A stretch of 64,000 bases of DNA from assembly GCF_004365575.1 (NCBI RefSeq), contig NZ_SOBG01000006.1:62001-126000 (forward strand), read 5' to 3'. The position numbers were made by a program, and so were the translations under genes. The stretch comes from Hypnocyclicus thermotrophus. GTDB lineage: Bacteria; Fusobacteriota; Fusobacteriia; Fusobacteriales; Fusobacteriaceae. Shown in pieces: positions 1 through 64,000 of the stretch (its first letter is position 1; every line of letters starts with the position of its first letter). The notes under the pieces were generated by a model. The model ran no database searches. It was not told the DNA's origin and worked only from the letters and a program-made list of their open reading frames with translations.

Positions 1-4
1 TTAT

Positions 5-1570
5 TTATTTTGCGTATTCTACAGCTCTAGTTTCTCTAACAACTGTAACTTTAATTTGTCCTGGATATTGCATTCGTTCTTCTATTTTTTTAGCTACTTC
101 TCTTGACATTATTGTTGCTTTATCATCATTAATTTCTTCTGCATTTACAATTATTCTTATTTCTCTTCCTGCTTGTATAGCATATGAACTTTCTACTCCT
201 TCAAATGATGTTGCAATTTCTTCAAGATTTTCTAATCTTTTTAAATAAGTAGATAATGTTTCTCTTCTTGCCCCTGGTCTAGAAGCCGATATAGCATCTG
301 CTGCTTGTACTAAAACTGATTCTACACAAGTAAATTCTTCTTCACCATGATGCGCCGCAGCTCCATTATAAACATTTTCTTTTTCACCAAATTTTTTAAG
401 AAATTCTGCTCCAATTATAGCATGAGACCCTTCTATATCATGATCTAAGGCTTTTCCTATATCATGTAAAAGTCCAGATCTTTTAGCTAACTCTACATTA
501 CATCCAAGTTCAGCAGCTAATGTTGAAGCTAAATTAGCTACTTCTATAGAGTGTACTAATACATTTTGACCATAACTTGTTCTATATTTTAATCTTCCTA
601 AAGTTTTAATGATTTCTGGATGCATATCTGTAATTCCTAATTCAAATAATGCTTGTTCTCCAGCTTCGACAATAGCTTGATTAACTTCTTTAGTTGCTTT
701 ATCAACACTTTCTTCTATTTTAGCAGGATGAATTCTTCCATCTTGAACTAATTTTTCTAAGGCTAATTTTGCTATTTCTCTTCTTACACCATCAAAACTC
801 GAAACAACTACTGCTTCAGGTGTATCATCTATAATTACATCTACTCCTGTAAGTGCTTCTATTGCTCTTATATTTCTTCCTTCTCTACCTATTATTCTAC
901 CTTTCATTTCTTCATTAGGTAATTGAACAACCGATATAGTTGCATCTACTACATATTCTGATGCAGCTTTTGATATTGCAGTTGAAAGTATTCTTTTTGA
1001 TATTCTTTCTTTATTATCTTCTAGTTTATTTTCGTATTCTCTTATAACAACAGCAGTTTCATGAGTTAATTCTTCTTTTATTTTATCTAAAAGAATTTCT
1101 TTTGCTTCTTGTTTTGATAATTCAGCTACTCTTTCTAATTCTAGTTCTTGTTTTTCTTTCAATTTTTCTATTTCTTCAATTTTAACATTTAATTCTCTTG
1201 ATTTTTCTTCTAAATGTTTTTCTTTTGTTTCAATTTTTTCTAATTTATTATCTACATTTTCTTCTTTTCTTATAATTCTTTGTTCTTTTTTATCTATTTC
1301 AATTTTTGCAGCTTTTATTTCTTTCTCTGCTTCTTCTTTCATTTTATAAATTTTTTCTTTTGTTTTTATTTCTGTTTCTCTTTTTATATCTTGAGCTTTC
1401 TTTTTTGCTGTTTCCACTATATCTTCTGCTTCAATTTTAGCATTTTCTAATTCTTTTATTTTTCCTTTTAATTGCTCTAGTCTACTATCTATATTTTTCT
1501 TTTTATAGTAAAGTGCTAAAAATATTCCGGCAACCAATATTGTAGCGGAAGCTAGTAATACTATATTCAT
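5..1570 (-). CDS. rny: Ribonuclease Y
   Basis: Membrane-anchored endoribonuclease that starts bulk mRNA turnover. The 521 residues are in the family's usual range and order: one N-terminal membrane segment (about 3-21), a long charged coiled coil (about 25-200), a KH RNA-binding domain with the [15 protein letters not shown] loop (about 225-240) and an HD domain with [12 protein letters not shown] (metal pair H369/D370). The start has a GAGGGAG ribosome site just upstream. It is the last gene of the lipoprotein-kinase-STAS-TPR-rny run, 20 bp after the TPR gene. The gene ends at the window edge and no terminator is visible. Identification is firm. Confidence 0.97.
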
Positions 1571-1590
1571 AACTTCTCCCTCTTTCTGTA

Positions 1591-2673
1591 TTAGTTTATA
1601 ATGTATTCTTGATCAACTTCTATAACTGTATATTCTTCTATTATTTCAAATGTTGCTAATTTTTGATCAAGTCTACTTATTCTTACCCTTGCGACAGGTA
1701 ATGTTCTAGTTGCCAGTTTTTCTCCTGTTCTATTATCAAATACACTTGGTAATACACTGCTTAGTATATAAGTATCACCTAATGTAGCATTGGGAATTAT
1801 TCTTCTATCTATAGTTACTTGAGTATTCCATCTTGTGATAATTCTAACTCTTTTGTAATTATCTTTTTGGTCATAATATATAGATTTTAATATTTTTCTT
1901 ACTTCTGGAAGGTGTGAAATAGTTCTTGACATTTCATATACTTTATCATATTTTTTTTGGTCATAATAAAGTTTTAATAAACTTAATTTTATTTCTTCAG
2001 AATCATTATATTCTAAAGCTTTATTAAAATTATATTCTGCTAAAACAAAATTTTTATTATCTGCATAAACTTTTCCTATTTTATAATAATATATATAATT
2101 TTCTGGATATGTTTCTATTGCTTTTTTCATAAGTACCATAGCTTCATTTGTACTATTATTCTTTAATAAACTTATAGCTTCATAATAGTAATTATCTGCT
2201 TTTTGTTTGTCTTTTTCTATCCTTTTTACATATTCAATTGACGGATATTTATTTAAAATAATATTATATTCTTTATTTAAATATAAGTATTCTAAAAATA
2301 TATTTTCAAGTGCTTCTTTATTTTCTAAAGTATCATATATTTGTAAAAGTGCTGTTGTTTCGTTATTTAACATTAAATAATTAAACAATTTCACTCTAAC
2401 ATCATCATCTGTTGTAATTAATTCCTTAAATAATTTACTTACTTTTTCACTATTATTTAACTCATAATTTATTTTAAAATAAAGAAGTTTAGCATCTTCA
2501 TAGTCAGGAACTTCATTTAATACAAGTTCTAGACTATACATAGCTTTTTTATAATCTTTTTGATTGTAATATTCTTTAGCATTTTTATATTCTTCGTATA
2601 TATTCGCTGAAAAAATATTTATTACTAAAGTAAAATATATAATTATTAAACTAATTTTTTTTGGATTTTTCAT
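1591..2673 (-). CDS. Exported TPR-repeat protein of unknown function
   Basis: Not recognised as a named protein. It has an N-terminal signal or anchor segment (about 7-22), then TPR-like helical repeats (clear units around [25 protein letters not shown] and [25 protein letters not shown]), then a C-terminal beta-rich part with many Arg and Val residues ending [17 protein letters not shown] chose the ATG at 2673 because AGGTGG lies 5 nt before it; a GTG three codons upstream would use that same motif as coding sequence. It sits between the STAS gene and rny with short gaps, so it is probably cotranscribed. A role as an envelope scaffold is inference only. Confidence 0.75.
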
Positions 2674-2703
2674 AATATCCACCTATTTAAATTTTAATTT
2701 TGT

Positions 2704-3048
2704 TTAAAAGCTTTCTAAAGCCTCGTTTTCATTATTATAAATATCAAATAATTCATCTAATCCAACCATTTCAAAAATTGTAGAAATATGTGTATTTAAA
2801 TTCACTAATTTTAAATCTCCATCTTTTTCCCTAATTTCTTTTAATCGTCCTCTTAATATTCCCATCGCTAAACTATTGATATGTACTAATTCTTTAAAAT
2901 CAATTATAATTTTTTTCACACCATTTTCTGTTAATTTTATTAACTTATCTTTTAATTGAGGTGCAACTAACGCATCTAGCTCTCCTTTTACTCTAAGTAT
3001 AACAGTATCACCTATTTTTTCTTCTAGTATTTCAAAGTTAGTTACCAT
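2704..3048 (-). CDS. STAS-domain anti-sigma-factor antagonist-like protein
   Basis: Single STAS domain of 114 residues, the size of SpoIIAA/RsbV, which bind an anti-sigma kinase in partner switching. The core strand-helix motif reads IIIDFKELVHINSLAMGILRG. By alignment to the SpoIIAA motif D-S-S-G-L-G, the second serine (the residue phosphorylated in the family) is Leu60 here. The first serine is kept as Ser59. The gene lies 12 bp after an RsbW-like kinase gene, so the two are likely partners. Loss of the usual phosphoacceptor could make it constitutively binding, or Ser59 may serve; this is inference. A GGAGGG ribosome site supports the start. Confidence 0.88.
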   Translation of the reverse strand: MVTNFEILEEKIGDTVILRVKGELDALVAPQLKDKLIKLTENGVKKIIIDFKELVHINSLAMGILRGRLKEIREKDGDLKLVNLNTHISTIFEMVGLDELFDIYNNENEALESF

Positions 3049-3060
3049 ATACTTCCCTCC

Positions 3061-3447
3061 TTATAATTTTTTTAAAGCTTCTATTCTAGTTCCTCTTTTT
3101 TTTACTATAATTTCTAAACTATCAACAAGTCCTCGAACTATATTTAGACCCATTCCACCTTCTTCTTTACTATGTCCTTCACCTTTAAAACCACTTCCAA
3201 AATCTTCAACAATGATAAATATTTTTCCATCTTTAATTTTTAATTTTAATTCTAATTCTCTTTTATCATCTTTTGAAAAATATGCGTGTTCTACTACATT
3301 TGTACATAATTCATCAATTATTGATATTAGTTGAAATATATTTTTTTCATCTATTTTATTGTTTATTAAAAAATTTTTTACGGCATTTCTTATTTTACTT
3401 AAAAGCTCATATTTTGCTTCTACTTTTAAAAAAAAATTTGTATTCAT
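3061..3447 (-). CDS. RsbW/SpoIIAB-like anti-sigma serine kinase
   Basis: A 128-residue GHKL ATPase domain with the usual boxes: N box DELCTNVVEHAYF (about 46-58), G1 VEDFGSGF and G2 GGMGLNIVRGLVDSL. Family members bind a sigma factor or other target and phosphorylate a STAS antagonist. The STAS partner is the next gene (2704-3048). No sigma factor is encoded nearby, so the target is unknown and may not be a sigma factor. A SpoIIE-type phosphatase occurs at 41824-43248 but has its own partner genes. The ATG starts 6 nt after the stop of the preceding lipoprotein gene (TAAATG region), consistent with one transcript. Confidence 0.88.
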   Translation of the reverse strand: MNTNFFLKVEAKYELLSKIRNAVKNFLINNKIDEKNIFQLISIIDELCTNVVEHAYFSKDDKRELELKLKIKDGKIFIIVEDFGSGFKGEGHSKEEGGMGLNIVRGLVDSLEIIVKKRGTRIEALKKL

Positions 3448-3453
3448 TTATGT

Positions 3454-3957
3454 TTACCCTCTTTCACTAAAAGAGATAAATACCCATTTTTCATTAACAA
3501 GTTTACTATTTATTTCAAAATAAAAACTATCATCAAAATAACTTATTATTAATGGAACTTTTGTTATATCTCTTCCAAATTTTATTTTTCCAAAGTAAAT
3601 TTTTGCTTTAGTAATATTATATTTTTTCATATTCTTAATAATTAATTCGTTTTCTAAAGTATCTAAAGTACTTTCTTTTAGTAAATTATACTTCGAATCT
3701 TTTAATTCTTGTTTTATATTACTAAGAAGCTCTCGTAAATCTTGTTCTTTTTTTAATTTGTATTTTAACTTTTGCCGTAAATAATCTTGTTTTTTACCTT
3801 CTTTAATATACTTCAACATTTCTTTTGCGTTTTTAAGATCCCAATTTTCATAGTAATAATAGAACTTTTTTTCATAAACTGGCATTTCTTGTTTTTTCTC
3901 TAAATTACTACAACTTATTATAAATAAAGTTATAATAAAAATAAATATTTTTTTCAA
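3454..3957 (-). CDS. Small lipoprotein, unknown function
   Basis: A 167-residue protein with a lipoprotein signal (hydrophobic run then FIISCSNLE, with the Cys as acylation site). The mature part is lysine-rich and helical, with no domain I recognise. The start codon is TTG: AGGGGG lies 5 nt before it, and the signal peptide begins there. It is the first gene of the operon that ends with rny, under a good sigma-70 promoter at 3982-4010. It could be the envelope-side sensor for the kinase/STAS pair downstream, but nothing in the sequence shows this. Confidence 0.75.
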   Translation of the reverse strand: MKKIFIFIITLFIISCSNLEKKQEMPVYEKKFYYYYENWDLKNAKEMLKYIKEGKKQDYLRQKLKYKLKKEQDLRELLSNIKQELKDSKYNLLKESTLDTLENELIIKNMKKYNITKAKIYFGKIKFGRDITKVPLIISYFDDSFYFEINSKLVNEKWVFISFSERG

Positions 3958-3981
3958 AACTACCCCCTAAGGTATCAATTT

Positions 3982-4010
3982 ATTTTATCATACTCTGATT
4001 AAATACGCAA
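3982..4010 (-). promoter_or_regulatory. Sigma-70-type promoter for the lipoprotein-kinase-STAS-TPR-rny operon
   Basis: On the minus strand TTGCGT is followed after 17 nt by TAAAAT, 25 bp before the TTG start at 3957. The miaA gene ends just upstream without a clear terminator, so read-through from miaA is also possible. Confidence 0.6.
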
Positions 4011-4016
4011 GTTGAA

Positions 4017-4913
4017 TTAAACGTTAAAAATCTCTAATATATTTTCTATAATCTCCTCTTCAGCTTGCTTATCTAAGTCAAACCAAATAATATCTTTTTC
4101 TTTATTAAACCAAGTAAATTGCCTTTTTGCATAACGTCTTGTTTCTCTTTTTATTATTTCTTTTGCTTCATTTAATGTGATTTTCCCTTCAAAATATAAA
4201 AATAGCTCTTTATAACCTATAGCTTTTATATTCTCAATTCCTTTTTTATAATTTTCATATAGAAATTTTGCTTCATTTAAAAGACCTTCATTAAACATAA
4301 TATCGACTCTTTTATTAATTCTATTATATAAAATCTCCCTATCTCTTTTTAATCCAATCTTAATAAAAGTATAATTGTTATTTTTTATATTTTTATTTCT
4401 TAATTTCGAATATTTTTCATTTGTAATTAGACAAACTTCTAAGGCCCTCTCTACTCTTATTCTATTTTTTAAATCAATAGCCTTATATGCCTCAATATCT
4501 ATTTTTTTTAATTTCTCACATAATTCTTCTAAAGTATATTTTAGTAATTCTTTTCTTATCTCTAAATTACTTTCTGGTAAACTAGATAATCCTTCTGTTA
4601 TACTTCTAATATAAAGCCCTGTTCCACCAGCTAATATAACATTCTTTCCATTAAGATTACTTAGTACTTCATTGACTCTATTATAATATTCGCCTACACT
4701 ATATTTATGTGTTGGCTCTATTTCATCTATTAAATAATGTTTCACTCCTTCCATCTCGTTTTTTGTTATTTTAGCTGTTCCTATATCCATATATTTATAT
4801 ACTTGCATAGAATCACTAGAAATTATATCTGCATCTATTTTTTTTGCTAATTTTATTGAAAGTGATGTTTTACCAACTCCTGTTGGGCCTGCTATAACAA
4901 TTCCTTTATTCAT
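4017..4913 (-). CDS. miaA: tRNA dimethylallyltransferase MiaA
   Basis: Adds a dimethylallyl group to A37 of tRNAs that read UNN codons. The 298-residue length is normal. Seen motifs: P-loop GPTGVGKTSLS (about 8-18), DSMQVYKYMDIGTAK (substrate binding), AGGTGLYIRS, and the C-terminal AIGYKELFLYFEG and RYAKRQFTWF. AGGTG upstream supports the ATG at 4913. It lies downstream of obg but is separated from it by a terminator hairpin at 4951-4999, so it probably has its own promoter or depends on read-through. Identification is firm. Confidence 0.96.
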   Translation of the reverse strand: MNKGIVIAGPTGVGKTSLSIKLAKKIDADIISSDSMQVYKYMDIGTAKITKNEMEGVKHYLIDEIEPTHKYSVGEYYNRVNEVLSNLNGKNVILAGGTGLYIRSITEGLSSLPESNLEIRKELLKYTLEELCEKLKKIDIEAYKAIDLKNRIRVERALEVCLITNEKYSKLRNKNIKNNNYTFIKIGLKRDREILYNRINKRVDIMFNEGLLNEAKFLYENYKKGIENIKAIGYKELFLYFEGKITLNEAKEIIKRETRRYAKRQFTWFNKEKDIIWFDLDKQAEEEIIENILEIFNV

Positions 4914-4950
4914 ATTTCACCTACCTAATACTTATTTTATTTATTATAAT

Positions 4951-4999
4951 TTAAAATTCCCTTAGATATAATGAAATACTTTTATACCTAAGGGAAATT
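4951..4999 (-). terminator. Intrinsic terminator after obg
   Basis: On the minus strand the stem TTTCCCTTAG pairs with CTAAGGGAA around a loop of about 22 nt, followed by a T-rich stretch. It lies directly after the obg stop codon. Confidence 0.65.
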
Positions 5000-5000
5000 A

Positions 5001-6281
5001 TTATTCTACATACTCAAATTCAAATCCTTCTATTCTAATTACATCTCCATCTTCAATCCCATGTTTTTTTAATTCTTTTTCTAGACCTAAATTTTTTAAC
5101 ATTCTAATAAAACTAACTATTCCAGCATCTCCATTGAATACATAAGTATTCAATATATTATCTATAATCTTTCCTGTTACTTCAAATGTACCATTTTCAT
5201 CTATTGTTACTTCCCAATCTTTTTTATCTTTTTCTATTTCTGCTATTACATTTTCTACTTCTACTTCTTCTTCTAAAGGTTCTCTTTCTATTTTTTCTAA
5301 CATAACTAATGTTTCATCAAGAACTTCTTTTAACCCATCATTTAACAATACAGATACTGGAAATAATTTTAGTCCTTTTTTTTCTATATATTTTTTAAAT
5401 TTTTCATATTTTTCATCATCATATATCATATCCATTTTGTTTGCTAACACAATTTGAGATTTTTTAGATAATTTTTCACTAAATTTTTGAAGTTCATTAT
5501 TTATTTTTTCAAAATCATCTATTGGATCTCTCCCTTCTAATCCAGCTGCATCAACTATATGATATATCATCTTACATCTTTCTATATGTTTTAAAAATTT
5601 ATCTCCTAATCCTACCCCTTCATGTGCCCCTTCGATAAGTCCTGGAATATCAGCAATAACAAATGATTTATCGTGATGTTTCACTACTCCTAATTTAGGT
5701 GCTAAAGTAGTAAAATGATAATTTGCTACTTTAGATTTTGCCGCTGAAACTTTATTAATCAAACTTGATTTCCCTACACTAGGATATCCTACAAGAGCTA
5801 CATCAGCTAATAATTTAAGTTCTAATTTTATTTTTAATTCTTTTCCTTCTCTTCCTTTTCCTGCTAAAGTAGGTGCTTTTCTTATAGAAGATTTAAAATG
5901 AATATTTCCAAGTCCTCCTTTTCCACCTTTTAAAAGAACTCTTTTTTCTCCTTCTTTATTTAAATCTAATAATAATTTTCCAGTTTCTATATCTCTAACC
6001 ATAGTTCCAACAGGTACTTTAATTACTAAATCCTCTCCTGTTTTCCCATACATTTTCTTTTTAGCACCATTTTTACCATCTTCTGCCTTAAATAATTTTT
6101 GGTATTTAAAATCTATTAATGTATTTATATTATTATCTGCTATAAAAATAATGCTTCCACCATCTCCACCATCTCCACCATCTGGACCACCAAATTGGAC
6201 ATGTTTTTCTCTTCTAAATGTAGCCGCTCCATCTCCACCTTTACCCGCTTTTACTGTTATTATAGCCTCATCTATAAACAT
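5001..6281 (-). CDS. obg: GTPase Obg (CgtA), 50S ribosome assembly
   Basis: Essential GTPase acting in large-subunit assembly and stress control. The 426 residues show the three family domains: the glycine-rich Obg fold (1-158, with FGGPDGGDGGDGGSI), the G domain with GYPSVGKSS (P-loop), DIPGLIEGAHEG (switch), NKMD and SVL motifs, and a C-terminal OCT domain (about 350-426). It follows the rplU-prp-rpmA cassette as in many bacteria, but a terminator at 6433-6460 and 150 bp of AT-rich spacer separate them, so it likely has its own promoter. AAGGAGG-type site precedes the ATG. Confidence 0.97.
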   Translation of the reverse strand: MFIDEAIITVKAGKGGDGAATFRREKHVQFGGPDGGDGGDGGSIIFIADNNINTLIDFKYQKLFKAEDGKNGAKKKMYGKTGEDLVIKVPVGTMVRDIETGKLLLDLNKEGEKRVLLKGGKGGLGNIHFKSSIRKAPTLAGKGREGKELKIKLELKLLADVALVGYPSVGKSSLINKVSAAKSKVANYHFTTLAPKLGVVKHHDKSFVIADIPGLIEGAHEGVGLGDKFLKHIERCKMIYHIVDAAGLEGRDPIDDFEKINNELQKFSEKLSKKSQIVLANKMDMIYDDEKYEKFKKYIEKKGLKLFPVSVLLNDGLKEVLDETLVMLEKIEREPLEEEVEVENVIAEIEKDKKDWEVTIDENGTFEVTGKIIDNILNTYVFNGDAGIVSFIRMLKNLGLEKELKKHGIEDGDVIRIEGFEFEYVE

Positions 6282-6432
6282 ATTTCCTCCTTAATTTACT
6301 ACTCTTTTTAAACATTTCAGATAAAATCAATATAAAAATAAAATTTATTTCCTTATATTATATATAATTTCATTTATATTTTAAACAATTTTATTATTTC
6401 TATTCACTCTATCTTTAATAAAAATTTGTTTT

Positions 6433-6460
6433 AATAAAAAAATCCCGGGCTTGCCGGGAT
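6433..6460 (-). terminator. Intrinsic terminator after rpmA
   Basis: GC-rich stem TCCCGG/CCCGGGA with a short CAAG loop followed by seven T on the minus strand, just after the rpmA stop. It is one of the few GC-rich hairpins in the window. Confidence 0.88.
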
Positions 6461-6466
6461 AATTAA

Positions 6467-6748
6467 TTATTCTGCAGGATATACAGATACTTGCTTTCTA
6501 TCTCTTCCTAATCTTTCAAATTTTACAAATCCATCAACTAAAGCAAACAGAGTAAAATCTTTACCTTGTCCCATGTTTGTCCCTGCGTAAAATTTGTTTC
6601 CTCTTTGTCTAACAATTATATTTCCAGCTTTTACAAATTGCCCATCATATCTTTTTACTCCAAGATATTTAGGATTTGAATCTCTTCCATTTTTTGTAGA
6701 ACCCGCTCCTTTTTTAGACGCGAATAATTGTAAATTTATCATTAACAT
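6467..6748 (-). CDS. rpmA: 50S ribosomal protein L27 with cleavable leader
   Basis: L27 reaches the peptidyl-transferase centre with its N terminus. This 93-residue form begins [17 protein letters not shown]: the extra leader ends in the Prp cleavage motif LQLFA, after which the mature protein starts with SKKGAGST. Such leaders are known in Firmicutes and Fusobacteria and are removed by Prp, encoded directly upstream. The ATG overlaps the prp stop codon by one base (TAATG) and AAGGAGG lies 7 nt before it. The body ([18 protein letters not shown]) is ordinary L27. Confidence 0.97.
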
Positions 6749-7098
6749 TAGTTTGCCTCCTTTTCAACAACTTTTAAAAACTTTGGATACTGCTTTTCTA
6801 TTTCTTTCAACATTATACACATAGACTCTAAAATAGCGTCTATTTCTTTTCTATGTTGTATTACTTTTTTTTGTATTTTTATAGAAGATATATCAAGTTT
6901 TAAATAACCTGTATCTTCATCTATTTTTATAGCTGCTGGAATTTTAAGATATTCTGTTATTCCAATAGCTGATTGTTGGCTTATAGCTGAAATAGCTGAA
7001 CATACAATATCTTCTCCGCTATTTGCGTACCCACTATGCCCTTCACCATAAAACCCAATAATTTTATAATTTTTTCTTACAATTGTAAACTTTGTCAT
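6748..7098 (-). CDS. prp: Ribosomal-processing cysteine protease Prp
   Basis: Cleaves the N-terminal leader of L27. The 116-residue length is typical. Catalytic His and Cys are visible in [22 protein letters not shown] (about 19-40). It sits between rplU and rpmA, the conserved position of this family (formerly YsxB), and overlaps both neighbours by one base at TAATG junctions, implying translational coupling. The matching leader on the adjacent rpmA product confirms the assignment. Confidence 0.95.
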
Positions 7099-7409
7099 TA
7101 TGCTTCTATTGATTTTATTTCTAATTGAGTAAATAACTGTCTATGTCCCATTTTTCTAGCAGAAGCTTTTTTAGGTTTATATTTAAAGTTAATTACTTTT
7201 TTCCCTTTTCCTTGAGCTACTACAGTCGCTACAACTTTTGCTCCTTCTACGAAAGGTTTACCAACTTTAATTTCACCTTCATTTGCTACTAATAACACTT
7301 CATTTAATTCAACTTCTTGATTTAATTCAGCATTTATTTTTTCTACTCTTATTTTATCTCCTGCCGCTACTTTGTACTGTTTTCCTCCAGTTTTTATTAC
7401 TGCGTACAT
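7098..7409 (-). CDS. rplU: 50S ribosomal protein L21
   Basis: First gene of the L21-Prp-L27 operon. The 103-residue protein has the L21 start [18 protein letters not shown] and the C-terminal RNA-binding segment [21 protein letters not shown] lies before the ATG. A structured leader (7432-7467) and a near-consensus promoter (7479-7507) precede it. L21 leaders are known to control this operon in Gram-positive bacteria; that this one works the same way is inference. Confidence 0.97.
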
Positions 7410-7431
7410 GTTTTCACCTCCAAAATATTTT

Positions 7432-7467
7432 CGCTAACTTAAGGCTGCTGAAAGCCCTTGTTATGCG
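7432..7467 (-). promoter_or_regulatory. Structured 5' leader of the L21 operon
   Basis: On the minus strand CGCATAAC pairs with GTTAGCG (one bulged A), enclosing an inner hairpin made from AAGGGCT and AGCCTT. The two nested stems lie between the promoter and the rplU ribosome site. Position and shape fit an autoregulatory L21 leader, but I cannot match it to a covariance model by eye. Confidence 0.6.
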
Positions 7468-7478
7468 TTAACCGTCTT

Positions 7479-7507
7479 ATTTTATACTTTTTTCTTTGTT
7501 TTGTCAA
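7479..7507 (-). promoter_or_regulatory. Near-consensus sigma-70 promoter of rplU-prp-rpmA
   Basis: TTGACA, 17 nt spacer, TAAAAT on the minus strand, about 12 nt before the leader stem. One of the best promoters in the window, as expected for a ribosomal protein operon. Confidence 0.8.
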
Positions 7508-7534
7508 GTAATTTTACTTTAATTATTAGATATT

Positions 7535-7981
7535 TTATAAATAGGCTATTATTATTGAAATAATTGCAAAAATAATAAGATATATTTCTTCATAAGAATT
7601 TTTTTTATATTTTGTTTTTATTTCTTTTATTATTTCTTTTATAAAAAAAGAAATAATAATATATACTAAAATTAATGTGGTTAGTTTAAAAAAAGTATTA
7701 TTTTCTACTAATAAAAAAGGCAACATCAAAAAAGGTAATGTCAAAAAATCTATTTTATATTTTATAAAAATTGCTAATATTAAAAACAATAAAAAATAAA
7801 TCGAAAAATTAATTTCAGTATTATTAGACAACAATTTATAAAATATCGGTGTTCCTATAAATAAAATAATTTCTTTTTTATTTAAAAACAATTTCTTTTT
7901 ATCTAAAAAAAATTCTATTCCTATTAAATATAAAAAAAAATACGAATTATTTATTAATATTTCATGCATATATTCTCTCAT
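7535..7981 (-). CDS. RnfA-like membrane protein, divergent and without cysteine
   Basis: A 148-residue protein, almost all hydrophobic segments (about five to six). The start HEILINNSYFFLYLIGIEFFL resembles the RnfA/NqrE opening, where NN-x-V-L precedes L-G-I-C-P-F-L-G. The cysteine that binds the intramembrane Fe-S cluster in that family is Glu here, and the protein has no cysteine at all. It is about 45 residues shorter than RnfA. It is the last gene of a cluster in rnf order, and its start overlaps the previous gene by 4 bp (ATGA type). Assignment rests mainly on gene order and weak similarity. No rnfB follows; the next gene downstream is rplU's operon. Confidence 0.5.
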   Translation of the reverse strand: MREYMHEILINNSYFFLYLIGIEFFLDKKKLFLNKKEIILFIGTPIFYKLLSNNTEINFSIYFLLFLILAIFIKYKIDFLTLPFLMLPFLLVENNTFFKLTTLILVYIIISFFIKEIIKEIKTKYKKNSYEEIYLIIFAIISIIIAYL

Positions 7982-8430
7982 GTCTCGTTCTCCTTTTTAA
8001 AAAACAAGAAATTTTCTATAATTTGTCTAATTATTAAAAAAAATATTATTCCTATTCCAGCATTTTCTACATATTTCATCCCAAAAAACATTTCTAGATT
8101 TTTTCTAAAAAAACTTAAAAATATAATTATCAATATATTTTTTAGTACATTTTTTTCTGAAAATTTAAAACTATATAATAAAGAAATCAAAGAAAATATT
8201 AATATGTTTTTATCTAAAGAAAAAATATATATTGTTTTTAATATTTCAACTAATATACAAATAAAAATACTTAATATTAACTTGACTTTATATTCATCTT
8301 TAAAAATTTTAATAAGAAGTAAATTGAAAATATATAATATTAAAAAACCTAAAACAGCGTCTAGACTTGTTTCTAAATTTACACTTCCCATTACTATTAA
8401 CATAACAGCATATTCTGAAAATATTTGCAT
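7978..8430 (-). CDS. RnfE-like membrane protein, divergent
   Basis: A 150-residue polytopic protein in the place of rnfE. The C-terminal stretch NAGIGIIFFLIIRQIIENF recalls the RnfE/RnfA end (G-x-G-F-t-l-x-L-x-x-x-x-x-R-E). The N-terminal MGSVNLETSLDAVLGF is where L-G-L-C-P-x-L-A would be, with Val in place of the cluster cysteine. Only one cysteine remains, in a different helix. It is about 50 residues shorter than the family. It is translationally linked to the genes on both sides (9 bp gap upstream, 4 bp overlap downstream). The reading frame is intact, which argues against a decaying pseudogene. Confidence 0.5.
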   Translation of the reverse strand: MQIFSEYAVMLIVMGSVNLETSLDAVLGFLILYIFNLLLIKIFKDEYKVKLILSIFICILVEILKTIYIFSLDKNILIFSLISLLYSFKFSEKNVLKNILIIIFLSFFRKNLEMFFGMKYVENAGIGIIFFLIIRQIIENFLFFKKENET

Positions 8431-8439
8431 TCAAATCAC

Positions 8440-9768
8440 CTATTCAATATATTTAGTTGCTCCTGCATTTTCTATATCTTTTTTTAAATCTTTTTTATAC
8501 ATATAAGTATATTTTTCAAAATCCTTTAAAATTTTTAACATTATCTTATCAATTGTTTTATTTTCTTTATTTTTCAAGACTCTTAAAAAAAGCTTATTTT
8601 TATCTACTAATTTATACTCATTAAGTATTTCTTTTTTATTTTCATTTTGAATTATTACATTATATATTTTTTTATATAATGATATCCCAACTAATAATTC
8701 ATTCTCTTTGTATTTAACCTTTGTTATATAACCTATCTTATCGCCAAAAATATCTTTTACACTATAATAGATAACTTCACCTTCAATTTTATCATTTCTA
8801 TCTATATAAACCGTTGTTTCAAAAATTTTATTTAAATCACTTGAATTAACTTTTGAAAAAATAGGTATTGATATCATTAAAAATAAAAGTAAAATTTTTA
8901 ATATTTTTTTATAATTAATTTTTTCTCCAAAACTTATTGGCGTACTATTTTCTTCAAAAAAAGGAACTAATAAATTTGAAATTAAAATTGCTATAAATAT
9001 AGAGTCTGTATTTTGAGTATAATAGAATAAATAAAAATTTAAAATTGCTATAAATACAGCATAATAAATCTTTCCTATTTTTGTATATGGTGAATAAATT
9101 GTGTCTGCTGCTAAATACACTAATGAAAATAATAATGGTCCAGACATAATTATCAAATCACTATCATATCCTTTTAATGCAAATAAAACATACGTTACTA
9201 TTATTGTTATTAATGGTATCCTTATTTTTATATTATTTTTTATTTTTAAATAAAAAATTGCTAATATTAAAAGTATTACTCCAAATTCTTTATCATTAAA
9301 AATACCTAAAAATAAATTTTTTTTAATTCTAAAATTATCTATATTATATTTAAAAAGCATTAAATTAATTTTATTAACATTTAATAAAAAAATAGAAAAA
9401 AATAATTTTACTAAAATTACAGGATTTAATAAATTTCCTATTAAATAATCAAAAAAAGATAACATAATTCCACTTAACAAATAGTATTTTATACTTAAAT
9501 TTTGTGGTAAAATCAGCATTAATATTGTTGTTTGATTCAATATCATATTAATATCAAAAACTTCTTTTTTTAAATATTTTTTTATAAATAAACTAAACAT
9601 AAAATATATTGTAAATACTAAAATATATGAATATACAAATTGTTCTTTAAAATAAAATATTTTTATAATAATAAACGGTATTAAAGTAATAAATCTATCA
9701 TTTAACATATTTTTATAACTATATTTTGTTCGAATAAAGGGCGCTATAGATATTTTTAATTTATTCAT
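8440..9768 (-). CDS. RnfD-like membrane protein fused to an RnfG-like tail
   Basis: 442 residues. Residues 1-290 follow RnfD/NqrB: N-terminal ISIAPFIRTKYS, a central GNLLNPVILVKLFF (the G-N-x-x-N-P-A motif), SGPLLFSLVYLAADTIYSPYTKIGKIYY (F-M-A-T-D-x-x-T-S-P) and NLLVPFFEENSTPISFGEK (N-L-x-x-P-l-I-D...FG). The S-G-A-T flavinylation site of RnfD is absent. After FGEK a new membrane helix (about 293-312) leads into about 130 residues resembling an FMN-binding RnfG domain (YYSVKDIFGDKIGYITKVKY, then VGISLYKKIYNVII). The protein ends in NAGATKYIE, a possible relic of the RnfG S/T-G-A-T motif. It overlaps the RnfC-like gene by 8 bp. Confidence 0.7.
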   Translation of the reverse strand: MNKLKISIAPFIRTKYSYKNMLNDRFITLIPFIIIKIFYFKEQFVYSYILVFTIYFMFSLFIKKYLKKEVFDINMILNQTTILMLILPQNLSIKYYLLSGIMLSFFDYLIGNLLNPVILVKLFFSIFLLNVNKINLMLFKYNIDNFRIKKNLFLGIFNDKEFGVILLILAIFYLKIKNNIKIRIPLITIIVTYVLFALKGYDSDLIIMSGPLLFSLVYLAADTIYSPYTKIGKIYYAVFIAILNFYLFYYTQNTDSIFIAILISNLLVPFFEENSTPISFGEKINYKKILKILLLFLMISIPIFSKVNSSDLNKIFETTVYIDRNDKIEGEVIYYSVKDIFGDKIGYITKVKYKENELLVGISLYKKIYNVIIQNENKKEILNEYKLVDKNKLFLRVLKNKENKTIDKIMLKILKDFEKYTYMYKKDLKKDIENAGATKYIE

Positions 9769-11029
9769 CTATTTCCTCCAATTTCTTTTTTAAATAATAT
9801 ATTGTTTCTCTAAGTGGCTGATTAGTTGGACAAATATATTGACAACTTCCACAACTAATACATTTATCAAAATTATATTTTTTTATACTTTCTACATCTT
9901 TCACAGATAAATCTAAAAATTTCAATGGAACTAAATTCATTGGACAAACTTCTACACATCTTCCACAATTTATACATTTATATGATTTTATTTTTTCTGT
10001 TTCTTTTTCATCTAATGCTATTATAGCTTTAGTTTCTCTAAGTACAGGTAATTCAATATTATAAATTGCTTCTCCGTCCATTAAACTATTTATTACAATT
10101 TGTTTGCATTTATTATTGTAATAAAAACAGTATTCTAATATATCTTTTATTTTCATTCCTATCGGAACTAATAAAATAGACGGCTTTTCTATGCCCTTTC
10201 CATTTACTGATACTATTTTTTCAATAACAGGTTTATTCTCTACAACTGCATTATATATATCTAATACACATAAAATATTTAACATCAGTATTTTATGTTT
10301 CGTTAAATCACGCGAATATTTTTTTTTAAATAAATATTTTATTAATAGATTTTCTTTGTGTAATGGATAGAGCTTAGGAACTCTTTTTATAATTACACTT
10401 TTGTCAAAATGTATCTTAAAAAAATTTGACAGCTCTTTATTATTTTCTATAATAATTATAATATTTTCTAATTTAAAAAGCTTGATTATAAAATTAATTA
10501 TAATTTTTAATTCTTTAATTTTTTCATAAATAACTATATTATTTCCATTTAAATAAGGTTCTGTTTCCAATCCATTAATTATGAAATGTTTTATTTTGTC
10601 GTCTTTTAATTTCATAAATTTTTTATATACCGGTGTATTTTTTTTATTAAAATCTATAATACCATAATCTTTTAAAATTTTTAAAAATTCTTTTTTCGTT
10701 AAATTTTCATAATTTTTTCTTTTTTTAAAATTATTTTTTTTATTTTTAATATCAACTTTTATTTTTATATATTTTATTTTTTTATCTTTTTTATAATTCT
10801 TTTCTATTATTTCAATAAAGGTTCCTGCTACACTTGAAAATATAGGAAAATTATTAATATCCTTTGCTACAACTTCTCCCATGTGGATATAATCATTCTT
10901 TTGTTTATAAATAGTATATTTTTCTTTAAAATCAAGAGGAATAAGAACCTCTTCTACATCAAAAAAATGTTCTATTTCAATTTCATCTTTTTCTTTTTTC
11001 CAGTAATGAAGTTCTAAAAAATTTTTCAT
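9761..11029 (-). CDS. RnfC-like iron-sulfur protein, divergent
   Basis: 422 residues that follow RnfC from end to end. Visible landmarks are a barrel-sandwich start (VLIPLDF...HMGEVVAKDINNFPIFSSVAGTF), FIINGLETEPYL (N-G-x-E-x-E-P-Y-L), KLYPLHKENLLI, NAVVENKPVIEKIVSVNG and two intact 4Fe-4S motifs (C352, C355, C358, C362 and C390, C393, C396, C400). The glycine-rich G-G-P-M-M-G segment that binds FMN/NADH in RnfC reads NSLMDGEA, and the N-terminal G-x-P loop is also lost. It heads a four-gene cluster. AGGTGAG precedes the ATG and an extended -10 lies at 11062-11067. RnfC identity is good; NADH oxidation looks unlikely. Confidence 0.8.
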   Translation of the reverse strand: MKNFLELHYWKKEKDEIEIEHFFDVEEVLIPLDFKEKYTIYKQKNDYIHMGEVVAKDINNFPIFSSVAGTFIEIIEKNYKKDKKIKYIKIKVDIKNKKNNFKKRKNYENLTKKEFLKILKDYGIIDFNKKNTPVYKKFMKLKDDKIKHFIINGLETEPYLNGNNIVIYEKIKELKIIINFIIKLFKLENIIIIIENNKELSNFFKIHFDKSVIIKRVPKLYPLHKENLLIKYLFKKKYSRDLTKHKILMLNILCVLDIYNAVVENKPVIEKIVSVNGKGIEKPSILLVPIGMKIKDILEYCFYYNNKCKQIVINSLMDGEAIYNIELPVLRETKAIIALDEKETEKIKSYKCINCGRCVEVCPMNLVPLKFLDLSVKDVESIKKYNFDKCISCGSCQYICPTNQPLRETIYYLKKKLEEIDE

Positions 11030-11061
11030 ATATACTCACCTTTATATTAATATTCAAATAA

Positions 11062-11109
11062 ATTATACCACAATGTTTTGTTTTAAATAAATATATTTTT
11101 TGTTATAAT
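11062..11109. promoter_or_regulatory. Divergent promoter region between the Rnf-like cluster and the aldo/keto reductase
   Basis: Minus strand: extended -10 TGGTATAAT (TATAAT at 11062-11067) for the Rnf-like cluster. Plus strand: TATAAT at 11104-11109, with a weak TTTTAA 17 nt upstream, for the reductase gene. Both lie 35-45 bp from their starts. Confidence 0.55.
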
Positions 11110-11149
11110 ATTTTTAAATACTATTTAATTTTTATAGAAAGGAATATTT

Positions 11150-12001
11150 ATGAAATATAATTTATTAGGTAATTCTGATTTAAATGTATCAAAAATAGGT
11201 TTTGGATGCTGGGCTACTTCAAAACATGGTTGGAAAGATGTAAATTTAAATGATGCGATAAAAACATTAGAAACATCATTTGAATATGGAATAAATTTCT
11301 TTGATACTGCTCCTATTTATGGTTTTGGGAAATCTGAAGAAATATTAGGTCAAGTATTTAACAGTGTTCGAAATAAAATTATAATTGCAACAAAATTTGG
11401 TTTACGTTGGAATGAATTTGGAAAAGTTATACATGATTTATCTAGAGATAGTATAATGTATGAAATAGAAGCTAGTTTAAAAAGACTTAGAACTAATTAT
11501 ATTGATCTCTATCAAATTCATTGGCCTGATAATAAAACTGATATACTTGAAGTAATAAATACCTTAGAAGAATTAAAATCTCAAAAAATTATAAAACATA
11601 TAGGTGTTTCAAATCTTAATATAGATGACTTAAAAAAAATTTCATCTTTTATAGTTTCAACACAAAACAAATACAATCTATTAGAAAAAAATGTCGAAAG
11701 TAACATTCTGCCATTTTGTAATAAAAAAAATATTGGATTTATAGCTTATAGTCCTTTGGCTCAAGGACTATTGTCTGGAAAAATAGACTCTAGTTATAAA
11801 TTTTCAAAAAATGATATTCGTAGATTCAATCCATTATTTAAAGATAAAGAGTTGTTTAATAAAATTGATAAAATCAATAAACCTCTTATAAATAGTGCTC
11901 TAAAATTTCTTTTAGAAAAAAAAGACGTTTCTTCTATTTTAATTAGTATGACAAAATTAAATCATTTAAAAGAAAATATAAAAATAGCAGAAAGTATATA
12001 A
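11150..12001 (+). CDS. Aldo/keto reductase family protein
   Basis: NAD(P)H-dependent carbonyl reductase fold, 283 residues. The catalytic tetrad is present: Asp and Tyr in NFFDTAPIYGFGKSEE, Lys in IIATKFGL and His in LYQIHWPD. The later VSNLNIDDL and YSPLAQGLLSGK segments fit the AKR11/12-like group that resembles plant and bacterial general stress reductases. It is transcribed alone: a promoter lies upstream and a hairpin overlaps its stop. The natural substrate cannot be read from sequence. The C-terminal loop is short compared with the usual 310-330 residues. Confidence 0.9.
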   Translation: MKYNLLGNSDLNVSKIGFGCWATSKHGWKDVNLNDAIKTLETSFEYGINFFDTAPIYGFGKSEEILGQVFNSVRNKIIIATKFGLRWNEFGKVIHDLSRDSIMYEIEASLKRLRTNYIDLYQIHWPDNKTDILEVINTLEELKSQKIIKHIGVSNLNIDDLKKISSFIVSTQNKYNLLEKNVESNILPFCNKKNIGFIAYSPLAQGLLSGKIDSSYKFSKNDIRRFNPLFKDKELFNKIDKINKPLINSALKFLLEKKDVSSILISMTKLNHLKENIKIAESI

Positions 12002-12011
12002 CTCTCTGCTA
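11985..12011 (+). terminator. Weak hairpin overlapping the reductase stop codon
   Basis: TAGCAGA pairs with TCTGCTA; the stop codon lies in the loop. There is no clean T-run after it, so it may be a weak terminator or an mRNA 3'-end stabiliser. Confidence 0.35.
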
Positions 12012-12070
12012 CTAATTTATCATATTCTATAGCTTAAAATTTCAAATTTATAAATTAAAAAAATACAAAA

Positions 12071-12179
12071 TAATAGAAAGCATATGCTTTCTATTACTTT
12101 TAGTGTATAAAGGGAATTATCATTTCTGATAATTAAGGGTTAATCAAGTTTTCCTTGATTTGTGGAAAGGGATATTCCA
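12071..12179 (+). repeat. Structured unit 1 of a diverged tandem pair (109 nt)
   Basis: Order along the unit: a perfect 26-nt palindrome (12071-12096); AAAGGG; hairpin AATTATCA/TGATAATT (12115-12134); AAGGGTTAATC; hairpin AATCAAG/CTTGATT (12142-12160); and hairpin TGGAA/TTCCA whose loop is AGGGATA (12163-12179). Unit 2 at 12272-12380 repeats the same order with different stem sequences but the same linker motifs. The strand is not certain. It lies in a 509-bp gap with no gene that I can support. Confidence 0.65.
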
Positions 12180-12226
12180 TAATTAATATATCATACCATT
12201 CTTTTAAAGTCAATATTTTTATTTGT

Positions 12227-12270
12227 TTTTCTATTTAAAGTCATTTTATATAATGACTTTAAATAGAAAA
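12227..12270. other. 19-bp perfect inverted repeat between the two structured units
   Basis: A 19-bp stem (12227-12245 with 12252-12270) around the 6-nt loop TTATAT. It begins with a run of T and ends with a run of A, so it lacks the T tail of a plus-strand terminator. It separates the two 109-nt units. Confidence 0.6.
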
Positions 12271-12271
12271 T

Positions 12272-12380
12272 AATTAACCGGCTAGGGGTTACTAGCCGGT
12301 TAATTAAAGGGATTTAAATTGCTTTAAGCAATTTTAGGGGTTAATCTAGGGTTATTCGATAGGAAAGGGATATCTTCCTA
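12272..12380 (+). repeat. Structured unit 2 of a diverged tandem pair (109 nt)
   Basis: A 14-bp stem containing AACCGGCTAG with loop GGGTTA (12272-12305); AAAGGG; hairpin AAATTGC/GCAATTT (12316-12334); AGGGGTTAATC; a less paired segment with AGGGTTA; and hairpin AGGAA/TTCCT whose loop is AGGGATATC (12361-12379). The linkers match unit 1 while stem bases differ, which is the pattern of a conserved structure. From 12381 to 12448 I see only AT-rich sequence before the promoter of the next gene. Confidence 0.65.
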
Positions 12381-12448
12381 TATTGTCATTATATAATATA
12401 TAATAAAATTTTTCAACCTTTTTTTAATAATTTTAATAAAAAAAATAA

Positions 12449-12478
12449 TTGTATTTATAATAAAATATCTGTTATAAT
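12449..12478 (+). promoter_or_regulatory. Sigma-70 promoter of the GGDEF-EAL gene
   Basis: TTGTAT, 18 nt, TATAAT, 32 bp before the ATG at 12511. The two structured units lie upstream of it and would not be part of a transcript from this promoter. Confidence 0.65.
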
Positions 12479-12510
12479 CTATATATATTTATAAATTAGG
12501 AGATTTTATT

Positions 12511-14685
12511 ATGAAATTAACAAATTTTAAAATTGTATTAATATATTTTATATTTAGTTTTTTATGGGTGATTTATTCTGATAAATTTATTTTGGTTTTA
12601 ACTAAAGATCCTATTATTCTTACACACATACAAACATATAAAGGAAGCTTCTTTATCTTTCTTAGCACTTTTTTAATATACTTATTAATTTATTTTGAAA
12701 CAAAACAAAAAGAAAAACTAAATATAGAAAATCTAAAAAATAAAAATTTAATGAATAATATTATTAATAATACTTCATCTTTTATTTTTATAAAAAATTT
12801 AAATGGGGAATATATTTTAACAAATAAAAAATATCAAAATATTTTAGAAAACCCTAAAAATTTTTTTAACAATGAAGTTTTAAGTCAGATTTATACAACA
12901 GATGAAGAAATTAAAGTTAAAAAGAAAAAAATTTCCGTAGAAATCCCTATTAATAATAAAATTTTTTTGATAAACAAATTTCCTATTTTTGATAAATTTG
13001 GTAATATTGAATATATTGGTGGAATCGGAACCGATATTACAACAATTAAAAAAAATCAACTAAATAATGAAATAAAATCTCTTGTCTTTGAAAATTCTAG
13101 TAAAGGAATTGTTATTTTTAACAAAAATGGTGATATTTTAGAGACAAATAATTCTTTTAAAAATTTGTTCCCAGTCAAAAGTAATCTTAAATCTATTAAT
13201 GATTTTAAAGAATTCTTTTATGATAAAAATGAATTCTTTTATTTAATAAATGCAAAAAATAACATTTTAAGAGAGTTTTGGATGAAAAAAAAAGATGGTA
13301 CTCTTTTTTCTACTTGGATAAATTTTGTTCCAATAAATTATAATAATTTTATTATCTTTATAGAAGATATTTCTCAAGATAAAACAGACAATTTTAAAAA
13401 CAAAGAAGTTTATAATATTGATAGACTTACTGGTTTGCCAAATAGATTTTTATTTCGAGATCGTCTTTCTCAAACTATTATAAATAGCAAAATAAATAAT
13501 TTTAAATTTGCTTTAATTTATCTAGATATTGATAACTTTAATTCAATTAATACTTATTATAATTTTTCTATCGGTGATAAATTATTAAAAGAAATTACTA
13601 ATAGAATTTCAACTATTATAGAACCAAATTATACTTTTTCTAGAATAAGTGGTGATGAATTTGGAATAATAGTCCCTAATTTTTCTTCTATAACAGAATT
13701 AAACAATTTTTTAGAAAAAATTCAAAATTCATTTAATAAAAATTTTTATATAAACAATAATGAAATAAATATTTCAATTAGTTTAGGAATATCTATTTAT
13801 CCTGATAATGGACTAAATATTGATACTTTAGAAAAAAATAGTATTTTTGCATTAAGATATGTTAAAAATAATGGAAAAAATGGTGTCCATTATTTTACTG
13901 AAACACTAAATAAAAAACATATTGAACGAATAGAAATTTCAAATCATTTAAAAAATGCATTAAAGTTTAATGAACTTGAATTATATTATCAACCACAAGT
14001 TAATATATCTACTGGTCAAATAATAGGAGTTGAATCATTAATACGTTGGAAACATTCTACAAAAGGTTTTATCCCACCTGTTATTTTTATACCTATTGCT
14101 GAAGAAAATGGAATGATTCATCAAATTGGTGAATGGGTTATTAATACTTCACTAAATAGTTTAAAAGAATGGAATACTCTTTTTAATAAAAAAATAGAAA
14201 TTTCTATAAATTTATCACCTCTTCAATTTAGAAAAGATAATATAGTTAATTCAATTTATAAAAAAGTTAAAAAGTTAAATTTAGATCCAAAATATATTAC
14301 ATTTGAAATTACAGAAGGCATTCTTATTGAAGATATCGATAAAGCTAATCAAATAATAAATAAATTTAAAAACTACGGCTTTAATATTGCTCTTGATGAT
14401 TTTGGTACTGGCTATTCATCTTTAAATTATTTAAGACTTTTTAAAATAGATAAATTAAAAATTGATCGAATATTTATTGCTGACTACCCAGAAAAAGATG
14501 AAGGAAAACTTCTTGAACTAATTATTAATTTAGGAAAATATTTAAATTTTGAAATAATTGCTGAAGGTGTTGAAACTCCTGAACAATACAACTTTATTAA
14601 AAATAAAAAAGTTGATACTATTCAAGGATATTATTTTTATAAGCCTATGCAAAAATATAAAATAGAAGAACTTTTAAAAAAATAA
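12511..14685 (+). CDS. Membrane PAS-GGDEF-EAL cyclic-di-GMP enzyme
   Basis: 724 residues. Two membrane helices flank a short external loop containing HIQTYKGSFF (about 8-62), an N-terminal form common in diguanylate cyclases. Two PAS-like segments follow (about 85-180 and 190-295). The GGDEF domain has RISGDEFG (SGDEF at 380-384) and DIDNFNSIN, so synthase activity is possible. The EAL domain starts with ESL at 508-510 and keeps ISINLSPLQF, FEITEG, DDFGTGYSSLNYL (Asp pair 629/630), LKIDR and AEGVET, so hydrolysis is likely intact. It is monocistronic with its own promoter and terminator. Net direction of activity cannot be told from sequence. Confidence 0.93.
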   Translation: MKLTNFKIVLIYFIFSFLWVIYSDKFILVLTKDPIILTHIQTYKGSFFIFLSTFLIYLLIYFETKQKEKLNIENLKNKNLMNNIINNTSSFIFIKNLNGEYILTNKKYQNILENPKNFFNNEVLSQIYTTDEEIKVKKKKISVEIPINNKIFLINKFPIFDKFGNIEYIGGIGTDITTIKKNQLNNEIKSLVFENSSKGIVIFNKNGDILETNNSFKNLFPVKSNLKSINDFKEFFYDKNEFFYLINAKNNILREFWMKKKDGTLFSTWINFVPINYNNFIIFIEDISQDKTDNFKNKEVYNIDRLTGLPNRFLFRDRLSQTIINSKINNFKFALIYLDIDNFNSINTYYNFSIGDKLLKEITNRISTIIEPNYTFSRISGDEFGIIVPNFSSITELNNFLEKIQNSFNKNFYINNNEINISISLGISIYPDNGLNIDTLEKNSIFALRYVKNNGKNGVHYFTETLNKKHIERIEISNHLKNALKFNELELYYQPQVNISTGQIIGVESLIRWKHSTKGFIPPVIFIPIAEENGMIHQIGEWVINTSLNSLKEWNTLFNKKIEISINLSPLQFRKDNIVNSIYKKVKKLNLDPKYITFEITEGILIEDIDKANQIINKFKNYGFNIALDDFGTGYSSLNYLRLFKIDKLKIDRIFIADYPEKDEGKLLELIINLGKYLNFEIIAEGVETPEQYNFIKNKKVDTIQGYYFYKPMQKYKIEELLKK

Positions 14686-14706
14686 TATCTAAAAATATTT
14701 CATTCT

Positions 14707-14738
14707 AAACTATCGGTATTTTATCGATAGTTTTTTTA
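14707..14738 (+). terminator. Intrinsic terminator after the GGDEF-EAL gene
   Basis: ACTATCG pairs with CGATAGT around a 9-nt loop, followed by seven T. Confidence 0.85.
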
Positions 14739-14799
14739 TTTATTTTTAAAATAAAAAAAGAATTTTTGTTTTTTAACGTATAATATAATATAAAAACTA

Positions 14800-14904
14800 C
14801 TTTTTATTTTTCTTTCAGAAAAACAATTGATTAGCTTTTTATTTTTCTTTCAGAAAAACAATTGATTGGCTTTTTATTTTTCTTTCAGAAAAACAATTGA
14901 GGTG
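14800..14904 (+). repeat. Three tandem 35-bp direct repeats before the Na/Pi cotransporter gene
   Basis: Copies at 14800-14834, 14835-14869 and 14870-14904. The first 31 bases of each are identical; the last four are TTAG, TTGG and GGTG. Within each copy TTTTTCT can pair with AGAAAAA around TTC, giving three small hairpins in a row. The changed end of the third copy, GAGGTG, makes the ribosome site for the ATG at 14911. The whole array lies in the untranslated leader. Confidence 0.95.
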
Positions 14905-14910
14905 ATTAAA

Positions 14911-16512
14911 ATGTTGTTATTATCAATTTTATTAAATAGTTTATCTGGGCTTGGAGTATTTTTATATGGAATGCGAATTATGTCAAAGAGTATTCAGGAA
15001 GCATCAAATAAAAAACTTAAAAATTTTATAGCAAAATCTACAAATAATCCTTTTTCAGCTTTATTTTTGGGTATTACTATAACCCTTATTACACAATCTT
15101 CTTCTATTACTACTGTAATGGTAGTTGGATTTGTTGATGCTACTTTAATGACTCTCAAACAAGCTATTGGTATAATTTTAGGTGCTAATATTGGTACTAC
15201 TATCACTGGATGGATACTTGCTCTTAAAATAGGCAAATATGGTTTTATTCTTTTCGGTAGTTTTGCTATTATTTTTTTATTTAGTAAAAATTATAAGTTA
15301 AAAAACATTGCTAAAATATTTATGGCTTTTGGTCTAATTTTTATTGGCCTCGAATATATGAAAGAAAGTATTATTCCTATTAAAAATAGTCCAAATTTTA
15401 TAAAATTATTTCAATTATTTAATACTAATAATTTTTCAGGTATTATTTTTAGTGTTTTTTTAGGTGCTTTTTTAACGGCTATTTTACAAGCTTCTGCTGC
15501 TACAATAGGAGTAACTATTGCTCTTGCATCCCAAAATCTAATTACACCATATACTGCTATTGCTTTAGTCTTAGGTGAAAATATTGGTACCACTATTACT
15601 GCATATTTAGCTTCTTTAGGAGCTTCTAAAAATGCAAAATCTACTGCTTATGCCCATATTTTAATTAAAATAATTGGAGTTACAATTATTATTCCTTTAT
15701 TTTATGTTTACTCTAACTTTATAAATTATATTTCACCATTTTCTAATGGTATAAAATACATCCCTCTTGCTCATACTATTTTTAATGTCACTAATTCTCT
15801 TATTTTTATTCCCTTTATACCTAAATTTATATTACTATTAAATAAATTTATCAAGATTGATAAAAATGAACAAAAATCTAAAATTATTCATAAAAAACTT
15901 TTTGAATCACCATTTATAATCTTAGAAAAATCAAATATTCAATTAAAAAAAATGAATAAATTATTTTTAAATAGTCTCAATAATTATAATTCATTATTAA
16001 ATAATAAAGACTTAAAATCATTAAATATTATATTAAAAAACGAAAAGAAACTTGATTCTTTTGAAGAAAAACAAAATCTTTTATTAACTTCTTTTGTTAA
16101 CTATAATCCTTATAATAATAGTATTATTGATATCCAATATTATTTAAAGTTATCTAATATTTTAGAATCTATGGGGGATTACATTGCAAGTCTTGGAAAA
16201 ATAACTAAAAAAGCTTATGATAATAAAATATATTTTTCAGAATCACAAATACATAAAATAAATTCTATTCATAAAAAAATTGAAAAAGTTGCATTTAAAA
16301 TATCTATCTTATTTGAAAATAATAAAAATAAAGAATTAATTATTGAATGTAAATATATTATTAATAAAAATAATAAAATTTTAAATGATAATATTAAAAT
16401 TTCTAAAAAAAATTCTATTGATTTTATTTACTCTGAAATTTTGGCTAAATATCGTAGAATAAATAGACATCTTTTATACATTGCAGAGATTTTAGAAAAT
16501 TATACAACATAA
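14911..16512 (+). CDS. Na/Pi cotransporter family protein with PhoU-like tail
   Basis: Inner-membrane carrier of the Na_Pi_cotrans family, 533 residues. Two inverted transport repeats are visible: TQSSSITTVMVVGFVDA with GANIGTTITGW (about 60-110), and QASAATIGVTIALA with GENIGTTITAYLASLGA (about 195-240). About eight to nine membrane segments end near residue 310. The C-terminal 200 residues are helical and charged, like PhoU. I chose the ATG at 14911 because GAGGTG lies 6 nt before it; an upstream TTG in frame would start inside the tandem repeats. Phosphate uptake is the usual assumption, but this family also exports phosphate or moves other ions. Confidence 0.9.
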   Translation: MLLLSILLNSLSGLGVFLYGMRIMSKSIQEASNKKLKNFIAKSTNNPFSALFLGITITLITQSSSITTVMVVGFVDATLMTLKQAIGIILGANIGTTITGWILALKIGKYGFILFGSFAIIFLFSKNYKLKNIAKIFMAFGLIFIGLEYMKESIIPIKNSPNFIKLFQLFNTNNFSGIIFSVFLGAFLTAILQASAATIGVTIALASQNLITPYTAIALVLGENIGTTITAYLASLGASKNAKSTAYAHILIKIIGVTIIIPLFYVYSNFINYISPFSNGIKYIPLAHTIFNVTNSLIFIPFIPKFILLLNKFIKIDKNEQKSKIIHKKLFESPFIILEKSNIQLKKMNKLFLNSLNNYNSLLNNKDLKSLNIILKNEKKLDSFEEKQNLLLTSFVNYNPYNNSIIDIQYYLKLSNILESMGDYIASLGKITKKAYDNKIYFSESQIHKINSIHKKIEKVAFKISILFENNKNKELIIECKYIINKNNKILNDNIKISKKNSIDFIYSEILAKYRRINRHLLYIAEILENYTT

Positions 16513-16542
16513 AAACCTTCTAAATATATTTAGAAGGTTTTT
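16511..16542. terminator. Bidirectional terminator between convergent genes
   Basis: A perfect inverted repeat with arms AAAAACCTTCTAAAT and its complement. It serves the Na/Pi gene on the plus strand. On the minus strand the GH13-like gene's last codons and TAA stop lie inside the stem. Confidence 0.85.
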
Positions 16543-18554
16543 ATTAATACTATATCATATTTATTTAATTTTAATTCTGTTTTATTATCTATAATATTTA
16601 ATTTTTCTTTATTTTTTAGATTATTTCTAAATATTATTTCACTATTTTTATTTACATCTAATATTATTTTTTTTTCTTTTGAACTTTTATTTATAACTAA
16701 TTTTAAATCTTTCTTTTCTAAGATTATAATATCTTTATCATTACTATTTATTATTTTTGAAATTGTATCTAAAGAATTTTTTAATTCTTTTTTCAATTTT
16801 ATAATTTCTTTATAATAATTAAATATTTTGTCATTTGAAATTACCTTGTAATATATTTTTTTATTTACTTCATCTATTATAACTTTTTCATTTAATTTTG
16901 CTTTTATCTTTTCATATTTAAACAAATCATCACTTTCATCTAAATATATATATTCTTCTTCCCAAAGCATAGCTTTTCTATTTCTTGGAATATCTCCACC
17001 CCACATTCCTTTTTCATCCCCATAATAAATATCCAAATTTTTCCCTAGCCACATTTGTAAAAAAATTATTTGTTTTAACTCATTAATTTTATCTTCTAAA
17101 ATTAAATCTGGTCTTATTTCTAAAAAATTATCGCCTTTTATAGATTTATTATTATTATCATAAATATTATTATTAATAAGTGCTGAATATACTCTCTCTG
17201 TATATTCATCACTTATAATATCTATTTTATTATCCAAAAATTCATTAAAAATAATATTTGATAAATATTCCATTTTACTAATTTTATTTTTATAAAACTT
17301 CAAACTATTTATGACAAAATTATAATTTGTATTCTCATCACTTAATATTATTTTATAATTTAAATTTTCTTTTAAATAAGCTATTATTTCTTTATCACCA
17401 GAAATTCTAATCCCTAAAAGTTTACTATTTTCCCATTTTTTTAATGCTGTTAATAAATATTTTTTTACTTCTTCATTTTGTACATTTAAAATAGGTTTCC
17501 CAAGAGTATTTTTAAATTTCATATTTTTTATATTTGATATTATTCGTTCTTTTTTTATTTCTCCAGTTAAATCTTTATCTATTTTTTTAAATCCTTTTTT
17601 TATCTCATATATATAAAACCAATCAAAATATTTTGAATCTTTACCATTTTCTACTACATCTAAAAATGCAAAAAAATATTCTGATACATAATTTAAATTT
17701 ACATCTATTATAATATTAATATTATTCTCGTAAAAATCATTTATTAATTTTATAAAATCTTTATCAGAGTTTGTATAAATATTTTTTTCAAAATCTATAT
17801 TTTTAAAATCATTAATATCAAAATAATTTGGTGAAATGTATCTATAATCTATCACGTCACTTTTATCTGCTGAAAAAGAAATAAATGGTGAGGATAGTTC
17901 TACCGTATCTATATTTAAACCTTTAAAATAATTTCTTTTTTTATTAACTCCTATTAAATCACCACCATAAATAATATTATCTATTTCTCTTATATTATCT
18001 ATATTTTCTTCAAAATCTGTAACATTAAATTTTTCATTATAAAAATTTCCTTTTGCATTATATTTAGGATCATTTCTTCTATCTCCATTATAAAAACTAT
18101 CTATTTCTAATTTATATATAACATCTCCTAAAATTTTTAAATTGTTTTCTTGTATATTTTTTTCTAATTTAAATTTTTCTATATTATTATTTTCTTTTTT
18201 TATTCCAGTTTTGTCATAAAATCTTATAAGATTACCATCAATTATCTCAAAATAATATTCTATTGACTTTTCTAGATTAATATAATAATAATCATTTAAT
18301 CTATCGCTACTTAAATATTTTAATTTTAATTTTTGATTATCTGTTATCAAATAAACATTTTCTATATCATTTTTTTTTGTTTTAAATATTATATAAATAT
18401 TATTATTCTTATACTCTATTTTATGTGATAAATTATTTTCAAATATATATCCATCACCTTTTTTACTATTTTTAGGTACAAACTTATCAAAATTTTGTTT
18501 TTTTACACTAAAACATCCAGAAAATAGTAATAATAATAAAATTATTTTTTTCAT
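16530..18554 (-). CDS. GH13-like lipoprotein with degenerate active site
   Basis: 674 residues with a lipoprotein signal (LLLLLFSGCFS). The alpha-amylase family layout is clear: YKLEIDSFYNGDRRNDPKYN, YFKGLNIDTVELSSPFISFSADKSDVIDYRYISPNYF, FDWFYI, and DIYYGDEKGMWGGDIPRNRKAMLW. The catalytic positions are lost. Region I D-x-x-x-N-H reads DVNLNY (Tyr289). Region II G-x-R-x-D reads GIRIS (nucleophile Asp replaced by Ser385). The region IV His-Asp is replaced by DE in IISDEYTERV. It is probably a binding pseudoenzyme on the cell surface or periplasm. The ATG at 18554 has GGAGG 5 nt upstream; a TTG four codons earlier is less likely. It lies downstream of a glucan-binding-type lipoprotein. Confidence 0.8.
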   Translation of the reverse strand: MKKIILLLLLFSGCFSVKKQNFDKFVPKNSKKGDGYIFENNLSHKIEYKNNNIYIIFKTKKNDIENVYLITDNQKLKLKYLSSDRLNDYYYINLEKSIEYYFEIIDGNLIRFYDKTGIKKENNNIEKFKLEKNIQENNLKILGDVIYKLEIDSFYNGDRRNDPKYNAKGNFYNEKFNVTDFEENIDNIREIDNIIYGGDLIGVNKKRNYFKGLNIDTVELSSPFISFSADKSDVIDYRYISPNYFDINDFKNIDFEKNIYTNSDKDFIKLINDFYENNINIIIDVNLNYVSEYFFAFLDVVENGKDSKYFDWFYIYEIKKGFKKIDKDLTGEIKKERIISNIKNMKFKNTLGKPILNVQNEEVKKYLLTALKKWENSKLLGIRISGDKEIIAYLKENLNYKIILSDENTNYNFVINSLKFYKNKISKMEYLSNIIFNEFLDNKIDIISDEYTERVYSALINNNIYDNNNKSIKGDNFLEIRPDLILEDKINELKQIIFLQMWLGKNLDIYYGDEKGMWGGDIPRNRKAMLWEEEYIYLDESDDLFKYEKIKAKLNEKVIIDEVNKKIYYKVISNDKIFNYYKEIIKLKKELKNSLDTISKIINSNDKDIIILEKKDLKLVINKSSKEKKIILDVNKNSEIIFRNNLKNKEKLNIIDNKTELKLNKYDIVLIKTF

Positions 18555-18571
18555 TCCATCCTCCAATAAAT

Positions 18572-18602
18572 AAAAAAATTAGAAGACCCTTTAGAGTCTT
18601 CT
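18572..18602 (-). terminator. Terminator between the two glucan-type lipoprotein genes
   Basis: On the minus strand AGAAGAC pairs with GTCTTCT, then a T-run. It lies just after the upstream lipoprotein's stop and 18 bp before the start of the GH13-like gene, so the second gene may depend on partial read-through. Confidence 0.8.
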
Positions 18603-18605
18603 TAT

Positions 18606-19412
18606 TTATTTCACTTTTATTAATTCAATCTCAGCAAACTCTTCTTTTCCTTCTTCTGAAACATAATTTTTCATTAAAGAGTTATCACCTAAAATATCTA
18701 TTACATTACTATCTCCATTATAGTCTGTTCCACCACCAAAACTATTTAATCCCACAAATTCATCTACTTTAGTATTAAAAGTACCATTACTTGAGGTATC
18801 AAATCCCATACTAAATACTTGAATTCCTTTTAATTTATTAAAAGAAATTTTATCTTTTGACACAGATACTATAAATTTGTTTCCTTGAACATCAACATTA
18901 TCTGGATAAATTAATCCTTCTGTTATATTTTCATATCCAGTAGTATCATCTTTAACATCTGTATTTTCTTTTATAAATTTTGTTTTAAAATCTACGTTTC
19001 TTAAAGGGGCTACTACTATAACTTTATCCCATTTATCTTTTATTTTTAAGTTTCTTCCATAAATAGTATTGTAATATTTATTTTCATTAAAATTTAAATA
19101 TATATCAAACATTTGAGCTTCCCAACCAAAATCATTATTTGAATAATTATTAATAAAGCTTCCTACTGTAATAATAAAATTATATTCTTTTTTATTTTCT
19201 GTTATTTCTATTGAATTAATATCTAATGATTTCAAAGTATATTTTTTATCAGTTGGATATTTATAATTTCCATAACCATTATCATCATTTACTTTATCTT
19301 TGTAAAAAAATAAACTTTGACCCTGTGTATTATTTGTTTTAGTTTCTATAACACTACATGCACTAAGTGATAATATAGATAATGCTAATAATATTTTACT
19401 TACCTTCTTCAT
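18606..19412 (-). CDS. Lipoprotein with glucodextranase C-terminal-like binding module
   Basis: 268 residues with lipobox LSLSACS. The mature part opens with VNDDNGYGNYKYPTDKKYTLKSLDINSIEI, which follows the pattern D-x-x-G-D-D-x-G-x-G-x-Y-x-Y-P-T of the glucodextranase C-terminal family (Pfam Glucodextran_C). Later it has NNDFGWEAQMFDIYLNF and GLNSFGGGTDYNGDSNVIDIL, also typical of that module. In known enzymes this module is attached to a hydrolase; here it stands alone as a lipoprotein, next to a GH13-like lipoprotein. The pair may bind or present alpha-glucan. A consensus promoter at 19448-19476 and an AGGAGG site suggest high expression. Confidence 0.8.
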   Translation of the reverse strand: MKKVSKILLALSILSLSACSVIETKTNNTQGQSLFFYKDKVNDDNGYGNYKYPTDKKYTLKSLDINSIEITENKKEYNFIITVGSFINNYSNNDFGWEAQMFDIYLNFNENKYYNTIYGRNLKIKDKWDKVIVVAPLRNVDFKTKFIKENTDVKDDTTGYENITEGLIYPDNVDVQGNKFIVSVSKDKISFNKLKGIQVFSMGFDTSSNGTFNTKVDEFVGLNSFGGGTDYNGDSNVIDILGDNSLMKNYVSEEGKEEFAEIELIKVK

Positions 19413-19447
19413 GCTTTCCTCCTAAATGTTGCATTTTAAACATAACA

Positions 19448-19476
19448 ATTATATACTAAAGTTTTTTATCTGTCAA
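19448..19476 (-). promoter_or_regulatory. Consensus sigma-70 promoter of the glucan-type lipoprotein gene
   Basis: TTGACA, 17 nt, TATAAT on the minus strand: a perfect match to both boxes, 36 bp before the start at 19412. Confidence 0.88.
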
Positions 19477-19481
19477 AAAAA

Positions 19482-20081
19482 TTAAGCTTTTATTCTGTCT
19501 AATTTTTCTTCACTTATTAAATACTCCATTATTATAGGAGTTTTTTCTTGGATTTCAATTAAAAATTCTTTTAATTGAAATTTAAAAAATATTAATAATT
19601 GTTTCTTTTTCCCTTTTTCTACATATTCTAAAAAAGTATTAAAAATATCTTCAAATTTTAAATAAGTTTCTTCTATCCCCAACTCTCTAAAACTAATATT
19701 ACTCAAGTTTAAAACAGAAGAAAAAACATTAAATATCCATTCAAGTCCATCAATATTATCTTTTAAATATTTATCTAACTCTTCTTCTATATTATTTGCT
19801 AAATCTATATTATATAAATTCTTAATAAATTTTTTTAAAAAAACTTCCATTTCATTTACTGTTTCTATAAGTAAAATTTTAGTTTTTTTACTATTTATTT
19901 CTATTGTCAATATTTTAGTTATATCTACTTCTGCATTTTCCCTCACATTCATTCCATCTACTATAATTTCATTTATAATTCTGTTTTGTTCACTTAATAT
20001 TTTACTTATTTGACTTAAAATACTCTTAAAGTTATCTATCTTTACTAAATTAATTTTTTGATTATCTAAAATTATATCCAT
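19482..20081 (-). CDS. Unknown protein encoded after fliD
   Basis: 199 residues, acidic and helical, with no cysteine-rich or membrane part. I do not recognise a domain. It starts 10 bp after the fliD stop and must be cotranscribed. In many flagellar operons fliD is followed by small export chaperones (FliS, FliT), so a chaperone-like role is possible, but this protein is longer than both and shows no similarity that I can point to. Confidence 0.7.
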   Translation of the reverse strand: MDIILDNQKINLVKIDNFKSILSQISKILSEQNRIINEIIVDGMNVRENAEVDITKILTIEINSKKTKILLIETVNEMEVFLKKFIKNLYNIDLANNIEEELDKYLKDNIDGLEWIFNVFSSVLNLSNISFRELGIEETYLKFEDIFNTFLEYVEKGKKKQLLIFFKFQLKEFLIEIQEKTPIIMEYLISEEKLDRIKA

Positions 20082-20091
20082 AATTTACTCC

Positions 20092-22191
20092 CTATAAACC
20101 TGCTATTTGTCCATTTAACCAACTACTAAGTGATTTACTATTTTGTAAAGCACCCTCCATTGAACCAAACTGTGCTTTATATACATCTTCTTTTCTAGTT
20201 ATTCTTTCATTTGTTTCATCTATCCAATCGTTAATTGTATCTATTCTTTCATCATAATATTTTAATCTGTTTTTTAACGTTCCTCCATATCTTGTATATG
20301 GTGCTAAAAATGCTTCCATTCTTCTAGAAATCCCTTCATCTGTTCCTATTTTTTTTGTAGTTGATACTTTTTTAGATTCAACATATATTTTTTCTCCTTT
20401 TTTAGGAGGTGTCCCAAATTCTATCTTACCAGTAACATCATCTATTATTACTGCATTTGGTGGTAATTTCTTACCTAATTTTGCTAACGCTTCATCTTTT
20501 GTTTTTACATCGCCATTAATAATATATTTTATTAAATCAAGTCTAGAAACTGTATATTTATATAATTCACTTTTTTTAATTATAGGATTTTTTTGGTTAT
20601 CTAAAGAATAACTTTTATCTCCTACAACAACTCTTATATCTTCTATTTCTCCTGGAAGTGGTTCTGTTGGATCAAATACAGTTTTACTTCCATTTCCTAT
20701 ACCTAAATCTACCGGTTTTGCATCATTTGCTTTTTGAGTAAACAATTTTTTTATTTCAAGTGGCTTTTCAGCTATTGCTTGTCTTAATTTTGATTCATTA
20801 ATTGTTAACTTTCCACTTTTAGCATCTGTTTCTACTCCAATTAAAGCTAATTGATTATACTTATCCTCAATACCATTTACACTGGCTGTCATTTTATTTC
20901 TTAAATTTACAAGTAAAGAAGTCGCAGTTGTATCCCCTTGCAATATACCATCTTTTTTTGTTTTTTCTTCTATTATATCTACTACTTGATTATATGAATA
21001 TAATAAATTAGCTATTTCTTCTAATGCAGCATCTGTATTATAATCTACTTTTATAGTTACTTTTTCTCCATCCTTAGTTTCATTTTTTAAATTTATTTTA
21101 AGCCCCTCTAATTCTATACTATTTGAATTTCTTTCATATGTTACTCCATCCATTTTAAAGCTTGCTTTTTGTCCTTTAAAAAGTGATCTAACCTTATCCC
21201 TTCCACTTTTTGTCTGTTGCATTACTTTTAATTTTTTTAATAGTCCACTATTATCATTTTCTATTATCATATCTTCTCCAGGAATAGTAGATATGAAACT
21301 TATTTTTTTAGATCCTTCATCATAAACTGCTTTTACATTTGCTCCAGAATTATTTACTTTACTTATTATACTTTTAAGACTATCTCTTGTTGGATCTACA
21401 TTAAATGTGTATCCATTTATTGTGAAATATCCATTTTTTACATCATTAAAATAATCCGAATCTTTTAAAAGTTTAAAACTTTCTGGTTTTACTCCATTTT
21501 TTATCTCTTTTCCGTTATATTGATCAAGGCCTAATTCTCTTAAAAAACCTCTATCTTTTGCTTCTATTTTTATTGCTGATGTTTCATCTTTTGATTCAAA
21601 TATAATTCTTCTTCTCTTTGAATCATACATTGCTTTTACCCCAGCATTGGATTGATTTATCTTATTTAAAAATAATCCAACTGTATCTTCTGGAGTTACA
21701 TTTATATCTACTCCATTTATTTTAAAACCAATATTTGAGTAATCTGTTTTATTTATAAAACTAAAAAATACATCTAAAAATTTATCATTTGGATTTTTTA
21801 TCCCTGTACGGCTACTAATAATAGTAGAATTTCTACCTTCTTTAAGTGGTAATCCTTCTCTTGAACTTACTTGTGCTGGTTTTGCAAGGTGTATATCTTC
21901 TATTACATATACTCCATTTTTTACATTTGTTGCTGCCTCTGCACTTACTAAAGTTTCATCACTTACTGATGTTTCTTTATTATTAAATTTAGAACTTGTA
22001 TTTAATGTTTGTGCTGCTATTTTTACAGCATTAATTTTCTTTTCTATATCTGCCCATTCTTTTTTTTGCTCTTCTAATTTACTAATTTCTTTCTTTTTTG
22101 TCTCAATAGGTTTTTTCTCTACTTCAACTAATTTTTTAACCATACTATTTGTATCCATTCCAGATGCTAATCCGGTTAATTGTATCCCCAT
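20092..22191 (-). CDS. fliD: Flagellar filament cap protein FliD (HAP2)
   Basis: Cap protein that folds flagellin at the filament tip, 699 residues. It opens with the FliD signature GIQLTGLASGMDTNSMVKKLVEVEKKP and ends with the helical ILNDWIDETNERITRKEDVYKAQF-type segment and LNGQIAGL. Two FliD-like internal repeats (around DFFF...INGVDINVTPEDTVGLFLNKIN and FTINGYTFNVDPTRDSLKSIISKVN) fit the FliD D2/D3 region. The ATG at 22191 follows GGAAGGAGAG; an in-frame TTG six codons upstream is the alternative. A sigma-28-like promoter lies 40 bp upstream. It is the only flagellar structural gene here, so the organism should carry the rest elsewhere. Confidence 0.93.
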   Translation of the reverse strand: MGIQLTGLASGMDTNSMVKKLVEVEKKPIETKKKEISKLEEQKKEWADIEKKINAVKIAAQTLNTSSKFNNKETSVSDETLVSAEAATNVKNGVYVIEDIHLAKPAQVSSREGLPLKEGRNSTIISSRTGIKNPNDKFLDVFFSFINKTDYSNIGFKINGVDINVTPEDTVGLFLNKINQSNAGVKAMYDSKRRRIIFESKDETSAIKIEAKDRGFLRELGLDQYNGKEIKNGVKPESFKLLKDSDYFNDVKNGYFTINGYTFNVDPTRDSLKSIISKVNNSGANVKAVYDEGSKKISFISTIPGEDMIIENDNSGLLKKLKVMQQTKSGRDKVRSLFKGQKASFKMDGVTYERNSNSIELEGLKINLKNETKDGEKVTIKVDYNTDAALEEIANLLYSYNQVVDIIEEKTKKDGILQGDTTATSLLVNLRNKMTASVNGIEDKYNQLALIGVETDAKSGKLTINESKLRQAIAEKPLEIKKLFTQKANDAKPVDLGIGNGSKTVFDPTEPLPGEIEDIRVVVGDKSYSLDNQKNPIIKKSELYKYTVSRLDLIKYIINGDVKTKDEALAKLGKKLPPNAVIIDDVTGKIEFGTPPKKGEKIYVESKKVSTTKKIGTDEGISRRMEAFLAPYTRYGGTLKNRLKYYDERIDTINDWIDETNERITRKEDVYKAQFGSMEGALQNSKSLSSWLNGQIAGL

Positions 22192-22231
22192 TTTCGACTC
22201 TCCTTCCAAAAAACCTTTTTATTCATTTCTT

Positions 22232-22259
22232 TTATCGTCTTTTTTTTTCTTTTTCTTTA
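22232..22259 (-). promoter_or_regulatory. Sigma-28 (FliA/SigD)-like promoter of fliD
   Basis: On the minus strand TAAA, 16 nt spacer, GACGATAA. The known consensus is TAAA, about 15 nt, GCCGATAA, so the -10 differs at one base and the spacing by one. The spacer is almost pure A/G. It lies 40 bp before fliD and behind a strong terminator, so the match is in the expected place. Confidence 0.65.
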
Positions 22260-22261
22260 AC

Positions 22262-22307
22262 AAAATATAAAGACTAGAAACATTATGATTTCTAGTCTTT
22301 ATATTTT
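22262..22307 (-). terminator. Long-stem terminator overlapping the end of the HD-GYP gene
   Basis: Perfect 19-bp inverted repeat (22262-22280 with 22289-22307) with an 8-nt loop; the TAG stop at 22292 lies within the stem. The T-rich flank on the minus strand supports termination. It insulates fliD from the upstream signalling operon. Confidence 0.8.
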
Positions 22308-23377
22308 TTAGCAATCGTTTTAAAAACTTCTTCTAAAACTATAAAAGCTTCTACTATATCAGGATCAAAATGCTTTCCTTTTCCCTCTAATATAATCTCT
22401 TTTGCTTTTTCATGAGAAAAAGCAGGCTTATAGATTCTCTTAGATATAAGAGCATCATACACATCTGCTAATGCCATTAATCTCCCTGAAACTGGTATTT
22501 CTTCTCCTTTTAACCCTCTTGGATAACCAGTTCCATCCCATTTTTCATGATGTGTATATGCTATTTCCATAGCATAATGTAAAAAACTTTCTCCATTTAA
22601 TGCTTTATCTGCTTTTAAAAGAGCATCTCTACCATATATAGTATGTTTTTTCATTTCTTCAAACTCTTCAAAAGTAAGCTTTCCTGGTTTTAATAAAATT
22701 TTATCTGGAACACCTACTTTCCCTATATCATGAAGTGGTGCCGATTTAAATATATATTTAATTACTTTTTCATCTTTTAATTCCTTATATTTAAAATTAT
22801 CCCTTAAATATTCAGCTAAAACTTTTACATAATATTGAGTTCGTAAAATATGTTCTCCTGTTTCATTATCACGAGTTTCAGCAAGTGAAGCTAGAGTTCT
22901 TATTGTTAAATCTTCTGTTTGTGCTATTTTTTCTGTTCTTCTTTCTACTTCTTTTTCTAAATATTTATTTTGTTTTTCTAATTTTTCGTTTGCTATTTTT
23001 AGCATAAGATGAGTTTTTACTCTAGCTTTTACTATTTCTGGATTTACAGGTTTATTAATATAATCTACTGCTCCTAATGAAAATCCATAGGTTTCATCTT
23101 CTACATCTGTTTTAGCTGTAATAAATATTATAGGTATATTTTTACTCCTATAGTCTTGTTTTAATATTTTACATACTTCATAACCATCCATTTCTGGCAT
23201 CATTACATCTAAAAGAATTAAGTCTGGTGGATTATCAGAAAAGACTTTCTCTAATACTTTTTTACCATTTAATGCAAAAGTTCTTTTATATTCATTTAAT
23301 ATTCCTCCTAAAACGTCTATATTTTCCGGAGTATCATCTACAATTAATATCTTTTGATTTTTTAATAGCTCATCCAT
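22292..23377 (-). CDS. Response regulator with HD-GYP phosphodiesterase domain
   Basis: 361 residues: a receiver domain (LIVDDTPEN, phosphoacceptor Asp in LILLDVMMPEMDGYEV, Lys in NKPVNPE), a short coiled linker and an HD-GYP domain with APLHDIGKVGVPD, HTIYGRD, THHEKWDGTGYPRGLKGEEIP and LMALADVYDALIS. All metal ligands of the family are present, so cyclic-di-GMP (or cGAMP) hydrolysis is expected. ATG at 23377 follows AGGTG; the GTG three codons earlier would overlap the kinase gene. It is 5 bp after the giant hybrid kinase gene, which is its likely phosphodonor. Confidence 0.93.
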   Translation of the reverse strand: MDELLKNQKILIVDDTPENIDVLGGILNEYKRTFALNGKKVLEKVFSDNPPDLILLDVMMPEMDGYEVCKILKQDYRSKNIPIIFITAKTDVEDETYGFSLGAVDYINKPVNPEIVKARVKTHLMLKIANEKLEKQNKYLEKEVERRTEKIAQTEDLTIRTLASLAETRDNETGEHILRTQYYVKVLAEYLRDNFKYKELKDEKVIKYIFKSAPLHDIGKVGVPDKILLKPGKLTFEEFEEMKKHTIYGRDALLKADKALNGESFLHYAMEIAYTHHEKWDGTGYPRGLKGEEIPVSGRLMALADVYDALISKRIYKPAFSHEKAKEIILEGKGKHFDPDIVEAFIVLEEVFKTIAKKYKD

Positions 23378-23382
23378 AGTCT

Positions 23383-26300
23383 TCACCTACTAATAGTTAA
23401 TATTTTTTTTAATTTTTCTAATGCTTTATCAAATTCATAATTATTTATTAAGACTTTTATTAAATTAATTTCATTTTTATCAAACTCTCCGAAATCAATT
23501 GACTCAAAATAATCAACTGCATCCATATCTTCTTCTTCTAGCATTTTTATCAATTTTTCATAATTATTTATTTTTTCTTTTGGCTTTTCATCTTCTTTTT
23601 CTTTCTCTTTTTCTAAATAATTTTCTATTTCTTTATAAGTTTTTTCATAAATTTCTAAAAATTCTTCAAAATTTTCTTTTAATTTATTAGGATTCTTTTC
23701 TTTTATTGAGCTTTCTACTTCTTTACATATATTACTTAATTTATTAGCGGATATATTAGCAGATACTCCTTTTAAAGTATGAATTAATTTAGAAAGATTT
23801 TTAAAATTATTTGTATTATATTCTCTTTTTAACTCTAATTCTGTATTAAAATTATTTTTAATAAATTTTTCTAGTATATCTTTATAAAGTTTTAAATTAC
23901 CTATTCTTTTTATTCCCTCTACATAATTTAAATATTTGAAATCTATTTCTATTTCTTTTTTTATATTTTTTTCAAGGTCAATATCATCTATTTTTAATAT
24001 CTTATCTTTTCCTACCCAGTTTGATATTATTTTTATCATTTTTTCAGGAACTATCGGTTTACTTATATACCCATTCATCCCTGCAGCAATACACTTTTCT
24101 TTTACTCCTGATATAGCATCAGCTGTAAGTGCTATAATTGGTATATCTACTCCTATTAATCTTAATTCTCTTGTAGCTTCTATTCCATCCATTATTGGCA
24201 TCTGTAAATCCATTAGTATAATATCATATTTATTTTCTGTTACTTTCTCTATTACTTTTTTACCATTATCTACTACATCTACCATAAATCCTTTTTTTTC
24301 TAGTATTTCTTTTGCTACTACTTGATTTATTTCATTATCTTCAGCAAGAAGTACATTAACTCCATTTGCTATATAAGTAGATTTTACTATTTTATTATGT
24401 TTCTTAAATTTTTCAAAAATATTAATTATTGAATCAAATATTGTAGATTCTGTAATTGGCTTTAATAAAATATCATCTACTTCTATTTTTAATGTATTAT
24501 TTTTTTGATATTCTAAACTTTCATTATAATTCATAAGACATAAAATTTTTAATTCTTTATTTTTATTTTTTATATTTTTTAATATTTTTTTTGAGATATT
24601 TTTTATCAGATCATATTCTATTATTATTAATTTATAATTACTCTCTTTTATATAGATAAAAAATTCTTCATCATTTATAGCTGTATCTATCTTAAATCTA
24701 AATCTTTTCAAATACATTGTTAATACTTTTGCTATATTAATATTTTTTTCAAATAATAAAACTCCTATTTCTTCTAAATTTATACTTGGTAAAACATAAT
24801 CTGTTTTTTTTCTAAAACTTTTTAAAAATCTAATTGTAAATGTAAATTTTGTCCCCTTATTTTTTTCACTTTCAACAAATATTTTACCTCCCATAAGCTC
24901 TACAAGTCGTTTTGAGATTGTTAATCCTAGTCCTGTTCCGCCGTATTTTCTAGTAATACTAGTATCTTCTTGGGTAAATGGAGAAAATAATTCATTTAAA
25001 TATTTTTCATCTATTCCTATTCCAGTATCTTCTACTTCAAATTTTAATATCAAAAATTCTCCATACTCTTTTTCTTTTTTTATTCTTATATTTACTTCTC
25101 CACTTTCAGTAAATTTAATAGCATTATTAGATAAATTTAATAATATTTGCCCAACTCTAGTAGGATCTCCCACCACATAGTCTGGTACATCTAAATGTTT
25201 TTCTATTATTATTTCTAATTTTTTATTTTGTAATTTTATACTTAATATATTTGATATGTTTTCTAATATTTTATTTATATTAAATTCTGTATTTTCTAGT
25301 GTGAGCTTAGAAGCTTCAATTTTTGAAAAATCAAGTATATCATTTATTATTCCCAATAAATTATTTGATGCTTGTTCAACCTTTTTTACGTAATCTATCT
25401 GTTTTCTAGTAAGTGTTGTATTCATTAAAAGATGAGTTATTCCTATTATTGCATTCATTGGAGTACGTATTTCGTGGCTCATATTAGCCAAAAAACTACT
25501 TTTAGCTTTATTAGCTAGTTCAGCTTTTTTCTTTGCTTCTTTTAATCTTTCTTCCATTTCTTTTCTAACAATCGCATTTGCAAAAATATCCCCAAATATT
25601 TTTAATACCGACATATCTTCTTTCGACCAAACTTTATTTTTATTTACTGTATCACAAGCAACAAATCCCATTAATTCATTCCCATATCTTATTGGTACAC
25701 AAAGAAGTGATTTTATATTTGCTTGTAATAAATACTCTTTTTCAATTCCTTTTTCCATTTTGTTTATATTTGTTATATAAATATTTCTAAACTTTTCAAA
25801 ATTTTCCATAAAATAAGAAAATGGAAATACACCTTTTAATATATCAATATTTGAATCTATACCTTTTTTTCTCCATTCATAATGATTATAAATATGCTGT
25901 TTTGATTTTGAAAATAAAAATAAATACGCTCTATCTACATCTATAAATTCACCTAATTTTTCAAGACCATATCTTATCTCTTTATCAATATTTTTTCTAG
26001 TATATATAACAATATGTGTAGAAATATCTGCAAAAAGTTTTTCTATTGCTATTTGATATTTTGTTTCTTTTTCTACCTCTTTTTCTGAAGTAATATCAAA
26101 TATATATATAGCTATATACATATTTGATACTCTTTTCATATGTATTTTCAACCATTTTTTTTCTCCTTTAGCTGTTAAAAAATCTATTTCTTGTTTATGT
26201 TCGCCCGATAAAAATCCTATTGTAAGTTGTTCATTTATTACATTAAATATATTTTTGTCAATTATTACTTCTCTAAAAAATCTTCCAATTAAATCTTCTT

Positions 26301-28575
26301 TATAATAGCCTGTGATTTTTTCAAATTCATCATTTAAATAATGAATTATTTTTTCATCATCTATTAAAATTAAACCTATTGGAGTAAATTTTAATAACCT
26401 TTCATAATTTTTCAATTCATTTATTTCCTTTTGAAATAAAATCAATTTTTTATTAAAAATTAATAAATAAATTATAAATATAAATATAAAAAATGATAAA
26501 AATATTATAACTAATATATAATATTTATCTGTTTGATGTGATAAATTATTATTTTTTAATTCATAATTACTATATATTTCTTTTTTTATTTCATCTTCTA
26601 AACTAAATACAGCTTTTGACAGTACACTATCCAATAATTTATCTTTTTTTGATATATAATAAAAAATAGGATATCTTTCTTCTAATATTAATTCTATTTT
26701 AAAATTTTGATTTTTAATTTTTTCCAAATAATTAATTTTATCTATAATAAAAAAATCTATTTCTTTCTTTTTAACTAATTCTAACATTTCTTCTATGTTA
26801 TTTACTAAAACTATTTTTAAATTAGGATATTTGATTTTTAATTCTTTTTCAATTTTATAATCTTTTAATATTGCAATTTTTTCATTATTTAAATTAATAT
26901 TATTTACCAAATATCTATTCCCAACTAGAAATAAAGGATTATCTTTATATAATACTTTTTTAGAAAAAAAGTTTTCTTCATTCAAAATTTTATTTGAATT
27001 AATAATTATATCATATTTTTCTATATTCTCACCTTCATGAATATCTTCTATTGAATACTTTATTCCTATATTACTAAACAATTTTTCAAAATATTCTTTT
27101 ATTATTTTATATTCATTGTTTTCTATATTTTTCACTAATGAACCTATTTTTATTGTTTTTACTGTTTTCAAGTTATTAATTTCGTATTCATTTAGTAAAA
27201 AATATATATTATTTTTTAAAGAATATTCTCTTAATAGTTCTTCTTTAAATTCTCTCGATTGATTTAAAATTAATTTTTCAATTAATTCTTTTAATTTTTT
27301 ATCATTGCTTTCAATTGTTATATTTAAATATTTTATTAAATCATATTTAATAATTTTTATATTCTTTAAAATATTATTTTTTAAAATATTATTTATTGTT
27401 AAATTATTTCCTATATATACATAATCTTTATTTGCATTTACAAGCGACAATGCATCATATATATTTTTTACTTCTTTTATATCTATATTTTTTTTATATA
27501 ATTCTTTGATTTTTTTTAATTTTTTATTATTTTTTTCTATAACAATTTTTTTATTTTTCAAAGTATTCTCATTAATTTCATTTGTATTTTCATTAACTAC
27601 CATACTCATTTTAGAAGAAATAATCCCATTAGAATTATTACTATAATCAAAATCTAATTCTAATTCTATTTCATCTTTTTTAGTATAACTATTTAAATAA
27701 TAAAATTTCAATGGTGTTTCTTTTTCTATTTTTTCAAAAATTTCTATAAACATCCCGTCATATTCACCAAAATTATTTTTAAATGAATACGGTGGAAAAT
27801 CTTTTTTCACTAAAACATCTATTTTTTTTGATTTTTTTAATTCTTCTACTTCTTTTTTATTAAAAAAGATTTTATCTAAATCTATTTTCCATTTCTCTTT
27901 TAGAGATTTTATATCTGATATTTTCAATTCATTTAAAGATTTTTTTATCATTTCCTCTAATTTTTTATTTTTTAATAAAATTCTATATCCTAAACTTAAT
28001 TTAAAATTTTCTAATTTTTTTAATTCTAATTTATTATTAAAATTATCTAAAACATTTTTTATCTCTAAATCACTTAAAATTATTCCATCTATTTTTTCAT
28101 TTTTTAAATCTTTAATCATTTCTTCTGCAGTTTCATATATTTTAACTTTTTTTGAATAAATAAAATAATTTTTTAAGAAAGCATTGTTTAATATTCCTAT
28201 TCTATCTTTTTTTAAATCAAAATCTAGTTTATTTAAATAATACGCATTTATCCCCAATTGATAAATAATATCCGAGAAAATATAATTTTTAGCTAGTTCT
28301 TTATCATACAGATAATAAGCTAAACCATCTATCTCTTCATTTTTTATTATTTTTTTCATATCTTGAAATCTAGTTTTAATAAAATTTATTTTTAAATTAT
28401 TTCTTTCCCCTAATATATTCCAAAAATCTACAATAATACCATCTAATTCATTATTATTAATAAATGAAAATGGTTTAGTATCTACAGGAATTGCTATATT
28501 TAGCTGCGACACTTCATTTCCATTAACAATATATATATTTATCATAAATAATATTAAACTTATTAATTTTTTCAT
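23383..28575 (-). CDS. Giant hybrid sensor kinase with three periplasmic solute-binding domains
   Basis: 1730 residues. A signal peptide (1-19) is followed by three bacterial solute-binding (SBP_bac_3-like) segments at about 20-235, 245-455 and 465-675, and a membrane helix near 685-710. Then come PAS (about 725-840), GAF (about 860-1005) and HisKA with [15 protein letters not shown] (His1034). The HATPase domain has [16 protein letters not shown] and [14 protein letters not shown] first receiver domain has IIIEYDL where the phosphoacceptor Asp would be, so it looks dead. A second intact receiver (Asp1456 in [11 protein letters not shown]) and an Hpt domain (His1599 in HTLKG) follow. The layout resembles EvgS/BvgS. 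The downstream HD-GYP regulator is the probable output. The ligand is unknown. Confidence 0.93.
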
Positions 28576-28710
28576 TTATTTTCACCTCATATTTACTTTA
28601 CTTTAATTATAACTTATATCCTCTAATAAAATCAAAAATAAAATATATAGTAATTTTTATATAGAAATGATATACTATTGTGTAATTTAAAAAATGAAGG
28701 AGTTATATGA

Positions 28711-30516
28711 ATGAGTAATAAAATTAAAAACATTGCAATTATTGCACACGTTGATCATGGTAAAACAACTTTAGTTGACGCTATGCTTAAACAAAGTGGT
28801 ATCTTTAGAGATAACCAAAAAATTGAAGAAAGAGTTATGGATAGTAATGATTTAGAAAAAGAAAGAGGAATTACTATTTTTTCTAAAAATGCATCAATAT
28901 TTTATAAAGATTATAAAATAAATATTGTTGATACACCTGGACATGCCGATTTTGGTGGTGAAGTACAAAGAATTTTAAAAATGGCAGATAATGTTCTTTT
29001 ACTTGTAGATGCATTTGAAGGGGCTATGCCTCAAACAAAGTATGTATTAAAAAAAGCACTTGAACATGGTCATAGACCAATTGTAGTTATAAATAAAATT
29101 GATAGACCAAACTCTAGGCCTGATGAAGTTGTTGATATGGTTTTTGATTTATTTGTAGAATTAAATGCCAATGAATATCAACTTGATTTCCCTATAATTT
29201 ATGCATCAGCTAAAAATGGTTTTGCTAAACATAACCTTGATGATCCTGATGAAAATCTTATTCCATTATTTGATACAATTTTAGAAAATGTTGATGACCC
29301 AGAAGGAGATATAAATGCACCATTTCAATTTTTAATAACAAATATTTATTATGATAACTATTTAGGAAAAATTGGAACAGGAAGAATATATAACGGTAGT
29401 GTAAAATTAGGTGAAGAAGTTGTTCTTTTAAAACGCGATGGCGAAAGATTATTATATAGAATATCTAAACTAATTGGATATGAAGGCCTTAATCAAGTTG
29501 AATTAAAGGAAGCTTTCGCTGGGGATATTATCTCTATTGCTGGACTTGAAAAAGTTGATGTAGGGGAAACTATTGCTTCAAAAGAAAACCCTATCCCTCT
29601 TCCATTAATAGAAATTGATGAACCTACTCTTGCTATGACATTTATGGTAAATGATTCTCCATTTGTTGGCCAAGATGGTAAATTCCTTACTTCTAGACAA
29701 ATCCTTGCTAGACTTGAAAAAGAAGTTCAAACTAATGTCAGTATGAAATTAGAAATGACTGATTCTCCAGATGCCTTTATTGTTAAAGGAAGAGGTGAGC
29801 TTCAATTATCTATTCTTATTGAAAATATGAGAAGAGAAGGATATGAATTACAAGTCTCTAAACCACAAGTTATATTTAAAGAGTTAGAAGGACAAAAAAC
29901 AGAACCAATTGAATTAGCTACTATTGATGTAGCAGATGAATATGTGGGAACAATCATAGAGAAAATGGGCCTTCGTAAAGGTGAAATGATAAATATGGTT
30001 CAAGGAAACGATGGATATACTAGACTTGAATTTAAAATTCCTGCCAGAGGTCTTATTGGATTTAGAAATGAATTTTTAACTGACACAAAAGGAACTGGTG
30101 TTTTAAATCAATCATTTTATGAGTATGAATTCTATAAAGGCGATATTCCTACAAGAACTAGAGGTGTTTTAGTGGCAACAGAACCTGGGGTAAGTGTTGC
30201 TTATGCTTTGTTTAATATACAAGAAAGAGGAACACTTTTTATTGAACCTGGAGTCGATATATACGAAGGAATGATTGTCGGAGAACACAGTAGAGAAAAT
30301 GACCTTATTGTAAATGCATGTAAAGGTAAAAAACTTACAAATATGAGGGCAGCTGGTAGTGATGAGAATGTTAAACTTGCTCCACCTAGAAAATTTTCTT
30401 TAGAACAAGCTCTTGAATATATAGAAGATGATGAATTATTAGAAATTACTCCTATTAATATTAGAATGAGAAAAAAAATACTAAAAGCAGGAGAAAGAAA
30501 AAGATCAAAAAGATAA
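28711..30516 (+). CDS. typA: Translational GTPase TypA (BipA)
   Basis: Ribosome-binding GTPase used in 50S assembly and stress growth. At 601 residues it has normal length. It shows [20 protein letters not shown] (P-loop), [16 protein letters not shown] (G3), [15 protein letters not shown] (G4 and TypA-specific tail), domain [17 protein letters not shown]-like [19 protein letters not shown] and the C-terminal [14 protein letters not shown] loop. GAAGGAG precedes the ATG. It is monocistronic: divergent from the kinase gene and followed by a terminator. Confidence 0.97.
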
Positions 30517-30528
30517 TAAATAAATTTT

Positions 30529-30563
30529 AGAGAAAAGACAAAAGGTTTTTTCTCTTTTTTTTT
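30529..30563 (+). terminator. Intrinsic terminator after typA
   Basis: AGAGAAAA pairs with TTTTTTCTCT and is followed by a T-run. The TATAAT at 30565-30570 directly after it may be the -10 of the next gene. Confidence 0.75.
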
Positions 30564-30595
30564 GTATAATATATATATGAAAGGAGATGAAAAAG

Positions 30596-31900
30596 ATGAA
30601 AAAGAATTTTATATTAGATACTAATGTTCTAATTCATGATCCTAATGCAATATATAATTTTGGAGATAATCGAGTTATTGTACCTATTTATGTTATTGAA
30701 GAAATTGATAAATTAAAAAGAGCTGAAGGAGAAAAAGGTAGAAATGCTAGAGTTACAGCACGGCTGTTAGATACTCTTAGAAAAAATGGTAATCTCAATA
30801 CTGGTGTCAAATTAAATAATAATGGTACTTTAATAGTAGAAACAAAAGGTTCTTTAACCTCTTTACCTGAATTTTTAAGAGAAGACAAAGTAGATAATCG
30901 TATACTATCTGTTGCAAAAGAAATTTCAGATAACAAAGAACAAACAATTTTAGTTACAAAAGACATTAATATGAGAATAAAAGCAGATGCTTTAAAAATT
31001 CCTGTTGAAGATTATGAAACAGATACTATAAAAATTGATGAACTTTATAGCGGATTAAGTAAAATTGAAGTCGATGAATCATTATTCAATACAATAAATA
31101 AATCTGGTAAAATTAAATATAATGAAATTTTAGAAAATGAACCTTATCCTAATGAATTTGTTAATATTTTAAATAATAATAAATCTTTTTTAACTAAATA
31201 TAACTATACAAAAAAAAGATTAGAAAAATTATCTTTTAGTTTTAATACCCCTTGGAGTATTAAAGCAAGAAATTTAGAACAAAAATGTGCTTTTGAATTA
31301 CTTTTAGATAAAAATATTCAAATAGTAACTTTAGTTGGAAAAGCTGGTACTGGTAAAACACTTCTTGCTCTTGCTAGTGCTTTAGAACAAACAGTTGAAC
31401 AAAAAATATATAAAAAAATCCTTGTAGCTAGACCTATTATTCCAATGGGAAAAGATATTGGATATCTTCCTGGTAGTGAACAAGAAAAATTAAAACCTTG
31501 GATGCAACCAATATTTGATAATTTTGATTACTTATCAGAAACTAAAGAAGATAAATCAGGAGAAAAAGTAGTGGAAGCTTTACAAAGTATGGGATTATTA
31601 AAAATAGAAGCTCTTACATATATAAGAGGGAGAACTATCCCAAAAGGTATTATTATTATTGATGAAGCTCAAAATCTTACTCCACATGAAATTAAGACAA
31701 TTGTCACAAGAGCGGGAGAAGATACAAAACTTATATTTACTGGTGATCCTTATCAAATTGATAATCCATATTTAGATTCAAATAGCAATGGACTTACATA
31801 TTTAGCTGAAAAATTTAAAAATGTTGATTTAGCTGGTCATATTACTTTAATAAAAGGAGAACGTTCAAAATTAGCTGAAATAGCTTCTAAATTATTATAA
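30596..31900 (+). CDS. PIN-PhoH fusion ATPase (PhoH2/YlaK type)
   Basis: 434 residues. The N-terminal PIN nuclease domain (1-140) has FILDTNVLIHDP and VIEEIDKLKR, with further acidic residues. The PhoH helicase-like domain has VGKAGTGKTLLALASALE (Walker A), RPIIPMGKDIGYLPG, GIIIIDEAQNLTPHEIKT (Walker B) and FTGDPYQIDNPYLD. The family is thought to unwind and cut RNA. I chose the ATG at 30596: the ATG at 30587 touches its AGGAG site with no spacing, while the second has a 9-nt gap. No paired antitoxin gene is seen next to it. Confidence 0.93.
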   Translation: MKKNFILDTNVLIHDPNAIYNFGDNRVIVPIYVIEEIDKLKRAEGEKGRNARVTARLLDTLRKNGNLNTGVKLNNNGTLIVETKGSLTSLPEFLREDKVDNRILSVAKEISDNKEQTILVTKDINMRIKADALKIPVEDYETDTIKIDELYSGLSKIEVDESLFNTINKSGKIKYNEILENEPYPNEFVNILNNNKSFLTKYNYTKKRLEKLSFSFNTPWSIKARNLEQKCAFELLLDKNIQIVTLVGKAGTGKTLLALASALEQTVEQKIYKKILVARPIIPMGKDIGYLPGSEQEKLKPWMQPIFDNFDYLSETKEDKSGEKVVEALQSMGLLKIEALTYIRGRTIPKGIIIIDEAQNLTPHEIKTIVTRAGEDTKLIFTGDPYQIDNPYLDSNSNGLTYLAEKFKNVDLAGHITLIKGERSKLAEIASKLL

Positions 31901-31976
31901 ATTTCTTTTAATTCTTTTATTTTTATAGTAAAATATATGTGATAAAAATTACTATAAATTTTTAAGGAGGAATACA

Positions 31977-33044
31977 ATGCTAACAGCTTTTATTATGGCA
32001 GGAGGTAGCGGACAAAGATTTTGGCCTCTTTCAAGAAATAACAAACCTAAGCAATTACTAAAATTAATATCTGAAAAATCTATGATTCGAGAAACAGTTG
32101 ACAGGATTTTACCTATTATCCCTGCTGAAAGAATATTTATAGGGACTAATATTATTCAAGCTGATTCAGTAAAAAATGAGTTACCTTTTATTCCTGAAGA
32201 AAACATAATCATAGAGCCCCTTTTTAAAGATACTGCAGCAGCCATTGGATATGGAACTATGATTATTGATAATAAATATAAAGAATCTGAAATAATTGTT
32301 TTAGCTTCTGATCATCTTATAAAAAATGAAGAAAATTTTAGAAAAAGACTCCAATCTGCAGCTGAAGAAGCTAAAAAAGGTGGAATAATAACTTTAGGGA
32401 TAAAGCCTAGTAGACCAGAAACTGGCTATGGATATATTGAAACAAATGGAGAATGCTATATAGGAGAGCCTGCTCCTGTAAAAAGATTTTGGGAAAAACC
32501 AAATCTTGAAAGAGCAGAAGAATATGTTGCTGCTGGAAATTATTTATGGAATAGTGGTATGTTTATATTTTCATCTGAAGTTATGCTTTCATCTATTGAA
32601 AAATACATGCCAAAACATTATTCTATTCTATGTAATATTAAAAATAAAATTTGTACTGGCAAATATGGTTTAGAGTTATCCGAACTCGTAAGAGAAGATT
32701 TTGAAAAATTTGAAAAAATCTCTATTGATTTTGGAGTTATGGAAAAATCTAATAATATAAAAGTTATTCCTGTTGATTTTGGGTGGAATGATATTGGTAG
32801 CTTTCCTGCTCTTGACGAAATTTTCCCCTGTGATGAAAATGGTAATGTTGTAAAAAACACTCATGCTATAAATATAAATAGTAAAAATAATATCATTATT
32901 GGAAATAATAAAAAGATTATTGCAACGTTAGGGGTTAAAGATTTGGTAATCGTTGAAACTGACGATGCATTATTGGTATGTGATAAAAATAGTGCACAAC
33001 AAATAAAAAAACTTATGCCTTTTTTACCAAAAGATAACAAATAG
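31977..33044 (+). CDS. manC: Mannose-1-phosphate guanylyltransferase
   Basis: Makes GDP-mannose from GTP and mannose-1-phosphate for surface glycan synthesis. 355 residues, the single-domain form without a phosphomannose isomerase tail. Seen: MAGGSGQRFWPLSRNNKPKQLLKL (nucleotide-binding and catalytic loop), ETGYGYIETN, VKRFWEKPN, NYLWNSGMFIF and DFGWNDIGSF. AAGGAGG precedes the ATG. The gene stands alone with a terminator behind it, so its glycan pathway partners lie elsewhere. Confidence 0.95.
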   Translation: MLTAFIMAGGSGQRFWPLSRNNKPKQLLKLISEKSMIRETVDRILPIIPAERIFIGTNIIQADSVKNELPFIPEENIIIEPLFKDTAAAIGYGTMIIDNKYKESEIIVLASDHLIKNEENFRKRLQSAAEEAKKGGIITLGIKPSRPETGYGYIETNGECYIGEPAPVKRFWEKPNLERAEEYVAAGNYLWNSGMFIFSSEVMLSSIEKYMPKHYSILCNIKNKICTGKYGLELSELVREDFEKFEKISIDFGVMEKSNNIKVIPVDFGWNDIGSFPALDEIFPCDENGNVVKNTHAININSKNNIIIGNNKKIIATLGVKDLVIVETDDALLVCDKNSAQQIKKLMPFLPKDNK

Positions 33045-33052
33045 TTTACATT

Positions 33053-33088
33053 GGGAATTAATTTTAAAAATTAATTCCCTTTTATATT
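33053..33088 (+). terminator. Intrinsic terminator after manC
   Basis: GGGAATTAATTTT pairs with AAAATTAATTCCC, then CTTTTATATTTTTTTT. Confidence 0.85.
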
Positions 33089-33216
33089 TTTTTTATAAGA
33101 TTACTATTAATATTATATATACTTATTACAAAAATAATATATTTGTTATTTTTTTAGTATTCTTGTATTATATAAAAAAACAATTATGTTGTAATTTTAA
33201 GATTGGAGGATATACT

Positions 33217-36200
33217 ATGAAAAGAGGAATAGGAATTCCAGAGGCACAAGGTTTATATTCACCGTTATATGAAAAAGACAATTGTGGTATAGGGCTTGTA
33301 GCTAACATTAAAGGAATAAAAAGTCATGATATTGTTAAAAACGGAATACGTGTTTTAGAAAAAATTGAACATAGAGGAGCTGTTGGTGCTGATCCAACTA
33401 CTGGTGATGGTGCTGGTATTCTATTACAACTACCTCATAAATTTTTTACTAAAGTAATTGATAATCTTCCTGAATTTTCTGAATATGGAGTAGGAATGAT
33501 ATTTTTTCCTAAAAATAAAAACTCTAGAACTATGTGTAAAGAAACAATAGAAAATATAGTTAAAAATGAAGGCTTTGAAATTATTGCTTGGAGAGAAGTT
33601 CCCGTAAATACAAAAGAAGTTGGAAAAACTGCTGAACTAACAAGACCATATATAAAACAGTTATTTATAAAAAATAATGGAAGTAAAAATTTTGAATTGA
33701 AATTATATATTTTAAGAAAACAAATAGAAAACGCCGTAAAAGAATTAGAGATAGAAGAAAAAGAATATTTTTATATCCCTTCGATGTCTAGTAAAACTAT
33801 TGTATACAAAGGACTTTTACTTGCAGATCAAGTCCATTCCTTCTATTTGGATTTGCAAGATAAAGATCTAGAAAGTGCTATTGCTTTAGTTCATCAAAGA
33901 TACAGTACTAACACTTTCCCTTCGTGGGATTTAGCACAACCTTTTAGATATTTAGCCCATAATGGTGAAATAAATACAATAAAAGGTAATGTTAACTGGA
34001 TGTTATCTAGAGAACCTGAATTATTTAATGATGTAATAGGTGAGGATATTAAAAAATTATTTCCTATTAATGATCCAATAAAAAGTGATTCTGCTAATTT
34101 AGATAATGCTCTTGAATTATTAATAGCTTCTGGAAAGTCTTTATTAGATGCTGCTAGTATATTAGTACCTATGGCTTGGGAAAATAACCCAGATATATCT
34201 GAAGATTTAAAAGCTTATTTCGAATATTATTCTGGTCTTGTAGAACCTTGGGATGGTCCTGCTGCTTTAGCTATGACAGATGGTAGATATATATTAGGAA
34301 AACTTGATAGAAATGGCTTAAGACCCGCTAGATACATTATAACGCATGACGATACTATTATCTTAGCTTCTGAAGCTGGTACATTAGAAATTGAACCAAA
34401 AAATATTAAATCAAGTAATAGATTACAACCTGGCAAAGTTTTGCTTATAGATACTGAAAATGGAAAAATATTTGATGAGAATGAAATAGAAAACCTTCTT
34501 ACAAAATCTAAACCATTTAAAAAATGGCTTGAAAGAAAAAAATCAATAGATGAACTACCTATGCCAAAATTAAAAAATGATTACAATAAAAATGAAATAA
34601 TTAAAAAATTTAGAGCATTTGGTTATACTAGAGAAGAATTAAAAGAAGTTATTGCAAATATGGCTAAAAATTCTAAAGAGCCAATTGGTTCTATGGGAAA
34701 TGATGCTGCTCTTGCTGTACTTTCAAATAAATCAAAAAATATATTTGCTTACTTTAAACAATTATTTGCTCAAGTAACTAATCCCCCTATTGACCCAATA
34801 AGAGAAGAAATTGTAATGTCTCTTACTACTAATATAGGTATTCATGGTAATATACTTATTGATAAAGAAGAAAATTGCGATTTAATAAAATTAGATACAC
34901 CTATTTTAAGCAACATTCAATTAGCTAAAATTGAAAACTTGGATTCTGCTGAAATTATTGATATATGCTTTGATAAAAATCTATCTTTAGAAGAAGGTTT
35001 AAATAATTTATTTGAAAATACTAAAAAAATAATTAAATCTGGTAAAAAAATTCTTATTTTATCTGATAAAAATATTTCCAAAGATAAAATAGCTATTCCA
35101 GTATTATTAGCTACCGCTGGATTGCATCATTATTTAATACAAAATCATCTAAGAAATGGTATAGATTTAATTATTGAAACTGGAGAAGCTAGAGAGGTAA
35201 TGCATTTTGCTTTACTTATCGGATATGGTGCTCTTGCTATTAATCCATATTTAGCATTAGACAGTATTAAATATTTATGTGAAACTAAACAATATTTAAC
35301 TAACTCAAACATTGATAAAAAACAAGAAAAATATATAAAAGCTATTGGCAAAGGTTTATTAAAAATAATGTCAAAAATGGGTATTTCTACAATCCAAAGT
35401 TATAGAGGGGCTCAAATTTTTGAAGCACTTGGACTAAAAAATGAATTCATTAATAAATACTTTAAAGGAACACCTTCGAGAATAGAAGGAGTTGGAATTG
35501 ATGTAATAGAAAAAGAAACACGAATAAGACATGACTATGCATTTGATAATTTTTTAGATAAAGATGATTTATTAGTTAATGAAGGTGAATATAAATGGAG
35601 AAAAAAAGGTGAAAAACATCTATTCTCTCCAGAAGCTGTAGCTACATTACAGTATTCTACTAGAATCGGAAATTATGAAGAATACAAAAAATATTCTAAG
35701 ATTATAAATGAGCAAAGTGAGGCATTAGCAACTATTAGAGGTTTATTTAAATTAAAAAAATCTACTCCTATTTCAATTGAAGAGGTAGAACCTGTTGAAA
35801 ATATTATGAAACGATTTGTTACAGGAGCAATGTCATTTGGTTCAATCTCAAGAGAAGCTCATGAAGCTCTAGCTATTGCAATGAATACTATTGGAGGAAA
35901 ATCTAACTCTGGAGAAGGAGGCGAAGATCCTGCTAGATTTTTAGATAATCGAAGAAGTGCTATAAAACAAATAGCTTCTGGTAGATTTGGTGTTACTACT
36001 CATTATCTTGTAAATGCAGATGAACTTCAAATTAAAATGGCTCAAGGAGCTAAACCTGGAGAAGGAGGGCATCTTCCTGGACATAAAGTAAGTGAAGAAA
36101 TTGCAAGTGTTAGACACACTTCGCCCGGAATAGATTTAATCTCTCCTCCTCCACATCATGACATATACTCAATTGAAGATTTAGCACAATTAATATTCGA

Positions 36201-37668
36201 CCTTAAAAATGTAAATCCTCAAGCAAGAGTAAGTGTAAAATTAGTTTCTGAAGTAGGGGTTGGTACTGTTGCTGCTGGTGTTTCAAAAGCACATGCAGAT
36301 ATGATACTTATTTCTGGATATGATGGTGGTACCGGTGCTGCTCCATTATCATCAATTAAACATGCTGGATTGCCTTGGGAACTTGGTCTTTCAGAAGCAC
36401 ATCAAGTACTTATCTTAAATAATTTAAGAGATAGAGTAAGAATACAAGCTGATGGGCAATTAAAAACAGGTAGAGATGTCGTAATTGCTGCTCTTCTTGG
36501 AGCTGAAGAATTTGGTTTTGCTACTGCTCCACTTGTAGTTCTTGGATGTGTTATGATGAGAAGTTGTCATACAAATACATGTCAAGTAGGGGTCGCTACT
36601 CAAGATCCTGTACTTAGAAAAAGATTTTTAGGAAGATCTGAATATGTAATTAATTTCTTTAGATTTATTGCTCAAGAAGTGAGAGAAATAATGGCTGAGC
36701 TTGGATTTAGAACACTTGACGAAATGATTGGTAGAACTGATTTAATTGAAATGAATGACGCTATTAATCATTGGAAAGCTAATGGTGTAGATATTAGCAA
36801 AATACTTTATAAACCACAAGTTGACTCCTCTATTGGTACTAAATGTTTAAGAAAACAAAATCATGGTATAGACAGTATTTTAGATAGAGAATTAATTAAT
36901 CTTGCTAAACCAGCTCTTGAAAATGGCGAAAAAATTATAATAAACAAACCTATTATAAATATGAATAGAACAACTGGAACTATGCTTAGTGGTGAAGTTG
37001 CTAAAAAATATGGTTCTCAAGGATTACCTGATGATACAATCACTTTAAATTTTAAAGGTGTTGCTGGTCAAAGTTTTGCAGTATTTGGAATGAAGGGTAT
37101 TACTTATAATCTAGAAGGTCAAGGTAATGACTATATTGGTAAAGGATTATTCGGAGCAAAAGTTATTATAAAAGCTCCTAAAGAAGCTACTTTTAAACCT
37201 GAAGATAATATAATAGGAGGAAATACTATTTTATACGGTGCTATAAAAGGTGAAGCATACTTTAATGGTAGAGTTGGGGAAAGATTTTGCGTAAGAAACT
37301 CTGGTGCTTATGCAGTAGTAGAAGGAATTGGCGATCATGGATGTGAGTATATGACTGGTGGTAGAGCTGTTATTCTTGGTACTACTGGAAGAAACTTTGG
37401 TGCTGGTATGAGTGGTGGAATTGCATATGTATATGATATTGACGGAAAATTTGAATCAAGATTAAATAAAAATATGGTAATTATGGAAAAAGTAGATGAT
37501 GAAACATCTATAAATGAGCTAAAATCTATGATTGAAAAACATTATCAATATACTAATAGTAATAGAGCAAAAGAAATTTTAGAAAATTGGGATCAATCTT
37601 TACAAAAATTTGTAAAAGTATTATCTCCAGAATATAAAGCTCTTCTATTAGAAGGGAAGGTGAAATAA
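33217..37668 (+). CDS. gltB: Glutamate synthase large subunit
   Basis: Transfers the amide of glutamine to 2-oxoglutarate. 1483 residues. The class II glutaminase domain opens after a short propeptide at YEKDNCGIGLVANIKG, where the Cys becomes the N-terminal nucleophile. Central domain, FMN-binding synthase domain (GAMSFGSISREAHEALAIAMN; GEGGEDPARF; PHHDIYSIEDLAQLIFDLK; GYDGGTGAAPLSSIKHAG), the 3Fe-4S cysteines in CVMMRSCHTNTCQVGVATQ, and the C-terminal beta-helix are all present. I chose the ATG at 33217 (TTGGAGG 6-7 nt upstream) over an ATG 18 codons earlier. It is followed by gltD after 2 bp. Confidence 0.96.
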   Translation: MKRGIGIPEAQGLYSPLYEKDNCGIGLVANIKGIKSHDIVKNGIRVLEKIEHRGAVGADPTTGDGAGILLQLPHKFFTKVIDNLPEFSEYGVGMIFFPKNKNSRTMCKETIENIVKNEGFEIIAWREVPVNTKEVGKTAELTRPYIKQLFIKNNGSKNFELKLYILRKQIENAVKELEIEEKEYFYIPSMSSKTIVYKGLLLADQVHSFYLDLQDKDLESAIALVHQRYSTNTFPSWDLAQPFRYLAHNGEINTIKGNVNWMLSREPELFNDVIGEDIKKLFPINDPIKSDSANLDNALELLIASGKSLLDAASILVPMAWENNPDISEDLKAYFEYYSGLVEPWDGPAALAMTDGRYILGKLDRNGLRPARYIITHDDTIILASEAGTLEIEPKNIKSSNRLQPGKVLLIDTENGKIFDENEIENLLTKSKPFKKWLERKKSIDELPMPKLKNDYNKNEIIKKFRAFGYTREELKEVIANMAKNSKEPIGSMGNDAALAVLSNKSKNIFAYFKQLFAQVTNPPIDPIREEIVMSLTTNIGIHGNILIDKEENCDLIKLDTPILSNIQLAKIENLDSAEIIDICFDKNLSLEEGLNNLFENTKKIIKSGKKILILSDKNISKDKIAIPVLLATAGLHHYLIQNHLRNGIDLIIETGEAREVMHFALLIGYGALAINPYLALDSIKYLCETKQYLTNSNIDKKQEKYIKAIGKGLLKIMSKMGISTIQSYRGAQIFEALGLKNEFINKYFKGTPSRIEGVGIDVIEKETRIRHDYAFDNFLDKDDLLVNEGEYKWRKKGEKHLFSPEAVATLQYSTRIGNYEEYKKYSKIINEQSEALATIRGLFKLKKSTPISIEEVEPVENIMKRFVTGAMSFGSISREAHEALAIAMNTIGGKSNSGEGGEDPARFLDNRRSAIKQIASGRFGVTTHYLVNADELQIKMAQGAKPGEGGHLPGHKVSEEIASVRHTSPGIDLISPPPHHDIYSIEDLAQLIFDLKNVNPQARVSVKLVSEVGVGTVAAGVSKAHADMILISGYDGGTGAAPLSSIKHAGLPWELGLSEAHQVLILNNLRDRVRIQADGQLKTGRDVVIAALLGAEEFGFATAPLVVLGCVMMRSCHTNTCQVGVATQDPVLRKRFLGRSEYVINFFRFIAQEVREIMAELGFRTLDEMIGRTDLIEMNDAINHWKANGVDISKILYKPQVDSSIGTKCLRKQNHGIDSILDRELINLAKPALENGEKIIINKPIINMNRTTGTMLSGEVAKKYGSQGLPDDTITLNFKGVAGQSFAVFGMKGITYNLEGQGNDYIGKGLFGAKVIIKAPKEATFKPEDNIIGGNTILYGAIKGEAYFNGRVGERFCVRNSGAYAVVEGIGDHGCEYMTGGRAVILGTTGRNFGAGMSGGIAYVYDIDGKFESRLNKNMVIMEKVDDETSINELKSMIEKHYQYTNSNRAKEILENWDQSLQKFVKVLSPEYKALLLEGKVK

Positions 37669-37670
37669 TA

Positions 37671-39134
37671 ATGGGTAAATTAGGAGGATTTTTAGAATTT
37701 CCTAGAGAAGAAGCACAAAAAAGACCTATTGAAGAAAGAATAAAAGATTTTAAAGAATTATATAAACCATTTACAGATGAATATTTAGTTAAACAAGCTG
37801 CTAGATGTATGGATTGTGGTATTCCTTTTTGCCACTTTTCATGTCCCGTAGGAAACATATGCCCTGAATGGAATGATTTTGCACACAAAGGTGAATGGGA
37901 AAAAGCTCTTACTATTCTTCATAGTACAAACAACTTCCCTGAATTTACTGGAAGAGTTTGTCCAGCACCATGCGAAGGTGGATGTGTTTTAGGAATTAAT
38001 GATAAACCTGTTACAATAAAAAATATCGAACTAAATATTGTAGAAAAAGGTTGGGAAAATGGATGGATTAAACCTATGCCACCTAAAAATAGAACTAATA
38101 AAAAAGTAGCTGTTATTGGAAGTGGTCCTGCTGGACTCGCAGCTGCTCAGCAACTTAATAGAGCTGGACACAATGTTACTGTATATGAAAGAGATAGTAA
38201 AGCTGGTGGAATATTAACTTATGGTATTCCTGATTATAAAATCGAAAAATATGTAGTTGAAAGAAGAGTTAATCAAATTATTGAAGAGGGTGTAAAGTTT
38301 ATTTATAATACTAATGTTGGAGTAGATATTAGCGTAGACGAATTAGAAAAAGAATATGATGCTATACTACTTGCTGGTGGTTCCAAATTAGCTAGAGACC
38401 TTCCTGTATATGGAAGAGATTTAAAAGGTATTCATTATGCAATGGATTATCTTATCCAACAAAACAGATTAAATGCAGGAGAAACTATCCCAGAAAAAGA
38501 GCTAATAACCGCAAAAGATAAATCAGTAATAATAATTGGTGGTGGAGATACAGGAGCTGACTGTGTTGGAACCGCTATAAGACAAGGCGCTAAAACTATA
38601 TATCAAATAGAACTTTTAAATAAGCCGCCCCTTGATAGACCTCAAGATAATCCTTGGCCAAATTTTCCACAAACATTAAAAATTAATACAGCTCATGAAG
38701 AAGCCGAAACATGTCTTGGAGGGAAATGTGAACTTGGAGAAATCAGACAATGGAATATATTAACAAAACAATTTACTGGTGATGAAAATAATAACGTAAA
38801 AGAATTCCATGCTGTTAGAGTAGAATGGATTACTGATGAAAATGGAAAAAAAGTTATGAAAGAAGTTCCTAATAGTGAATTTAAAGTCGAAGCAGACTTA
38901 GTTCTTTTGGCTATTGGTTTTGTTCATCCAGAACATGATGGTTTGATAAATAATTTAAAAATAGAGCTTGATAATCGTGGAAATGTAAAAGCAGATACAA
39001 AAAATTATCAAACTTCAAAAGAAAAAATATTTGCAGCTGGAGATATGAGAAGAGGTCAATCTCTTATTGTATGGGCTATAAATGAAGGAAGAGAAGCTGC
39101 TGAATCTATTAATAAATTTTTATCATCAAAATAA
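37671..39134 (+). CDS. gltD: Glutamate synthase small subunit
   Basis: NADPH-oxidising flavoprotein partner of GltB, 487 residues. The N-terminal domain carries the 4Fe-4S cysteines in AARCMDCGIPFCHFSCPVGN and RVCPAPCEGGC. FAD-binding VAVIGSGPAGLAAAQQL and NAD(P)-binding VIIIGGGDTGADCVGTAIRQGA follow, then the C-terminal IFAAGDMRRGQSLIVWAI. It is directly coupled to gltB (GGGAAGGTG site). A terminator closes the operon. Confidence 0.96.
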   Translation: MGKLGGFLEFPREEAQKRPIEERIKDFKELYKPFTDEYLVKQAARCMDCGIPFCHFSCPVGNICPEWNDFAHKGEWEKALTILHSTNNFPEFTGRVCPAPCEGGCVLGINDKPVTIKNIELNIVEKGWENGWIKPMPPKNRTNKKVAVIGSGPAGLAAAQQLNRAGHNVTVYERDSKAGGILTYGIPDYKIEKYVVERRVNQIIEEGVKFIYNTNVGVDISVDELEKEYDAILLAGGSKLARDLPVYGRDLKGIHYAMDYLIQQNRLNAGETIPEKELITAKDKSVIIIGGGDTGADCVGTAIRQGAKTIYQIELLNKPPLDRPQDNPWPNFPQTLKINTAHEEAETCLGGKCELGEIRQWNILTKQFTGDENNNVKEFHAVRVEWITDENGKKVMKEVPNSEFKVEADLVLLAIGFVHPEHDGLINNLKIELDNRGNVKADTKNYQTSKEKIFAAGDMRRGQSLIVWAINEGREAAESINKFLSSK

Positions 39135-39168
39135 AAAAAGCTGTCAAATATTTGACAGCTTTTTTTTA
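39134..39168. terminator. Bidirectional terminator between gltD and truB
   Basis: AAAGCTGTCAAAT pairs with ATTTGACAGCTTT, with T-runs on both strands. Confidence 0.9.
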
Positions 39169-40038
39169 TTCTATATTAAAATATTTATATGGCTTCAAAT
39201 AATTATTTTCAATTATTCCTATTCCCCAAAATTTATTATCAAAATATATTTTATAATAACCATTTTCCCCTTTATAACTTATTTTATTTCCATTTATAAG
39301 CATATTTTTTTTGATTTTTTCTTTTATTTCTATATTATTAAAATCAAAACTTTCTTCTACTCTAAGTAAAAAATCTATATTATTTTTTATAAAATTTCCC
39401 TCTATTTCTTCTATTGTAAAACTATTTTTAATATTATATTTTCCTACTTTAGTTCTTATTAGTGATGTCATTGTAGCAAAACATTCCAATTCTTCACCTA
39501 TATCATAAATTAAACTCCTAATATATGTTCCTTTTGATACTTTACACTCTATTTTAGCTTTTTTAGCATCAAACTCTAATAACTTTATATAATCTATTTT
39601 TATTTTTCTAGCTTTTCTTTCTATCTCTTTTCCTTCACGAGCTAACTCATATAATTTTTTACCATCTACTTTTATTGCTGAATACATTGGAGGTATTTGT
39701 TTTATTTCACCTTCAAATTTTTTTAATATATTTATTAATTTTTCTTTTGAAATAATAAAATTTTCTGTTTTTTCTATTATATTTCCAGTAACATCATAAG
39801 TGTCTGTTTTATAGCCAAATTCAAATTCTGCTATATATGTTTTTGATTTTGCCTCAATCAAACTTGCTAGTTTAGTAACTTTCCCAACACAAATTACTAA
39901 AACTCCTTCTGCTAAAGGATCTAAAGTACCTGTATGTCCTATTCTTCTTTCTTTTAATATTTTTCTTAATTTTCTTATAACATCAAATGAAGTGATCCCT
40001 TTGGGTTTATTTATATTTATTATTCCTTCTAGTTTCAT
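39166..40038 (-). CDS. truB: tRNA pseudouridine(55) synthase TruB
   Basis: Modifies U55 in the T-loop of tRNAs. 290 residues, normal length. The catalytic Asp lies in RRIGHTGTLDPLAEGVLVICVG (about 32-53). INKPKGITSFDVIRKLRK opens the protein and KGTYIRSLIYDIGEEL is the family's later motif. It is alone on the minus strand between two plus-strand units. AAGGAGAT precedes the ATG. Confidence 0.96.
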   Translation of the reverse strand: MKLEGIININKPKGITSFDVIRKLRKILKERRIGHTGTLDPLAEGVLVICVGKVTKLASLIEAKSKTYIAEFEFGYKTDTYDVTGNIIEKTENFIISKEKLINILKKFEGEIKQIPPMYSAIKVDGKKLYELAREGKEIERKARKIKIDYIKLLEFDAKKAKIECKVSKGTYIRSLIYDIGEELECFATMTSLIRTKVGKYNIKNSFTIEEIEGNFIKNNIDFLLRVEESFDFNNIEIKEKIKKNMLINGNKISYKGENGYYKIYFDNKFWGIGIIENNYLKPYKYFNIE

Positions 40039-40107
40039 GATATCTCCTTTTTTTTAATTACTGTTATATATTCTAACAAAACTTTTTAAAAAAAACAATT
40101 ATATTTA

Positions 40108-40137
40108 TTGAAATATATATGTATTTTATATTATAAT
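40108..40137 (+). promoter_or_regulatory. Sigma-70 promoter of the Sia-like operon
   Basis: TTGAAA, 18 nt, TATAAT, 32 bp before the first start. Only one promoter and one terminator bracket the three genes. Confidence 0.65.
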
Positions 40138-40169
40138 GTATTATAAGGTCAAATAAAATGGGGGATAAT

Positions 40170-41810
40170 ATGAAGCTTGATAATTTATTTAAAAAAGAAT
40201 TTGACATTATTGAAAATAATAAAAAATTTTTAGAAGATTTTTTTAAAAATAATAATAACATTTCAAAAGAAGAAATTTCTAATTCCTATAACCAATTATT
40301 AAAGGATTATCAAAAATTATTAAAACAAACATTAAAGCTTACTGCACTTGGTGATAAATTTCAAAAAATATCTCTTATTTCTGAAAAAGAAGTTCAATTA
40401 TTATTAGATAACTCTAAACAAGGTTTTTTATTTATAGATAAAAATTTTATTATTCAAAAAAAAATTAGTAAAGAATCTTTAAGAATTTTTAATAAAAATT
40501 CTATTACTGGATTAAATATCCTAGATTTATTATCATTTAAGTCAGAACACGCTAAAGAAACATATATAAATACATTAAACTCACTGTTTACATCTCATCC
40601 TATAAAAAAAAGAGTTTACTTATCTCTTTTAGAAAATAATTTTATTATAAATAAAAAACATATTACAATCGACTATGAATTAACTAAAATTTTAAGTGAC
40701 AATACTGAAGTAGAATTATTAGTATTTATTTTAACTGATATTACTGAACAAATAAAATTTAGAAGAAGAATCCAAAATGAAAAAAGAACTATTTTAATGT
40801 TAACTAGTGCTATCTCAAATAGTATTGAATTAAAAAACAATATAAATGATTATATAAATTTTTATCATCAAATTTTACCAGAAATAATTTCTTCTTATTC
40901 TTTTGAAGAAAGTTGTAGTAAAATATTTATTGAAATCCATAATTTTAAAGCTTTATTTTCTCAATTTTATATGTTTAATACTGTCAAAAAATTACATCAC
41001 TTTGAATCAAAGCTTAGTTATTTTATGGAACATAAACTTAAATTTGATATTTTCCCACTAATAAAAAATATTAATCATTCAAAACTTTTTCAAAAAGATA
41101 AATCTATTATTGAGTTTTATCTTGGAAAGAATTTCTTTAATGAAAATAAATATATTGAAATTTCAGAAGAACGAATTGATTTACTTATAAACGCAGTAAG
41201 TAAATACTGTCCTTCTGATAATATAAAAAAAGAAGTTTATTCTTTAAAATATATTTCACTACATAAACATTTTAATAATTTAAAAACTTTCACATATAAC
41301 AGTTGTAAATCAAACCATAAATTTATATCATCATTTAAAATAGAAGGTAATGATATTATGCTTTCTCCTAAATATTATAAAAATTTTTTAAAAACTCTTA
41401 TACATTTATTTAGAAATATTGCAGAACACGCTATTGAATCTCCTGAAAAAAGAGATCTATTAAAAAAAACTAAAGGTGGAAATATTAATATAAAAACTAT
41501 AAAAAATAAAAATTTATTTTCTATAATAATTACTGATGATGGTAAAGGTATTGATAAAAAAATGTTATTAAAAAAACTTAATTCTCTTTCAAATGGAGAA
41601 TTTTTAAAGAAAAAATATTCTAAAAATATTTTAGAGGTTATTTTTGAGCCTTCTTTTTCTACTAATAGAACTATAAATTATTCTGCTGGCAGAGGAGTGG
41701 GAATAACAAAAGTTAAAGAAGAAATAATCAAATTAAACGGATCTATAAAAGTAGAATCTATTATAAATAAAGGTACACGATTTATAATCACTTTACCATA
41801 TCTTGAATAA
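40170..41810 (+). CDS. CheA-like Hpt-HATPase kinase with PAS domain
   Basis: 546 residues. An N-terminal coiled helix (1-65), then a PAS-like domain (about 75-195), then an Hpt-like helical region with IFIEIHNFKALFSQFY, where His257 and Lys260 match H-x-x-K of Hpt domains. The GHKL ATPase domain resembles CheA: TLIHLFRNIAEHAIESPEKR (Asn416 of the N box), ITDDGKGID (G1) and AGRGVGITKVKEEI (G2). No CheW-like or dimerisation domain is evident. It overlaps the phosphatase reading frame region closely and heads the operon. Start: ATG at 40170 has GGGGGA 5 nt upstream; an ATG four codons earlier is possible. Confidence 0.8.
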   Translation: MKLDNLFKKEFDIIENNKKFLEDFFKNNNNISKEEISNSYNQLLKDYQKLLKQTLKLTALGDKFQKISLISEKEVQLLLDNSKQGFLFIDKNFIIQKKISKESLRIFNKNSITGLNILDLLSFKSEHAKETYINTLNSLFTSHPIKKRVYLSLLENNFIINKKHITIDYELTKILSDNTEVELLVFILTDITEQIKFRRRIQNEKRTILMLTSAISNSIELKNNINDYINFYHQILPEIISSYSFEESCSKIFIEIHNFKALFSQFYMFNTVKKLHHFESKLSYFMEHKLKFDIFPLIKNINHSKLFQKDKSIIEFYLGKNFFNENKYIEISEERIDLLINAVSKYCPSDNIKKEVYSLKYISLHKHFNNLKTFTYNSCKSNHKFISSFKIEGNDIMLSPKYYKNFLKTLIHLFRNIAEHAIESPEKRDLLKKTKGGNINIKTIKNKNLFSIIITDDGKGIDKKMLLKKLNSLSNGEFLKKKYSKNILEVIFEPSFSTNRTINYSAGRGVGITKVKEEIIKLNGSIKVESIINKGTRFIITLPYLE

Positions 41811-41823
41811 ATTGAGGGATTTC

Positions 41824-43248
41824 ATGAAAAAAATTATTAAAAACTATTCACTTTCTACTAAATTAATATTTTTTTTAAATATATTAATTATGGTGTCTTT
41901 TTTATTATTTGTTATTCTTAATTTTTTTTACTTTAAACCTAGGATTAATAAACTATCAAAAGATAATGAAAAAATATTATTACTCCTTGAATTTAAAACA
42001 GAATCAAATATCAATTATATATTTGACAATATGATTTTTGATAATAACAACTATTTAAAATTTAAAAATAAATTAATTTTTGAAAAAAACAAAAGATTAT
42101 TAAATATTTCAAACGATTTTACTGAAACATATTCAAATATAAAACTTAAAAAAGAAGAATTTTTTAAGTTTTATTATTTAACAGTATTTTCTCTTTTTAT
42201 GAGCTTCTTTATTTTTATTTTTATTCTTTATAATTATATAAATAGAAATATTTTTTTTAATATAAAAAAAATTATTAACGATTATAATTATAATGGTAAC
42301 TTAAAAAATGAAATTATTATTATTGAAGAAATAATTAACTCATATAAAAAAGAAATTGATAATTTTAATTATAAAATTAAGAAACTCGAAAAACAAATTG
42401 AATTTTATAACCAAGATTTAGATCTTAGGATTGAAGAAACTGCTCTATCTTTATTAAAAAACAATGAAAAATTAAATACTAATTATAAATTTATAGATTC
42501 TTTGCGATATGCTAAAAAAATACAGCTTTCTATTTTCCCAGAAAAAAATTTACTTAATAAATATTTTTCTTCATATTTTTCTATTTGGAAGCCTTTAGAA
42601 ATAGTTAGTGGTGATTTTTATTATGCAAAAGAAGTTAATAACATTCTTTACTTTGCTCTTATAGATTGTACTGGGCATGGTATCCCTGGTGCTTTTTTAT
42701 CAATTAAAGTATATCAATTTTTAGAAAATATATTATCTAATCCATATAATGAAGATACTGGGCAAATATTAACTATATTACATAAAAAACTTCGTAATAT
42801 TCTCAATAAACATGAAAGCAACTTAACTGATGATGGATTAGAAATTGCTATCTTTAAATATAATCCTATAATCAATAAGTTAATATTTTCTAATACAAAA
42901 ATACCCATGTATTTATTAGATAATCAAAATAATGTTATTGAAATTTACCAAAAACAACCTAGTCTAGGATATTTAAAAACACCTTATAATTTTAATTATT
43001 CTAGTCAATTTATTGACCTTGAGGAAATTAAATCAATTTATCTTACTACTGATGGGATTATAAAACAACCTAATAAAAATAATAACAAAAGATTTTCAAA
43101 AAAAAGATTTAAAGAATTAATAAAAAAATATTCTCTTTATTCAATGCATAATCAAAAAAATCATTTCTTATCTTATTTTAATAATTTTTTTGATGAACAA
43201 AGAGATGATATTACAATAATAGGAATTGACTTAAAAAAGGGGGAATAA
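41824..43248 (+). CDS. SiaA/SpoIIE-like PP2C serine phosphatase, membrane-bound
   Basis: 474 residues. Two membrane helices (about 12-36 and 120-142) bracket an outside segment of about 85 residues. A coiled coil follows (about 180-225), then a SpoIIE-type PP2C domain with SLRYAKKIQLSIFPEK, VSGDFYYAKE, LIDCTGHGIPGAFLS (metal Asp), YLTTDGIIKQ and QRDDITIIGI. The phosphatase of this type dephosphorylates a small partner protein, here most likely the SiaC-like product of the next gene. I chose the ATG at 41824 (GAGGGA upstream) over a TTG seven codons earlier. The external segment may be the sensor. Confidence 0.88.
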   Translation: MKKIIKNYSLSTKLIFFLNILIMVSFLLFVILNFFYFKPRINKLSKDNEKILLLLEFKTESNINYIFDNMIFDNNNYLKFKNKLIFEKNKRLLNISNDFTETYSNIKLKKEEFFKFYYLTVFSLFMSFFIFIFILYNYINRNIFFNIKKIINDYNYNGNLKNEIIIIEEIINSYKKEIDNFNYKIKKLEKQIEFYNQDLDLRIEETALSLLKNNEKLNTNYKFIDSLRYAKKIQLSIFPEKNLLNKYFSSYFSIWKPLEIVSGDFYYAKEVNNILYFALIDCTGHGIPGAFLSIKVYQFLENILSNPYNEDTGQILTILHKKLRNILNKHESNLTDDGLEIAIFKYNPIINKLIFSNTKIPMYLLDNQNNVIEIYQKQPSLGYLKTPYNFNYSSQFIDLEEIKSIYLTTDGIIKQPNKNNNKRFSKKRFKELIKKYSLYSMHNQKNHFLSYFNNFFDEQRDDITIIGIDLKKGE

Positions 43249-43251
43249 AAA

Positions 43252-43638
43252 ATGGAAGATTTATTTATTAGAGCTACTAAATATAGCCCTGAAATTCATT
43301 TTAACATTAGCAAATCAAAATTAATCATAAAAGGAGAGTCTTATCCAGAAAATTCATTTGAATTTTATACACCTCTTTTTACAGCTATTAAAAATTATTT
43401 TTCAGATACTTCAAACAACCAATTATCACTTGAAATCTATCTTACATATTTAAATACAAGTAGTTCAAAATGTATTATGAATATTTTTGATATTTTAGAA
43501 TTATATCATAAAAAAAATAATAAAGATATTTCGTTAATATGGTTTTATGATGAAGACAACGAAGAAATTGTTGAAATTATAGAAGAATTTAAAGAAGATG
43601 TTAGCTATAATTTTGAAATAAAAAAATTAGAAGAATAA
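43252..43638 (+). CDS. siaC: SiaC-family switch protein
   Basis: 128 residues with the family's opening MEDLFIRATKYSPEIHFN, GESYPENSFEFYTPL and YLNTSSSKCIMNIFDILE. In Pseudomonas SiaC a threonine in this last motif is phosphorylated by SiaB and dephosphorylated by SiaA, and the unmodified form activates the diguanylate cyclase SiaD. The equivalent here is Thr69. No SiaD-type cyclase is in the operon. The GGDEF-EAL protein at 12511 is a possible but unproven target. It starts 3 bp after the phosphatase gene. Confidence 0.88.
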   Translation: MEDLFIRATKYSPEIHFNISKSKLIIKGESYPENSFEFYTPLFTAIKNYFSDTSNNQLSLEIYLTYLNTSSSKCIMNIFDILELYHKKNNKDISLIWFYDEDNEEIVEIIEEFKEDVSYNFEIKKLEE

Positions 43639-43669
43639 AAGCTCTAGAAAAATCTAGAGCCTTTTTTTA
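43637..43669. terminator. Bidirectional terminator between the Sia-like operon and the purine permease
   Basis: GCTCTAGA pairs with TCTAGAGC around four or so A, with seven T after it on the plus strand and A/T-rich flank on the minus strand. Confidence 0.88.
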
Positions 43670-43671
43670 TA

Positions 43672-44976
43672 TTAATGTCCTGTCACTATAAAATTTAATA
43701 ATGACAATAATGCTATTATCCACATTGTAGGTTTTATTTTGTTAATATCTCCTGCAGCTACTGTTACTATAACATAAGAAATAAAACCTAAACTTATTCC
43801 TGTACTAATTGAATAAGTTAAAGGCATTGTTACTATTGTAATAAATGATGGTACTGCTACTTCAAAATCTTTTAAATCAATATTTTTTACATTTTTAAAC
43901 ATATATACTCCAACTACAACAAGTGCTGGAGATGTTGCAAATACTGGTACTATCCCAATAATTGGTGTAAATATTAATGCTAATAAAAACAATAACCCTG
44001 TTACTACAGAAGCTAGTCCTGTTCTTGCTCCAGCTGCTATTCCTGATGACGACTCTACATATGTAGTTGTTGTACTTGTACCTAGTAATGACCCTACTAC
44101 TGTAGCTATTGCATCCGCTTCTAATATTTTCCCTATTTTATCTATTGTCCCATCTTCTTTTACAAGTTCTGCTTCATGAGCACAAGCCATAATTGTACCA
44201 ACTGAATCAAATAAATCTACAAACATAAATGAAAATATCGCTCCAAGCATACTTATTTGTAATGCTCCTTTTATATCAAGTTTAAATACTATTGGTGAAA
44301 TAGCCGGTGGCATAGATATAATCGCAGTAGGTAATTCTACTTGTTTCATCATTATCCCTAAAATTGTTGTTGCTAAAATTCCTATTAATAATGATCCTCT
44401 TATATTTTTTATTTCAAGTACAGTAATTATTACAAGACCTGTCAGTCCTAAAATTAATGGTGTTGTTATTTTTCCTAATTTTACAAGTGTTACTGGATCA
44501 CCAACTATTAATCCCATCCCTTTTAATCCTATAAAAGTAATGAAAAGTCCTATTCCTGCTGATACAGCAAGTCTTAAAGAGATTGGTATTGCATTTACTA
44601 TTTTTTCTCTTATTCCAATAATTGTAAGCAATAAAAATACTATTCCTGATAAAAATACTACTCCTAACGCTTGTTGCCAACTAGCCCCGTTTCCTATTAC
44701 TAATGTATATGTAAAAAATGCATTAAGTCCCATTCCTGGTGCCATAGCAAATGGTACATTTACCCATAACCCAGCAATAATTGTTCCTATAAAGGACGCT
44801 AAACAAGTCACTGTTATTAATGCTCCTCTATCCATCCCTGTAGCACTTAAAATGTTAGGATTTACAAATATAATATACGCCATAGTAATAAATGTAGTAA
44901 ATCCTCCTATTACTTCTCTTTTAATTGATGAATGATGTTCCTTAATTCTGAAAAAATTCATTAAAAAATTTTCCAT
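43672..44976 (-). CDS. NCS2 family purine permease (guanine/hypoxanthine type)
   Basis: 434 residues, about 12-14 membrane segments. AzgA-like family features: REVIGGFTTFITMAYIIFVNPNILS, PFAMAPGMGLNAFFTYTLV, SAGIGLFITFIGLKGMGLI, FVDLFDSVGTIMACAHEAEL and GSLLGTSTTTTYVESSSGIAAGARTGL. The upstream riboswitch of the guanine class (45004-45134) supports guanine or hypoxanthine as substrate. Transcribed alone. AGGAGG lies before the ATG. Confidence 0.95.
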   Translation of the reverse strand: MENFLMNFFRIKEHHSSIKREVIGGFTTFITMAYIIFVNPNILSATGMDRGALITVTCLASFIGTIIAGLWVNVPFAMAPGMGLNAFFTYTLVIGNGASWQQALGVVFLSGIVFLLLTIIGIREKIVNAIPISLRLAVSAGIGLFITFIGLKGMGLIVGDPVTLVKLGKITTPLILGLTGLVIITVLEIKNIRGSLLIGILATTILGIMMKQVELPTAIISMPPAISPIVFKLDIKGALQISMLGAIFSFMFVDLFDSVGTIMACAHEAELVKEDGTIDKIGKILEADAIATVVGSLLGTSTTTTYVESSSGIAAGARTGLASVVTGLLFLLALIFTPIIGIVPVFATSPALVVVGVYMFKNVKNIDLKDFEVAVPSFITIVTMPLTYSISTGISLGFISYVIVTVAAGDINKIKPTMWIIALLSLLNFIVTGH

Positions 44977-45000
44977 CTCTACCTCCTATTTTTATATTAA

Positions 45001-45134
45001 AAAAACCTAGTTAATATATAACACTTAAAAACTCATTTCTAAGTGAAATACACCAACTAGGTTTTTCCACTCATAGTAGGCTATTTACGGTAGCCTGTAG
45101 AGACTTCTGACCTTATTACAGAATTATATGAGTT
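45001..45134 (-). promoter_or_regulatory. Purine riboswitch, guanine class, with terminator
   Basis: On the minus strand the aptamer (45134 to about 45069) has P1 arms ACTCATA/TATGAGT, the conserved core CATATAAT, GTCTCTAC and ACCGTAAAT, and the 3' junction TACTATG. The specificity base (position 74 of the family) is C in ACTATG, as in guanine/hypoxanthine riboswitches; adenine types have U. A terminator follows with arms AAACCTAGTT/AACTAGGTTT and a T-run. The terminator's inner loop contains ATGAGTT, which is complementary to the 5' P1 arm AACTCAT, giving a plausible antiterminator. Ligand would turn the permease off. Confidence 0.92.
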
Positions 45135-45205
45135 ATCTTATTATTTATTTTACGACAAATTATATCATTAATTTTATTTTTTTTCAACACTTCTTACCAT
45201 ATATA

Positions 45206-46075
45206 TTATAAATGTTTAATATTTTTATTATTAATGTATTTTTTAAAATAATTTGGTATATCTGTTTGAATGTCTATTTTATCAAATGATATACTATAAG
45301 AATTTAAATACATATATTTATCATTTATCCCACCATATTTTTTATCACCTATAATAGAATGTCCAATATTTTGCATTTGTACTCTTATTTGATGTTTTCT
45401 TCCTGTTAGAATTTCTGCTTCAAGTAAAGTAAAACTATTATAGCGTTCTATCACTCTATATTTTGTTATAGCTATTTTCCCATTATCATCTACTACTACT
45501 TTATCGCCATTGTTTAATAATTTATTTTTTATTTCAAATCTATTTTTATTTATATTTCCTTTAACTAGTAAATAATATTTTTTACTTATATTTCTTTCTC
45601 TTATAATTTCTGTTAATTCTCTAATTTTAGGAAGTGTTTTTCCACCAAGTATAAGCCCAGACGTATCCTTATCTATCCTATTAACAAATGAAAAATTTTT
45701 ATTTTTCAAATAACTTTTTAATTTTTCACTAATTCCAACTTCATATCCACTTCCTTTATGCATTACTTCTTTTGGATTTTTAAAAAATATTAATATCTCC
45801 TCATCTTCATAAATTATTCTATTTTTTATATCTTGTTTCTCTTTTTCATTAAGTTTATAATATTTATATTCCTCATTTTCATAAATAAAATATAAAGATA
45901 ATTCATCTCCTATATTTAATCTGTAATTTTGTTTTACTTTTTTATTATTTACTTTTATCTTACCACTTCTCAAAAATTTAAATATATCTCCTAATTTTAA
46001 TTTTGGATAATTTTTTCTAATATATTTATCAATCCTACTATTTTCATATTGTTCATTTATTATTATTTTTATCAT
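45206..46075 (-). CDS. RluA/RluC-type 23S rRNA pseudouridine synthase
   Basis: 289 residues with an N-terminal S4 domain (about 13-60, RIDKYIRKNYPKLKLGDIFKFLRSGKIKVNN) and an RluA-type catalytic domain. The catalytic Asp is in FVNRIDKDTSGLILG, and GRKHQIRVQMQNIGHSIIGDKKYG is the second family block. Length and the S4 domain fit RluC/RluD; the exact target uridines cannot be told from sequence. It lies downstream of rodA past a terminator. Confidence 0.9.
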   Translation of the reverse strand: MIKIIINEQYENSRIDKYIRKNYPKLKLGDIFKFLRSGKIKVNNKKVKQNYRLNIGDELSLYFIYENEEYKYYKLNEKEKQDIKNRIIYEDEEILIFFKNPKEVMHKGSGYEVGISEKLKSYLKNKNFSFVNRIDKDTSGLILGGKTLPKIRELTEIIRERNISKKYYLLVKGNINKNRFEIKNKLLNNGDKVVVDDNGKIAITKYRVIERYNSFTLLEAEILTGRKHQIRVQMQNIGHSIIGDKKYGGINDKYMYLNSYSISFDKIDIQTDIPNYFKKYINNKNIKHL

Positions 46076-46097
46076 TTTTATTTCCTCTCTTTAATAT

Positions 46098-46125
46098 AAA
46101 AATAGCAAGAAATCCTTGCTATTTT
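46098..46125 (-). terminator. Terminator overlapping the rodA stop
   Basis: AAATAGCAAG pairs with CTTGCTATTT followed by T residues on the minus strand; the rodA TAG stop lies in the 5' arm. Confidence 0.75.
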
Positions 46126-47231
46126 GAACCATATATTTTTATACTTTGAACTATTCCTAATATCATTGCTGTAAATAAAAGTGAACTTCCTCCATAACTC
46201 ATAAGTAAAAGGGGTAATCCTGTAACAGGCATTATTCCTATTACCATTCCTATATTTACTATGCTATGAAAAAAAATTATCCCCGCTATTCCATATGCTA
46301 CTAAACTTCCATATTTATCTTCACTTTTATTTCCTATTTTTATAATTGAAAATACTAAAAAAAGATATAATATTACTAAAAATCCGGACCCTACAAATCC
46401 TAATTCTTCACTAAGTACTGCAAATATAAAGTCAGTATGTGATTCTGGAAGAAATTTTAATTTGTTTTGAGTCCCTTGAAATAATCCTTTTCCAAATACT
46501 CCTCCGGAACCTACGGCTATCATTGATTGAATTACATTCCATCCACTTCCTAAAATATCAGCTTCTGGATTTAAAAAAGTTAATATTCTTTTCTTTTGAT
46601 ATTCTTTTAAAAAGAAAAAATATCCAATTGGAATAGATACAATACCTAAAAATATCAAACTAATATATGTTTTTAAATCTATATTATTTAAAAATATAAG
46701 CTCCATATATAAAAATACTAAAACTAACGAAGTCCCTAAATCTGGTTGTTTTACAATTAATAAAAATATTGGAATTAGATGTATACTTGAAATAAAAACA
46801 CTTTTTAGCCCATAAAAATTTTTGTTATAACCATTTACTAAATGTTCTGAAAAAGTTAATATGAAAAATATTTTCGCAAATTCTGAAGGCTGAATATTTA
46901 TAGGTCCTAGCTTTATCCATCTTGTTGCCCCTAATATTTTACTTCCAAATATATATATAGATAACAAAAATAAAATATTAAATATATATATAAGTTTTGC
47001 ATTTTTAGAATAAATTCTATAGTCTATAAGAGAAAAAACTAAAAATACAACTATTGACATAATTCCAAATATTATTTCTTTTATAATAAACGTATCTGTT
47101 TTAACTCTTGTAGCACTATAAATTGTCATCAATCCAAAAGAAAAAATTATTATTATATTAATAATAAACACATAATCTAATTTTTTTAATCTTTTATTTA
47201 ACTTAGAAATAGTTCTACTATTAGTCTTCAT
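46119..47231 (-). CDS. rodA: Rod-shape peptidoglycan polymerase RodA
   Basis: SEDS-family glycosyltransferase, about 370 residues with 10 or so membrane segments. Seen: LGATRWIKLGPINIQPSEFAKI, KQPDLGTSLVLVFLYMELIF, GSGWNVIQSMIAVGSGGVFGKGLFQGTQNKLKFLPESHTDFIFAV (catalytic region of SEDS proteins, here split by my listing only), and LPLLLMSYGGSS. It follows minE with an 11-bp overlap, linking division-site selection and wall growth. The ATG at 47231 is preferred over a TTG one codon before. Confidence 0.95.
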   Translation of the reverse strand: MKTNSRTISKLNKRLKKLDYVFIINIIIIFSFGLMTIYSATRVKTDTFIIKEIIFGIMSIVVFLVFSLIDYRIYSKNAKLIYIFNILFLLSIYIFGSKILGATRWIKLGPINIQPSEFAKIFFILTFSEHLVNGYNKNFYGLKSVFISSIHLIPIFLLIVKQPDLGTSLVLVFLYMELIFLNNIDLKTYISLIFLGIVSIPIGYFFFLKEYQKKRILTFLNPEADILGSGWNVIQSMIAVGSGGVFGKGLFQGTQNKLKFLPESHTDFIFAVLSEELGFVGSGFLVILYLFLVFSIIKIGNKSEDKYGSLVAYGIAGIIFFHSIVNIGMVIGIMPVTGLPLLLMSYGGSSLLFTAMILGIVQSIKIYGSK

Positions 47232-47493
47232 CAAAAATATTTCCTTTTCTTTTTACTTTTTTTACTGGTATTGTAATAGAAAGACCTATATTTTTCTCTC
47301 TTTCTCTTTGGACACTACATTCCAGTCCACTTTCTTCAATAATTAAATATTTCTGAAATACTTTTATCATATCTTTTTTCAAGTCTTCCATTACTTCCTG
47401 ACTAATACTTGCTCTATCTTGAGTAATTACAACTTTTAATCTATTACTTGCTATACTAGCACTATTTTTATTTTTTTTAAATATACTTAACAT
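47221..47493 (-). CDS. minE: Cell division topological specificity factor MinE
   Basis: 90 residues. The N-terminal SIFKKNKNSASIASNRLKVVITQDRAS matches the membrane-targeting and MinD-activating region (R-L-K-x-V-I-x-x-D-R). The C-terminal dimer part includes DMIKVFQKYL and VQREREKNIGLSITIPV. It sits 14 bp after minD. It overlaps the start of rodA by 11 bp. No minC is adjacent. Confidence 0.93.
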   Translation of the reverse strand: MLSIFKKNKNSASIASNRLKVVITQDRASISQEVMEDLKKDMIKVFQKYLIIEESGLECSVQREREKNIGLSITIPVKKVKRKGNIFDED

Positions 47494-47507
47494 CACCCAA
47501 CATCTCC

Positions 47508-48299
47508 CTATCCTCGAAATATATTTAATACACGATCCATAAATTTGATTTTTTCAACATTTAAAAATTCTACTTCATCTCCGAGTAACCTTTTAATTAT
47601 ATTTCTGTAAGCTTTAGCTGCTTTAGTTTCTTCATCTTTAATTACAGCTTCTCCTCTATTTGTAGAAATTATAACAGCTTCATCATCTGGAATAAGTCCA
47701 AGTAAATCAACCTCTAATGTATCTTTTATCTCTTCTACATTTATCATTTCACCTTTTCTAACCATTTCTGGTCTAATTCTGTTAATGATAAGTTTAAGAT
47801 TTAATTTTTCATATGAATCCAAAAGTCCTATTATTCTATCAGCATCTCTTATAGCTGAAAGCTCAGGATTTGTTATTATAATTATTTCATCAGCTCCAAC
47901 TACAGCATTTCTAAATCCTTGCTCAATTCCGGCAGGTGAATCAATTAAAATAAAGTCAAATTCTTTTGCTAACTCTTCAGTGATTTTTGCCATATCCTTG
48001 GGTGACACTGCTGTTTTATCTTTTGTTTGTGATGCTGGCAAAAGTTGTAACTTTGATTTTAACTTTTTATCTTTTATAAGTGCTTGTTTTAATGTAGCTC
48101 TACCTTCTACTACATCTACTATATCATATACTATTCTATTTTCTAACCCCATTACTAAATCTAGATTTCTAAGACCTATATCAGCATCAATTACAGCTAC
48201 ATTATATCCTTCAAGTGCTAATCCTGTACTTATATTACATACTGTGGTAGTTTTACCTACCCCTCCCTTTCCAGATGTAACTGCTATTACTCTCCCCAT
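47508..48299 (-). CDS. minD: Septum-site determining ATPase MinD
   Basis: 263 residues, ParA/MinD family. Deviant Walker A VTSGKGGVGKTTTVCNIS (about 7-24), DADIGLRNLDLVMGLENR, FILIDSPAGIEQGF (Walker B) and a C-terminal amphipathic helix (KIKFMDRVLNIFRG) for membrane binding. It is downstream of dut and upstream of minE and rodA. Its normal inhibitor partner MinC is not encoded in the window. Confidence 0.96.
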   Translation of the reverse strand: MGRVIAVTSGKGGVGKTTTVCNISTGLALEGYNVAVIDADIGLRNLDLVMGLENRIVYDIVDVVEGRATLKQALIKDKKLKSKLQLLPASQTKDKTAVSPKDMAKITEELAKEFDFILIDSPAGIEQGFRNAVVGADEIIIITNPELSAIRDADRIIGLLDSYEKLNLKLIINRIRPEMVRKGEMINVEEIKDTLEVDLLGLIPDDEAVIISTNRGEAVIKDEETKAAKAYRNIIKRLLGDEVEFLNVEKIKFMDRVLNIFRG

Positions 48300-48316
48300 T
48301 TAACTTCCTCCTTTTA

Positions 48317-48760
48317 TTATTTTCCAGTGTGTCCAAATCCACCACTGTTTCTTTTAGATTCTTCTAAGGCTTCTACTATCTTAAATTCTGCTTTATATAC
48401 TTTTTGTAATACAAGTTGTGCTATTCTTTCTTGTGGATTAATTATATATTCATCATTACTTAAATTTATTAATATGATTTTTATTTCTCCTCTGTAATCA
48501 GAATCTATGGTTCCAGGAGTATTAAGCATTGTTATTCCATGTTTTATAGCTAACCCACTTCTAGGCCTTACTTGTATTTCATATCCATATGGAATCTCAA
48601 GATACAATCCTGTAGGAATAAGAGCTCTTTCTAATGGTTTTAATGTTATAGGAACACTATTATTAGAGTAAACATCCATTCCTGCAGCGCCTTCTGTCAT
48701 ATATTTTGGTAGTTTTATATTTTCATTTTCTTTTTTTAATTTTATTATTACTTTATTCAT
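48317..48760 (-). CDS. dut: dUTP diphosphatase
   Basis: Trimeric dUTPase, 147 residues. All five motifs are visible: [44 protein letters not shown] and the C-terminal [10 protein letters not shown]. It keeps dUTP out of DNA. It overlaps the protease gene by 8 bp and lies 17 bp before minD, so it is probably in the same long operon. Confidence 0.96.
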
Positions 48761-49979
48761 TTATATCACCAAGTATTGTAACTGAATAATATTTTTCATC
48801 AAAAATTTTATTTGCATATTTTTTTACTCTTTCTAAATCAATAGCATTTATCTTATTTTTTATTTCCTCTAAAGGAATTATTTTATTATATGTTATATAT
48901 GAAGAGGCTAATCTTGACATTCTAGCTCTTGTTGTTTCTAATCCTAAAATAAGCGAACTTAAAACTTGATTTTTAGCTTTAACAAGTTCTTTTTCTGTGA
49001 TTCCATTTTCTTTTATATCCTTCCATTCTTCGTATATCATATCTATTACTTCATTATAATTTTCTTTTGTCGTTCCTGCATAAACAGAAAAAGCCCCACC
49101 TTCATAAAATACAGTGTTAAATGTATATACTGAATATGCAAGTCCTTTTTCTTCTCTAATCTTTTGAAAAAGCCTAGAACTCATATTTCCTCCAAGAATA
49201 ATTGAAAGTATAGAACCTACATATCTATTTTCACTTGTATACGAACTGCCCAAAGTATTAACACATAAATGTACTTGACTTATCTCTTTTTTTAATATAT
49301 TTTTTACTGCATTTAATTTAAATTCTTTTTTTTCTATTCTATCTTTTTTTATAGTATTAAAGTTTTTAAAGTATAAGTTAAAGGTTTTTAAAACTTCTTC
49401 TTCACTCAAGTTTCCTACAACTACAATTGCAATATTATCACTTGTGTATCTTGTTCTATAATAATCTAATATCTTCTCTTTTGTAAGCGCATTAATACTC
49501 TCTTCTGTTCCTAAAATATTTTTACCATAGTTCCCATTAAATATATATTCATTATTAATATCATGTATCTTTTCTTCTGGTATATCTTCATACATTCTTA
49601 TTTCTTCAATAACTACTTTTTTTTCTTTTTCAATATTTTTCTCTGTAAAAGTAGAATTTAAAAATATATCACTTAATACATCTGCAGCAATTTCAAAATG
49701 TTCTGATAATCCCGTTATATAAAATGTTGTTGTATCTTTTGATGTATAGGCATTCATTTTCCCACCTATATTATCTATTTCTTCAGATATATCTTTTGCA
49801 CTTCTTTTTTCCGTTCCTTTAAATAACATATGCTCTATAAAATGCGAAATCCCACTTTCATTTTCTTTTTCGTCTATTGCTCCAGTTTTTACATATATTC
49901 CCATTGAAAAAGAATTAATATGTGTTATTTTTTCATATAATAAAGGTGTTCCATTATCTAAATGAAGTATTTTACCCAT
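48753..49979 (-). CDS. M16 family zinc metallopeptidase
   Basis: 408 residues, processing-peptidase-like. The inverted zinc motif H-x-x-E-H is at 46-50 in [14 protein letters not shown], followed by the downstream Glu region [14 protein letters not shown]. The C-terminal half has [42 protein letters not shown], which is typical of the family (peptidase and partner half in one short chain). Related to YmxG/PqqL types often found beside dut in Firmicutes and Fusobacteria. The substrate is unknown. Confidence 0.93.
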
Positions 49980-49988
49980 TAAGTCCTC

Positions 49989-51071
49989 CTAATATTCTGC
50001 TTTATTTAAAAAATATATTCCAATTACTAAAAATAATAAGTTTGGTATCCAAGCTCCTACAAAACTATTTATTTTACCACCAATTGATAAAGCTTCTAAC
50101 GTTGCTTGAATTACATAATAACTATAGCCTAGAAAAATACTAAGTGCTAAACTAATTGCTGATGCACCTCTTACAAATCTACTTCCTAAAGATAAGCCCA
50201 AAAAACTAACAACAAAAGTTGCAAATGGATAAGCTATTCTTTTATTTAACTCTACCAATAATTTACTGACATCTCCACCTGTTCTTTTAATAAAATTTGC
50301 ACTATCTCTTAAATCATTTAATTTAGCTTCTCTTAATATTATCTTATCCCTTAAAAAATCTTGTGGTTTTTCTTTTATTATATCATATATCCTTTCATTA
50401 AAAAAGATAGTTTCATTATTTTCTAAATCATTCTCAACAACTTCTTTTAATATCCAATTATTTTTTTTTATATCAAAATATCCTTTTTTAGATACTATTA
50501 TTTTTTTTATTTTTTTTAATTCATCATCAAATAAAACTAATTCCATATTATCAATAGTGTTTTTTTCGCCATTTATTATCCTTATATAATAAAGATAATT
50601 ACCTTCTCCTTTTAAAAAAACATCTGCTTTTATTTGAGAAATTTTAAGATTGTTATATACTTTTTCATATCTTAATTCTCTAGATTTTTTATTAGATATT
50701 GGTACAACATTATTATAAAACCAAAACGCTCCAAAAGATAATGTAAAAGTAAATATTAACGGATATCTTACTATTCTAAAAAAACTTATTCCTGAAGTTT
50801 TTAATGCTGTAATTTCAAGCGTTGTTGCCATTTTGTTAACAGTTATAAGCCCACCTAATAATATAGAGAGTGGTAATACTGTCATTATCATATCTGGAGT
50901 TATTGATAATGTATATATTAATGCCTCGCTATATGTCATTTCACCTTGAGTAACATACCCTATAATTCTAAATATTTGACTAAGAATAAAAATTACATTA
51001 AACCCAATCAAACTCATAATCCAATTTTTTATAAAATTTTTCAATATGTATATATCAATTTTTTTTAGCAT
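49989..51071 (-). CDS. LptF/LptG family permease (second of pair)
   Basis: 360 residues, YjgP/YjgQ family. Three or so N-terminal membrane segments (KNWIMSLIGFNVIFILSQI; LSITPDMIMTVLPLSILLGGLITVNKMATTLEITALKTSG), a periplasmic domain (about 125-255) and three C-terminal segments ending GAWIPNLLFLVIGIYFL. With the neighbouring paralogue it should form the inner-membrane channel that loads lipopolysaccharide onto LptC. It is the LptG-like member by its STAS-free TM2 motif and order; the F/G naming is not certain. It overlaps nothing and is 1 bp from its partner. Confidence 0.88.
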   Translation of the reverse strand: MLKKIDIYILKNFIKNWIMSLIGFNVIFILSQIFRIIGYVTQGEMTYSEALIYTLSITPDMIMTVLPLSILLGGLITVNKMATTLEITALKTSGISFFRIVRYPLIFTFTLSFGAFWFYNNVVPISNKKSRELRYEKVYNNLKISQIKADVFLKGEGNYLYYIRIINGEKNTIDNMELVLFDDELKKIKKIIVSKKGYFDIKKNNWILKEVVENDLENNETIFFNERIYDIIKEKPQDFLRDKIILREAKLNDLRDSANFIKRTGGDVSKLLVELNKRIAYPFATFVVSFLGLSLGSRFVRGASAISLALSIFLGYSYYVIQATLEALSIGGKINSFVGAWIPNLLFLVIGIYFLNKAEY

Positions 51072-52154
51072 CTATCTACTCCTAGCTTTTTTTACATATA
51101 AAAACATTGTAAGTAATAAAAGTAAAATATTAGGAATAATCATCGCAATACTTGGTGCAATATTTCCTTTTTGCGATATCATATAAAAAATATTAATAAG
51201 AGTTATATATATAAAAATTATTAATATACTTATTCCAAAACTTGCACCTTTCCCAGTTCTATTATTATTTACAGATAATATTACTCCAAGTACTGATAAT
51301 ATCAAAATCGAACTAGGAGTATATAACTTTTTATACATTTCAAGCTCGTATTTAATTGTTTTTTTATTTTGTTTTTTTAAATTATTAATTTTTTTTAAAA
51401 GATCACTAATACTCATGTTTTCGGGTTTTTCTATTGTTGTATTAAAATCTCCAAAAAAAGTATTAATTGGAACTTCTTGTTTTTCAAATTTTCCTTTTAA
51501 AGATATTTTCCCATCACTGCTCACTTTATAAAAGGTTGCATTTTTTAAATACATTTTAGAATTTTCCCATTTTGCTTTTTTTGCCAAAATTACTTGTGGA
51601 TAAATAGTATCTATTTCTTTTTTAAATATAACCAAACTATCTGCAACTGTTCCTTCTGGTTCTAAATGATTTATATAAACATTATAATCATTTATTCCAG
51701 TAACAAATATTTTTTCTTCTAACTGCACCGAAGGTTTTGTATAAGCAATTTTTCTAGATATCTTTATAAGTTTTTCACCAGAACGCGGTATTACACTCTG
51801 ATATAAAAAATATACAAAACACATAATAATAAAAGATAAAGTAAATGTCGGTCTTATTATTTTTTTTAAACTAATTCCAATTGATTCCATTGCTATTATT
51901 TCACTTGTTGTTGATAAAGAACTAAACGTTATCATTATACCTAAAAAAACGCCCATAGGTATAGTTTCTGCAAAAATAGGTGGTAACGTATAAGATAAAA
52001 GTTCCAGTACATCTAGTACTGGCACACTTTTAACTAATATATTTTCCATCATGCTTACTAAAATATCTATTAAAAAAATAAAAGTAAACAAACTGATTCC
52101 AAAAATGATTGGTAATGTAAGCTCTTTATATATGTATTTATTAATTAGCTTCAT
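51072..52154 (-). CDS. LptF/LptG family permease (first of pair)
   Basis: 360 residues. Same fold as the next gene: KLINKYIYKELTLPIIFGISLF, LPPIFAETIPMGVFLGIMITFSSLSTTSEIIAMESIGISLKKI, periplasmic beta domain (about 125-265), and C-terminal membrane helices. The two genes are adjacent and coupled (1 bp gap). Together with LptB (61905) and the OstA-like protein at the right end they indicate lipopolysaccharide export, hence a diderm cell. Confidence 0.88.
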   Translation of the reverse strand: MKLINKYIYKELTLPIIFGISLFTFIFLIDILVSMMENILVKSVPVLDVLELLSYTLPPIFAETIPMGVFLGIMITFSSLSTTSEIIAMESIGISLKKIIRPTFTLSFIIMCFVYFLYQSVIPRSGEKLIKISRKIAYTKPSVQLEEKIFVTGINDYNVYINHLEPEGTVADSLVIFKKEIDTIYPQVILAKKAKWENSKMYLKNATFYKVSSDGKISLKGKFEKQEVPINTFFGDFNTTIEKPENMSISDLLKKINNLKKQNKKTIKYELEMYKKLYTPSSILILSVLGVILSVNNNRTGKGASFGISILIIFIYITLINIFYMISQKGNIAPSIAMIIPNILLLLLTMFLYVKKARSR

Positions 52155-52157
52155 TTT

Positions 52158-52709
52158 TTATTTTCCCCTTTTATCAAGTGCTTCTTTCAATACTTTTTTT
52201 ATCTCTTTTTCATCTGTATATTTTTTTATTGTGTCTGATATATCTTTTGGTATCATTGGTAAAATAACATTTTGTGCTTTTATATATATTTTTGCTATTT
52301 TACTATCATCTAATTGTTTTTCTAAATTTTCTTGATATTTTGCTACAAATGTAATTATAAATAATAAAAATACTGATACAATTACTCCTTTTATAATTCC
52401 AAGTATCATTCCTAATACTTTATCCAAACTCCCACTAACACTTTTAGTTATAACAAATCTAAATAATTTTAATATAAATCCAAATACTATATATACTGCT
52501 ATAAAAAGTAAAGTATATATAATAGTATTAGCTATTCCCTTGTCAACACTAACATTAAGTTTTGAATATACAATAGGTGTTAGTTGTTTTGATATTACTA
52601 TATTTAATCCCAAAAAAAATATCGATAATATCTCATAAATAATCCCTTTTTTGAAACTAAGTAATGCAAAAATCAATAAAATAACAATAAATAATAGATC
52701 TAAATACAT
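52158..52709 (-). CDS. CvpA family membrane protein
   Basis: 183 residues with four membrane helices and the CvpA pattern: LDLLFIVILLIFALLSFKKGIIYEILSI at the start, then IAVYIVFGFILKLFRFVI and LDKVLGMILGIIKGVIVSVFLLF. In known bacteria CvpA proteins affect colicin V production, biofilm or envelope stability; biochemistry is unknown. It begins the Lpt permease run, with 3-bp spacing. Confidence 0.85.
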   Translation of the reverse strand: MYLDLLFIVILLIFALLSFKKGIIYEILSIFFLGLNIVISKQLTPIVYSKLNVSVDKGIANTIIYTLLFIAVYIVFGFILKLFRFVITKSVSGSLDKVLGMILGIIKGVIVSVFLLFIITFVAKYQENLEKQLDDSKIAKIYIKAQNVILPMIPKDISDTIKKYTDEKEIKKVLKEALDKRGK

Positions 52710-52719
52710 ATACGCCTCC

Positions 52720-53904
52720 CTATTTTTTATATACTCTTACCCACAAACATTTTAAATATAAAGTTTCTGGTATATGAAGAATCCATGGATGATCGTTTGG
52801 TTGATAATTTACTCCCAACACCTCTAATATTTGTTCATTTTCTGATGCCGCCATTCTACTCGTTTCTATTAAGTCTTGTAAAGTAATATTATATGCACAT
52901 GTTATTATCCCTACTATACCTCCATTTTTTATAATTTTAAAACTATCTAAACATAAGTTGTAAAAAAACTCTCTTCCTTTTTTTCTTTCTGTTTTCTTTT
53001 TTATAAGAGATGGGGGATCTAATGTAATTACATCATATTGTTCTCCACTTTTTACAATATCTTTTAAAACTTCAAATGCATCTCCTTCAATAGTTTTAAA
53101 TTCATTTTTAAATTTATTTAAATTATAATTTTCATGACATAACTTCAATGCATATTTATCTTTATCTATTGCTACTACTTTTTGACATCCTTCTTTTAAA
53201 GCTGCAATAGAAAATCCACCACTAGATGAAAAAACATCTAAAAATTTAGTTTCTTTATTTAAATATCTTCTTATAAATTTTCTTGATTCTCTTTGATCTA
53301 AGAAAAATCCTGTTTTTTGACCATTTATTATATCTACTATATATCTCAAATCATTGTCTTCCATTATAATTTTATCTGGTATTTCTCCATAAATAATTCC
53401 TGTTTGCTCACCAACACCTTCAATTACTCTATTTTCTACATCTGATCGTTCATAAATTCCTTTAGGTTTTACTATTTCTAAAATAGCTTTTATTATAATA
53501 TCTTTATATTTTTCTATTCCTTCATTTCTAAATTGAACTGATAAATAACCATCAAAATCATCAGCTATGAATCCTGGAATTCCATCTGCTTCTGCAAAAA
53601 ATATTCTTTTTGAATTTGTTTCTTTTTTTAAATATGTTCTTTTTTTATATGCTTCTTTAATTTTTTTATAAAAAAATTCATAATTTATATCTTCATCTTT
53701 TGTTGTTAATACTCTAACTAAAATATTTGTATTGTTGTTAATATATCCTTTCCCTATAAAATTTAATTTCTCATCACATACATTAACTATATCACCAATA
53801 TTATATTTCCCCATTACTGCTTTTACTTCATCTTTAAATACATTTGGATAAAAATTTTTAATTTTTTTATCTTTATTTTTATTTAGTATTACTCTTGTAG
53901 CCAT
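52720..53904 (-). CDS. RlmI-family rRNA methyltransferase (PUA + SAM domain)
   Basis: 394 residues. The N-terminal PUA-like domain (about 1-75) is followed by an RlmI middle domain (YLSVQFRNEGIEKYKDIII, GIYERSDVENR) and a Rossmann methyltransferase domain with LDVFSSSGGFSIAALKEG (SAM loop), AIDKDKYAL, DVITLDPPSLIKKK and GGIVGIITCAYNI. RlmI makes m5C1962 of 23S rRNA. The last motif has C-A-Y-N where C-S-x-x is usual, but the cysteine is kept. It is 10 bp before cvpA. Confidence 0.9.
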   Translation of the reverse strand: MATRVILNKNKDKKIKNFYPNVFKDEVKAVMGKYNIGDIVNVCDEKLNFIGKGYINNNTNILVRVLTTKDEDINYEFFYKKIKEAYKKRTYLKKETNSKRIFFAEADGIPGFIADDFDGYLSVQFRNEGIEKYKDIIIKAILEIVKPKGIYERSDVENRVIEGVGEQTGIIYGEIPDKIIMEDNDLRYIVDIINGQKTGFFLDQRESRKFIRRYLNKETKFLDVFSSSGGFSIAALKEGCQKVVAIDKDKYALKLCHENYNLNKFKNEFKTIEGDAFEVLKDIVKSGEQYDVITLDPPSLIKKKTERKKGREFFYNLCLDSFKIIKNGGIVGIITCAYNITLQDLIETSRMAASENEQILEVLGVNYQPNDHPWILHIPETLYLKCLWVRVYKK

Positions 53905-53916
53905 TTTATTCCTTTC

Positions 53917-54762
53917 TTATCCTATTATTACCATATTATCTATTCTTACGTATTTTCCACCAAATATTCTCTGCACATTTCCTTTTAATTCTATTTTCTT
54001 ATAAATACTTATTTCTCTTTTTTCTTGATTTATTATTTTCCCAAGAACAATAGTTACTTTTTCATCAGTAAACAATCCGCCTGTTGTTTTGCTAATAACT
54101 TTTCCTATTACTAAAGAGCCCGTTTTTGCTATCCCCTCAATATCTTTTTCTAAATTAAATTCTAATATTTCTCCTACTTCTAAAGAACCGTAATTTTTAA
54201 CCGTTCTTATTTCTATAACCCCTATTTCTCGTTTTAAAAATTGACCTTTTTTAATGAAATCTTTATCTGTTATAAGTAAATATGAATATATATCATTTAT
54301 TCTATCTAGCAATGCTTCTCCATTTTTTCTGTCACTATAAAGATATTCTTCTATTTTTTCTATTCTAGTTTGAAGGTCTAAATCAGAATCTCTTTCTTGA
54401 AATATATAATCTTCTAAATTGTCTACTTTTGTATTCAAACTATAATAACTTCCATCTAAAAATACTAAATCATATAGTTTTCTTTGTCTAATTAAAATAT
54501 TGTCATTACTTCTATTTCCTATTATTCTATCTTCTAGAAATCCTATTCTTTCTTCATAACTCATTCCACTTGTTTCCATGCTTATTCCTATTACTTTTTT
54601 TTCTAAATAATTAATCCCTTGAAATTTTGAATTATCAATAGATTTTGTTTGTACTGGAGTATTATTAACAATGCCCCCTTGTTTTACTGTGTTTTGTAAA
54701 GGTACATTATTAGTACAAGCTAATATTATTAATCCTAATACTAATAATACTATTTTTTTCAT
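53917..54762 (-). CDS. Lipoprotein with repeated short helical motif
   Basis: 281 residues with lipobox LILACTN. Three consecutive units of about 33 residues follow the pattern L-E-x-x-I-(F/G)-x...R (YEERIGFLEDRIIG, VDNLEDYIFQERDSD, IEKIEEYLYSDRKNG). The C-terminal 100 residues are beta-rich (GQFLKREIGVIEIRTVKNYGSLEVGEI and VTIVLGKIINQEKREISIYKKIELKG). Similar coiled repeat motifs occur in surface proteins of several phyla. Function unknown. It overlaps the start of the next gene in the operon by one base (54762). Confidence 0.7.
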   Translation of the reverse strand: MKKIVLLVLGLIILACTNNVPLQNTVKQGGIVNNTPVQTKSIDNSKFQGINYLEKKVIGISMETSGMSYEERIGFLEDRIIGNRSNDNILIRQRKLYDLVFLDGSYYSLNTKVDNLEDYIFQERDSDLDLQTRIEKIEEYLYSDRKNGEALLDRINDIYSYLLITDKDFIKKGQFLKREIGVIEIRTVKNYGSLEVGEILEFNLEKDIEGIAKTGSLVIGKVISKTTGGLFTDEKVTIVLGKIINQEKREISIYKKIELKGNVQRIFGGKYVRIDNMVIIG

Positions 54763-55265
54763 TAATTTTCCTCCTCTATTATCTCTATATCATACGAATG
54801 ACTAATATCTAAATCTAAACTATATACTGTAACTTTATAATTTCCGGTTGTTATTTCCTCTTTAAAATTTGAAGTCAAATCCCATTCATATGATAATTTT
54901 AATTCGCCTCTTTGAGCCAATTTTATCTTTTTACTTCTCTCTCTTTTAATATCTAATATATCACTTTTATATATAACTTTATTATCTTTTTCTACTATAA
55001 TATTAAATATATTTTTTCTATTTATTTCTATAATTTTATCTTTTCTAGTAGTATTTTGTATCGTTAAATTAATTATCATAAAATTATTTTGATTAAGTTT
55101 TTTATTTCTTATTGTAGAAACTATCTTTAAACCATTTTTTTTAGTTGTATAAGAATATTTATGAACCGAAAAATAACTTTTTAAAAATATAAACATAAAC
55201 ACTATAACAATTATATCTAAAAAAGTTATTAATCTTGAAGAAATTTTTAATTTTTGAAATATCAT
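54762..55265 (-). CDS. Single-pass membrane protein with BsuPI-like domain
   Basis: 167 residues: one membrane helix (about 15-33), then an extracytoplasmic beta domain. The pattern NIIVEKDNKVIYKSDILDIKRERSKKIKLAQRGELKLSYEWDL...ITTGNYKVTVYSLDL resembles the BsuPI (intracellular proteinase inhibitor) fold, which often serves as a binding module. Similarity is by pattern only. It lies between alr and the repeat lipoprotein, with 4-bp and 1-bp overlaps. Confidence 0.6.
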   Translation of the reverse strand: MIFQKLKISSRLITFLDIIVIVFMFIFLKSYFSVHKYSYTTKKNGLKIVSTIRNKKLNQNNFMIINLTIQNTTRKDKIIEINRKNIFNIIVEKDNKVIYKSDILDIKRERSKKIKLAQRGELKLSYEWDLTSNFKEEITTGNYKVTVYSLDLDISHSYDIEIIEEEN

Positions 55266-56323
55266 AAATATACCCTCTTTACTCTTTTAGTCAGAGATGT
55301 TAATAATTCATATGGTATTGTATCTATCATACTAGCTAATTCACTTATATTCTCATCATATATTATTACTTCATCTCCTAATTTTACTTTATCTACTATT
55401 GAACTGTCTATACTTACCATAAATTGATCCATACATACTAGTCCAACTATTTTACATTTTACATTATGTATCTTTACATAACCTTTATTTGAAAAAGCTC
55501 TTTTTACTCCATCAGCATATCCTGCTGAAATAGTAGCAATTACTTCTCCCTCTTTTGCAAGATATTTTTTCATATAAGATATATATCTAGGTTTATCTAT
55601 TTTTTTTAAATGAACTATTCTAGATTTAAATTTTAATACATTTCTTAAATCCAACTCTTTTTTTGTTGTATTTATCCCATAAAGTGCTATTCCTGGTCTT
55701 ATTAAATTGCTATTTGTTTTATCTAAATAATTAATTATCCCAGCACTATTTGATATATGTTTATATTTTACTTCTATATTATGTGTTAATTTTTCAAATT
55801 CTCTTAATTGATTAATTGTATATTTTTTTTCTTCTTCAACATCTGCAACAGAAAAATGAGAATATATTCCTTCTATTTTAGCTATTTTATTATTTTTTAT
55901 ATAATTATACGCTTTTAAAAACTCTTCTGAAAAAAAACCTCTTCTTCCCATGCCTGTATCTATTGCTATATGTATTCTAGGATAAATTTTATATTTTTCT
56001 ATATTTTTTATATTTTCAAAAGACGCTACTGTTATAATTATATTATATTTTATAATATCGTCATATTCATCACTTAGTACACAGCCCAATATCAAAATAT
56101 CATCTTTTATTCCATTTTTTCTAAGTTCAATAGCTTCATCTACAGAAGCAACTCCAAATATTTTTATCCCATTTTTCTTTAAAATTTTAGATATTTCTAT
56201 TGCACCATGTCCATATGCATCAGCTTTTAATATCCCTAATATATCATGATTATTTGAAATGTTTTTAATTATATTAATATTGTGCTCTAAATTTTTAATA
56301 TTTATTTCAGCCCAAGCTCTCAT
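55262..56323 (-). CDS. alr: Alanine racemase
   Basis: PLP enzyme making D-alanine for peptidoglycan. 353 residues. The PLP lysine is Lys33 in ILKADAYGHG; the catalytic Tyr is in ATISAGYADGVKRAFSNKG, and VGLVCMDQFMV and NLIRPGIALYGIN are family motifs. The ATG at 56323 begins MRAWAEINIKNLEHNI, the usual N terminus, and has GAGGGA upstream. The longer open frame to 56395 would run into a hairpin and is not likely used. Confidence 0.95.
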   Translation of the reverse strand: MRAWAEINIKNLEHNINIIKNISNNHDILGILKADAYGHGAIEISKILKKNGIKIFGVASVDEAIELRKNGIKDDILILGCVLSDEYDDIIKYNIIITVASFENIKNIEKYKIYPRIHIAIDTGMGRRGFFSEEFLKAYNYIKNNKIAKIEGIYSHFSVADVEEEKKYTINQLREFEKLTHNIEVKYKHISNSAGIINYLDKTNSNLIRPGIALYGINTTKKELDLRNVLKFKSRIVHLKKIDKPRYISYMKKYLAKEGEVIATISAGYADGVKRAFSNKGYVKIHNVKCKIVGLVCMDQFMVSIDSSIVDKVKLGDEVIIYDENISELASMIDTIPYELLTSLTKRVKRVYL

Positions 56324-56350
56324 ACTTTGCGTCCCTCTTTCTATGTTTAT

Positions 56351-56396
56351 CTTGCTTTTTAGTATGTTTTTTTCTAAAAACATACTAAAAAGCAAG
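56351..56396. terminator. Perfect 21-bp inverted repeat before alr
   Basis: Arms 56351-56371 and 56376-56396 around a 4-nt loop. It follows the hairpin at 56392-56419, so the two stems share five bases and could be alternative structures. Both lie after the winged-helix gene on the minus strand. Possibly a double terminator or a mobile-element remnant. Confidence 0.6.
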
Positions 56397-56419
56397 CGAG
56401 AGAAAACCCTCTTGCCTGC
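56392..56419 (-). terminator. Terminator after the winged-helix gene
   Basis: On the minus strand GCAGGCAAGAG pairs with CTCTCGCTTGC (one mismatch, one wobble), followed by five T. The T tail is also the start of the 21-bp repeat. Confidence 0.75.
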
Positions 56420-56421
56420 TT

Positions 56422-56628
56422 TTATTTTAAGTAAAATTTAATTCCTCTTCCAATTTTTTCATAAGTCAATTTATCTTCTTTTATAAGCCAACCAAGTGCT
56501 AATAAAATTTCATCTCTTTTAAGCTTTGTTTCTTTTTCTAATTCAACAATACTTTGTTTTGGTTTATCTGCTAATGTTTTCCATATTATCCCTGCATTAT
56601 TTCCTATCATTTCAAATGAATACTTCAA
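56422..56628 (-). CDS. Winged-helix DNA-binding protein (DUF2582-like)
   Basis: 68 residues that form a winged helix: NNAGIIWKTLADKPKQSIVELEKETKLKRDEILLALGWLIKEDKLTYEKIG. The family (winged helix-turn-helix DUF2582) is found in Bacteroidetes and Fusobacteria, often near secDF. The target DNA is unknown. GGAGGGA lies before the ATG, and it is 22 bp after secF. Confidence 0.8.
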   Translation of the reverse strand: MKYSFEMIGNNAGIIWKTLADKPKQSIVELEKETKLKRDEILLALGWLIKEDKLTYEKIGRGIKFYLK

Positions 56629-56650
56629 TATAATCCCTCCCTTTTTCTTG

Positions 56651-57532
56651 TTAAACTTTTATTTTTTTATTTTTTTCAAATAAATATACAAGTGGACTAG
56701 CTACAAAAATAGACGAATATGTTCCTGAAACTATTCCTATTAACAATGTCGTAATAAATGTTTGTAAGCTTGCTCCTCCAAATAAAAGAATTGCAACTAC
56801 TGCTAAAAAAGTAGTTAATGATGTATTTATTGATCTTACTATTACATCATTTATACTTTCATCTATTATCTCTCCTAAATTTCTTGCTTTATTTCTTCTA
56901 TATACTTCTCTTATTCTATCAAATACAACTATTGTATCATTTATAGAATATCCCAATATTGTAAGAACTGCAGCTATAAATGGTGTATTTACTTCATAAC
57001 CTAAAAGTGCTATCCCACCTATTGCTATTATTACATCATGTAATAACGCTATTATCGCTGCAATAGCAAAAATAAACTCAAATCTAATAGTGATGTATAT
57101 AACTATTAAAATTGCTCCTATTATAAGTGCTGATATTGCACTTGTTTTTAATTCTTTTCCTATAGTTGCTCCTACTTTATCTACTTTTAATAAGTCAAAT
57201 TTTGAATATTTTTCCTCTAATTTTTTTAATAAAGTACCTGTCTCTTCTTCTGTTAATTCAGGTACTCTTATTATAACAGAATTATCATCAGCAATTTGAA
57301 CTTTTCTACTAGTTGAAGCTACTTGAGATATTTCATTTGAAATTTCATCAAATACATTATTAAGTGTTTTTAAATCTGCTTGTTTTTCAAATTTTACTTG
57401 TACTAAACTTCCACCAGTAAAATCTATTCCTAAATTCAATCCTTTTATTATACCTATTAATGATACTACTATTAAAAATGCTGAAAAACCTAACCATATT
57501 TTTGTTTTGTTAATAATTTCTAGTCTTTTCAA
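56651..57532 (-). CDS. secF: Protein translocase subunit SecF
   Basis: 293 residues, six membrane helices. Seen: GIDFTGGSLVQVKFE (first periplasmic domain), VGATIGKELKTSAISALIIGAILIVIYITIRFEF and GYSINDTIVVFDRIRE. It partners with SecD in the proton-driven late step of export. It lies 2 bp after secD. Confidence 0.96.
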   Translation of the reverse strand: MKRLEIINKTKIWLGFSAFLIVVSLIGIIKGLNLGIDFTGGSLVQVKFEKQADLKTLNNVFDEISNEISQVASTSRKVQIADDNSVIIRVPELTEEETGTLLKKLEEKYSKFDLLKVDKVGATIGKELKTSAISALIIGAILIVIYITIRFEFIFAIAAIIALLHDVIIAIGGIALLGYEVNTPFIAAVLTILGYSINDTIVVFDRIREVYRRNKARNLGEIIDESINDVIVRSINTSLTTFLAVVAILLFGGASLQTFITTLLIGIVSGTYSSIFVASPLVYLFEKNKKIKV

Positions 57533-57534
57533 TT

Positions 57535-58755
57535 TTATTTCCCCCTAACACCAAAGAATTTCGGATTTTTTATATCAGTATAAAGAACAAGTGTTTTTAA
57601 CATAAATCTAGTCGCTGTAATAGCTGTAAACATTGAAGCAAGTATCCCTATTGTTAATGTAACTGCAAAACCTTTTACAGGCCCTGTTCCTAGAGAAAAT
57701 AAAATTGCTGTAATTATAAGAGTAGTAATATTTCCATCTAAAATTGCAGAATATGCTTTTTTAAATCCATTTTCTACACTTTTTAAAATTGAATTTCCTC
57801 CTCTTAATTCTTCTTTTATTCTTTCAAATATTATTACATTTGCATCTACTGCCATTCCTAATGTTAATATAAGTCCAGCTATTCCAGGTAATGTAAGTGT
57901 TGCTTCAAAATAATTTAGCGTTCCAAATATGATAATTCCACAAATTGTAAGAGCTACATCTGCTATAAGTCCTGGTAATTTATAGAAAATTGCCATAAAC
58001 GCCATTACTAATACTATTGCAATTATTCCCGCTTGTTTACTTTGAGCAATTGATTCATCACCTAAAGTTGCTCCTACTGTTCTTGTTTCAAGTATTTCTG
58101 CTTTTACAGGTAATGCTCCTGCATTAAGTAAAGTTTTTAAACTTTTTGCTTCTTCTATTGTATATCCTCCTGAAATAGTCCCTTTCCCTCCAGGAATTTC
58201 ACTTTTAATTGTTGGTGATGTTTGAACTTCACCATCAAGAGTAATAGCTAATTGTCTTCCTATATTATTTCTAGTTAATTCTGCAAATTTCTTAGCTCCT
58301 TCTATTGTTAACTCAAATACTATTTGAGGTCTTCCAAAATTATCATAACTTATGTCTGCTTGTTTTAAATCTTTCCCATTTACTCCTGTTTCTGTTAATG
58401 AACCATCTGATTCTACTAATTTAAATTCTAAAAACGCTGTTTTCCCTATTGTTTCCACTGCTTTTTGAGTATCTTTAATACCAGGTAATTCTATTATAAC
58501 TCTTTTATCACCTGTTTTTTGAACTACTGCTTCTGATACTCCAAATCCATTTACCCTTCTCTCTAAAACTTCTATTAATCTGTCCATATCATTTGAAGTT
58601 ATAGTTCCTCCATCTTCAGCAACTGCTTCCATTACTACATATACGCCACCTTTTAAATCTAGTCCCATTTTTATAGGTTTTTTAAAAGCAAAATATGCTG
58701 CACCTAACAGAACTATTAAAATAATAACAAAATCAAATACTAAATTCTTTTTCAT
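57535..58755 (-). CDS. secD: Protein translocase subunit SecD
   Basis: 406 residues, six membrane helices. Seen: PIKMGLDLKGGVYVVMEA, the P1 domain with VVQKTGDKRVIIELPG, SPTIKSEIPGGKGTISGGYTIEEAKSLKTLLNAGALPVKAEI-type region, LILTLGMAVDANVIIFERIKEEL and GNITTLIITAILF. Short compared with the E. coli protein, as in Firmicutes and Fusobacteria. It is 30 bp after ruvX, in a long operon with secF. Confidence 0.96.
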   Translation of the reverse strand: MKKNLVFDFVIILIVLLGAAYFAFKKPIKMGLDLKGGVYVVMEAVAEDGGTITSNDMDRLIEVLERRVNGFGVSEAVVQKTGDKRVIIELPGIKDTQKAVETIGKTAFLEFKLVESDGSLTETGVNGKDLKQADISYDNFGRPQIVFELTIEGAKKFAELTRNNIGRQLAITLDGEVQTSPTIKSEIPGGKGTISGGYTIEEAKSLKTLLNAGALPVKAEILETRTVGATLGDESIAQSKQAGIIAIVLVMAFMAIFYKLPGLIADVALTICGIIIFGTLNYFEATLTLPGIAGLILTLGMAVDANVIIFERIKEELRGGNSILKSVENGFKKAYSAILDGNITTLIITAILFSLGTGPVKGFAVTLTIGILASMFTAITATRFMLKTLVLYTDIKNPKFFGVRGK

Positions 58756-58785
58756 GCTTGCCTCCTAATTGTATTATAATAAAAT

Positions 58786-59205
58786 TTATTTTTTACTATC
58801 TAAAAATGTTTGCAAAATAATAGCTGCAGCTACTTTATCTACAACTTTTCTTTTTTCTATTGCACCCTTTTTATTCATAGCCGTGAGTGCTTTATCAGCA
58901 CTCACTGTTGAATATCTCTCATCTATCTCTATTATTTCTAACCCTTTTATTTCTTTTAGTAATTTTGAAATAAATAATCTCACTTTTTCAGCTTGTCTTT
59001 TTTCACTTCCATCTAAACTCTTAGGTATCCCAACAACTATAGATGAAATATTTTCTTTTGTTAATATCTCTTTTATTCTTTTAATTGCTTTTGTTTTTCT
59101 TCTGTCTATTACTTCATATGGTGTAGCTGTAATTCCTAAAATATCTGATTTCGCTACCCCTATTCTTACATCTCCTATATCAAGAGATAAATATTTTTTA
59201 TACAT
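58786..59205 (-). CDS. ruvX: RuvX/YqgF family Holliday junction resolvase-like protein
   Basis: 139 residues, RNase H fold. The first acidic residue is in LSLDIGDVRIGVAKSD, the second in VVGIPKSLDGSEKRQAEKVRLF, the third near EIDERYSTVSADKA. The family acts in 16S rRNA 5' maturation and possibly on junction DNA. It follows alaS by 22 bp, a usual neighbour. Confidence 0.93.
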   Translation of the reverse strand: MYKKYLSLDIGDVRIGVAKSDILGITATPYEVIDRRKTKAIKRIKEILTKENISSIVVGIPKSLDGSEKRQAEKVRLFISKLLKEIKGLEIIEIDERYSTVSADKALTAMNKKGAIEKRKVVDKVAAAIILQTFLDSKK

Positions 59206-59227
59206 TTTTTATCCCTTCTCTTAATTT

Positions 59228-61825
59228 TTATAAACTTTCAGTTAATATTTTTTTTGCTAATTTTATTGCTTCTGTAACTTTATCTCCATTTGGTCCTCCA
59301 GCTTGTGCAAAGTCTGCTCTTCCACCACCTTTTCCACCTGCTACTTCAGCTATTTTTCTCACTAAATCTCCAGCTTTTATTTTATTAATTAAATCTTTTG
59401 TTACTCCTACTGCGAATATAGCTTTTTTGTTATTTGTTCCTAATACTACTACACATGAATTCAATTTCTCTTTTGCTTTATCAACTATTTCTCTTAATTC
59501 ACCGGCTTCTTTATTTTTAAAAGTTTTTAACAAAACTTTTACTCCGTTTATTTCTTCTATTTCATTAAATAAACTATTTGCTTCATATGTTGCTAATTTT
59601 GATTTTGTTATCTCTAATTCTTTTGTTAATTCTTTTTGCGTTTCAAGCAATTTAATTATTTTATCCTCAATATGATTTATATCTGTTTTCAATAATTCCG
59701 CTACTTTTAATATCTCCCTTTCCATTTCATTTACTACTTCAAAACTTTTATATCCTGTAGTTGCCTCTATTCTTCTTACTCCTGCTGCTATCCCTGATTC
59801 ATGTAAAATATTAAATAATCCAATTTCTCCTGTTCTATTTACATGAGTTCCTCCACATAGCTCTATAGAGAACCCTTCTACTGATACAACTCTAACTATA
59901 TCTCCATATTTATCACCAAATAGAGCCATTGCTCCTTTTGATTTTGCAGATTCTATATCCATATATTCTATTTTTACTTCAAGATTTTCAAAGATTTTTT
60001 TATTGACAATTCTTTCTACTTCTTCTACTTGTTTTCTAGTCAATCCTTCATAATGAGTAAAATCAAATCTTAATCTATCTTCTGTTACTAATGACCCTGC
60101 TTGATTTACGTGTTCTCCTACTACCTCTTTTAAAGCTTCATGTAATAAATGTGTTGCTGTATGATTTCTTTTTATTGAATCTCTTTTTTCTTTATCTACT
60201 TTTAAAATAAGCTCATTACCTTTTTCTATATCTCCTTCATTTATTTCAACTATATGTAAATAAATATCTTTTCTTTTTTGTACATCTATTACTTTTCCAT
60301 TAAAGTTATCACCTATTATTATTCCGCTATCTGATACTTGTCCTCCTGATTCAGCATAAAATACAGTTTTATCAAAAATAATTTGTAATTTATTTTCTTC
60401 TAATTTTTGTATATCATATACAATAGCTTTTGTTTCTAATAAATTATATCCTTCAAAATTTGTTTTGCCGTATATATCATAAAATTTTTCAATAAATTCA
60501 TCTTGCCCTTCTTCTTTAATTACTTCTCTACTATTTCTAGCTCTATTTTTTTGTTCTTCCATTTTTTCATTAAATTCATCAAAACTCACTTTTATTCCGT
60601 GCTCTATAGCAATCTCTTCTGTTAATTCAAATGGAAAACCATATGTATCATAAAGTTTAAATACAGTTTCTGCATCAAATTTTGTTTTCTTTTGTAATTT
60701 TAATTTTTCAATTTCTCGAATTGCCATTTCTATCCCTTGATCAAGAGTTTTAGAAAATTTTTCTTCTTCTATTTTTATTACTTTTCTTACGTGTTCTTTT
60801 GTTTTTTCTAACTCAGGGTAAGCATTTTTCATCATATCAACAACAAAATCTACCAATTTATATAAGAAATTATCTGTTATATTTAATAGTCTACCGTGTC
60901 TTACTGCTCTTCTTAATATTCTTCTTAAAACATATCCTCTTCCTTCATTTGATGGTAATACTCCATCAGAAATTAAGAAAATTATAGCTCTAATATGATC
61001 TGTTATAACTTTTAAAGAAAAATCTGTTTTTTCATTATTTTTATATTTTACATTTGCCATTTCAGCCACTTTTTCTAAAATAGGAAATAATAAATCTGTT
61101 TCAAATGTTGTATGTGTTTTATTTAATGCTGCTGTAAGTCTTTCAAGTCCCGCTCCTGTGTCTATATTTTTCTTTGGAAGCGGCTCTAAACTCCCATCTT
61201 CTAATCTATTGTATTCAGTAAATACTAAATTCCATATTTCTAAATATCTGTCACAATCACATCCTACTCCACATGTAGGACTCTCACATCCAAATTCTTC
61301 ACCCATATCTATATATATTTCACTACATGGTCCACAACTTCCCGTTGGTCCTGCCGCCCAAAAGTTATCTTCTTCTCCAAGTCTAACTATTTTTTCTGCT
61401 GGTATTCCAACTATTTCTTGCCATATTTTTGCTGTTTCGTCATCATCTTTAAATACTGATACCCATAATTTTTCTTTATCAAATTTTAATATTTCTGTTA
61501 CAAATTCCCATGACCATTCTATTGCCTCTCTTTTAAAATAATCACCAAAAGAAAAATTTCCAAGCATTTCAAAAAAAGTATGATGTCTAGCTGTTCTTCC
61601 TACATTTTCAAGATCATTTGTTCTTATACATTTTTGATACGTAGTCACTCTAGGATACGGAGCTTCTTTTTGACCTAAAAAAAAAGGTTTAAAAGGTACC
61701 ATTCCTGCAACCGTCAATAAAAGAGTTGGATCATCTGGTATAAGTGATGCACTTTCAAAATGTTTATGTGTTTTATCTTTAAAAAATTCAATAAATTTGC
61801 TCCTAATTTCATTTCCAGTAAGCAT
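59228..61825 (-). CDS. alaS: Alanyl-tRNA synthetase
   Basis: 865 residues, full length. Class II catalytic core: TGNEIRSKFIEFFKDKTHKHFESASLIPDDPTLLLTVAGMVPFKPFF and RHHTFFEMLGNFSFGDYFK. The editing domain has HTATHLLHEALKEVVG and the zinc ligand CGGTHVNRTGEIG; the C-Ala end has AGGKGGGRADFAQAGG. GAGGTG precedes the ATG and a consensus promoter lies at 61870-61898. No T-box leader is seen. It heads the run to ruvX and secDF. Confidence 0.97.
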   Translation of the reverse strand: MLTGNEIRSKFIEFFKDKTHKHFESASLIPDDPTLLLTVAGMVPFKPFFLGQKEAPYPRVTTYQKCIRTNDLENVGRTARHHTFFEMLGNFSFGDYFKREAIEWSWEFVTEILKFDKEKLWVSVFKDDDETAKIWQEIVGIPAEKIVRLGEEDNFWAAGPTGSCGPCSEIYIDMGEEFGCESPTCGVGCDCDRYLEIWNLVFTEYNRLEDGSLEPLPKKNIDTGAGLERLTAALNKTHTTFETDLLFPILEKVAEMANVKYKNNEKTDFSLKVITDHIRAIIFLISDGVLPSNEGRGYVLRRILRRAVRHGRLLNITDNFLYKLVDFVVDMMKNAYPELEKTKEHVRKVIKIEEEKFSKTLDQGIEMAIREIEKLKLQKKTKFDAETVFKLYDTYGFPFELTEEIAIEHGIKVSFDEFNEKMEEQKNRARNSREVIKEEGQDEFIEKFYDIYGKTNFEGYNLLETKAIVYDIQKLEENKLQIIFDKTVFYAESGGQVSDSGIIIGDNFNGKVIDVQKRKDIYLHIVEINEGDIEKGNELILKVDKEKRDSIKRNHTATHLLHEALKEVVGEHVNQAGSLVTEDRLRFDFTHYEGLTRKQVEEVERIVNKKIFENLEVKIEYMDIESAKSKGAMALFGDKYGDIVRVVSVEGFSIELCGGTHVNRTGEIGLFNILHESGIAAGVRRIEATTGYKSFEVVNEMEREILKVAELLKTDINHIEDKIIKLLETQKELTKELEITKSKLATYEANSLFNEIEEINGVKVLLKTFKNKEAGELREIVDKAKEKLNSCVVVLGTNNKKAIFAVGVTKDLINKIKAGDLVRKIAEVAGGKGGGRADFAQAGGPNGDKVTEAIKLAKKILTESL

Positions 61826-61869
61826 TTTTCTATCACCTCAATTAAAATTGTTAATGTATTAACAAAAAT

Positions 61870-61898
61870 ATAATATATATTTTCTGCTATAATGTCAA
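61870..61898 (-). promoter_or_regulatory. Sigma-70 promoter of the alaS operon
   Basis: TTGACA, 17 nt, TATTAT on the minus strand, 45 bp before the alaS ATG. It lies between lptB's stop and alaS, so the long minus-strand run probably starts a new transcript here. Confidence 0.75.
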
Positions 61899-61904
61899 TA
61901 AATA

Positions 61905-62630
61905 TTAATCTAATTTAAATTTTTCTCCCAAATAAACTTTTCTTGCCTGCTCATTTTCTGCAATTTCTTTTGGAGTTCCTTGAATAAATACTTTTCCCTC
62001 AGCCATAATATATGCTTTTTCTGTTATATTTAATGTCTCTCTCACACTATGATCTGTAATTAAAATCCCTAATCCTCTTTCTTTTAAATATCTTATAATA
62101 TTTTGAATATCTTCTACTGCAATTGGATCAACACCTGCAAAAGGCTCATCAAGAAGTATAAAATCCGGATTATTAGCAATAGTTCTAGCTATTTCAACCC
62201 TTCGTCTTTCTCCACCCGACAGAGAGTATCCAAATGATTTATATACATGCGTTAGTTTAAATTCTTCTAAAAGTTCATCTTTTATTGCTATTCTTTCTTT
62301 TTTACTTATATTTCTCATTTCTAAAACAGATAAAATATTTTCTTCTACTGTTAAATTTCTAAAAACTGATGGTTCTTGAGCTAAATAACCTATTCCTAAT
62401 CTAGCTCTTTTATACATTGGATATTTTGTAATATCTTTTTCATTGAAATATACTATTCCTAATTCTGGTTTTACTATTCCTACTATCATATAAAAAGTTG
62501 TAGTTTTTCCCGCTCCATTTGGTCCTAAAAGTCCAACTATTTCACCTTTTTTAACTTCGAGACTGACACCATTTACAACTTTTCTTTTTTTATATATTTT
62601 CACTAAATCTTGAGCTGCTATACTTTTCAT
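61905..62630 (-). CDS. lptB: Lipopolysaccharide export ATPase LptB
   Basis: 241 residues, ABC ATPase. Walker [20 protein letters not shown]-loop [22 protein letters not shown], signature [17 protein letters not shown], Walker [14 protein letters not shown] and H-loop [11 protein letters not shown], all in the LptB form. It overlaps the OstA-like gene upstream by 4 bp. With the permeases at 49989-52154 it makes LptB2FG. Confidence 0.96.
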
Positions 62631-64000
62631 TGTATATCTCCTACAATTTCTATTTTTTTATTTTCTTTATATCCTTTATATTCTATCTCTTTTTCTATAT
62701 CTTCAAATCTATATTTAAGCTTGAATTCAAATTCATTTTCAAATATATTTTTATTATCATCTATTTTTTTTATTTTTTTAAATTGATAACTCAAATCTTT
62801 ATTTTCAATAATTAATTTATTATCTATAATATCAAATTTTGTTTCTAAAATTTTTCCATTAATATAACTATCTTTACTTTCTTTTTCTACTTTTACAATA
62901 TATTCTTTTTTTATTTCTGTATTATAAAGTTTATAAGTAGCAGTAAGAATTACAACTTCATCATTTTCTAAATATTTAGGATGATTTACTTCACCATATT
63001 TAGAAATAATATTTTTATTACTACTATTCCATATTATTATAACATTTCCATCTCTTTTTTTTAAGTCTATAGTTTTTATTTTTTCAGTTAATACTTTAGG
63101 AATCTTTATTTTCTCTATTGTTTTATTAATTACTTCGATATTTTTCTTTTCATTTTTTTCTTTATTTTTTTTCTGTTCTAAAGTTTCTATGTCAAATGTA
63201 AAAGCTATATTACCTTTTCCATATAATTTATTTTGTTTTAAGTCATATATCCCAGAATCAGCTAATATCTTAGTATCACCTTTATACGATATTACATTTC
63301 CACTAAGATCAATTTTATTGAGCGTATTATTAAAAATAGCTTCGTCTGCTCTTGTATTCACATCTCCACTTTCTTTACTTATATTAAAAATTTTTACATT
63401 TTCTTTCATTTTTGCTATTTCATTATTTATATCAAATTCTAAATTTTGTGATGAAATTTTATCTGTTTTATCTATCTCTAAAATAGATTCACCAGTTGAA
63501 AATACTGTTTTCCCAATATTATCTAATTCTAAATAATTAGAATTTAAATATAAATTTTTATAATAAAAATCTACTTTATCTTTTATCTCTGCTCTAGTAA
63601 GCTCTTGTTTATCACCTTTTGTTGTAAAATATATTTTTGCTGTTTCTCCTTCAAATGTAATACTATTTTTTGTTTTTTCATCTATTATTTTTGCTTCTAA
63701 ACCATTATAAAAATTAAATTCATTTTTATAATATTCTCCATAAATGTAATTTCCTTTAATAATATTTCCATTTATTGTTGTAAATAAAGGATTTTCACCT
63801 TTTATTATTTTTTTATTTAAATTTATTTTAGCATTATCTAAAGTAATTTTTATATTATTTCTTTTAAAAACTATAGGTTCTGGTGAATCAATATACTCTG
63901 TCAATTTATAATAAATCATATTATTTGTTAAAATTTCAATATTATCTCTTGTATATTTTACATTTTCATTTAAATAAGCTATTTCATTTCTTATATCATA
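62627..64000 (-). CDS. OstA/LptA-like periplasmic protein, 5' end outside the window
   Basis: The reading frame stays open to the window edge ([20 protein letters not shown] before the first internal ATG at 63919), so about 457 C-terminal residues are seen. The first part has the beta-taco repeats of OstA/LptA/LptC proteins ([80 protein letters not shown]). A region of about 75 residues near 260-335 of the visible frame ([48 protein letters not shown]...YIVKV) fits an atrophied bacterial Ig domain. It lies directly before lptB, the usual position of LptA/LptC. Confidence 0.8.

Follow-up and report, generated by a model that had tools for sequence, protein, structure and literature searches.

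A four-gene cluster of Hypnocyclicus thermotrophus (GCF_004365575.1, contig NZ_SOBG01000006.1) very probably belongs, as its most derived member, to a Fusobacteriaceae family of Rnf-derived clusters that lack RnfB and have the gene order C-DG-E'-A'. The cluster lies on the minus strand, as do all the features described below, at positions 7535-11029 of the window, the whole 64,000-nucleotide stretch of DNA analysed here. Nearly all of its sites for flavin, NADH and the membrane Fe-S cluster have been lost, yet selection persists, and the complex has therefore probably been turned to a different job that selection still preserves. Because two Fe-S clusters and the riboflavin/Na+ residues of RnfD survive, a membrane-anchored Fe-S relay or redox sensor is the favoured function, a tentative assignment drawn from sequence. 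Taken as a whole, from family identity to relay or sensor mechanism, the account has about an even chance of being right.

Gene order and redox sites

The preliminary description of this DNA reported four intact, coupled genes in the rnf order C-D(G)-E-A with no rnfB, and both points were borne out. The RnfC-like ORF (9761-11029, 422 aa) overlaps that of an RnfD-RnfG fusion, DG (8440-9768, 442 aa), by 8 nt; a gap of 9 nt separates DG from E' (7978-8430), a short RnfE-like membrane protein, which in turn overlaps A' (7535-7981), a short RnfA-like membrane protein, by 4 nt. All four frames are intact. RnfC scores 247.4 bits against TIGR01945, barely above the cut-off of 245.95, and DG matches PF03116 (5e-22) and the sequence of RnfD in 7zc6 (E 1.4e-13). 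An rnfB gene was found neither at the window cluster nor at the other loci of the family; the genome's own rnfB sits in a complete Rnf (L036), the separate full rnfCDGEAB operon that the preliminary description had proposed looking for. The same genome also carries an NQR-like operon and a second C-DG-E'-A' cluster (L035), and a second species of the genus (G001) has an orthologous cluster with all frames intact, its RnfC being 80% identical. An Rfam search of the window cluster gave no match, and promoter-like sites there are no more frequent than in shuffled sequence.

The RnfC landmarks and eight Fe-S cysteines had been described as kept. This holds for the cysteines (8/8), which make up two intact [4Fe-4S] motifs, CxxCxxCxxxCP, with Pfam Fer4 matches (residues 352-401, 9827-9976), but not for the FMN/NADH loops, where GxGGAxFPT, NAAECEPYLxxDNR, YPQGxEKQL and GGPMMG are changed or absent. 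The window protein retains 41/72 highly conserved RnfC columns, against 68/72 in the L035 paralogue of the same genome. The former FMN/NADH loop GxGGAxFPTxxK (residues 123-142, 10604-10663) is now GIIDFNKKNTPVYKKFMKLK-like, with G135, G137, G138, A139 and F141 (L036 numbering) replaced in both species and kept in L035. The conserved-column comparison also places YPLHKENLLI where YPQGxEKQLI stood (residues 221-230, 10340-10369) and NSLMDG in place of GGPMMG (residues 314-319, 10073-10090).

The RnfD-like part of DG was said to lack the S-G-A-T flavinylation site. The site is indeed absent, but the missing letters by themselves prove no loss, because RnfD (DGSAGAT) and RnfG (DSFAGAT) of the canonical Rnf in the same genome both use AGAT. 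In the DG proteins of both species the covalent FMN Thr site of RnfD is deleted together with its linker, and the shortened linker at the usual position (residues 136-165, 9274-9363) is the sole near-neutral stretch (omega 0.68). The covalent FMN Thr motif is also missing from the RnfG-like part of the window protein (residues 283-442, 8443-8922), which consists of a TM helix and an extracytosolic domain, matches profiles of RnfG domains weakly (E 0.0013) and is 84% identical between the species (omega 0.17). A Pfam search of the window proteins for FMN_bind gave no match, and none of the four contains a PF00175 NAD-binding domain.

Kept in both species are Asn115 (9424-9426), the equivalent of Asn124 in the riboflavin pocket of C. 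tetanomorphum RnfD, and Asp222 (9103-9105), the equivalent of Asp248 at the riboflavin and proposed Na+ site. These residues bear on the idea that the oxidation state of the RnfC clusters opens or closes a remaining path for Na+ or H+ through D, E' and A', RnfD or RnfA-E being the proposed ion path of Rnf (PMC9588780, PMC12174285). Such redox gating appears quite improbable: the Asn124 and Asp248 equivalents survive, but the alignment shows substitutions close to the proposed gate and to the FMN contact (Leu240 to Phe, Phe244 to Tyr, Gly237 to Pro).

DG ends in IENAGATKYIE (8443-8475, identical in G001), a degenerate counterpart of the DGEAGATKSLE and DGEGGAT flavin-tag motifs of the family. 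Set against the ApbE motif D-x-x-[S/T]-G-A-[S/T], it keeps the Gly, Ala and acceptor Thr and has the Asp displaced by one residue. The complex could still be an electron exporter: electrons from a ferredoxin-like donor would pass through the RnfC clusters and riboflavin in D and reach the outside by way of a flavin that is either bound non-covalently or, as FMN, linked by ApbE to the AGAT Thr. Both species retain AGAT and its Thr and encode ApbE, and seven-residue motifs function as terminal flavin tags, with an Asp-to-Ala change having a minor effect in one substrate (PMC12052999). We nevertheless consider export by the window complex rather unlikely, as riboflavin is separated from the outside by a large gap once the FMN site of RnfD and the motif of the RnfG domain are lost, and the Asp of the tail is displaced where other tails of the family keep theirs.

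E' and A' had been recognised as short RnfE- and RnfA-like proteins with Val and Glu in place of cluster cysteines, and lengths and alignment agree with this. They measure 150 and 148 aa, against 205 aa in the canonical RnfE and 194 aa in the canonical RnfA of the same genome; at the position of the first conserved Cys E' has Val and A' has Glu, and neither protein has the second. Canonical RnfA proteins have both cysteines in 87/87 cases, and RnfE proteins have the first in 90/90 and the second in 86/90. In profile-profile comparison A' matched RnfA over its full length (96.7%, E 3.5e-10; RnfE control 0.1%), and E' matched RnfE weakly, in its C-terminal part (17%, E 0.0015; RnfA control 0.06%). 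The AF2 models reached a pLDDT of 50 for A' and 67 for E', and a Foldseek search with the E' model gave no significant fold match. The relationship proposed in the preliminary description is thus strong in profile for A' and weak for E': A' appears to be a relative of RnfA and E', less securely, of RnfE, with the eight-locus family as further evidence for both and gene order for E'.

Family and ancestry

Strong E' and A' profile matches were limited to 7/98 Fusobacteriota genomes, at eight loci that always have the order C-DG-E'-A'. A profile search of genome contigs with the DG alignment was dominated by canonical RnfD and yielded no further E' or A' among the loci returned. Each member comprises RnfC, an RnfD-RnfG fusion and RnfE- and RnfA-like proteins, RnfB being absent and the [2Fe-2S] cysteines of RnfA and RnfE being found at none of the loci (0/8). 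No description of the family was found in the literature searched, of which coverage was partial, and it is apparently new.

Ordinary members retain the NADH/FMN loops of RnfC and the flavin sites of RnfD and RnfG, and most members have a disordered C-terminal tail bearing 1-3 ApbE-type motifs, e.g. DGEGGAT. Ordinary members are most likely one-way NADH-to-outside electron exporters, in which electrons would move from NADH to the FMN of RnfC, its [4Fe-4S] clusters, the RnfD flavins, the FMN of the RnfG domain and finally flavins on the tail or on secreted proteins; RnfE and RnfA of the family have very probably become a Cys-less membrane scaffold. Small secreted DGLGGAS/DAQAGAS proteins were seen as well.

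The family and related C+DG clusters (g12) form one clade in the D tree (99/99), which is affected by long branches, and in the C tree (94/95). In the RnfC tree the window lineage has a stem of 1.91 and tips of 0.11 and 0.13, and its nearest relative is L035 (92/94); an AU test preferred neither this placement nor one beside the syntenic g6 loci (p 0.24). An AU test rejected the canonical Rnf of this genome as the source of the cluster (p = 0.005). Judged by the sequences, the redox losses occurred in two steps, the [2Fe-2S] ligands going first and family-wide, and all flavin sites then going in the window genus only. The cluster had been read as a second, repurposed Rnf-derived complex; it is Rnf-derived and probably repurposed, but an origin in the genome's canonical Rnf is not supported, and the absence of RnfB, cluster cysteines and flavin sites rules out "a second Rnf".

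The window proteins might also be accessory subunits that join the cell's intact L035 complex or its canonical Rnf, or that assist in building or tuning one of them. The L035 cluster, an intact paralogue encoded by this genome, is the nearest relative in the RnfC tree, and a full set of four subunits stripped of cofactor sites is reminiscent of pseudoenzyme partners. An accessory role is doubtful, however, as G001 keeps the window cluster while its assembly, 93% complete, yielded no L035-type cluster; the flanking genes of L035 are missing from that assembly as well.

Selection and possible function

The loss of the RnfC FMN/NADH loops and of both covalent FMN sites is common to the two species of the genus, and dN/dS between them therefore reports selection on the stripped form. 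For this one species pair (the window species and G001), dN/dS is 0.18 for C, 0.25 for DG, 0.28 for E' and 0.53 for A', the last being modestly below 1 (0.29-0.88); the former FMN/NADH region of RnfC gives 0.14 and the extracytosolic domain of DG 0.17. With intact frames in two species, these values support the earlier view that the cluster is selected and not decaying. Decay of a canonical or L035-type cluster, caught before its frames break, would fit the many conserved residues that are gone and the long stem branch, but is very improbable given that the losses are common to two species, that 8/8 frames are intact and that C, DG and E' each have a post-loss dN/dS well under 1. Complete, cysteine-bearing subunits in relatives at the same locus would have pointed to decay; those beside rplU-rpmA-obgE (L043 and L046) are also Cys-less, and the missing cysteines are therefore not decay of the window copy.

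In the favoured role as relay or sensor, the window RnfC, having lost its NADH site, would take electrons on the cytosolic side from ferredoxin or a partner. The electrons would reach both of its [4Fe-4S] clusters and perhaps a riboflavin bound in the D part at Asn115/Asp222, beyond which no onward path would exist by any known route, making a relay or redox sensor the most likely role. A change in conformation may then convey the redox state to the extracytosolic domain, which is strongly conserved. More speculatively, an Rnf core converted in two steps, without [2Fe-2S] and flavin sites, could let the redox state of the RnfC clusters work a transmembrane conformational switch (an ion gate or a signal) in place of electron transfer, a proposal to which we give a low probability.

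Comparison with known systems

With the Rnf complex (RnfABCDGE; 7zc6, 9eri, 8ahx) the family shares the C-D-G-E-A order, the two [4Fe-4S] motifs of RnfC, the RnfD fold with its Asn/Asp pocket and, putatively, six-helix RnfA/RnfE-like subunits. It differs in having no RnfB, which has been used as the defining Rnf gene (PMC8238504), in the fusion of RnfD to RnfG and in the lack of [2Fe-2S] cysteines in E' and A'; the window copy differs further, its RnfC lacking the FMN/NADH loops and its D and G parts the flavin sites. NQR (NqrABCDEF) shares the ancestry of the four-subunit membrane core, but the window cluster has no NqrF, and its cytosolic subunit is of RnfC type with Fe-S motifs, not NqrA. 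Current models of how Rnf and NQR move electrons across the membrane and pump ions give a central place to the RnfA/E [2Fe-2S] cluster and to the flavins of RnfG and RnfD. By conserving the core without the cluster in the family, and without flavin sites in one sub-lineage, nature separates the requirements of the fold from those of the pump, and with the window copy and an intact paralogue in one genome it becomes testable whether an Rnf core moves ions or signals without electrons.

Nqr/Rnf-like two-subunit complexes, in which an RnfD-like protein is fused to a PF00175 NAD domain and an RnfG-like subunit is separate, likewise have a partial Rnf-type set and a presumed one-way electron flow from NAD(P)H to the outside (PMC8238504, PMC11334425). 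Their membrane subunit, like that of the window copy, is without the RnfD flavin site, whereas the window cluster has a separate RnfC, an RnfD fused to RnfG and retained E' and A'. Multi-flavinylated proteins, and FMN_red proteins with C-terminal flavinylation motifs (PMC11334425, PMC10339131), share with the family the presence of several ApbE motifs in a single protein and the placing of motifs on unstructured tails; the family, the window genus excepted, differs in that an Rnf subunit carries them on its tail as bare repeats. These DGxGGAT tails, together with the small secreted proteins noted above, point to naturally occurring flavin tags as a means of exporting electrons.

The family and the place of the window cluster in it

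The window cluster consists of four coupled genes on the minus strand, all with open reading frames: an RnfC-like protein (9761-11029), which lies narrowly over the TIGR01945 cut-off, an RnfD-RnfG fusion, here DG (8440-9768), which passed PF03116, and finally E' (7978-8430) and A' (7535-7981), both small membrane proteins for which a Pfam and NCBIfam search found no match. It is a member of a family, not a broken copy. Strong matches to E'/A' profiles occur at eight loci, in only 7 of 98 Fusobacteriota genomes, and the order C-DG-E'-A' is found at 8/8. Both cluster cysteine positions are filled in 87/87 canonical RnfA, and the first and second in 90/90 and 86/90 canonical RnfE respectively; at the family loci the count is 0/8. 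Family and related C+DG clusters of another genus (g12) form one clade in the D tree (support 99/99) and in the C tree (94/95). Kinship and the named entries of the tree assign the window genome to Fusobacteriaceae.

Profile-profile comparison aligned A' with RnfA over its full length (96.7%, E 3.5e-10) and gave no alignment with RnfE, while E' matched the C-terminal part of RnfE weakly (17%, E 0.0015) and did not align with RnfA. The predicted model of E' has a pLDDT of 67, and none of its Foldseek matches was significant, NqrD having the top TM-score in the list. Judged from profiles and model, the assignment of E' to RnfE is less certain than that of A' to RnfA.

Downstream lies an rplU-ppl-rpmA-obgE group, which has a promoter-like sequence of its own, and upstream a divergent aldo/keto reductase gene. 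Two family loci of another genus, L043 and L046, both Cys-less, likewise adjoin rplU-rpmA-obgE. Related C+DG clusters without E'/A' occur in g12 (L042, L044, L047), where genes for small secreted proteins resembling FMN_bind, two or three of them, lie directly upstream, and in a further genus (L175 in g9). Another family of the order has a smaller set still (L168, L169, L170, L172, L174): RnfC is paired with an RnfD-like protein whose N-terminal extension is charged, and neither RnfG nor RnfE nor RnfA lies beside them.

Losses and later selection

A column counted as conserved if it was so in 90% or more of 40 other sequences. By this measure the window RnfC keeps 41/72, against 68/72 in L035, the second C-DG-E'-A' cluster of the same genome, and the RnfD part 19/41 against 40/41. 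The Fe-S part of RnfC is intact; losses lie elsewhere and include every FMN/NADH-site loop. In DG the RnfD flavin Thr and linker are gone, as is the RnfG-domain flavin motif. The DG tail, IENAGATKYIE, is identical in the second species of the genus (G001). Because the Asp in it stands out of register, no claim of flavinylation is made for that tail.

The complex plainly descends from an Rnf complex. However, it lacks five defining features that were tested (RnfB, the RnfA/E cysteines, the RnfC FMN/NADH loops, the flavin site of RnfD and that of RnfG), and the name Rnf complex is therefore not appropriate for it. It is also distinct from the published two-subunit Nqr/Rnf-like system, in which RnfD is fused to a PF00175 domain (PMC8238504, PMC11334425).

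Since the orthologous cluster of G001 (L038) has the same losses, divergence between the two species measures selection after them. For this one species pair, dN/dS is 0.18 for C, 0.25 for DG, 0.28 for E' and 0.53 for A' (bootstrap 0.29-0.88). It is 0.14 in the former FMN/NADH region of RnfC and 0.17 in the extracytosolic part of DG, and approaches neutrality only in the shortened flavin linker (0.68). The long stem in the RnfC tree (1.91, against tips of about 0.12) is consistent with a burst of change and conservation ever since. As closest kin, neither L035 nor the syntenic g6 loci were rejected (AU p 0.24). Descent from the genome's canonical Rnf was rejected (AU p 0.005).

Flavin sites and probable electron export in the other members

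The FMN/NADH loops of RnfC are retained in L035 and in the family members from other genera. These ordinary members (all but the window copy and its orthologue) also have ApbE-type flavinylation sites in both the RnfD part and the RnfG domain of DG; variants occur, for example VGAS in L035. Except in L035, their DG carries a low-complexity tail with one to three extra ApbE-type motifs: DGEGGAT three times in L039 (L039:6244-7971), DGEAGAT at the extreme C-terminal end in L043. Such motifs are far commoner in DG tails than in shuffled tails. A seven-residue motif with the acceptor Thr last suffices for terminal flavin attachment (PMC12052999), and the repeats are candidate natural flavin tags of an Rnf-derived subunit. 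Disordered DG tails with one to three repeats (DGEGGAT, DGTGGAT, DGEAGAT) occur at L039, L040, L041, L042, L043, L044, L046 and L047.

The L035 cluster has as its divergent neighbour a helical, secreted protein in which DGLGGAS occurs twice (L035:4157-4702, minus strand); lipoprotein relatives in genus g14 carry DAQAGAS, and motif-bearing relatives turned up only in genomes with E'/A'. These small proteins (also L190:1603-1932 and 2023-2349, L191, L192), with the motif close to the mature N-terminus and no Pfam family matched, may be soluble flavin carriers. Together with published Rnf electron paths (PMC9588780, PMC12174285), the kept flavin sites, tail motifs and secreted proteins suggest that ordinary members would export electrons one way, from NADH through RnfC, RnfD and RnfG to outer flavins.

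Possible roles of the window copy

The window copy still has its two [4Fe-4S] clusters, the membrane scaffold and a conserved outer domain, and probably also a riboflavin/Na+ pocket: DG retains residues equivalent to Asn124 and Asp248, which in C. tetanomorphum RnfD flank riboflavin and mark a proposed Na+ site. Electrons are left with no known way across the membrane. These points tentatively favour an Fe-S relay or redox sensor anchored in the membrane, which would take electrons from ferredoxin or a partner. Residual electron export, the activity suggested for its ordinary relatives, appears unlikely, and an equally unlikely reading would make the window proteins an accessory subunit. A redox-gated ion path is more doubtful still than either, and the Fe-S relay or sensor is preferred.

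The same genome has a complete rnfCDGEAB operon (L036), one ApbE gene and, besides L035, an NQR-like operon (L037:3799-7588). This operon comprises genes of the B, C, D, E and F types and has no adjoining NqrA; a search of the whole genome for NqrA (PF05896) gave no match. Elsewhere in the window, a purine riboswitch aptamer (RF00167, 75.4 bits) lies at 45054-45151 on the minus strand.
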